Source: Devosia sp.
GTDB lineage: Bacteria > Pseudomonadota > Alphaproteobacteria > Rhizobiales > Devosiaceae
Assembly (NCBI GenBank): GCA_015657675.1
Contig: JACDQI010000119.1
Location: 1-35,153 of the forward strand
Direction: 5' to 3'
DNA length: 35,153 nucleotides
The position numbers were made by a program, and so were the translations under genes. Numbering within the stretch: the stretch's first letter is position 1; each line of letters starts with the position of its first letter. Shown piece by piece: positions 1-35,153 of this stretch. The notes beneath the pieces were generated by a model that had not been told where the DNA came from, made no database searches, and saw only the letters and a list, made by a program, of their open reading frames with translations.

Positions 1-545
1 ATCACCGGATCGAGCTTGCCCTCGCGCGCCCGGGCGGTGAGGTCCATGGCGTACTTCTTGAGCGCGTCATAACCCTGCTCGGCCGACGCCGAATCGGCAG
101 ACCGGCCCTTGCGGACCGCAGCAATGGCATCACGCAGCGTCTGCGGCGTTACTCCGGCCGTGACAAGAATCTTGCCGGCATCGACGTCCTTTTCGACCGC
201 GAGCGCCAACAGCAGATACTCAACCGTCACGAACGAGTCGCCGGACTTCTGCGCGGCACTTTCGGCCGTATCGAACACCCGCGCCAGTTCGCGGCTGAGA
301 TAGAGCTGCGAGCCGTCGCCGGAGACCGATGGTATTTTCTTGAGCGCTGCTTCGGTTTCGCTGAGCGCCAGCTTCGCATTGCCGCCGGCACGCTGGATCA
401 GCGAAGCGGCCATGCCTTCTTCGTCGTCGAGCAGCACCTTGAGCAGGTGCAGCGGCGTGAACTGCTGGTGGTTCTTGCCCAGCGCCAGGCCCTGCGCGCT
501 CTGGATAAAGCCGCGCGAGCGTTCGGTGTATTTTTCGATGTTCAT
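1..545 (-). CDS. clpB: ATP-dependent disaggregase ClpB, N-terminal part (partial)
   Basis: This is the first 181 codons of the cytoplasmic Hsp100 disaggregase, which works with DnaK to pull apart aggregated proteins. The start MNIEKYTERSRGFIQSAQ and the text around HQQFTPLHLLKVLLDDEEG are typical ClpB N-domain (two Clp_N repeats, about residues 1-145). The fragment ends at LKKYAMDLTARAREGKLDPV, the entry to the first AAA+ module, so both ATPase domains lie outside the window. The ATG at 545 has an AGGGAGA ribosome site about 8 bases upstream. The gene lies downstream of the DUF4167 gene, separated by a terminator at 741-767, so it should have its own promoter. A CCTATAT box on the minus strand at 687-693 resembles the -10 of alphaproteobacterial heat-shock promoters. 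No stop is seen because the gene runs off the left edge. Confidence 0.95.
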   Translation of the reverse strand, partial: MNIEKYTERSRGFIQSAQGLALGKNHQQFTPLHLLKVLLDDEEGMAASLIQRAGGNAKLALSETEAALKKIPSVSGDGSQLYLSRELARVFDTAESAAQKSGDSFVTVEYLLLALAVEKDVDAGKILVTAGVTPQTLRDAIAAVRKGRSADSASAEQGYDALKKYAMDLTARAREGKLDPV

Positions 546-686
546 TCTGGTCTCCCTTTGCACGCCGTTCCGCCCCCGAGAGGCACGGGAAACAACGCCT
601 GGACAATGATCCCGGTGCGGCCGCACGCCATGACAGAGATCAACGACCCGGTGCCCGCTCAGCGGCGCTCCCAGCTCGCCCTCAAG

Positions 687-693
687 ATATAGG
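687..693 (-). promoter_or_regulatory. Possible heat-shock (sigma-32) -10 element of clpB
   Basis: The minus strand reads CCTATAT here, which fits the CYTATNT form of RpoH -10 elements in alphaproteobacteria. It lies between the DUF4167 terminator and clpB, where a heat-shock promoter is expected. The upstream -35 candidate is only CTTTTC with a 15-base spacer, so the match is partial. Transcription from here would give a leader of roughly 135 bases. Confidence 0.25.
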
Positions 694-740
694 GAGCCTT
701 TGCGCGGCGAAAAGGGGAGCGGTTCGGACCGCACAAACAG

Positions 741-767
741 AAAGGCCGGGCACTGGGCCCGGCCTTT
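741..767 (-). terminator. Hairpin terminator after the DUF4167 gene
   Basis: A perfect 11-base inverted repeat (741-751 and 757-767, sequence AAAGGCCGGGC with a 5-base loop) starts 4 bases after the DUF4167 stop. On the minus strand it is followed by TTTCTGTTTG. The stem ends in A/T pairs, so it reads as a factor-independent terminator for the prmC-DUF4167 side. Confidence 0.75.
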
Positions 768-770
768 GAA

Positions 771-1430
771 TTATTCGGCAGGAGTTCCGCCGGCTGTGAG
801 GAAGGCCGGCAGCCCGATATCGGGCTGCGGCGAGGCGCCGGGATCACCGTTGCCCTCGCTATTGCCAACACCCTCGCCATTGCCGCGGGAGCGGCGGCGC
901 GGACGGCGCTCGCGATGCCGGCGACCTTCGCCCTCGGCCGGAGCGGCCGCAGCCTCGCCAGCTTCGGTCGGGATCGCCTGGATCACCACCGTCTCGCCAT
1001 TGTCGGCGTCGGGCATGGCAGGCTGCTGCACAGCCGGTTGGTCGTTTTGCTGCTGCTGCACGAACGGCTGACGCGGCTCGGGGCTGGCGAAACGATCGTT
1101 CATCGGCGGGAAATCGTCGTCGAAGTCCTCGGCCTCAGCCTGCTGGCCGTTGTCGCGCTGCCCGTTGGCCTGCGGCTGTGCCGCTGCCACGATGCGGAAA
1201 TAGTGCTCGGCATGCTGGAGGTAATTCTCAGCCATCACCGAGTCACCGGACGACTGCGCGTCGCGCGCCAGTTGCAGGTATTTTTCGGCAATATGGGCGG
1301 CATTGCCGCGCACCTTCACATCCGGACCATTGCTCTCGAAGTTTCTGGAGAGCGGATTGACGTGCTTGCGCCCGCCATTGTTGTTCCGGCCGCGCGAGCG
1401 GTTCTTGTTGTTATTCTGGTTTGGTCTCAT
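771..1430 (-). CDS. DUF4167 domain-containing protein
   Basis: A 219-residue protein of a family found mainly in alphaproteobacteria; its biochemical role is unknown to me. The N-terminal third is the conserved domain: an Asn/Arg-rich start (MRPNQNNNKNRSRGRNNN), then FESNGPDVKVRGNAAHIAEKY and a helical part ending near HYFRIVAAAQ (about residues 30-85). The rest is low complexity: a Gln-rich stretch (FVQQQQNDQPAVQQP), an acidic patch (EAEDFDDDFPP) and a basic Arg-rich patch (GRRHRERRPRRRSRG). This suggests a disordered tail that may bind nucleic acid, which is inference. No clear ribosome site precedes the ATG at 1430. It sits between prmC and clpB, its usual place in Rhizobiales. The gene ends 4 bases before a hairpin terminator. 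Confidence 0.9.
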   Translation of the reverse strand: MRPNQNNNKNRSRGRNNNGGRKHVNPLSRNFESNGPDVKVRGNAAHIAEKYLQLARDAQSSGDSVMAENYLQHAEHYFRIVAAAQPQANGQRDNGQQAEAEDFDDDFPPMNDRFASPEPRQPFVQQQQNDQPAVQQPAMPDADNGETVVIQAIPTEAGEAAAAPAEGEGRRHRERRPRRRSRGNGEGVGNSEGNGDPGASPQPDIGLPAFLTAGGTPAE

Positions 1431-1812
1431 CGTTTCGTATCAAAGCCTTGGACAGAAACACGCGATGGCAGTGCCATCAGCACACCCGACCATACGTTTC
1501 GCGGCAATCGGGCGGCGGAACGGGTCGTTTCGAGGTTCGCCTTGCAGGGTCCTGGGACTGTCTCTTTTCGAGGCGCCCGGGCGCGGCAGCAGAGCGGAAT
1601 ATTGCGCTGTCGGTTGAACCACTTGTGGCTCATCAAGGCAGACCGGGTCCTTGTCCGGATGCACCTGCTGCCAAACGCAGCTCGCCGATGAGCGGGTGGC
1701 CGTCTCCCCAAGCGCAATCCCTGCGCTGTTGACAGCATCAGGAAGCTAACCCGTTCGGCCCGGATTTCCAAGCAGAAAATACAATAGCCACAGGGCCAAG
1801 GTTAAGGCGGCC
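1431..1812. other. Intergenic region between prmC and the DUF4167 gene, no gene seen
   Basis: This 382-base gap separates two same-strand genes. Open frames here have no recognisable protein motif and do not look like real genes. A promoter or a 5' leader for the DUF4167 gene is likely, but I see no convincing -35/-10 pair, no strong hairpin and no known RNA family. Confidence 0.5.
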
Positions 1813-2670
1813 CTAGATGTGGTGCCCTTCCACGACGCGGTCGAGCTCGGCAAGGTCCGGATGCACCACGACGTCACGCAGCCCAGCCTGGAAGAACAGC
1901 GTCTTGACCGCGAGGCCCTGACTCGAGCCGATTTCGCAGAGAACCGCCCCATCCGGCGTCAACCAGCCGGCGGCGTCAGCGAGGATTGTTCGATAGGGCG
2001 CCAGACCGTCCGGCCCACCGTCAAGCGCTAGCAAGGGATCATGCTCCCGCACTTCGCGCGACAGCGTCGCGATCTCGGGTGTCGCGATATAGGGGGGATT
2101 GGAGACAATCAGGTCGAACCGCTCATGCGGCTTGAGCGGCTCGAACCAGGAGCCGCGCCGCAGCGACAGCCGCTTGTCGACGCCATGCCGATCGGCATTG
2201 GCCTGCGCCGTAGCCAGCGCCTCCGGCGCCAGATCGACGGCGACAGCCGTCGCAGCAGCGTTCTCGACCAGCAACGAGATGGCGATGCAGCCCGTGCCGG
2301 TGCCCAGATCGAGGATCTTTGGTGCACTGCGGCCTTCGAGAATTTCGAGGCCGCGCCGCACCAGCATCTCGGTTTCCGGCCGCGGAATCAGCGTTTCCGG
2401 CCCGAGCAGGAAGGCGAGGCCGTAAAATTCCTTCTCGCCCAAGATACGCATCACCGGCTCGCCCTCCAGGCGGCGCGCGGCCATGGCATTGAGCCGCGCC
2501 AAGCCCTCTGGCGGCGCCGGCTCGCGTTCGCGCGTCACCAGCGCCAGCCGGCTGAGGCCAAAGGCGTGCTCGGCAAGGATGCGGGCATCGAGTTCCGGTG
2601 TGTCGATAGTAGAGGCGCGGAAGAGGTCGCGGACCCCCCGCCAGGCTTCTCCGATCAGCGGCCCGCTCAG
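1813..2670 (-). CDS. prmC: Release factor glutamine methyltransferase PrmC
   Basis: This cytoplasmic SAM-dependent enzyme methylates the glutamine of the GGQ motif in release factors. It is the partner of prfA immediately upstream. The SAM motif [16 protein letters not shown] and the catalytic NPPY motif (Asn about residue 191, in [16 protein letters not shown]) are intact. The start is odd. The expected N-terminus ([12 protein letters not shown], then [14 protein letters not shown]) is in frame only from a CTG at 2670, which overlaps the TGA of prfA; homologues would have ATGA at this junction. From CTG the protein is 285 residues, the normal length. The first conventional start, GTG at 2538, would remove 44 residues of the N-terminal substrate-binding domain. 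I prefer 2670. The CTG may be a real rare start, or a base error for ATG. Confidence 0.9.
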
Positions 2671-3742
2671 GGCGCACTCCCCATTTCGGCAAGCTGGGCG
2701 GCCTGATGCTCGGTGATGAGCGCCGACACCAGTTCGTCCAGCGCTTCGCCGGCAATCACCTTGTCGAGCTTGTAGAGCGTCAGGTTGATGCGGTGGTCGG
2801 TCACCCGGCCCTGCGGGAAGTTATAGGTGCGGATGCGCTCGGAGCGATCGCCGACCCCACCTGCTCCTTGCGAGCCTCGGACCGCGCCGAATCCCGGGCG
2901 TTGCGCTGTTCTTCGAAGAGCCGCGCCTGCAGCACCTTCATGGCGGTGGCGCGGTTCTGGTGCTGGCTCTTCTGGCTTGCCGTCACCACGATGCCGCTCG
3001 GCAAATGGGTGATGCGGACCGCCGAGTCGGTGGTGTTGACGTGCTGGCCGCCGGCGCCGGACGAGCGCATCGTATCGATACGGATGTCCTCGGGCCGAAT
3101 GTCGATGTCGATATCCTCGACTTCCGGCAGCACCGCCACGGTCGCCGCCGAGGTGTGGATACGGCCCTGCGACTCGGTCGCCGGCACGCGCTGCACCCGG
3201 TGCACACCGGATTCGAATTTCATCTTGGCGTAGACGCCCTTGCCCGAGATATTGGCGACCACTTCCTTGTAGCCGCCCATTTCGCCGGGGCTTTCTTCCA
3301 TCAGCGCAAACTTCCAGCCGTTGAGGTCGGCATAGCGCTGGTACATGCGGAGGAGATCACCGGCAAAGAGCGCCGCTTCGTCCCCGCCGGTGCCACCACG
3401 GACTTCGAGGATGACGCTCTTGTCGTCCGCCGCGTCCTTGGGGAGCAGCAGGATCTGGATTTCCGATTCCATCTGCTCGAGCCGGGGCTTCAGCTCCCCG
3501 ATCTCGGCTTCGGCCATTTCGGCCATTTCCTTGTCGCCGGATTTGACCAGCTTTTCGGCATCCTCGAAATCGGCGCGCAGCTTGCGATAGGCCATGATCG
3601 GCCGCACCACCGGCTCGAGCTCGGCATATTCCTTGGACAGCCGCACGAATTCGTCCGCCGACGGCCCGGCCGACAGCGCCGCCTCGACCGATTCGAAGCG
3701 CTTCTCGAGCGCGGCAAGCTTGTCCTGGGGAAGTGCGGGCAT
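2667..3742 (-). CDS. prfA: Peptide chain release factor 1, frameshifted as read
   Basis: RF1 reads UAA/UAG stop codons and triggers peptide release at the ribosome. The start [20 protein letters not shown] at 3742 begins the helical domain. The GGQ motif that is methylated by PrmC is at about residues 231-233 ([17 protein letters not shown]). The reading frame breaks near 2851: coding text runs ARKEQVGS and then shifts, and the true C-terminus ([20 protein letters not shown] to LAEMGSAP, stop at 2667) is in the next frame. The span is one base short of 359 codons, so one G is missing in what should be TCG-GGC-GAT-CGC. As read, translation would stop at 2801 after a wrong tail. RF1 is essential, so a sequence error is the simplest explanation. 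It lies downstream of ptsP, only 8 bases after its stop. Confidence 0.93.
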
Positions 3743-3750
3743 ATGTGAAC

Positions 3751-6018
3751 CTAGATAATGAGGCTTTGCCGGTCGGCCCAGTCGAGCAGCAGCTCGCGGA
3801 TGCCAACGCCGTTCGAGCCTTCGAGCAGGGCAGCCGAGACCGACTTGCGGATCGGCTCGAGTTCGAGCCCGAGGATCATTTCCTTGATCGGGCCGATCGA
3901 CGGCGGGCTCATCGAGAGCCGGGTCATGCCGATCGACATCAGCGCCAGCGCCTCGACCGTCTTGCCGGCCAGTTCGCCGCACATTGTAAGCGGCACGCCA
4001 TAGCGGCGGGCAGAATCGACAATGTGGCGCAGCGCCCTGAGGCGCGGCAGCGCGATCGGGTCATAGGCCTTGGCGACGCGCGGGTTGGCGCGGTCGGCGG
4101 CCGTCAGGAACATCACCAGGTCGTTCGAGCCGATGGAGACGAAATCCGCCTCCGGCAGCACCTGGTCGAGTTCCCACAGCAGCGAGGGCACCTCGATCAT
4201 CGCGCCCAGCTCCAGCCGCGACGGCAGCGGCCGGCCCTCGTGGCTCAGGCGTTCGAGCTCGCGATTGACCACCAGCCGCGTCTGCCGGAACTCCCAGGCA
4301 TCGGTGACCATCGGCACCAGGATTTTCATCGGCCCGCCATTGGCGGCCTGCAGCAGGGCGCGAATCTGGATGCGGAGCAGACCCGGCCGGTCGAGCGCCA
4401 GGCGCAGCGAGCGGAAGCCCATGGCCGGGTTTTCCTCGGCCTCGGCCCGCAGATAGGGGATTACCTTGTCACCACCAACGTCGAGCAGCCGGAAGACGAT
4501 CGGCCGGCCCGCGGCCAGACGGATCGCCTCCGAATAGAGTTCCACCTGCTCGTTGAGCCGGGGCAGCTTGGAGGCGATCATGAACTGCAGTTCAGTCCGG
4601 AACAGCCCGACCCCCGCCGCGCCCGTATCGTTGAGCATCGGCAGGTCGGCGACGAGGCCGGAATTGTGATAGAGCGTGATGTTGACGCCGTCGCGGGTGA
4701 TCGCTGGCCTGTCGCGCAGTTCGAGATAATGCGCTCGCCGCTTCGCCGTGACCCGCACCTTGTCGACATAGGTCTGTTCGACCTCGGACGTCGGGCGCAG
4801 ATAGACCGTCCCAGCCGGCCCATCGACGATGATGTCGTCGCCGGCTTCCGCCAGCGCCACGATGTTCTCGGCCTGGCCGACCGCCACCATGCCCAGCGAC
4901 TTGGCGACGATGGCGACATGCGCGGTCGAACCGCCCTCTTCGAGCACGATGGCCCGCAGGCGCGAGCGGTCGTATTCAAGGAGCTCCGCCGGCCCCATGT
5001 TGCGCGCTACCAGCACGGCATTCTCGGGCAATTCCTTCATGCCGATGCCCTTGCCGTCGCCGGTGAGCACCCGCAGCAGCCGATTGGCGAGGTCATCGAG
5101 ATCGTGCAGTCGGTCCTTGATATAGGGGTCGGTCGACCGCATCATCCGGGCGCGGGTATCGTTCTGCACCCGCTCGACCGCCGCTTCGGCAGTGAGGCCG
5201 TTCTCGATCGCCTCGCGCAGCCGGTCGGCCCAGCCGCGGTCATGCGCGAACATCCGGTAGCTCTCGAGGATTTCCCGGTGATCGGTGAGCGACTGCATGT
5301 CGCCATGGCTGAGCATGTCGTCGATCGAAAGCCGCATGGTGTCGAGCGCGGTTGCAAGCCGGTGCTGCTCGACCTCGGTATCTTCGGCGATGAAATTGGT
5401 GACCACCACACGCGGGTCGTGCAGCACCACCTGGCCGAGCGCGATTCCGTCGGTAAAGCCATTGCCCACGAAGGTGCGCGGGCGGCGCAGGTCGATATCC
5501 TGGCCCGGCTTGATCAGCGTATCGAAATCGGAGGTGGCGATCATTTCGGCGAGGATAGTCGCCGTGGTCAGCATCGCCTCGGTTTCGTCCTCGCCATAGA
5601 CGCGCCGCTCGGCATTCTGCACCACCAGCACGCCCAGCGTCTGGCCGGCGCGCAGCACTGGCACACCCAGAAAGGCGTTGTAGGGGTCTTCGCCCGTTTC
5701 CGGACGATAGGCGAACGAGGGGTGGGACGGGGCGTTTTCGAGGCTGAGCGGCTCGGCTTCGGCGGCAATGAGGCCGACAAGGCCCTCGCCCAGCCGCAGC
5801 GTCGTCATATGCACCGATTCGGCCTTGAGGCCGCGGGTAGCGAAGAGTTCGAGGGCGCCGTCGTCACGCAGCACGTAGAACGAGCAGACGTCCGCGTGCA
5901 TGTTCTCGGCGATCAGACCGACGATTTTGTTGAGGCGATCCTGCGCAGCCAGTGGCTCCGCCATGGTTTCGCGCAATTGCCGCAAGAGCACGCGCGGACC
6001 GCTGATCGCTGTCGCCAT
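3751..6018 (-). CDS. ptsP: Phosphoenolpyruvate--protein phosphotransferase PtsP (EI-Ntr)
   Basis: This is the first enzyme of the nitrogen-related phosphotransferase system. It takes phosphate from PEP and passes it to NPr, then to EIIA-Ntr. The 755-residue protein has an N-terminal GAF domain (about residues 20-165), which senses nitrogen status in this family. The PEP-utilising N domain follows, then the phosphohistidine segment [15 protein letters not shown] with the phosphorylated His at about 367. The C-terminal TIM-barrel domain shows GSNDLVMF and the catalytic Cys in TMCGELAG. All key residues look present. The ATG at 6018 lies 64 bases after the lysC stop, and the ptsP stop is 8 bases before prfA, so lysC-ptsP-prfA-prmC may be co-transcribed. 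Confidence 0.95.
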
Positions 6019-6082
6019 ATCCTCCGCCTGGCAGCTGAGCCGCCCCCTGGGGGCCCGGCGCCGGCGAACTTATCGCGAAGCG

Positions 6083-7354
6083 TCAGGCGTCTTCCTTGTC
6101 CAACCCGTAATACGTATGCAGCGCCCGAACCGCAAGCTCGGCATACTCATCATCGATCAGGACCGAGGTCTTGATCTCAGAGGTCGTGATCAGCTGGATA
6201 TTGATCGACTTGTCGGCCAGCGCCTTGAACATCGAGGCGGCGACGCCCGCATGGTTGCGCATCCCGACGCCGACGACCGACACCTTGGCCCCGCCTTTGG
6301 CGCTGGTCAGCAGCCGATACTCGAACTTTCCGGCGTCTGCAGCGGCCTTGAGCGCCTTGACGGCCTTGTCGTGCTCGGCATCGGGCACCGTAAAGGTGAT
6401 GTCGGTGGTCGAGCCGTCTTCGGAGACGTTCTGCACGATCATATCGACCACGATCGATTCATCGCTCAGCGCCCCGAACACGGCGGCGGCAACGCCCGGC
6501 CGGTCCTTGACGTCGCGCAGCGTGATCTTGGATTCGGCCCGCGCCAGCGTGACGCCCGAAACGATCTGCTGTTCCATGATCTCATCCTCATCGCAAACTA
6601 GCGTACCGGGAACCCCGGGAGTCCCGTCCGGCGCCACCTGCGGCGCCTCCGGGTCGTCGAAAGTGGAACGGACGGTGAGGCGCACCTTGTGCGCCATCGC
6701 CATCTCGACCGAGCGGATCATCAGTACCTTGGCGCCGAGCGAAGCCATTTCCAGCATTTCTTCGAACGAAATGCGGGTCAGGCGCCGGGCCTTGGGCGTA
6801 ATGCGCGGGTCGGTGGTATAGACACCGTCCACGTCGGTATAGATATCGCAGCGATCCGCCTTGATGGCGGCTGCTACGGCCACAGCAGAGGTATCCGAAC
6901 CGCCGCGGCCCAACGTCGTCAGCCGGCCCGAGGGCGCAATGCCCTGGAAACCAGTGACCACCGGAACCACGCCTTCGGCCAGCTGCGTGTCGAGTGCGGT
7001 GGGGTCGATCGACATGATCCGCGCCGCGCCATGCGCGTCGTCGGTCTGGATCGGCACCTGCCACCCCTGGAAGGAGCGCGACGGAATGCCCATTTCGCTC
7101 AGCACGATAGCCATCAGCCCGGCCGTCACCTGCTCGCCCGAGGCGACCACGGCGTCATATTCGCGCGCATCGTGCAGCTTGGAGGCTTCGTTGACCCAGC
7201 CGACCAGCTCGTTGGTCTTGCCCGACATGGCCGAAACCACCACGACGACCTGATTGCCGGCGTCGACTTCGCGCTTGACGTGGCGCGCCGCCTGGCGGAT
7301 GCGCTCCACGGTGGCGACGGACGTGCCGCCGAACTTGACTACAATACGCGCCAT
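6083..7354 (-). CDS. lysC: Aspartate kinase
   Basis: Aspartokinase phosphorylates aspartate, the first step to lysine, threonine, methionine and diaminopimelate. The 423-residue protein opens with the kinase signature MARIVVKFGGTSVATVERI. It has VVVVSAMSGKTNELV and the ATP/aspartate-binding region GRGGSDTSAVAVAAAI with DIYTDVDGVYTTDPR. The C-terminal part from about residue 265 carries two ACT domains (KITLRDVKDRPGVAAAVFGAL and KVSVVGVGMRNHAGVAASMF), so feedback inhibition by end products is expected. I chose the ATG at 7354 because it starts the conserved protein and has GGGGAG 4 bases upstream; an in-frame start at 7429 would add 25 unconserved residues. It is divergent from ubiG. Confidence 0.95.
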   Translation of the reverse strand: MARIVVKFGGTSVATVERIRQAARHVKREVDAGNQVVVVVSAMSGKTNELVGWVNEASKLHDAREYDAVVASGEQVTAGLMAIVLSEMGIPSRSFQGWQVPIQTDDAHGAARIMSIDPTALDTQLAEGVVPVVTGFQGIAPSGRLTTLGRGGSDTSAVAVAAAIKADRCDIYTDVDGVYTTDPRITPKARRLTRISFEEMLEMASLGAKVLMIRSVEMAMAHKVRLTVRSTFDDPEAPQVAPDGTPGVPGTLVCDEDEIMEQQIVSGVTLARAESKITLRDVKDRPGVAAAVFGALSDESIVVDMIVQNVSEDGSTTDITFTVPDAEHDKAVKALKAAADAGKFEYRLLTSAKGGAKVSVVGVGMRNHAGVAASMFKALADKSINIQLITTSEIKTSVLIDDEYAELAVRALHTYYGLDKEDA

Positions 7355-7487
7355 CTGCTCCCCGCGCCGAACCCGGCGGTACGCTGAGAATTCGGCGGGG
7401 GATGTGCCACAAGTGACCGCCTGAGGCAAGGACGCGCATTGACTTGGGGGCCCGGCAGGCTCACCTCAGCGAGAAAAGGAGCCTGCG

Positions 7488-8228
7488 ATGACCGAAACCA
7501 CCATCAATCCCGAGGAAGTCGCCAAGTTCACCGCCATGGCCGAACAGTGGTGGGACCCCAAGGGCAAGTTCAAGCCGCTCCACAAGTTCAACCCGGTCCG
7601 GCTGAGCTACATCCGCGACAAGGTGATCGCCCATTTAGGCCGCGACGGCACAAAGCGCCGGCCGCTCGAGGGTCTGCGCCTGCTTGATATCGGTTGCGGT
7701 GGCGGGCTGCTCTGCGAACCGATGACCCGTCTGGGCGCTACCGTGGTGGGCGCCGACGCGGCAGAGCGCAATATCCATATCGCGCGCCTGCATGCCGAGC
7801 AGTCCGGTCTTGAGATCGACTACCGTGCCACCAGCGCCGAGACGCTGGCCGCGGCGGGCGAAAAGTTCGACATCGTGCTCAACATGGAAGTGGTTGAGCA
7901 TGTCGACAACGTGCCGCTCTACATGAAGAGTGTTGCCGATCTCGTGGCACCCGGTGGCCTGCTGTTCACCGCCACCATCAACCGCACGCTGCGCGCCTAC
8001 GCCTTCGCCATTGTCGGCGCCGAGCAGGTATTGCGCTGGCTGCCCAAGGGAACCCACGACTACGCCAAGTTCCTCACCCCCGAGGAAATCTCGGCTTTGG
8101 TCAGCCGCAATGGCCTGAGCGTCACCGAAAAGACCGGCGTGGTCTTCCACCCGCTGGCCGACGAGTGGCGCCTGAGCCGCGACACCGGCATCAACTACAT
8201 GGTGCTGGCCGAAAAGGCCGCCGCCTAA
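7488..8228 (+). CDS. ubiG: Ubiquinone biosynthesis O-methyltransferase UbiG
   Basis: UbiG carries out the two O-methylations of ubiquinone synthesis (also called 3-demethylubiquinone-9 3-methyltransferase). The 246-residue protein begins with the family signature [20 protein letters not shown] and [15 protein letters not shown] motif I is [20 protein letters not shown]. The later [27 protein letters not shown] and [12 protein letters not shown] segments are diagnostic for UbiG over generic methyltransferases. A strong site AAAAGGAG lies 7 bases upstream of the ATG. It is divergent from lysC, the arrangement I know from other Rhizobiales. Its stop overlaps by 3 bases the stop of the convergent oxidoreductase. 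Confidence 0.95.
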
Positions 8229-8851
8229 CCATTGCAGACCATCGGCGCCTGCCGCACGAAACTGCCGCTCACCGCAGTTTCGAGGATGAAGGCGGCAAGG
8301 TCAGCGCGCGAGATGCTGGCATCGACCGGCATCTCGTCGGTCAGGTGCACCTTGATGTTGCCGGTCGGTGGCACGTCGCTAAAGTTGGCCGCGCGCACCA
8401 AAGTCCAGTCGAGAGCGAACGATGCCAGCCGGTCTGCGTGGCCCTCGGCATCGCGCAGCAGCCCGCCCGGCACCAGCCGCATCGCCGCGCTCATCAGCGA
8501 GAGACCAATCGTCTTGGGGTCACCGGACATCCGAACGGCGGCTCCGACCATGCTGACGATGCGTCGCGGCCCATGGATATTGAGGATCGGCAGGGCGCTC
8601 TTGTCGAAGTTCGCGAGCACCTCGTGCCCGGCGGCAAGCGTCACGATCACCGCTTCCGCCCCTTCGAGCGCGTAGCGCACGGCCGTCTGGTTCTCTATCG
8701 AGCCGACCAAAATATGAGCGGTCGTCGCCGTGTGCGCGTCGATCTTGGCGCGACTGCGCACCAGCGCCGTCACCTTATGGCCCTGCGCCAGCGCCTGTTG
8801 CAGCACGAGGCTGCCGATATGACCGGTACCACCGAATAGCGCGATCTTCAT
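8225..8851 (-). CDS. NAD(P)-binding oxidoreductase, atypical SDR (NmrA/YwnB-like)
   Basis: A 208-residue Rossmann protein of the atypical short-chain dehydrogenase type. The N-terminal dinucleotide motif GGTGHIGS (residues 8-15) sits in [20 protein letters not shown]. The protein shows the layout of the NAD(P)H-binding (PF13460-like) group: [20 protein letters not shown] and a C-terminal [14 protein letters not shown]. No substrate can be named. The ATG at 8851 is preceded directly by GGGGTGAGAC, which is both its ribosome site and one arm of a perfect inverted repeat (8852-8888). It follows the aldo/keto reductase gene by 63 bases on the same strand and may be co-transcribed. Confidence 0.85.
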
Positions 8852-8888
8852 GTCTCACCCCACGTGAGCCTGTCATGCGGGGTGAGAC
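8852..8888 (-). promoter_or_regulatory. Inverted repeat covering the ribosome site of the NAD(P)-binding oxidoreductase
   Basis: Two perfect 10-base arms, GTCTCACCCC (8852-8861) and GGGGTGAGAC (8879-8888), flank a 17-base centre. On the minus strand the second arm ends at the base before the ATG and contains the only ribosome-binding sequence. It could be an operator for a dimeric repressor, or an RNA hairpin that hides the ribosome site in readthrough transcripts from the upstream reductase gene. No T-run follows, so it is a poor terminator. Confidence 0.5.
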
Positions 8889-8914
8889 GAAGGCGTGCTT
8901 TGCGCTAGGTCAAG

Positions 8915-9763
8915 TCAGCGACCGCTGAGCGCCGCAAAATCCTCGTCGGAGAGCTTGATCGCTGCCGCCGCGGTGTTTTCCTCGAGATGCTTGACCTTGC
9001 CGGTGCCCGGAATTGGCAGCATGACCGGCGAGCGCTTCAACATCCAGGCCAGCGATAGCTGGCTGGGCGAAGCATTGTATTTCTTGCCGAGCGTCTCCAA
9101 CACCCCGCCGCCGGCCGTGCCGCCGGCGATCGGGCGCCATGGAATAAAGCCGATCGCGTGCTTCTCGCAGTACTCGAGCACCGCCTCGCTGGCCCGGTCG
9201 GCAATGTTGTAGCGGTTTTGCACCGTCACCACCGGGAAGTACTTCTGGGCCGACTCGATCTCCTCGACCGTGACCTCGGAGAGCCCGGCATGCCGGATCA
9301 GCCCTTCCTTGAGAAAGCCCGCAATGGTCTCGAACTGCTCGTTGCGCGGCACTTTGGGATCGATCCGGTGCAACTGCCAGAGGTCGAGCCGCTCCTGCTT
9401 CAGGCGGTAAAGGCTGGTCAGCACGCCCTGGCGCAGGAATTCTGGCCGGCCGATCGGCGTCCAGACATTGGGGCCCTGACGGGAATGGCCGCCCTTGGTG
9501 GCGATCTTGATCTTGCCGTAGGGCGCCAGCACTTCAGCCAGCAGTTCCTCGGACGTCGCCGGGCCATAGGCCTCGGCCGTATCGATGAAGTCGATGCCCA
9601 GATCGAGCAGGCGTTTCAGCGTGGCGCGCGCCTCTGCAGGATCCTTGGGAGCGCCCCAGATGCCGTCGCCAGTGATGCGCATGGCACCAAAGCCGAGGCG
9701 GTTGACGGTCATGTCGCCGCCAATGGAAAAAGTGCCCGAAAGGGCTGCGTCAGGTGTGCTCAT
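8915..9763 (-). CDS. Aldo/keto reductase
   Basis: A 282-residue NADPH-dependent reductase of aldehydes or ketones, soluble in the cytoplasm. The catalytic tetrad is visible: Asp61 and Tyr66 in [10 protein letters not shown], Lys90 in KIATKGGH, and His132 in LWQLHRID. The C-terminal cofactor part shows [20 protein letters not shown], typical for binding the NADPH phosphate. The overall pattern is that of the YdbC/pyridoxal-reductase-like branch of the family, but the substrate is not determined by sequence. The start at 9763 has GAGGAG about 10 bases upstream. It is followed on the same strand by the NAD(P)-binding oxidoreductase. Confidence 0.93.
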
Positions 9764-9859
9764 GGGGGAAGGCTCCTCGAATTGGGAGCCGGACTGTATC
9801 GGCGCTTGCCGATGAAGAGCAACCCGCCAAAAGGCTAGGGGCAGCCTTCGCCGGGATGC

Positions 9860-10285
9860 CTAATTGTGCTCTTCGGGAACGTTTGGAAGCGGCATGAAGT
9901 CGATGCCGTCTTCTATGAGACTCGCAACTTCCTCGCGGGTGGCCTCGCCGTAGATGCCGCGCGGATCGATTTCCTTGTAGTGAATCTTCCGCGCCTCGTC
10001 GGCAAACCGGTCGCCGACATAATCAGCCTCGGCGGTGACCTTGTTCCGCAGCGCCAGCAGCGCCTCGCGCAATTGCGCCTGCTGCGGATGACCGATGGAG
10101 AGGGCGACCTTGTCGGAGTTGGCGCGGCTGACAGACGGCGCCATCAGGCCCTTGCTGACCTTGACCGAATTGCAGATCGGACAAGTGACAATGCCGCGCG
10201 CGCTCTGTTGGTCGTACGCGTCCGCATTGCGGAACCAGGCATCGAACTTGTGGTCGCTCTCGCAGACCAGGGAATAATGGATCAC
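9860..10285 (-). CDS. DUF1178 family protein
   Basis: A 141-residue protein of a conserved alphaproteobacterial and betaproteobacterial family without known function. The family signature is a short N-terminal part MIHYSLVCESDHKFDAWFRNADAYDQQ followed by a CPIC zinc-knuckle-like pair (about residues 35-38), then the conserved KIHYKEIDPRGIYGEATREE and DGIDFMPLP near the end. The start is GTG at 10285 with AAAGGG about 10 bases upstream. It lies 21 bases after the nitrilase homologue, in a grxC-nitrilase-DUF1178 order common in Rhizobiales. A small metal- or redox-linked role is possible, but that is guesswork. Confidence 0.9.
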   Translation of the reverse strand: MIHYSLVCESDHKFDAWFRNADAYDQQSARGIVTCPICNSVKVSKGLMAPSVSRANSDKVALSIGHPQQAQLREALLALRNKVTAEADYVGDRFADEARKIHYKEIDPRGIYGEATREEVASLIEDGIDFMPLPNVPEEHN

Positions 10286-10306
10286 GGACTACAACCCTTT
10301 CAGACG

Positions 10307-11142
10307 CTAGGATGCGCCCGCATGGTTAACGCTTAACGAAAACGGCCGCGCATTGGCAAGCGCCGGCACCTTGCCGCGTGCTTCCGCCACGGCACCCAGA
10401 TCAATGTCAGCGACGGCAATGCCGGGGCCTTCGGCCTCGATCTCGGCAAGAACCTTGCCCCAGGGGTCGATGATGATCGAATGCCCGTAAGTCTGCCGGC
10501 CGTTCTCGTGCGAGCCCGACTGCGCCGCGGCGAGCACGAAACACCCTGTCTCGATGGCGCGGGCCCGCAGCAGTACGTGCCAGTGCGCCTCGCCGGTTGG
10601 TTTGGTGAACGCCGCCGGCACTGCCAGCACCTCGGCGCCGGCCTCGGCCAAAGCCCGATGCAGCGCCGGAAAGCGCACATCGTAGCAGATGGTAAAACCC
10701 AGCCGGAACCCTGGCGCATCCGACACGACAGCGCGATCGCGCCCGCATAGGTGGCGCTTTCGCGATAGTCGCGCAGCCCCGGCAGGGTCGCATCGAACAG
10801 GTGGATCTTGTCGTAGGTTTCGATGATCGCCCCATCCGGCCCGAACAGCACCGACCGGTTGGCAAAACGCCCATCGGGCAGCGCCACCGCCAGCGATCCC
10901 AGATGCAGGAAAAGGCCATGCTTGCGCGCGATTGCAGCGACTTCGGCGATGGCCGGGTTGGCTTCCCACGGCCCCGCAACCGCGTTCAGGCCCTCGCGAT
11001 TCTCGGCAAAGACGACAGTGACTTCGGGGCTGAGCGCATAGACCGCACCGGCTGCCGCCGCCTCGCCGGCCAGCCGGTCAAGCTCAGCTAGATTTGGCCC
11101 GGGCTGCGTGCCCGAGCGCATTTGAAGGACGGCGACGCGCAC
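10307..11142 (-). CDS. Carbon-nitrogen hydrolase (Nit1/Nit2-like amidase), frameshifted as read
   Basis: This nitrilase-superfamily amidase belongs to the Nit1/Nit2-like branch, which removes deaminated glutathione or 2-oxo-amide by-products. The catalytic Glu is near residue 40 (ALSPEVTVVF), the Lys in YDKIHLFD, and the Cys in GFTICYDVRFPALHRALAE. The frame breaks near 10740. The N-terminal part runs to RESATYAG in one frame and the rest (GDRAVVSDAPGFRLGF onwards to the stop at 10307) is in another. The gene is one base short of 279 codons; a G is missing in the expected GGC-GGC-GAT-CGC. The start is GTG at 11142, two bases after the grxC stop. Context with grxC supports a role in glutathione or thiol housekeeping. 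All catalytic residues remain, so a sequence error is likely. Confidence 0.9.
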
Positions 11143-11144
11143 CC

Positions 11145-11399
11145 TCAGGACGCCAGCAGCGGATCAAGTTGGCCGCGCCGGTCGAGCGCCGCCATATCGT
11201 CATAGCCGCCTACATGCGTCGTGCCGATGAAAATCTGCGGCACGGTGCGGCGGCCCTGCGCCCGCTCGACCATGGCGGAGCGGACTTCCGGATCCTCGGC
11301 ATCGACTTCCTCGTAGACGACGCCCTTTTCCTCGAGCAACGCCTTGGCGGCGTTGCAGTAGGGGCACCACTGGGTGGTGTAGATTTCAACCTTGGCCAT
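11145..11399 (-). CDS. grxC: Glutaredoxin 3
   Basis: An 84-residue cytoplasmic dithiol glutaredoxin that reduces protein disulfides with glutathione. The active site CPYC is at residues 12-15 (YTTQWCPYCNAAK). The glutathione-binding TVP segment (RRTVPQIFIG) and GGYDDMAALDRRGQLDPLL are canonical. The ATG at 11399 has AGGTGAG about 6 bases upstream. The gene lies between comF and the nitrilase homologue on the same strand, 49 bases after the comF stop. Confidence 0.95.
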   Translation of the reverse strand: MAKVEIYTTQWCPYCNAAKALLEEKGVVYEEVDAEDPEVRSAMVERAQGRRTVPQIFIGTTHVGGYDDMAALDRRGQLDPLLAS

Positions 11400-11448
11400 C
11401 TGGCTCACCTGTTGCGTTCTTGTGAACTTTATATGGGGCGGCGGCGGT

Positions 11449-12288
11449 TTACGACAAGTCGGTGCCGGCGCTGACGCGGGCAAAGCTCAGCACGTCGATG
11501 CGATCGACCCCGGCCTTCTGCAGGGCTTTCGTCACGGCCTTGACAGTGGCGCCCGTGGTAATCACGTCGTCGACGATCACCACCGGGCGACCACCCAGCC
11601 GCGCCAGTGTATCGGGCGACGCCTCAAAGGCGCCCGACACATTGCGCGCCCGGGCATCGGCCGTGAGCCCCACCTGCTGCCGTGTCTGCCGCTTGCGGCG
11701 CACCAGCAGCGGATCATGGGCAAGACCCGTCATCCGGCCGATCAGCCGGGTGAGCTCCGTCGACTGGTTGTAGCGCCGCCGGAACTGCCGCATCGGATAT
11801 AGCGGCACCGGCACCAGCACCGGTCGCTCACTCCAGAACTCGTGCCCGGCGGCCACCATCAGCCGGGCGCAGAACCGCGCCAGTTCCGGTCGGTCGCCAT
11901 ACTTGAGCCGGCTGACCAGCGTGCGCGCGATCTCGGTATAGAGCACTGCCGAACGCGCCCGGTCGAAAGGCGGCGGGTCGGCGATTGCCTCGGCAGAGAC
12001 GGCATCCTCCCCGATCGCCACTTCAAATGGCAGCCCGAGCCTGGGACAGAGCGGCGCGGTGATCGGCCGCAGGTCGGCAAAGCAGCTGGCGCAGAGCGCA
12101 TCGTGGGTCGCCACCGGCGCATCGCAATTGAGGCACATCGGCGGATAGAGCAGGTCAAGCACACCGCTGCGCCATCGCCCCAGCGTGGCCGCCACCCCGC
12201 GCGACACTACTTGCACCCCGGCCGAGCCTTGCAGTACGACCCCCTGACGCTGCTCCGCCCGGGCAGTCTGCCACAGGAGCCGGAGCAT
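11449..12288 (-). CDS. comF: ComF family protein (phosphoribosyltransferase-like)
   Basis: ComF/GntX proteins carry an N-terminal zinc ribbon and a phosphoribosyltransferase fold; relatives help DNA uptake or use of DNA as nutrient. Here the zinc site is CLNC followed by CASC within LYPPMCLNCDAPVATHDALCASC. The PRPP-loop VVIVDDVITTGAT is intact near the C-terminus. Conserved FDRARSAVLYTE and PVLVPVPLYPMRQFRRRYNQS support the call. The start is uncertain: ATG 12288 (GTG 12294 also in frame) overlaps the divergent NTF2-like gene, and GTG starts around the VVSRGVAATLGRWRSG stretch would match the usual short leader better. The gene precedes grxC on the same strand. Confidence 0.9.
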   Translation of the reverse strand: MLRLLWQTARAEQRQGVVLQGSAGVQVVSRGVAATLGRWRSGVLDLLYPPMCLNCDAPVATHDALCASCFADLRPITAPLCPRLGLPFEVAIGEDAVSAEAIADPPPFDRARSAVLYTEIARTLVSRLKYGDRPELARFCARLMVAAGHEFWSERPVLVPVPLYPMRQFRRRYNQSTELTRLIGRMTGLAHDPLLVRRKRQTRQQVGLTADARARNVSGAFEASPDTLARLGGRPVVIVDDVITTGATVKAVTKALQKAGVDRIDVLSFARVSAGTDLS

Positions 12289-12631
12289 GGCCACGCCGCT
12301 TGCACTCGTCGAACACCAGCTGGCGGCCTACAATGCCCGCGATCTGGGGCGATTCCTCGCGGCGTTCAGCGACGACGTCGAGGTCACCCGCCTGCCCGCC
12401 ACGGCCCCGGCCATCGTCGGCAAGGCCGCCTTGGGCGCCTTCTACGCTCAGAACCGCTTCAACCGCCCTGACCTCTATGCCGAGATCGTCAACCGGGTGG
12501 TGATGGGCAACAAGGTCGTCGACCATGAACGCATCACCGGCCTGGGGTCCGATCCGATCGAGATGATTGTCGTCTTCGAGCTCGAGAGTGAGCTGATCCG
12601 ACGCATGTGGTCGCTGAGCCCGGAGACCTGA
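12287..12631 (+). CDS. Nuclear transport factor 2-like (SnoaL-type) protein
   Basis: A 114-residue protein with the NTF2/SnoaL cone fold pattern: helix EHQLAAYNARDLGRFLAAFSDDVEVTRLP, then GKAALGAFYAQNRFNRPDL, then strands VVDHERITGLGSDPIEMIVVFELE. Such folds are small-molecule binding or isomerase scaffolds, and no substrate is evident. The ATG at 12287 has AGGAG 7 bases upstream. It overlaps the comF start on the other strand by one or a few bases, and its stop is one base before the methyltransferase-like gene, so the two form a unit. Confidence 0.85.
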   Translation: MATPLALVEHQLAAYNARDLGRFLAAFSDDVEVTRLPATAPAIVGKAALGAFYAQNRFNRPDLYAEIVNRVVMGNKVVDHERITGLGSDPIEMIVVFELESELIRRMWSLSPET

Positions 12632-12632
12632 C

Positions 12633-13427
12633 ATGTTGCCCCCAAAGACCTTCGACCGGGCGCTGATCGCCCGCCGTCTGCAGCGCCGGAAACCGGAGGC
12701 CGAGGACTTCGTCACCCGCCTGGTGCTCGATGATCTGGCAGAACGCCTGCTGGTGGTGACGCGTCGCTTCGAGCGCGCCGCCATCCTCTCGCCCGACGCC
12801 AGCCAGTTGCCATTGCGCGGCAACACGCGCGAGGGCAGCTTTGAGTTCGAGCGTATTTCCACCGTGCTCGACACCGGAATCGATCCCGAACGCCTCACCC
12901 TGCCCCGCACCGGCTATGACCTCATCGTCTCGCTGTTCGACGTGCAGGTGGTCAACGATGTCGTCGGGTTCCTCAGCCGCATCCGCCATCACCTGGCGCC
13001 TGATGGGCTTTTCATCGCGGCGGCGATCGGCGGCGATAGTCTCTTCGAATTGCGCCACGCCTTCCTCAGCGCGGAGTCACAGTCCGGCGGTGCCTTTGCC
13101 CGCGTCGCGCCCTTCATTCCGCTGGCCGATGCCGGTGGACTGCTGCAACGCGCCGGCCTCGCCCTACCGGTCACGGACATCGAATCCCACACCGTGCGCT
13201 ACGCGTCGCCCTTTGCGCTCATGCAGGAAATCCGGGCACTTGGCGCGAGCAATCCCCTCGCCGACCGACCGGGCCGGCTGATGACGCCGCGCCTGCTGGC
13301 GGCGGCAGCACAGACCTATGCCGAAGAGTTTTCCGATCCCGACGGCCGCATCCGCGCGACGCTCGAAATCATCTGGATGAGCGGTGGGCGCCGACGAAAG
13401 CCAGCAAAAGCCGCTCAAGCCCGGTAG
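12633..13427 (+). CDS. Methyltransferase-fold protein, NDUFAF5/BioC-like, degenerate SAM motif
   Basis: A 264-residue protein resembling the alphaproteobacterial relatives of mitochondrial NDUFAF5 (complex I assembly). The family start FDRALIARRLQRRKPEAEDFV and the central segment YDLIVSLFDVQVVNDVVGFLSRIRHHLAPDGLFIAA followed by IGGDSLFELRHAFL are characteristic. In place of the glycine-rich SAM motif I (usually DLGxGxG) there is RRFERAAILSPDASQLP, with no glycine cluster. It may therefore bind SAM poorly or not at all. The C-terminus (SDPDGRIRATLEIIWMSGGRRRKP) matches the family. The gene directly follows the NTF2-like gene by one base and is divergent from comF. Confidence 0.85.
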   Translation: MLPPKTFDRALIARRLQRRKPEAEDFVTRLVLDDLAERLLVVTRRFERAAILSPDASQLPLRGNTREGSFEFERISTVLDTGIDPERLTLPRTGYDLIVSLFDVQVVNDVVGFLSRIRHHLAPDGLFIAAAIGGDSLFELRHAFLSAESQSGGAFARVAPFIPLADAGGLLQRAGLALPVTDIESHTVRYASPFALMQEIRALGASNPLADRPGRLMTPRLLAAAAQTYAEEFSDPDGRIRATLEIIWMSGGRRRKPAKAAQAR

Positions 13428-13463
13428 TGCACAGGTGAGTCTAAAGGACGTGCTGGGGCGCAG

Positions 13464-13655
13464 CTAACCGCCGTTGGCGGCCGCCATGGCGTCGGTTGTC
13501 GAACTCTCGACATAGGCGAACATATTGATCATGCCGGTGCCGAAGGCGGCGAAAGCACCGATCAGCGCCACGGCGATCAGCCCGGCGATCAAGCCATACT
13601 CGATCGCTGTCGCACCTGACTCGTCAATGAGGAACTGCTTGATCTTGCTCTGCAT
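13464..13655 (-). CDS. Flp family type IVb pilin
   Basis: A 63-residue pilin precursor. It has the short leader MQSKIKQFLIDESG, then the Flp signature ATAIEYGLIAGLIAVALIGA, where Glu is the conserved residue of the mature N-terminal helix and TA(I)EY the hallmark. A prepilin peptidase would cleave after the Gly of DESG. Flp pilins build tight-adherence pili, but no tad/cpa assembly gene is in the window. The gene follows mutT by 15 bases on the same strand, so it is an orphan pilin at the end of the argJ-GNAT-mutT run. GAGGGG lies about 7 bases upstream of the ATG. Confidence 0.92.
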   Translation of the reverse strand: MQSKIKQFLIDESGATAIEYGLIAGLIAVALIGAFAAFGTGMINMFAYVESSTTDAMAAANGG

Positions 13656-13670
13656 TTTGACCCCTCGGCG

Positions 13671-14069
13671 CTAAAGCAGATCGCATAGCGGCGCGATCAG
13701 CGGCTCGTCGGCGGGTGGCATCGGGTAGTCGCGCAGCGCCGTTGGCCGGACCCACTTGAGGGCCGCATGCTCGCGCGGCTGCGGCGTCCCCTGCCACTTC
13801 CGACAGACGTAAAGTGGCATCAGAAGGTGAAAGCTTTCGTAAGAGTGGGAGGCGAATGTGAGCGGTGCGAGGCAGGCGGTCTGCGTCGAAACGCCGAGTT
13901 CTTCGTTGAGCTCCCGGATCAGAGCCGCCTCCGGCGACTCGCCCGGCTCGATCTTGCCGCCCGGAAACTCCCAGAGCCCGGCCAGCGACTTGCCCTCCGG
14001 TCGCTGCGCGATTAGCACCCGCCGGTCGGCATCGACGAGAGCACAGGCGACGACCAGAAGGATGCTCAT
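13671..14069 (-). CDS. mutT: MutT-type (deoxy)nucleoside triphosphate pyrophosphohydrolase
   Basis: A 132-residue Nudix hydrolase; MutT removes oxidised dGTP from the nucleotide pool. The Nudix box GX5EX7REUXEEXGU is intact: GGKIEPGESPEAALIRELNEELGV (two glycines then the box). The start MSILLVVACALVDADRRVLIAQRPEGKSLAGLWEFPGGK is typical for bacterial MutT. Its ATG overlaps the stop of the GNAT gene (ATGA), indicating translational coupling. Alternatives within the Nudix family cannot be excluded, but the argJ-GNAT-mutT order supports MutT. Confidence 0.92.
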   Translation of the reverse strand: MSILLVVACALVDADRRVLIAQRPEGKSLAGLWEFPGGKIEPGESPEAALIRELNEELGVSTQTACLAPLTFASHSYESFHLLMPLYVCRKWQGTPQPREHAALKWVRPTALRDYPMPPADEPLIAPLCDLL

Positions 14070-14815
14070 GCCGCCGGCTTCCGATAGTGATAGTCATAGG
14101 CTGGCGCAAAGCCGAGCGAGCCATAAAGGCTGAGCGCCGGCGCGTTGTTGCCCAGCACCTGGATCACCGATGATCGGGCCCCGGCGCTCTTGGTCCAGTT
14201 GAGCGCTGCCGCCATCACGGCGCGGCCATAACCCTGCCCCCGATAGGCCGGGTCGGCCACCACGTTGAGATAAACGCCGATGCCATTGCTGACCGTCGCC
14301 AGCGCTGCTGCAACCGGCTCGCCCTCCTCGCTATAGGCGAGAACACCGCAATTCTCGCAGGCGACGGCGTCGAGGATGGATTTGAGGATACCCAGCGTGT
14401 GCGCGTTGTAGCCGCTCATCCGCCCCTGCGTCTCGAACCAGTCCGGATCGCGCGGGTCGAACCGCCGGGTGTGATGCTGCACATCCCACTGCGCCTCGGG
14501 CGTCTCCATGGCGAGCACCTTGCTCGGTTCGAAAACCTCCCAGCCTGCCCGGTCAAGCGCCGCCAGCGCTCCCGCCGAGGTCAGCGGTGTCACCCGGAAC
14601 ACCGGCTCGAGCTCATTGTACTGGTAAAGTGCGGCCAGGCGCGCCAGCCTCGCGTCGGCATCGGCGCTGTCGGCCGGATCGAGGCAATGGATGGAGTTGG
14701 CCCGCTTCGAATAGCCCTTGGCCGCCCGCCAGACCCACAGCCGGTCGTGCGCCACTTGCAGCGCCGGCCAGGCATTGAGGGTGGCGCTTTCGAGATCGAC
14801 CGCCGACGGCACCAT
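14066..14815 (-). CDS. GNAT family N-acetyltransferase
   Basis: A 249-residue acetyltransferase. Acetyl-CoA motif A is visible near the C-terminus: LNVVADPAYRGQGYGRAVMAAAL, followed by the motif B-like GNNAPALSLYGSLGFAPAYDYHYR. The N-terminal half (NAWPALQVAHDRLWVWRAAKGYSKRANS) is characteristic of the GNAT protein placed next to argJ in many Rhizobiales. The substrate is unknown. The ATG at 14815 follows the argJ stop by two bases, and its own stop overlaps mutT, so the three genes are almost certainly one operon. Confidence 0.9.
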   Translation of the reverse strand: MVPSAVDLESATLNAWPALQVAHDRLWVWRAAKGYSKRANSIHCLDPADSADADARLARLAALYQYNELEPVFRVTPLTSAGALAALDRAGWEVFEPSKVLAMETPEAQWDVQHHTRRFDPRDPDWFETQGRMSGYNAHTLGILKSILDAVACENCGVLAYSEEGEPVAAALATVSNGIGVYLNVVADPAYRGQGYGRAVMAAALNWTKSAGARSSVIQVLGNNAPALSLYGSLGFAPAYDYHYRKPAA

Positions 14816-14817
14816 GC

Positions 14818-16050
14818 TCAGCTCCGGTAGTTGCCGTTGATGTCGATATAGCCGTGCGTCAGGTCGCAGGTGTAGACCGTGGCCGTGCCCGACCCCAGGC
14901 CAAGATCGACGCCGATCTCCAGCTCCTGGTTCTTCATGTAGGCGCTGGTCGCCGCCTCGTCATAGCTCGGCGCGCGCTCACCCTGCTGGGCCAGAACAAA
15001 CTCACCGAAACGGATCGCCAGCTTGTCGCGATCGGCCGGTTCACCGGCCTTGCCCACCGCCATAACGATGCGGCCCCAGTTGGCGTCCTCGCCCGCAATG
15101 GCGGTCTTGACCAGCGGCGAATTGGCGATCGATTGCGCGATGCGCGTCGCACTCTTGTCGCTGGTGGCGCCCGTGACGGTGACGGTGACCAGCTTGGTCG
15201 CCCCCTCGCCGTCCTTGATCGTCCACATGGCGAGTTCGTGCAACACGTCGCCGAGCGCCTCGGCAAACACCGCCACGCGCGGATCGGCCGCGTCGCTGAT
15301 CGGTGTCATCGTCGCCTTGCCGGTGGCAAAGACGAGGCAGGTGTCAGAGGTCGAGGTGTCGCTGTCGACCGTGATCGCATTGAAACTCTTGTCGATCTGC
15401 GGCTGCAGCAGGCCCTGCAGCACAGCCGCAGAGATCGGCGCATCGGTAAAGACGAAGGAGAGCATCGTCGCCATGTCGGGCGCGATCATCCCCGAACCCT
15501 TGGCGATGCCCGAGATCGTCACCGGCACCCCATCGAACTCGACGGTCGCCGTCGCCACCTTGGGGAAGGTGTCGGTGGTCATGATAGCCTTGGCCGCATC
15601 CATCCAGGGCGCAGGGGCCAGTCGGCCGGCCATTTCACGGGTGACGCCAGCAAACTTCTGCGCGTCGAGCGGTTCACCGATCACGCCGGTGGAGGCGAGA
15701 AAGATCTCGCTGGCCGAAACCCCGAGCGCCTCGGCCACGAAGGCCGCCGACGCGGCGGTCGACGCCTTGCCCTTCTGGCCGGTAAAGGCATTGGCGTTAC
15801 CCGAATTGACCAGCAGCGCCCGGGCCTTGCCGCCCGCCAGCCGCTCCCGGCACCAGTCGACAGCGGCCGACGGGCACTTTGAGCGCGTCAAGACGCCCGC
15901 CACGACAGTACCGGGGTCCATGGCAACAAGCAGCACGTCGGTGCGATTCTTGTACTTGATCCCGGCTTCGGCGGTCGCGAAGCGGACGCCGGCGACCTCG
16001 GGCAGCTCGGGATACTCGGTCGGCGCGAGAGGGGAAACGGGGTGGGCCAT
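14818..16050 (-). CDS. argJ: Bifunctional glutamate N-acetyltransferase / N-acetylglutamate synthase ArgJ
   Basis: ArgJ recycles the acetyl group from N-acetylornithine to glutamate in arginine synthesis. The 410-residue precursor cleaves itself into two chains. The cleavage/active site [14 protein letters not shown] is present, with the nucleophilic Thr at about 195. Other landmarks are [37 protein letters not shown] and the C-terminal [16 protein letters not shown]. Whether it also uses acetyl-CoA cannot be told from sequence. The ATG at 16050 was chosen at the usual family start ([17 protein letters not shown]). Confidence 0.95.
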
Positions 16051-16138
16051 GCGTCGCGGTTCCTTGCTCGGAAAATGCCCGACCCGTTTGCCTCATCGCG
16101 CTTGAGCGCGCAACTACTTGCGCGCCAGTTCCGGCCAT

Positions 16139-16903
16139 TCAGGCCGCCGTAAAGCCGTTGTCGACGAATAGATGCGTGCCGTTGACGAAGCTGGCGTCGT
16201 CGCTCGCCAGAAACAGTGCCGCCTTGGCCACTTCTTCCGGCTCGCCGATGCGCCCCTGTTGCGCTGCCAGAGCCGCCTCTGACGCATCGACGCCCAGCTT
16301 GGTCAGTTCATCGACTTCCCGCAGGCCATGCGGAGTGCGGATAAAGCCCGGGCACACGGCATTACAGCGGATATTGCGGTCCCGGAATTCCACCGCGATG
16401 GCGCGGGCAAACATGTGTACGGCGCCCTTGGTGGTATCGTAGAGCACTTCCATCGGCGTTCCGGCGACAGCCGAAATCGACGATGTGCAGACGATCGATC
16501 CACCGCCGGCCGCGATCATGGCGGGCAGCACCGCGCGCGTCATCAGGAACATCGACCGGACGTTGACGGCGTGCAGCCAATCCCATTCGGTCAAGGTCGT
16601 CTCGAGGAAGGGTTTGATGACGATGGTACCCGCGTGATTGAAGAGCACCGTGGTCGGACCGAACCTCGCCTCCGCGCCCTTTACCGCGGCGACTACCGCC
16701 GCTTCATCCGAGACGTCAGCGGCGAAGGCCGCGGCCTCGCCTCCCGCAGCCACAATCTCGGCGACGGTCGCCTCCGCCGCGGCCAGATTGCGGTCGATGA
16801 TCGAGACCTTGGCGCCCTCGGCTGCAAATAGCTTTGACGCCGCCCCGCCCATGCCCGTGGCGCCGCCGGAAACGATCGCCACCTTGTTCGCCAAACGGCC
16901 CAT
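16139..16903 (-). CDS. SDR family NAD(P)-dependent oxidoreductase
   Basis: A classical short-chain dehydrogenase of 254 residues. The cofactor motif SGGATGMGGA is near the N-terminus (MGRLANKVAIVSGGATGMGG), the NAG-like NHAGT follows, and the catalytic Ser-Tyr-Lys set is SSISAVAGT followed by YDTTKGAVH. The C-terminus NGTHLFVDNGFTAA matches the family. The substrate is unknown. I chose the ATG at 16903, which has GGGAG about 10 bases upstream; an in-frame ATG at 16939 would add 12 unconserved residues. It lies upstream of argJ on the same strand with an 88-base gap, but is functionally unrelated. Confidence 0.93.
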   Translation of the reverse strand: MGRLANKVAIVSGGATGMGGAASKLFAAEGAKVSIIDRNLAAAEATVAEIVAAGGEAAAFAADVSDEAAVVAAVKGAEARFGPTTVLFNHAGTIVIKPFLETTLTEWDWLHAVNVRSMFLMTRAVLPAMIAAGGGSIVCTSSISAVAGTPMEVLYDTTKGAVHMFARAIAVEFRDRNIRCNAVCPGFIRTPHGLREVDELTKLGVDASEAALAAQQGRIGEPEEVAKAALFLASDDASFVNGTHLFVDNGFTAA

Positions 16904-17447
16904 TTCGCCTGCTCCCTTTACCGACGAGACGCCTGACACTCGCGATCAGTCGATAGTTTCCGGGATGCCAGAGTGGGTCAAGGGGCAGCAGCGGCGGCAA
17001 GCCGCAGTCGCTACCGGAGCCGCAGCTGTCGGCCGCCGATGAGCGACCAATTATGGGGACAATACCAGGCCCGGGGATAAACTATTGAACCGCTGACGTT
17101 TTCCGCCAGATTGAACGTGAATTGCACGGGAATTGCAGCGATTTGTGCGTGCCTGCGCGTGGGCATTGATCGTGAAATCTCGCCGCCGGATCGTTGCTTG
17201 TACGTCAGGAACGGAACGGCGCGGCGCAGGCAGTCCTCACGCCAGCCTCTCACCCCAATCGCCCTCAGGGGAGATCGCTGCGTCGCGCGAAACACAGTAC
17301 GCAAGACGGACATGTGGCTTCGTCAAACCGAACGCCCTCTGGGGTGCGTCGGTGGGCGGCCCATCCTTCGAAGAAGATCGAAAGCGGGCCGCCCACCGTT
17401 TGCACTGGACGTTGCCGCAGGGGCGGCCACTGTGATCGACAGCTTGG
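16904..17447. other. Gene-free region between the SDR gene and the ridA-like gene
   Basis: About 540 bases between two minus-strand genes. Several short open frames cross it on both strands, but none shows a recognisable domain, a good ribosome site or a signal peptide. The one clear structure is a perfect 12-base inverted repeat at 17351-17397. I could not identify a transposon remnant or an RNA gene. Confidence 0.5.
17351..17397. repeat. Perfect 12-base inverted repeat downstream of the ridA-like gene
   Basis: GGTGGGCGGCCC (17351-17362) pairs exactly with GGGCCGCCCACC (17386-17397). The 23-base centre contains a second short pairing (TTCGA with TCGAA), so a long hairpin can form on either strand. 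It is about 50 bases past the ridA-like stop and could act as a terminator, but no T-run follows on the minus strand. A REP-like palindrome is the alternative. Confidence 0.55.
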
Positions 17448-17917
17448 CTACTGGAGCATCACTACAGCTTCGACCTCGAACAGCATCGGGTCTATTGCCA
17501 GCTTTGGTACGGGGACCAAAGTTTGTGCTGGCAGTCGGTCACCGAACATTTCCATGACGTTCTGGGTCAGTATGCCAAGCTTTGATGTCTCGTGGTCAAC
17601 CACGAAGATCGTGAGCTTGGCGACTTGATCCGGCCGCGCCCCAATGCCTTCGAGGGCTGCCCCGAGGTTCGCATAGGCCTGTGAACCTGAGCTGCAAAGT
17701 CGGGCGAAAGAGCACCTGTGCTGTCAAACCCGCCCTGGCCTGAAATGTAGGCTACTCTCGTATTGGCAGGCACAATCACTGCGGTACTGTAGCCATTCGG
17801 CGTGGGGTCGCCGAGCTTTGGTGGATTGACAATCGTCAACTCTTGTCCAGTCGCGGCGTTGGATATTCCCATGATGAATAGTCCTCCGATGAGTAGGTTC
17901 TTTGTGGCGCGTAACAT
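17448..17917 (-). CDS. RidA-family protein with signal peptide, frameshifted as read
   Basis: RidA (YjgF) proteins hydrolyse reactive enamine/imine intermediates; periplasmic relatives have unclear substrates. The start MLRATKNLLIGGLFIMGISNAATG at 17917 looks like a cleavable signal peptide. The first half reads VAYISGQGGFDSTGALSPDFAAQ, and then the frame breaks near 17684. The second half is in the next frame: QAYANLGAALEGIGARPDQVAKLTIFVV, then FGDRLPAQTLVPVPKLAIDPMLFEVEAVV to the stop at 17448, with the typical RidA C-terminus (the Arg of RxPAQT-like regions appears as DRLPAQT). The span is one base short of 157 codons. It is divergent from the WYL regulator at 18047, which probably controls it. 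Confidence 0.85.
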
Positions 17918-18010
17918 GATCTCGCTTGTCCCCAAGGGTCTGAGATTAGCTGCATTCGGCATTGGCAACCTGTCCGCCAATGGCAACGACGGCATATTGC
18001 GCCCACGTAC

Positions 18011-18026
18011 CTGTCACCTGCTGTCA
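18011..18026 (+). promoter_or_regulatory. Direct repeat CTGTCA, candidate operator of the WYL regulator
   Basis: CTGTCA occurs at 18011-18016 and again at 18021-18026, exactly one helical turn apart, between the divergent ridA-like and regulator genes. A flanking ACCTG/CAGGT pair (18009-18013 and 18025-18029) adds partial dyad symmetry. The position suggests autoregulation and control of both divergent genes. Confidence 0.4.
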
Positions 18027-18046
18027 GGTTGGTTTGGGCTTTTTCG

Positions 18047-19009
18047 ATGAGAGCAAGCCGCCTGCTCGCCATCCTGACGACGCTGCAAGCCAGAGGACAC
18101 GTCACCGCCCAGGCACTCGCAGCCGAGTGCGAGGTTTCGGTACGTACGATCTACAGAGATGTGGATGCTCTCAGCGCCGCAGGTATTCCCATATACAGCG
18201 TCCAGGGCAGCAGCGGGGGGTACCGGCTGCTTGACGGCTATCGAGTTCGCCTAAACGGGTTCTCCTCGACAGAGGCTGAGGCGCTTTTTCTGGCCGGCCT
18301 CACTCGGCAGGCAGCCGACTTGGGGCTGGCATCGGTCGCTGCGAGCGCTCGGACGAAATTCGTGGCGGCACTTCCCGAGGCCTTGCGCTCGGGTTCACTC
18401 AGGACACGCTTTCATTTTGATGCTCCAGCATGGTTCGCCGAGCCCGAGGTCCTAGAGCACTTGCCGTCGATCGCCGACGCAGTTTGGAACCAACATCCGA
18501 TCAACATGCAATATGAGAGCCGACAGCGGGCGCAGCAGCGGCTGGTCGAGCCTCTCGGAATCGTCCTGAAGGGCGGCGTCTGGTACCTCGTTGCCCAAGT
18601 TGCCAGCGACGTTCGCACATTTCGTGTTTCCCGGATTGAAAAGTTGACGGTCCTCGAAACGCGCTTCGATTATCCGAAGACCTTCGACCTCGAAAGCCAT
18701 TGGGCCGAAAGCACTCGGCGCTATGAGAAAGACCTGCATCCCAACCGTGCAAAGATTCGCCTCTCGCCGCTCGGCATTGAACTGATGGCAGAACTGCTAC
18801 CTCCCTACGTCCGCAAGGGAGCGATGATATCAGAGGAGACCGACGCCCGCGGTTGGAGAGAGGTAACTATCTCGGTAGCAGCCATGCCCAAAGCTGCCCT
18901 GGAGATGCTTCGCTTCGGAAAAGAGGCCGAAGTGATCGGGCCACCTGAACTGCGCGAAGAGATGTCGAAAGTGCTGCAGCTATTGGCGCAGACCTACCTT
19001 GGCCGCTGA
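18047..19009 (+). CDS. YafY-type transcriptional regulator (HTH_11 + WYL domain)
   Basis: A 320-residue DNA-binding regulator. The N-terminal winged helix is MRASRLLAILTTLQARGHVTAQALAAECEVSVRTIYRDVDALSAAGIP (HTH_11, about residues 1-60), followed by YSVQGSSGGYRLLDGYRV. The middle is a WYL ligand-sensing domain with LGIVLKGGVWYLVAQVASDVRTFRVSRIEKL (WYL motif seen as VWYLVA), and a WCX-like C-terminal extension. I prefer the ATG at 18047 over the in-frame start at 18029, because the family begins MRASRLL. The gene is divergent from the ridA-like gene with a 129-base gap. A bulged hairpin terminator follows. Confidence 0.92.
   Translation: MRASRLLAILTTLQARGHVTAQALAAECEVSVRTIYRDVDALSAAGIPIYSVQGSSGGYRLLDGYRVRLNGFSSTEAEALFLAGLTRQAADLGLASVAASARTKFVAALPEALRSGSLRTRFHFDAPAWFAEPEVLEHLPSIADAVWNQHPINMQYESRQRAQQRLVEPLGIVLKGGVWYLVAQVASDVRTFRVSRIEKLTVLETRFDYPKTFDLESHWAESTRRYEKDLHPNRAKIRLSPLGIELMAELLPPYVRKGAMISEETDARGWREVTISVAAMPKAALEMLRFGKEAEVIGPPELREEMSKVLQLLAQTYLGR
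18850..18879 (+). other. Placeholder region inside the WYL regulator C-terminal extension
   Basis: The codons around 18850-18879 read GWREVTISVAAM, the WCX-type C-terminal extension of the WYL regulator. No separate feature is present here; the entry only marks the domain boundary. Confidence 0.3.
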
Positions 19010-19016
19010 AGGTAGA

Positions 19017-19044
19017 GGCCGTCGACGTTCTGACGGGCCCTTTT
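19017..19044 (+). terminator. Probable terminator after the WYL regulator
   Basis: GGCCGTC (19017-19023) pairs with GACGGGCC (19032-19039) with one bulged G, followed by CTTTTC. It begins 8 bases after the regulator stop. The T-run is short. Confidence 0.5.
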
Positions 19045-19355
19045 CATTCAGGATAGTAGCTTGCGACCGAAGGGGCCGCTTATGGCGCAGACCAGCCATT
19101 GGGCCATCGATTGCGTCCTTCCCATGCTGACGACGCAGTGAGTGGGCCACCACTCGGTGCTCGGCCACGCGCCGCGGTCCGGCGATAACTTCCGGGGTGT
19201 CGGGGTGGGGCTGGTGGCGGGCGCGGCATGGCGTCGAGCAGGCGCTCGGTGGCTCAAAATGGCAGAGGCGTGCGCGTGCAGCTGGTCCGGGACGGACCAT
19301 TCTGCTGCTATTGCACCAAGGCCATGTCCACCAGCAGGCGCGGCAGCCTCGCACG
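19045..19355. other. Gene-free region between the WYL regulator and the COG0523 GTPase gene
   Basis: About 310 bases between two convergent genes. All six frames are either interrupted or lack any recognisable motif. Open frames from the GTPase side extend in as shadows only. It may hold the decayed end of a gene, but I see nothing I can name. Confidence 0.45.
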
Positions 19356-20459
19356 TCAGAAAGGCAGCTCGCTCCGTGCGCGGTCGAAGCGAGTCCTGGG
19401 CTTCAGGGTGGCAAGCAAGCCATTGAGCGCGGACTCGTCAATTCCGTCGGCGATGAGGACAAGGCGGGTGCGCCGGTCGTCGCTCGGCCAGGCCTCGAGT
19501 CGCTCGGGCGGGTGCATGATGCCTTGCACAATGTGGAGCAGATAGGGGCGCTCTGGATCGTCGACCAGAGCGACAAGGCCCTTGAAGCGAAGCAGTCGAT
19601 CGCCTGCCGCGTCATGAAGCAGGTTGAGAAAGTCCAGCATCTGCTCGCTGGTCAGCGGCGCATCGAGGATGAGGCTTGTGGTGTATACGTCGGTGTGACG
19701 GTTGCCGGGCAGCCATTGCGAAGCCTGGGTGCTGGAAAATGCCTTCTTGATCGGGCTTTCGGCTTCCAGCCACGCCATGATGTCGTGGCGTGATGCATCG
19801 GGGGCATATCGACCCTCGGACAGCAGTCCTTCCGGCTGTACCAGCCGATCACAGACGTCGAAGACACGCGCTGCGGGGTTGATGCGCGCGATGAGAGCAT
19901 CGATCGCAGAACGACGTGTACTGGAAACTGCGTCGAGCATATCGGCCTTGGTGATGGCGATGCGATCGGCAAAGGCCAGTTGCTTGTGCGCCAGGAGGCG
20001 CTCCTCGACGGTCACCTCGCCCTTGAGCGCGTCGAGCGTGGTAATGACGGAAGCGAGAACGAAGTAGCGGCCGCCCAGCGAATAGCGCGAGGCGATCAGC
20101 ATCTGATTGATGATCGGCGACGGGTCGGCCAGACCGGTGGTTTCGACGACCACGCGCTCGACCGCGGCGACCTCCCCATCATCTATGGCGTTCGAAAGCC
20201 GAACCAGCGTGCTTTCAATATCGTTGCCGGGCTCGCAGCAGATGCAGCCGGTCGAGGTCTCGACCAGGCTGGAAGATGTCCCGTCGACTTTGAACAGGTC
20301 GTTGTCGATCGGCACGTCGCCAAACTCATTGACGATGACGGCCGTGCGCGGCCCGTCATGGCGCAGCATCCGATTGAGCAGAGTGGTCTTGCCGGACCCA
20401 AGGAAGCCCGTCAGCAGATAGACGGGGATTGGGTGGTCTGGGGTGGAGCCTAGAGTCAT
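19356..20459 (-). CDS. COG0523/CobW-family zinc GTPase (ZigA/ZagA-like metallochaperone)
   Basis: A 367-residue G3E GTPase of the CobW/COG0523 group. The Walker A motif is GFLGSGKTTLL (residues 18-28), the metal site GCICC is at 71-75, Walker B-like VVVETTGLADPSP follows, and the base-specifying motif is AITKAD (TKxD). The C-terminal CobW_C domain spans about 240-360 with HxxHV-like features weakened. Zur-regulated members move zinc to client enzymes during zinc starvation. Its ATG overlaps the stop of zur (ATGA), so the two are translationally coupled, which strongly suggests a zinc role rather than cobalamin synthesis. Confidence 0.92.
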   Translation of the reverse strand: MTLGSTPDHPIPVYLLTGFLGSGKTTLLNRMLRHDGPRTAVIVNEFGDVPIDNDLFKVDGTSSSLVETSTGCICCEPGNDIESTLVRLSNAIDDGEVAAVERVVVETTGLADPSPIINQMLIASRYSLGGRYFVLASVITTLDALKGEVTVEERLLAHKQLAFADRIAITKADMLDAVSSTRRSAIDALIARINPAARVFDVCDRLVQPEGLLSEGRYAPDASRHDIMAWLEAESPIKKAFSSTQASQWLPGNRHTDVYTTSLILDAPLTSEQMLDFLNLLHDAAGDRLLRFKGLVALVDDPERPYLLHIVQGIMHPPERLEAWPSDDRRTRLVLIADGIDESALNGLLATLKPRTRFDRARSELPF

Positions 20460-20896
20460 TGATCCTCGTTCCTGCAATTCTTGCACAATCCTCGAACCTC
20501 CACAGTCACGGCACGCGGCTCGAAGGACTGCTGGCGCGACCACTGCGAGAGCCCCCGGCCGATGGCCGGTTGCGAGAACTCCTCGACCTGGCCGCAGTCG
20601 TCGCAGATGGCAAAGCCCACCGATTGATCGGCAGTCGGGTGCTTGTGCGCACACGCCACGAAAGCGTTGAGGCTCTCAAGGCGATGCACGAGCCCGAAGG
20701 CCATGAGTTTTTCGAGGGCGCGATAGATCTGCAGCGGCGCCCGCAACTGCCCGCCCTCGACGCGCTTGAGCAGCGCATAGGCGCTTAATGGTCGATCACT
20801 CACCCGCAGGGCGTCCCAGACCACCTGCTGGTTCCTTGTGAGCACGGGAACATCTCTGTGTGCCGCGAGAGGGATTGGCGCATCCATTTGCGTCAT
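20456..20896 (-). CDS. zur: Fur-family transcriptional repressor, zinc type (Zur)
   Basis: A 146-residue Fur-family metalloregulator. The winged helix is in LTRNQQVVWDALRVSDRPLSAYALLKRVEGGQLRAPLQIYRALEKLMAFGLVHRLE (about 18-75). The metal sites are visible: CAHKHP with Cys82, His84 and His86, and the structural zinc pairs Cys98/Cys101 and Cys138/Cys141. This four-Cys pattern and the linkage to a COG0523 GTPase point to zinc rather than iron. A GTAATAACATTAC palindrome touches the start codon and probably mediates autoregulation. No znu transporter genes are in the window. The ATG at 20896 lacks a clear ribosome site; a second ATG lies three codons in. Confidence 0.92.
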   Translation of the reverse strand: MTQMDAPIPLAAHRDVPVLTRNQQVVWDALRVSDRPLSAYALLKRVEGGQLRAPLQIYRALEKLMAFGLVHRLESLNAFVACAHKHPTADQSVGFAICDDCGQVEEFSQPAIGRGLSQWSRQQSFEPRAVTVEVRGLCKNCRNEDQ

Positions 20897-20909
20897 GTAA
20901 TAACATTAC
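20897..20909 (-). promoter_or_regulatory. Zur-box-like palindrome at the zur start codon
   Basis: GTAATAACATTAC is a near-perfect palindrome (GTAAT-3-ATTAC) and resembles Zur boxes of alphaproteobacteria. It ends at the base before the zur ATG, so bound Zur would block early transcription or a very short leader. This implies negative autoregulation of zur and the GTPase gene. Confidence 0.6.
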
Positions 20910-20974
20910 TATCACTGACGCAAGTCCCTTTAGGACCGCTGATGGATCTTCCCTCAAGCAGGCGGGGCCAACCC

Positions 20975-21202
20975 TCAACCCCTGGGTCGTTCAGACTTCC
21001 ATTGAAAAACCTCGCCGATCGGCACACCGAACACTTCGGCAATGCGGAACGCCGCTTCCAGCGATGGCGAGTACTTGTTCTGCTCGATGGCGGCGATGGT
21101 CTGCCGGGTCATGCCGATCCGATCGGCCAGGTCTTGCTGCGTCATCTCGTCATGGTCGAAACGCAGCCGTCGGATGGTGTTGGAAATCGGTGGGGCGGCC
21201 AT
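20975..21202 (-). CDS. XRE-family (YozG/YgzD-like) helix-turn-helix regulator
   Basis: A 75-residue protein that is almost entirely a Cro/CI-type helix-turn-helix: IRRLRFDHDEMTQQDLADRIGMTRQTIAAIEQNKYSPSLEAAFRIAEVFG. The C-terminus GVPIGEVFQWKSERPRG is typical for the small regulators that are paired with a membrane protein. The ATG at 21202 overlaps the TGA of the upstream membrane protein gene by one base, so the pair is translationally coupled. It probably represses its own promoter at about 21700-21730. Confidence 0.92.
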   Translation of the reverse strand: MAAPPISNTIRRLRFDHDEMTQQDLADRIGMTRQTIAAIEQNKYSPSLEAAFRIAEVFGVPIGEVFQWKSERPRG

Positions 21203-21666
21203 CAGCGCAGCACCCGGAAGCGGATGATGATGATGATCTCGGCCAGCACGTTGGTCGCGACGGCGACCAGCAGCAGCGCGTTGGCCATCACGATGGCAAG
21301 GCTCCCCACCGGATCGGCCGGAAAGCCCGCCGCAAAGTCCCTGCCCCAGAGCAAGGCCGCTGCTGAAATGCCGAGGACTGCCAACTCGAACAGCGGTTTG
21401 GTGATCCGGGCCGCGCCGCCTTCCATCTGCCTTTCCAGCTCGTCCGGGCTGGCGCCGAAGTCCCTCAGCCGCCGCCGGGTGGCGAGCAGGTTGAGGCCGA
21501 ACAGCAGCAAGATCGTGATCCCCATGCAGACGAGGAACAGCGTCCAAAGCGCCTGCCCATCGAGGGCGCGCGCGAATACGCCGCGCCAGACTTCAGAAAA
21601 ATAGTATCCCCACACTACCAGCGTGGTGACGACGGCGATCCAGGCCGTTTTCTCGCGGAAGGACAT
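21202..21666 (-). CDS. Small multi-pass membrane protein paired with the XRE regulator
   Basis: A 154-residue inner-membrane protein with about four hydrophobic spans: TAWIAVVTTLVVWGYYF, LWTLFLVCMGITILLLFGL, PLFELAVLGISAAALLWG and AIVMANALLLVAVATNVLAEIIIIIRF. The cytoplasmic loop between spans 2 and 3 is charged (RRRLRDFGASPDELERQMEGG). It resembles DUF2178-like partners of small HTH regulators, but I cannot fix the family. The ATG at 21666 has GGAG about 10 bases upstream. Function unknown; it may sense a membrane signal for the regulator. Confidence 0.8.
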   Translation of the reverse strand: MSFREKTAWIAVVTTLVVWGYYFSEVWRGVFARALDGQALWTLFLVCMGITILLLFGLNLLATRRRLRDFGASPDELERQMEGGAARITKPLFELAVLGISAAALLWGRDFAAGFPADPVGSLAIVMANALLLVAVATNVLAEIIIIIRFRVLR

Positions 21667-21698
21667 TTGATGCGCTCCATGCACAGTTTCATGAGCGC

Positions 21699-21727
21699 TA
21701 TATCGAACATCTCTAACGTTATGTCTA
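21699..21727 (-). promoter_or_regulatory. Candidate promoter of the membrane protein/XRE pair in an AT-rich patch
   Basis: The minus strand reads TAGACA (21722-21727), a 17-base spacer and GATATA (21699-21704). The surrounding patch (about 21690-21760) is unusually AT-rich for this genome. It carries AACGTT at 21715-21720 and AACAT at 21706-21710 and 21736-21740, possible half-sites for the small regulator. Confidence 0.35.
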
Positions 21728-21816
21728 GTATTTTTAACATAGTGGCGGAAATTTTTGGCACAATTTGGCAGGGAGCCGTCTTGCACCCGGATGCTGCACC
21801 GGCATTTCAGGGCGGC

Positions 21817-23745
21817 TCAGCGCCGCAGCGCTGATGCGACCGCATCCGCCAGTTCGCGCTGCGAGAACGGCTTGGAGAGAAGCGGCAGGTCCAGCGTGCT
21901 GCCGCCGGGCAGCTCGGCATAGCCGGTCGCGAGCAGCACGGGCAGGCCCGGCCAGCGTTCGTGAATGCTGGCGGCGAGCTGGCTGCCGGTCATGCCGGGC
22001 ATGGCGTGATCGGAGATCACCATGTCGAACGGCCCCGCCGTCTCCAGCGCCGAGAGCGCCTGCCGGCCATTGGAGGCTTCCACCACGAAATGCCCAAGAT
22101 CTTCGAGCATCATGCTCGTATTCATAAGCACCAGCGCATCGTCGTCGACAGCGAGGATAGTGAGCGGCCGGCTGGTCGCCTCGGGCGTCGCCGGCGTGAT
22201 CGAGGAGACACCGGTCAAAGCGTCATCGGCGCTCGGCAGCCAGAGCTCGGCCGTCGTCCCCCGCCCCCTGACGCTTTTCAGCACGAGCTTGCCGCCCGAT
22301 TGTGCGGCAAGGCCGTGCACCATCGGTAACCCGAGGCCCGACCCCTTGCCGACGCCCTTGGTGGTAAAGAACGGCTCGGCCGCCTTCGCCAAAGTCTCGT
22401 CGTCCATGCCCTCGCCCTCGTCGGTTACGGCGAGGCAGACATAGTCGCCGCGCTCGAGCCCCTGCACATTGGCATCGCTGAGGCTGTGGCGCGCCGCCCG
22501 GATGGTGATCAGCCCGCCTTCGGGCATGGCATCACGGGCGTTGAGGCAGAGATTGAGGATGGCGGTATCGAGCTGATTGGGGTCAGTGACCACGGCCAGC
22601 GCGCCGGGATCGAACTGCGCATCGAGCCGCACGGCCGGGCGCAACGACGGCTCAATCAGCGTGACGAGGTCCTGCACCAGCACCGGCACGTCGACCGCCT
22701 GCATCTTGAGCGGCTGCCGCCGCGCATAGGCCAGCAGCCTCTGCGTCAGCGTGGCACCGCGTTGCGCCCCGTGCTCGGCATTGTCGATGAGCCGGATGAT
22801 GCGCGGATCGTCCGGCAGGTGCTTGCGCACCAGTTCGAGGCTGGAAAGGATCGCGGTCAGCAGGTTGTTGAAATCGTGCGCAATGCCGCCAGTGAGCTGG
22901 CCGATGGCTTCGAGCTTTTGCGCCTGCAGCAACTGGTCATGCGCCTGTTCGAGCGACATCTGCGTCGCCCGTCGCTCGGTGATATCGCGGGTGACTTTGG
23001 CAAACCCGACGACGTCGCCGAAATCGTCGCGAATGGCATCGACGACAACGCTGGCCCAGAACCGGCTGCCATCCTTGCGGACGCGCCAGCCGTCGGTCTC
23101 GAAACGTCCCTCGCGGGCGGCCGTCTGCAGCGCCATCTGTGGCACCCCGGCCTGCTGGTCTTCCTCGGTGTAAAAGATGCTGAAGTGCTGCCCGACCGCC
23201 TCGTCCGGCCGGTAGAGCTTGATCCGCTCCGCGCCGGCATTCCAGCTCGACACCCGACCCTCCGCATCGAGCATGTAGATGGCATAGTCAGTGACGCTCT
23301 GTACCAGCAGCCGGAACTGCTCCTCGCTGCGCCGCAGCGCCTCGCGCTGTGCCCGTCGCTCGGTGAGGTCGCGGGTGATCTTGGCAAAGCCCAGCAGCTC
23401 ACCGGCGGGCGAGCGGATGGCGTCGATCACCACATGTGCCCAGAACTGCGAGCCGTCCTTGCGGACCCGCCAGCCCTCCTGCTCGAAGCGGCCTTCGTCG
23501 AGCGCTATCTGCAGCGCCCGTTCGGGCAGTCCGGCGACACGGTCGACTTCCGGATAAAAGCGGCTGAAGTGGGTACCCAGCACCTCGTGGGCTTCGTAGC
23601 CTTTGAAACGTCGCGCGCCAGGGTTCCAGCTCGCGACGTGACCGGTGGGGTCGAGCATGTAGATCGCGTAATCGGCAATCCCCTCGACCAGCAGCCTATA
23701 GCGGGCATCATCCGTCACCCCGGCCGCAATCCCATCACTTCCCAT
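21817..23745 (-). CDS. Hybrid sensor histidine kinase, PAS-PAS-HisKA-HATPase-REC
   Basis: A 642-residue soluble hybrid kinase without membrane spans. Two PAS domains (about 15-130 and 140-255) are near copies of one another; both contain GWRVRKDGSxFWAxVVxDAIR and a PAC-like GFAKxTRDxTERRA. The kinase core has the phospho-His at about 290 (GGIAHDFNNLLTAI), N box NLCLNARDAMPEGG, G1 DEGEGMDDE, PFFTTKGVGKGSGLGLPMV. The C-terminal receiver has the acidic pair VDDD, phospho-Asp at about 579 (VISDHAMPG) and Lys in LLSKPF. No other response regulator is adjacent on this strand. PAS sequence of this type often senses redox or light through bound cofactors, but no cofactor can be assigned. Confidence 0.93.
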   Translation of the reverse strand: MGSDGIAAGVTDDARYRLLVEGIADYAIYMLDPTGHVASWNPGARRFKGYEAHEVLGTHFSRFYPEVDRVAGLPERALQIALDEGRFEQEGWRVRKDGSQFWAHVVIDAIRSPAGELLGFAKITRDLTERRAQREALRRSEEQFRLLVQSVTDYAIYMLDAEGRVSSWNAGAERIKLYRPDEAVGQHFSIFYTEEDQQAGVPQMALQTAAREGRFETDGWRVRKDGSRFWASVVVDAIRDDFGDVVGFAKVTRDITERRATQMSLEQAHDQLLQAQKLEAIGQLTGGIAHDFNNLLTAILSSLELVRKHLPDDPRIIRLIDNAEHGAQRGATLTQRLLAYARRQPLKMQAVDVPVLVQDLVTLIEPSLRPAVRLDAQFDPGALAVVTDPNQLDTAILNLCLNARDAMPEGGLITIRAARHSLSDANVQGLERGDYVCLAVTDEGEGMDDETLAKAAEPFFTTKGVGKGSGLGLPMVHGLAAQSGGKLVLKSVRGRGTTAELWLPSADDALTGVSSITPATPEATSRPLTILAVDDDALVLMNTSMMLEDLGHFVVEASNGRQALSALETAGPFDMVISDHAMPGMTGSQLAASIHERWPGLPVLLATGYAELPGGSTLDLPLLSKPFSQRELADAVASALRR

Positions 23746-24072
23746 GCTTTTCTGGATCCTTCACGCATCACCCCGGCAGCCTGAACGCTGCACCCCGGGC
23801 TCGGGTTCCATCCATTCCCGTGCGGCCCGTGTGCCAGCTTTCCGCCGCATACCGGCCTGCTTTTGCTATGCAGCGGGAAGCACCAAGGGATGGCAAAGTC
23901 CGAGGATGGAAACACTCGACGACCCGCAAAAAGCGCGCCTCGATCGGCGCCCGCCGCAATCCGGCGACTCGCCTGGCAGCGCCGCCGCACCGGGCGGCCG
24001 GATATCAGCCGAGACGAGCTTCAAACAATCGTCCGGCAGTTGCTGCGCGGCGTACTGGTTTAGCCGCTGCCT
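23746..24072. other. Gene-free region between the two histidine kinase genes
   Basis: 327 bases between two minus-strand kinase genes. Open frames here show no domain. A weak hairpin with GCGCC/GGCGC arms (23935-23950) followed on the minus strand by five T's (23928-23932) could end the upstream kinase transcript. The rest probably holds the promoter of the hybrid kinase; AAGGA lies about 14 bases before its ATG. Confidence 0.45.
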
Positions 24073-26124
24073 TTAGGCCAGCACCTTGGTCTTTTCCGCC
24101 GCCACCGCGGCCCCCGGCAGCTCGACTCGCAGGCTTGCGCCAGTACGCCGGGCCGACGACGCGCCCAGCATCCAGCCGTTGGCCTGGGCAATCTCATTGG
24201 CCACCGAAAGTCCGAGACCGCTGCCTTCGGCGGCGTCGAGGTCGCGCTCCAGGCGCTGGCTGCGGCCGAGCGCCTGCGCGAAGGCGGCGCCCGCAAGTCC
24301 AGGGCCACTGTCATGCACCTCGATGCGATGCCCGGAGCCCGATCGCCGCAGCCCGACCATCACCCGCCCCGAGGGCGTATACTTGATGGCATTGGAAACC
24401 AGGTTTGCCACCACCCGCATCAGCGGATAGGCCTCAACCGGCGCGTCCGGCGCGGCGAGTACCAGCTTGAGTGAGAGCCCCTTGGCCTGCGCCTCCGGCG
24501 CGAACATGTCGACGGCGGCCCGCAGCACGGCATGGAGGCCCGTGGCGTCGGCAGCCGGTGCTGCCGGCTCGGCCTCCGGCGCATCGAGACGCTCGGCGAC
24601 CAGTTTTTCCATGTAGGCAAGCGCCGATTCCACCTGCCGCACATCGTTGCCGCCCTCGTTCTGCGCACTGAACAGCTGCCGTAACGACAGCCGCAACGCA
24701 TGCATGGGCTGCCGCAGGTCGTGCACCGTATTCTGCACACCCTCCTCGCGCTGTTGCGCCAGGAGCTGTACCTGCGCATAGCGGTCCTCAAGGAGAGAGA
24801 GCCGGGTGCCGAGGGCAAGACTTGCCTGCGCCTGGGCCAGGTTTTCGGCCGCCGCCGCCTGCCGCGCCTGATTGTAGCGGTCGAACATGGCAACGCCCAT
24901 CAGCAAGGCATCCATCGCCAGTGCCAGTCGCACCGCGTCGAAGGGCGTAATCAGCTCGGTTGCCCAGCCAAAGGCAAACCGACCCGTAAACAGCGCAGCC
25001 GGGATCACGGCTGCACCCCAGGCGAGCAGGTAGAACCGCACCTCCTTGAATCGCGTCCGCGCCGCCACGATGGCGGAGGCAAACCAGGTGAGCGCGCAGA
25101 TCAGGATCATCACCACCAGGAATTGCTTGAGCAACTGTGGGTTGATCGCCCAGAGCACCGCGTCGACCACCAGAACCATGGCCATGGCCGAAAGGACGAT
25201 CCGGTGCATGACGGGGTGGTAGCGCCGTGTCTGCAGGAAGCAGACGGCAAACAGTCCGCCCGTCACCATCACGGCAGTGCCGGCCACCACTGAGGCCATC
25301 GAGTTGAAGGCGGGGAAGTTCGGCCAGAGAAACTGGAATGCAAAGCCATCGGAATGCAGCACATAGAGCAGCATGGCGCTCAGATACCCCGCATAGGCAG
25401 CAAAGATGATCTGCCGCAACGCAGCAAGGGCAAGCAGCGCCAGCGAAATCATCACCAGCATCATGCCGTAAAAGGCAAAAGCCTTGGCTTCAAACAGGCG
25501 CGCCTCGGCAACAAAGCTCGGCAAAGTCTCGATCGACATCGTCACGCGCGACGAGCCTTGGGAATAATAGGCCAGTACGAGCGTTGCCTCTGCCCCGGTG
25601 GCCAGCTGGAAATCAGCCACCATCTGCGGGAAATCCACCGGCCGGTCGCTGAATGGGCTGTCAGGGCCCAGATCCATCAGCGTGGTCACCTCTCCACTCG
25701 GATCGATCCGGTAGAGGGCGATCTGCTGGGTAAAGTTCGCCTGCACGAAGAAGCGCCACGTATCGGTCTGGCTGGCGTTCTGAAGGTCAACCCGCAGCCA
25801 GATCAGAGCCGGCGTATAGCCAAAATCGGGCACCAGACCGGGCAGCGGCTGGAGCTGCAGCTTGGAGCGATCGACGAAGTCGCTTACCTGCAGTTTCCAG
25901 TCGTGATCCAGGATGTATTCAAAATGCGGCCCAAGCGTGCTCATCTCTGCTGGCCCGTTCAGCGCCAGACGACCAGCTGAGGCGGAGAGGGATGGCGAGA
26001 TGGAGAGCATCGTGAGCAAGGCGACGACGAGCCAGACGCCCCAGAAACGGGACGAACCTACCCCGCCGCAACTCGACCAGCGAGCCCGGTGATGACCAAG
26101 CGGGTTGTGATCGCCGACGACCAT
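24073..26124 (-). CDS. 7TMR-DISM sensor histidine kinase
   Basis: A membrane sensor kinase of about 683 residues. After a signal-like segment (WGVWLVVALLTMLSISPSLSASA) there is a periplasmic 7TMR-DISM extracellular domain (about 55-205), with PALIWLRVDLQNASQTDTWRFFVQANF. Seven hydrophobic spans then run from AFAFYGMMLVMISLALLALAA to the span near AVRLALAMDALLMG. The cytoplasmic kinase has the phospho-His near 468 (TVHDLRQPMHALRLSL), N box NLVSNAIKYTPSG, G1 DSGPGL and G2 GSGLGLSVA. DISM periplasmic domains often bind carbohydrates. The start is uncertain: ATG 26124 overlaps the divergent response regulator by 33 bases; TTG 26019 or ATG 26010 would avoid this but shorten the signal segment. The likely partner is the divergent LuxR-type regulator. 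Confidence 0.9.
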   Translation of the reverse strand: MVVGDHNPLGHHRARWSSCGGVGSSRFWGVWLVVALLTMLSISPSLSASAGRLALNGPAEMSTLGPHFEYILDHDWKLQVSDFVDRSKLQLQPLPGLVPDFGYTPALIWLRVDLQNASQTDTWRFFVQANFTQQIALYRIDPSGEVTTLMDLGPDSPFSDRPVDFPQMVADFQLATGAEATLVLAYYSQGSSRVTMSIETLPSFVAEARLFEAKAFAFYGMMLVMISLALLALAALRQIIFAAYAGYLSAMLLYVLHSDGFAFQFLWPNFPAFNSMASVVAGTAVMVTGGLFAVCFLQTRRYHPVMHRIVLSAMAMVLVVDAVLWAINPQLLKQFLVVMILICALTWFASAIVAARTRFKEVRFYLLAWGAAVIPAALFTGRFAFGWATELITPFDAVRLALAMDALLMGVAMFDRYNQARQAAAAENLAQAQASLALGTRLSLLEDRYAQVQLLAQQREEGVQNTVHDLRQPMHALRLSLRQLFSAQNEGGNDVRQVESALAYMEKLVAERLDAPEAEPAAPAADATGLHAVLRAAVDMFAPEAQAKGLSLKLVLAAPDAPVEAYPLMRVVANLVSNAIKYTPSGRVMVGLRRSGSGHRIEVHDSGPGLAGAAFAQALGRSQRLERDLDAAEGSGLGLSVANEIAQANGWMLGASSARRTGASLRVELPGAAVAAEKTKVLA

Positions 26125-26721
26125 GCGTTCGTCTCGTGGGGGCTGAGCAAGGCCCTTACGGTCCTTGACGATATCGAAGTTTCAATTTGTGTCACGAACG
26201 GCATCGAAGCGATAGCCGAGATCAGGAAGTCAAAGCCTCATCTGGCCATAATTGACTACAATATGCCCGGCGCCAACGGGCTGGAAGTTTTCCTGGAGGC
26301 CAAACGGTGGTCACCCGAAACCCGGTTTATTCTTCTCACCGGAGCAGCACCTACCGCAACACTGCATCAGTTTGTTGACGCTGGCATTCACGGTCTCTGC
26401 CTCAAGGACGCCTCCGAGACCGAGATTGTCGAGATCGTACGCCAAGTACTGAAGGGACAACTGGTCGTCGGCAAGAGTATCGCCGCCCTGCTGCGCGCGC
26501 CGGCTGACCACGCACCGGTGACCGAGCGCGAACTGGCGGTGCTGCAGGCGATTGCCCGCGGCCACACCAATGCCACAGCCGCCGCCAGCCTGGGCATCAG
26601 CCCCAAGACCGTGGACAGCCACCGCACCAGCCTGATGCGGGCCTTCGCCGTCAATTCCACCGCCAGCCTGATCGTCGCCGCCATGAAAGCGGGGCTGCTC
26701 GACCACGAAAGCCTGCGCTAG
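26092..26721 (+). CDS. LuxR/NarL-type response regulator
   Basis: A 209-residue response regulator. The receiver has the acidic pair ADD (Asp9, Asp10), phospho-Asp55 (AIIDYNMPG), Thr in LLTGAA and Lys in LCLKD. The C-terminal LuxR helix-turn-helix is VTERELAVLQAIARGHTNATAAASLGISPKTVDSHRTSLMRAF (about 142-190). It is divergent from the 7TMR-DISM kinase, with their 5' ends overlapping if the kinase starts at 26124, so they are probably a cognate pair. A GTG immediately before the ATG (26089) is an alternative start. Tandem palindrome-like elements lie just past the stop and may be its binding sites. Confidence 0.93.
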   Translation: MTKRVVIADDHAFVSWGLSKALTVLDDIEVSICVTNGIEAIAEIRKSKPHLAIIDYNMPGANGLEVFLEAKRWSPETRFILLTGAAPTATLHQFVDAGIHGLCLKDASETEIVEIVRQVLKGQLVVGKSIAALLRAPADHAPVTERELAVLQAIARGHTNATAAASLGISPKTVDSHRTSLMRAFAVNSTASLIVAAMKAGLLDHESLR

Positions 26722-26771
26722 CACCCCCGAATAGGGTGATCGCCTGATTGGCCAACCCCGCCGATTGGGGT
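26722..26771 (+). promoter_or_regulatory. Two tandem CCCC-N7-GGGTGA elements, candidate response-regulator sites
   Basis: CACCC...GGGTG (26722-26738, followed by AT) and ACCCC...GGGGT (26755-26771, followed by GAAT) are two imperfect palindromes of the same design, with GGGTGA starting at 26734 and 26768. They lie between the response regulator and the small secreted protein gene. Two sites of this kind suit a dimeric LuxR-type activator. The first could also be read as a weak hairpin after the regulator stop. Confidence 0.35.
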
Positions 26772-26878
26772 GAATTGTTCCCGTCAAAACCAGCGAACAG
26801 CACGACACCACGCGCCATCAGGGCAAAGCCCCAAGGCGCGACCGATGGTTGCTGCGCGCTCAATCGAGGGAACCGAAA

Positions 26879-27130
26879 ATGACCAAGACCACACTTTCCA
26901 TCCTGACCCTGGCGGCCGTCATCGGCCTTGCAGCCGTTGCCAGCGCTGCCGCCTTCACCACCCAGAGTACGCGTCCGAGCCTACTGGCGCGCGGCGCCGT
27001 CAGTCAGCCAGGCGCCGACCTGTTGATCGAAAGCCGTCTGCAAACGCCGCGTGGCGCCGACGCCAGCGACACCGGTGCCTTGCCCGAGCGCACCGGCGCC
27101 GCCCGCGGTTCACAGACTGGCACGCGCTGA
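26879..27130 (+). CDS. Small secreted protein of unknown family
   Basis: An 83-residue protein that I do not recognise. It opens with a clear Sec signal peptide (MTKTTLSILTLAAVIGLAAVASAAA, cleavage probably near ASAAA-FTTQ). The mature part is about 58 residues, without cysteines, rich in Thr, Ser, Arg, Gly and Ala, and probably disordered. The ATG at 26879 has GAGGG about 9 bases upstream. It sits 31 bases before the LysE-family exporter on the same strand and downstream of the response regulator, so it may be an output of that two-component system. It could be a periplasmic signal or ligand, but that is inference. Confidence 0.75.
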   Translation: MTKTTLSILTLAAVIGLAAVASAAAFTTQSTRPSLLARGAVSQPGADLLIESRLQTPRGADASDTGALPERTGAARGSQTGTR

Positions 27131-27161
27131 AGCAGTCGCGGGTCTCGGGGGGAGGACCACG

Positions 27162-27764
27162 ATGGACTACACTTCACTTGCCGCCTATGTCGCGGCGCTC
27201 GCGGCACTGACCGCCGCACCTGGGCCGCTGATGGCGGTGCTGGTGGCCCGCACTCTGGCGCAGGACGCCCGCGGCGCCATCGCCTTTGCCACCGGGCTTT
27301 GCCTGGGCGACGTGCTGGCCGCCGCAACAATCCTTTTCGGCGCCCAGGGCCTCACCCACGTCACGCCGGAATGGCTGGGCCTGCTGAAATACGCAGGCGT
27401 CGCCTATCTGATCTGGATCTCGGCAGCGATCTGGAACAGCTCGGGTTTCGGCAAGGTCGAAGGACGACGTGCCAGTGGCGCTGGCGCTGTTGGTGCCGGC
27501 ATGGCGCTCTGCCTCGGCAATCCGGCGACTGTGATGATCTACCTGGTACTGCTGCCGGGCCTTACCCACGAGAACATGGCGCTGGGTGACCAGGCTCTGG
27601 TGCTTGGCGCCACGCTTGCGGCCGTCGGGCTGGTGTTCTTTGGCACCATCCTGCTTGCCCGCCAGATCAACCGCCGCGTGCTCAATGCGGCCTCCACGAC
27701 GCTGCTACGGCGCATCACGGCAGCATTCATCGTCGTCTCGTCGCTCTGGATCGTCGTCAGCTGA
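27162..27764 (+). CDS. LysE family amino acid exporter
   Basis: A 200-residue inner-membrane protein with about six hydrophobic spans, of the LysE/RhtB exporter superfamily. The family signature is near the start: AALTAAPGPLMAVLVARTLAQDARGAIAFATGLCLGD, and KYAGVAYLIWISAAIWNS and GNPATVMIYLVLLPGL follow. Substrates of this family are amino acids or related solutes. A GGAGG ribosome site precedes the ATG. It is the last gene of a plus-strand run with the small secreted protein and ends at a bidirectional terminator. Confidence 0.9.
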   Translation: MDYTSLAAYVAALAALTAAPGPLMAVLVARTLAQDARGAIAFATGLCLGDVLAAATILFGAQGLTHVTPEWLGLLKYAGVAYLIWISAAIWNSSGFGKVEGRRASGAGAVGAGMALCLGNPATVMIYLVLLPGLTHENMALGDQALVLGATLAAVGLVFFGTILLARQINRRVLNAASTTLLRRITAAFIVVSSLWIVVS

Positions 27765-27775
27765 CGGCGCAAAAG

Positions 27776-27799
27776 AAAGGGCCCGTTCCCGGGCCCTTT
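27776..27799. terminator. Bidirectional terminator between lysE-like and parvulin genes
   Basis: AAAGGGCCCG (27776-27785) pairs perfectly with CGGGCCCTTT (27790-27799) over a 4-base loop. The stem ends in A/T pairs in both directions, so it can serve the exporter gene on one strand and the parvulin gene on the other. Confidence 0.8.
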
Positions 27800-27802
27800 G
27801 AA

Positions 27803-28717
27803 CTACTGCGCTTGGTTCGACTGCTGCTCGGTTTGCTGCTTGACGCCCTCGGCCAGTGCCGCGTCCGGGATCTCGATGGCCACACCGGCCTTGAGCGCCG
27901 CCACCTGGTCCTCGAAATTCTTGAACATTACCTGCTGCTGCAACTGCGGAGCGATCTGCTCCATGCTGGGCGGCTGGCTCGTGCGCTTTTCCTCGAGCTT
28001 GATGATATGCCAGCCGAAGTCGGACTGCACCGGGTTGGAAATGGCGCCCACTTCCATGGTGAAAGCAGCGTCCTCGAACGGCTTGACCATCATGCCCTTG
28101 GCGAAAAAGCCCAGATCCCCGCCATTCTGCTTGGCTGAAGGGTCGGTCGACTTTTCCTGCGCCAGCTGGGCAAAGTCCTTGCCACCGTCGAGTTCGGCCT
28201 TGATCGCCTTGGCTTCGTCTTCGCTGGCGACAAGGATATGGCGCGCATGCACCTCTTCCTGCCCCTGGAACGAAGCCTTGAACGTGTCATAGGCGGCCTG
28301 CAGCGCTTCCGGCGTGACGCCGGTCGCGATCTTTTCGCCGAAATAGGCACGGCGCAGAGCGCGATCCTCGAGATACTGGAGGCGCTGCTTGAAAAGGTCC
28401 GTGCCGTCCATTTTCTCGACGCGGGCGGCGTTTGCCATCACCTTCATGTCAATGAGCACGGTGACGAGGAACGCCTTGCGCTGCTCGGCCGGCATCTGCT
28501 GCAGTTCCTGCGCCAGATCTTCAGCCGCAAAGGAAATGTCGGCTTCGGTGATCGGCTCGCCACCGACGGTGGCCACCACGGTCAACGGGTTGATTTCGGC
28601 GGCCGGAGCCGCCGCATCCTGGGCGCGAACTGACCCCAGACCAAGGCCGGCGGCCAGGATCAGGGTCGAAACACCGAGCGTTGCCAGGCGCAATGCGGGC
28701 TGACGATGAAACTTCAT
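27803..28717 (-). CDS. Peptidylprolyl isomerase, parvulin type (PpiC/SurA-like foldase)
   Basis: A 304-residue exported foldase. The signal peptide is MKFHRQPALRLATLGVSTLILAAGLGLGSVRAQ. An N-terminal chaperone part follows, then the rotamase domain (about 170-265) with EEVHARHILVASEDEAKAI, GDLGFFAKGMMVKPFEDAAF and DFGWHIIKLEEKR. It probably acts in the periplasm on outer-membrane and secreted proteins. I chose the ATG at 28717 because it starts the signal peptide and has AAGGAGAG upstream; an in-frame start at 28795 would put 26 charged residues before it. It is divergent from secA. Confidence 0.92.
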   Translation of the reverse strand: MKFHRQPALRLATLGVSTLILAAGLGLGSVRAQDAAAPAAEINPLTVVATVGGEPITEADISFAAEDLAQELQQMPAEQRKAFLVTVLIDMKVMANAARVEKMDGTDLFKQRLQYLEDRALRRAYFGEKIATGVTPEALQAAYDTFKASFQGQEEVHARHILVASEDEAKAIKAELDGGKDFAQLAQEKSTDPSAKQNGGDLGFFAKGMMVKPFEDAAFTMEVGAISNPVQSDFGWHIIKLEEKRTSQPPSMEQIAPQLQQQVMFKNFEDQVAALKAGVAIEIPDAALAEGVKQQTEQQSNQAQ

Positions 28718-28788
28718 GGGTCGTCTCTCCTTGACTTGCGCACGGCCCCCGCTGGCGCGACGCGGTGGTTTGGCCGATTTTGCTTCCG

Positions 28789-28817
28789 TTGACAAGCCAA
28801 GGTGCCGCTCTTACATG
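28789..28817 (+). promoter_or_regulatory. Candidate promoter of secA
   Basis: A perfect TTGACA (28789-28794), a 17-base spacer and TACATG (28812-28817) lie about 100 bases before the secA ATG. The -35 is ideal and the -10 is weak, which is common in alphaproteobacteria. Confidence 0.45.
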
Positions 28818-28915
28818 TCGCAAGCTTTTCAAACGGGATCGACGGGCTAAAACCCGCCGCATTGCTGGGATTTGACGGCTCGTCAGCCGCCCCGGTCAAT
28901 CAGAGGAAATAGTCG

Positions 28916-31670
<2,755 letters not shown>

Positions 31671-31695
31671 GGGACGCCAGGAGACGCATGATTTG

Positions 31696-31725
31696 GAGGC
31701 CGCCCACTGGGCGGCCTCTTTTTTT
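31696..31725 (+). terminator. Factor-independent terminator of secA
   Basis: A perfect 10-base stem (GAGGCCGCCC, 31696-31705, and GGGCGGCCTC, 31709-31718) with a 3-base loop is followed by seven T's (31719-31725), about 25 bases after the secA stop. Confidence 0.9.
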
Positions 31726-31977
31726 GGGCAACTGTGCAGAGGCAAGCAGCTAGTGCTGCATCGCACGGTCCTAGGGCACCTATCAATCACCTCCAATGCG
31801 CCGCTACCAACTAACAGGAACGCGGAAATGGGCTGTCGACGAAAGATTAACTGACAAATTGTAAAACTGGATCGGCACGCGTTCCCATACGATGCACGAC
31901 CAGTCAGCTGCGCATCTGGGTGATGGTTAGGGCCGATCTCAGAAGTGTCGGCGGACAGTTCAGGAAAGTTGGATTCC
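31726..31977. other. Intergenic region between secA terminator and the RsbQ-like gene
   Basis: About 250 bases, less GC-rich than the flanking genes. No gene is supported. It should hold the promoter of the RsbQ-PAS-GGDEF pair, but I found no convincing -35/-10 spacing. Short alternative starts upstream of 31978 (for example GTG at 31945) are possible. Confidence 0.45.
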
Positions 31978-32775
31978 ATGTTCGCCAACGCATTGAACCG
32001 AAACAACGTAGCCATCCGGGGGGACGGTGAGCACACTCTTGTGCTTGCGCATGGCTTCGGTTGTGACCAAAAGATGTGGCGGCGGCTCGAGCCGCATCTC
32101 GAAGGCTTCCGCCTCGTTCTCTTCGACTACACCGGCTGTGGAGGTTCTGACCTCTCCGCCTTTGATCCTGACCGGCATAGCCGACTGGAAGGCTTCGCCG
32201 AGGATTTGGGCGAGATTTGCGATGCGCTAGACCTGCGCGGTGCAACGCTCGTGGGCCATTCCGTAAGCGGTCTGATTGGCCTGATTGCCGCCAACGCTTC
32301 GCCGAAGATCTTCACGGATCTTGTATTGATTTGCCCCTCGCCCTGCTTTCTCAACCTACCCGGCTATGCTGGCGGGTTTGAGCGGAGCGACTTGGAGGAA
32401 CTCATTTCCCTGATGGACAGGAACTACATCGGTTGGACGCAACACCTTGCTCCACTGGTGAGCGGGCAGCCTGCGGATGGCGAGCTAACAGAAGAACTCA
32501 CGCGGAGTTTCTGTTCCACAGACCCGTTGACTGCCAAGACCTTCGCCGAAGCGACATTTCTGTCGGACCATCGCGACCTGCTTGGCCAAGCCGCTCACCC
32601 GGTTCTGGTTATTCAGAGCGAGCGCGACTCGCTCGCTGCGACTTCGGTGGGGCGGTACATGCACAACGCGTTCCCCGACAGCCGTTACGAGGTGGTCGAC
32701 GCGGACGGGCACTGCCTCCACATGACCCATCCCGCCCAGGTCGCAGGCCTTATCAGAGAATTCGTCGGTGCTTGA
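31978..32775 (+). CDS. RsbQ/KAI2-like alpha/beta hydrolase
   Basis: A 265-residue alpha/beta hydrolase close in layout to Bacillus RsbQ and plant KAI2/D14 receptors. The start region NNVAIRGDGEHTLVLAHGFGCDQKMW contains the RsbQ-typical HGFGCDQ. The catalytic triad is Ser95 (LVGHSVSG), Asp217 (IQSERDSLA) and His245 (DADGHCLHMTHP), nearly the numbering of KAI2. These proteins hydrolyse or bind a small hydrophobic ligand and relay its presence to a PAS partner. I chose the ATG at 31978, with AGGAAAG upstream, since the family starts just before this point. Its stop overlaps the start of the PAS-GGDEF gene by eight bases, a strong sign of a functional pair. Confidence 0.92.
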   Translation: MFANALNRNNVAIRGDGEHTLVLAHGFGCDQKMWRRLEPHLEGFRLVLFDYTGCGGSDLSAFDPDRHSRLEGFAEDLGEICDALDLRGATLVGHSVSGLIGLIAANASPKIFTDLVLICPSPCFLNLPGYAGGFERSDLEELISLMDRNYIGWTQHLAPLVSGQPADGELTEELTRSFCSTDPLTAKTFAEATFLSDHRDLLGQAAHPVLVIQSERDSLAATSVGRYMHNAFPDSRYEVVDADGHCLHMTHPAQVAGLIREFVGA

Positions 32776-33700
32776 TCCGCCAGCGGGCGACCCGTTCGGT
32801 ATTGACCGCTTTCCAGTTGGCTGCATCGTCACGGATCGCTTGCGTACTATCCGCTTCGCCAACGCTTATGCTGAGGCACAGTTGGGCCGTCCACGAGACG
32901 AGCTACTGGGGCTTAGCATCGAGGCGCTGTTGACCCCCGCATCTCGGATCTTCTGCGACAGCTACATCTATCCGATCCTACTCACCGAAGGACACTGCGA
33001 CGAGGTCGTGCTGACCGTCGCGACCGGGACCGGGACCCGCGCCCCGGCGGTCGTCAGCGCCCGCGTTTATGGCGACAATCCGGACTTCGTATTCTGGAGT
33101 TTGATGCGTGCGGACAAACGCGACAAGCTCCAGAGCGAGTTGGTAACTTCCCGCAACCTGCTACAGAAGCAGGCGCGTTCGCTGAAGGAACTGGCATCGC
33201 GGGACGACCTGACGGGGCTGATGAACCGGCGCGAGTTCACACGCATGGTCGCACCGCTGGGTTCGGCGGCAAATCGCTCGGGCGCATCAATGGCAATCTT
33301 GCTGCTCGACATCGACCGGTTCAAAGCAGTGAACGACACCTACGGGCACCAAGCCGGAGACGACCTGTTGCGGCAGCTTGGTGCGGTCTTCGCCCCACTG
33401 AAACGGTCGCATGAACTGGCCGCACGCTACGGAGGTGAAGAGTTCATCTTCGCCCTCGTTGTGGCGGAAGCTGAGGAGGTGCGTCCCTTCGCTCGCCGCC
33501 TTCACGAAGCGGCGCGAAGCGTGACCGGGCGCGGGGCGCCCGTGACCGTAAGCGTCGGCATTTACTGTTGTCCGCCGCATTCCGGACAAAACCTAGAGTA
33601 TGCCGTGAAGGCTGCGGACCGCGCCCTCTACGAGGCCAAAGCCCTTGGCCGCGACCGCACGATGATGGAAAGCGAAGGGAAGCTTGTGCCATTCGATTAG
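32768..33700 (+). CDS. PAS-GGDEF diguanylate cyclase
   Basis: A 310-residue soluble protein. A PAS domain spans about residues 10-115 (FPVGCIVTDRLRTIRFANAYAEAQLGRPRDELLGLSIEALL), a short coiled linker 116-142, then a GGDEF domain with SRDDLTGLMNRREF, LLLDIDRFKAVNDTYGHQAGDDLL and the active-site GGEEF (222-226). It should make cyclic-di-GMP. The inhibitory I-site RxxD reads RSHE (213-216), so product feedback may be weak. The GTG start at 32768 lies inside the RsbQ-like gene, indicating translational coupling. No EAL domain is present. The PAS domain is the expected docking partner of the RsbQ-like hydrolase. Confidence 0.93.
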   Translation: MLDPPAGDPFGIDRFPVGCIVTDRLRTIRFANAYAEAQLGRPRDELLGLSIEALLTPASRIFCDSYIYPILLTEGHCDEVVLTVATGTGTRAPAVVSARVYGDNPDFVFWSLMRADKRDKLQSELVTSRNLLQKQARSLKELASRDDLTGLMNRREFTRMVAPLGSAANRSGASMAILLLDIDRFKAVNDTYGHQAGDDLLRQLGAVFAPLKRSHELAARYGGEEFIFALVVAEAEEVRPFARRLHEAARSVTGRGAPVTVSVGIYCCPPHSGQNLEYAVKAADRALYEAKALGRDRTMMESEGKLVPFD

Positions 33701-33792
33701 TGCGACTGCGTCGAACACGGAGCGGCCATTCTGTCGCTACGATTTGCGGCGCACAGCGCGCAGCACGACGTCGCGCCCACTTTCCAACCGCA

Positions 33793-33813
33793 TTTGCTGC
33801 AACAATTAGCAAA
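33793..33813 (+). promoter_or_regulatory. Inverted repeat upstream of the FecR-domain gene
   Basis: TTTGCT (33793-33798) and AGCAAA (33808-33813) form a perfect 6-base dyad with a 9-base centre, in an AT-rich patch just before the FecR-domain gene. It could be an operator. A TTGACG follows at about 33817. Confidence 0.3.
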
Positions 33814-33868
33814 TTCTTGACGTGGCGCGGGGATGCTACGGCCGCATCATTTGCAGTGGGCGCCGGAA

Positions 33869-34747
33869 ATGTTGCTGAGATTACTTGTCATCCTCGCGAC
33901 TCTGCTCGGCTTTGCCGCTCCGGCATGGGCCGAGGACTGGATCGCTGCCAAACTGCGCGGCATGGCCGAAGTGCAGATCGAGGGCGTCTGGACGCCACTG
34001 GCACGCGGCGACGCCGTCGCGGATCAACAGCTGGTCCGTACCCTGGGCGACAGCCGGCTTGAACTCTCCCGCGGCGCCGATGTCATTGCGCTCGGACCCC
34101 ATACACAGGTGCGCATCGAAGACGACGCCGCCACCCGCTACACGCTGGTGCGCCAGGATTTCGGCACGGTCGAGGTCGAGGCCGAGGTGCGCGACACCAA
34201 GCACCTGGAAGTGCGGACAAAGTTCCTCGCCGCCGTGGTCAAGGGCACACACTTCATCGTCACTGCCGACGACACCGGCGCTGCCGTGGTGGTGACCCAC
34301 GGGCTCGTGGCCGTGCAGTCGCTGAGCAACAACTACTCGGCTGACATTCCGGCCGGCAATTCCGCTCGCGTTGCCGCGCTCTCGGGGCAGTTGGAACTCG
34401 CAGGGGCAACGCCGCTGCCGGTCGTGCGCGATCCCGTCGGCAATCCGGTGCTGCCAACCCTTCCAGCGGCAGCGTCTGCCCCCTCGGCGACTGCGCCGGC
34501 GCCCACTGCAGCCACCGGAGGCGTAACGCTGCCAGCCGCCGGTTCCAACCAGCCGGGCCAGACGACCAAGACCGCCGGTCTTGGCCTTGCCGTCAGCATG
34601 CAACTGCCCAACGCCGAGGTGGAAACGACCGCCGGCTCAGGCGAGATCGATCTGGCGACCACTGCCCTGGGCGTGGCGATCGGCATTGCCATCGGGGCGC
34701 TTGCCCTGCTGATGCGCCGCGTTTTTTTCGTAAGGGCCGCGCCCTAG
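33869..34747 (+). CDS. FecR domain-containing membrane-anchored protein
   Basis: A 292-residue envelope protein. The signal peptide is MLLRLLVILATLLGFAAPAWA. The FecR domain (about 25-165) shows WTPLARGDAVADQQLVRTLGDSRLELSRGADVIALGPHTQVRI and VEAEVRDTKHLEVRTKFLAAVVKGTHFIV, the pattern of FecR proteins that act in the envelope outside sigma/anti-sigma systems. A Pro/Ala-rich linker (TLPAAASAPSATAPAPTAATGG) leads to a C-terminal span LGVAIGIAIGALALLMRRVFF. Such proteins are thought to bind or scaffold in the periplasm. I chose the ATG at 33869; an in-frame ATG at 33833 would add 12 residues before the signal peptide. Its stop overlaps that of the convergent gene in a CTAG. Confidence 0.88.
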   Translation: MLLRLLVILATLLGFAAPAWAEDWIAAKLRGMAEVQIEGVWTPLARGDAVADQQLVRTLGDSRLELSRGADVIALGPHTQVRIEDDAATRYTLVRQDFGTVEVEAEVRDTKHLEVRTKFLAAVVKGTHFIVTADDTGAAVVVTHGLVAVQSLSNNYSADIPAGNSARVAALSGQLELAGATPLPVVRDPVGNPVLPTLPAAASAPSATAPAPTAATGGVTLPAAGSNQPGQTTKTAGLGLAVSMQLPNAEVETTAGSGEIDLATTALGVAIGIAIGALALLMRRVFFVRAAP

Positions 34748-35153
34748 CTCCGGCAGTCCACCCGCAGCTCGGCAAAGCCGGCTGCATCGGAGGAAAGCAG
34801 GCTGGCCGTACAGCCACCGCCAGGCAGCGGCGCCGGCGTTCCCATAACCAGTGTCACGCCATTATCGAGCGCTGTCATGTCAGCCGAAATGGCGCTGGCG
34901 GTCACCACGATGGTGGACTGGCAGATCGGGAAGCTGTCGCCCACCGTGACCATGAACCGCGTCCCCTGCGGGATGCAGTCACTGACCGGCAGGCTGGGAT
35001 CGATCGGCGCCGTGCTGGTCGCCGGAGCGACGGTCGTCGCGGCAGCAACGCCGCCGGCAGCCTGCTCGAGTTTGACCAACCTGTCCTGCAGCGCCAGCAG
35101 CGCCTCGGCAGTGCCGTCGCTGCCGCCCGCCTCGCCAACCGCATCGAGCCGGG
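34744..35153 (-). CDS. Unknown protein, C-terminal part (partial)
   Basis: This minus-strand frame is open to the right edge of the window, so the 5' end is missing; 136 residues are visible. The visible part begins with a helical stretch RLDAVGEAGGSDGTAEALLALQDRLVKLEQAAGG that could be a coiled coil. A Ala/Thr/Pro-rich linker and a Cys-containing C-terminal domain (SDCIPQGTRFMVTVGDSFPICQSTIVV, ending GGGCTASLLSSDAAGFAELRVDCRS) follow. Four cysteines in the last part suggest disulfides and a periplasmic location. I do not recognise the family. It is convergent with the FecR-domain gene, whose stop it overlaps. Confidence 0.75.
   Translation of the reverse strand, partial: RLDAVGEAGGSDGTAEALLALQDRLVKLEQAAGGVAAATTVAPATSTAPIDPSLPVSDCIPQGTRFMVTVGDSFPICQSTIVVTASAISADMTALDNGVTLVMGTPAPLPGGGCTASLLSSDAAGFAELRVDCRS

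Follow-up and report, generated by a model that had tools for sequence, protein, structure and literature searches.

Why does the gene of an alpha/beta hydrolase run into that of a PAS-GGDEF protein in this Devosia contig (the window, the whole stretch of 35,153 nucleotides analysed here); is the hydrolase a metabolic enzyme, or the sensing half of a signaling pair that controls cyclic-di-GMP? Judged by its sequence, the pair very probably acts in the cytoplasm as a sensing module of the RsbQ-PAS kind, whose output is a diguanylate cyclase (Table 1). The hydrolase frame runs from ATG at 31978 to TGA at 32773-32775, and is open from a GTG at 31945, a possible upstream start; its stop codon falls within the beginning of the PAS-GGDEF gene, as the preliminary description of this locus had noted, so that the two genes, read in different frames, have 8 bp in common. 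The GTG at 32768 is the first ATG, GTG or TTG of the PAS-GGDEF frame, and the next start lies 64 bp past the hydrolase stop; since starting there would truncate the PAS domain, the overlap is the sole reading that leaves this domain intact. Of the earlier phrase "translationally fused in control", the overlap stands and the fusion does not, the genes being two separate frames; the overlap points to translational coupling. The catalytic triad lies in the contexts GHSVSG (S95), SERDSL (D217) and GHCLHM (H245), and the motif HGFGCDQ occupies residues 25-31, both as previously read. Pfam matches were obtained to Abhydrolase_1 (7.8e-23), GGDEF (1.1e-39) and PAS (1.1e-5; residues 12-103); PAS is the most N-terminal domain of the cyclase, with the RsbQ homolog directly upstream, the arrangement by which RsbQ-PAS modules are recognized, and the active motif of the cyclase, GGEEF, is intact (pattern GG[DE]EF).

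Table 1. Features of the hydrolase/PAS-GGDEF gene pair, in window coordinates.
Feature	Position	Strand	Details
RsbQ-type alpha/beta hydrolase	31978..32775	+	265 aa counted from ATG; triad S95-D217-H245
Overlap, hydrolase 3' end / PAS-GGDEF GTG start	32768..32775	+	8 bp
PAS-linker-GGDEF diguanylate cyclase (predicted)	32768..33700	+	310 aa
RsbP-type PAS domain	32798..33121	+	About residues 11-118; Falpha segment RIFCDSYIYP, residues 60-69; no DIT motif
Helical linker, PAS to GGDEF	33122..33205	+	About residues 119-146; from motif spacing
GGDEF domain	33194..33658	+	GGEEF residues 222-226; I-site position RSHE, residues 213-216

In a search of solved structures, the window hydrolase scored highest with Olei00960 (PDB 3qvm; 305 bits), followed by Bacillus subtilis RsbQ (262 bits) and the plant proteins KAI2 and D14 (about 140-180 bits), which have family and triad in common with it; the next score fell to 47 bits, all among the best 60 of 165 matches. 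Olei00960, presumably from Oleispira antarctica, shares Cys119 with the window hydrolase. NCBIfam gave weak matches to many alpha/beta hydrolase models, none at its cut-off and all far below (25 of 27 matches). A 57-row tree combined the related loci with RsbQ, two plant KAI2 chains, Olei00960, and ordinary hydrolases of the window's genome; 52 family rows formed one block that excluded these ordinary hydrolases (support 85/87, the bootstrap not being settled), and the five rows outside it, representing four ordinary hydrolases (two rows came from one ORF), had very long branches. Within the block, the window hydrolase grouped with Devosia (99/98), and Olei00960 with Paraglaciecola members of the window's branch (99/95 with L023); the order of the plant chains and the window's branch was not separated by this tree, its bootstrap not being settled. 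All 52 family rows keep S95 and D217, and 51 of them keep H245, the remaining row ending at a contig edge. By score gap and tree, the hydrolase is a member of the RsbQ/KAI2/D14 family, as had been proposed, and does not group with the ordinary hydrolases of its genome; plant hormone receptors and RsbQ-PAS modules have a common ancestry. The partners of KAI2 and D14 in plants are an F-box protein and SMXL repressors, not PAS proteins.

Conservation of the pair, on which the preliminary description had staked its reading, was found both among related loci and at the level of the order. Genome contigs yielded 44 loci, one of which (L050, 24% identity) was removed as outside the family; in 41 of the remaining 43, a PAS protein adjoins the hydrolase, downstream in 29 loci (one of them, L027, counted by a PAS motif 24 bp beyond the stop) and upstream in 12. 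The exceptions were L041, with a GGDEF/EAL-type neighbor in which PAS was not detected, and L049 from Vreelandella massiliensis (hydrolase at 5001-5783), with no PAS gene adjacent within the scanned stretch; the upstream neighbor in L049 is another ORF of 356 aa, and its hydrolase has Ala at position 119. The 45 partner proteins that were scanned (from the window, L051, L052, L053, and 41 of the 43 loci) contained the Pfam domains GGDEF (34), EAL (13), HATPase_c (8), and SpoIIE (2). In a sample of the order, a hydrolase match at 1e-60 occurred in 18 of 297 genomes, the window's own included; besides the window, PAS was adjacent in 16 of 18 loci, the exceptions (L120 and L122) being partial matches in one genome. 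A start that allows the 8-bp overlap, for which a genome survey had been suggested, recurs in 13 of the 46 tabulated loci, window included; given this recurrence and the adjacency in 41 of 43 related loci, the overlap is not due to chance. Three of 18 congeners have a 44%-identical hydrolase, and in each of them the PAS protein encoded next, downstream, bears kinase-like motifs. Their search frames of 649-667 aa suggested a hydrolase-PAS fusion, which was rejected: the two genes (L052:1495-3420, L053:1492-3405, and L054) share one frame but are separate ORFs, with TGA and one codon between them.

The RsbQ-PAS module was described by Nadezhdin, Brody and Price (2011; PMC3183031), with a diguanylate cyclase as one of three outputs; the preliminary description had correctly pointed to this bipartite module with varied outputs from the Price laboratory, and the window pair is a new example of its cyclase form. 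The directly upstream hydrolase, N-terminal RsbP-type PAS domain, linker, and GGDEF domain are shared with the 2011 modules, as are the retention of key Falpha residues and the absence of a DIT motif; the window PAS domain ends FVFWSLMRADKR. The second hydrophobic position of the hPhG motif is Val17 in the window (FPVG), in contrast to Cys in 80% of the class, a majority but not a universal feature (PMC3183031). Compared with B. subtilis RsbQ/RsbP, the window pair has the same hydrolase family (262 bits), the same order of hydrolase and PAS, and the same PAS residues; it differs in its output, a cyclase instead of the PPM phosphatase of RsbP, and in Cys119, which is Gly in RsbQ.

The PAS domain found no match among solved structures by sequence; it was mapped to RsbP numbering by residue spacing from the Falpha segment and by alignment with an Oceanobacillus relative (L038). 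Window residues L55, F62, C63, Y66, E79, and P93 are identical to RsbP L48, F55, C56, Y59, E72, and P86. In RsbP, the substitutions L48A, F55A, Y59A, and E72A gave null phenotypes and P86A a weak response, and F55A and Y59A abolished RsbQ binding in the yeast two-hybrid assay; as a caution given in the same paper, lower protein levels may account for part of the L48A and Y59A effects (PMC3183031). The window differs by Val17, Ile20, and Arg60 at RsbP positions C10, L13, and Q53, where substitutions, like those at C56, had modest effects (PMC3183031). A coiled-coil linker leads to the output domain in 36 of 45 modules (PMC3183031), and a complex of two RsbP with two RsbQ has been modeled by AlphaFold2, in a paper that cites the 2011 study for kinase and cyclase outputs (PMC12143880); by analogy with both sources, the PAS-GGDEF linker of the window may be a coiled coil. 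From the Falpha Pro to the DxLTG motif, the window counts 76 residues; among the 22 other members of its branch (see below), the spacing was 76 in 8, 73-75 in 10, without value in three, and 139 in L008, where a later motif was matched, with the caveat that PAS-loop insertions blur such spacings.

Hydrolase and PAS mirror each other phylogenetically, as the co-evolution check suggested in the preliminary description had envisaged: tree distances correlated over 45 pairs with r = 0.843 (0 of 1000 permutations reached this value; species descent was not controlled for), and the hydrolase and PAS trees contained an identical 23|22 split with supports of 0.997 and 0.956. Rows dropped were L027, L049, and L054 from alignment A1, and L027, L041, and L049 from the 45 pairs. 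The 23-member branch comprises the window, L007, L008, L009, L051, and 18 loci that are gammaproteobacterial by record title, among them Alteromonas gracilis (L010); the 2011 study also included one A. macleodii module lying above its cut-off (PMC3183031), and this module may belong to the same branch. GGDEF-type outputs were found in 22 of the 23 members, as 10 cyclases with GGEEF and 12 GGDEF-EAL proteins; the remaining member, L048, is kinase-like. The 12 GGDEF-EAL members (L013, L014, L015, L017-L022, L024, L032, and L033, from Halomonas, Vreelandella, and Marinobacter) have the gene order reversed: a PAS-GGDEF-EAL protein of 575-590 aa is encoded first, its frame stopping 20-65 bp short of the matched hydrolase region; the EAL motif is present in 11 of these 12 partners, and the 13 Pfam EAL matches fit the 12 together with L041. 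The GGDEF motif of one reversed-order partner (L020:3215-4951) is degenerate, reading GADEF. Since the search of 2011, as described in PMC3183031, looked for pairs with the hydrolase upstream, the reversed gene order would have been invisible to it.

The split also marks the hydrolase itself. Every one of the 23 branch members has Cys at residue 119 (window 32332-32334), as does Olei00960. Of the 25 other bacterial loci, 22 have Gly there, while L039 has Cys, L046 Thr, and L049 Ala; the two plant chains have Ala and Ser. In RsbQ, the carbonyl of position 119 contacts the catalytic His (PMC3548789); a residue beside the catalytic His goes with the PAS type. Of the side results, the most interesting are the Cys119 signature and the reversed-order sister group, a cyclase-phosphodiesterase form seen in Marinobacter and in relatives of Halomonas; both provide handles on how hydrolase and PAS are matched.

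The canonical RxxD I-site is absent from the window cyclase, as the preliminary description had stated. Glu replaces the I-site Asp in the window (RSHE) and in four close relatives, L007 (GSNE), L008 (RLHE), L009 (RTHE), and L051 (RLHE), whereas the five other cyclase-only branch members keep RxxD and the 12 GGDEF-EAL proteins keep the I-site Asp. In a survey of the window's genome, 37 GGDEF stretches gave 30 loci read by motif, of which 24 were readable and six unreadable or spurious matches, two neighboring pairs of loci showing each other's motifs; RxxD was present in 10 of the 24 readable loci and missing from 14, the window among them. Because 14 of 24 loci lack RxxD, no special meaning is claimed for the change: a feedback-free cyclase as a special feature of this locus was rejected, and the possible lack of product inhibition, raised earlier on the basis of RSHE, amounts to a guess.

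In the reading preferred here, the catalytic pocket of the hydrolase would accept a small molecule, an ester or a lactone being probable, and the hydrolase would touch the Falpha helix of the PAS domain in the cyclase dimer; ligand binding or turnover would alter this contact, and the change, relayed by the helical linker, would reach the GGDEF domains and raise or lower cyclic-di-GMP. Direct hydrolase-PAS contact, the need for the triad, and signal transfer through the linker are proposed by analogy with Bacillus RsbQ/RsbP; for the contact, the mirrored trees count at most as indirect support. A variant of the same module, possible but less probable, makes the hydrolase an enzyme that hands a small product to the PAS pocket, with PAS as the sensor (Model 1 of PMC3183031); the intact triad of the window hydrolase and the dependence of Bacillus signaling on the triad (PMC3183031) are compatible with it, but a ligand or cofactor of RsbP-PAS had not been found as of 2011, according to the same paper, and the plant relatives act as receptors, as a review also states. 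The natural ligand could be assayed conveniently with a compact pair of this kind, whose cyclase output would give a measurable product; as of 2011, Bacillus was the sole case with a known target (PMC3183031).

Whether the signal could be a karrikin- or strigolactone-like butenolide, which would link plant or smoke chemistry to cyclic-di-GMP, is a separate matter, and such a ligand appears unlikely. It would suit a hydrolase of the RsbQ/KAI2/D14 family, and butenolides are reportedly perceived by B. subtilis RsbQ (Melville et al. 2024), the sole precedent; yet the window sequence itself shows no sign of such a ligand, and its Cys119 contrasts with Ala or Ser in the two aligned plant KAI2 chains. 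The window hydrolase also has Leu at positions 157 and 174, which we take to line the pocket, against Phe in both plant chains; RsbQ has Phe157 and Leu174. By their titles, the nearest relatives come from a horse-associated-sounding Devosia species, a metagenome of a deep cast at 400 m, and a rectum metagenome of dairy cattle, and none from plants. A bolder scenario would combine these elements into a horizontally spreading, cyclic-di-GMP-specialized RsbQ-PAS branch, in which a Cys119 hydrolase and PAS co-evolve whichever gene comes first, the output being a cyclase or a cyclase-phosphodiesterase; because the alphaproteobacterial cyclases have lost the canonical I-site, a receptor-like hydrolase with a reshaped active site would set cyclic-di-GMP in answer to a lactone or butenolide, free of product feedback. 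Taken as a whole, this scenario is improbable. That the hydrolase is a metabolic esterase sharing an operon with an unrelated cyclase is highly improbable: the weak NCBIfam matches and the L049 hydrolase without a PAS partner would fit, but the pairing across phyla in either gene order, the co-inherited PAS type, and the drop from the RsbQ, KAI2, and D14 scores to the next one (47 bits, among the best 60 of 165 matches) argue against it.

How the RsbQ-PAS pair came to its present place can be approached from its composition and neighbors. The two genes of the pair have a third-position GC of 0.69 and 0.72, compared to 0.86 in argJ, 0.87 in the gene from 29232, which we take to be secA, and 0.78 in the next gene (fecR-like). 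Identity was highest with a Devosia contig (86%), followed by two assemblies from metagenomes, with the titles Alphaproteobacteria and Loktanella (73%), and by a plasmid of Paracoccus (70%), and in the order sample it exceeded 48% nowhere but in the window's own genome; this spread of relatives, the low third-position GC, and the identities of at most 48% elsewhere in the order suggest that the pair was acquired by horizontal transfer. The pair of Paracoccus sp. Arc7-R13 (EOJ32_RS17590/RS17595; 70% and 53% identity) resembles that of the window in both genes and in the 8-bp overlap; unlike the window pair, it is carried by a mobilizable plasmid and flanked by IS66 genes, at about 1 kb in front and 4 kb behind. 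A secA match was found in 16 of 18 congeners, and the module was absent from the secA flank in all 11 congener loci examined; in two of these 11, about 0.9-1.1 kb separate secA from a relative of the window gene at 34744-35151, compared to 3.1 kb in the window, which is at most suggestive of an insertion site of the module beside secA. The gene downstream of the module (33833-34747) encodes a FecR-domain protein with matches in 8 of 18 congeners; in all six congeners that have both, the FecR match and secA are on different contigs. Two further signaling proteins are encoded on the minus strand of the window, a PAS-PAS-kinase-receiver hybrid (21817-23745) and a 7TMR-DISM protein that also has a kinase ATPase domain (24073-26124).
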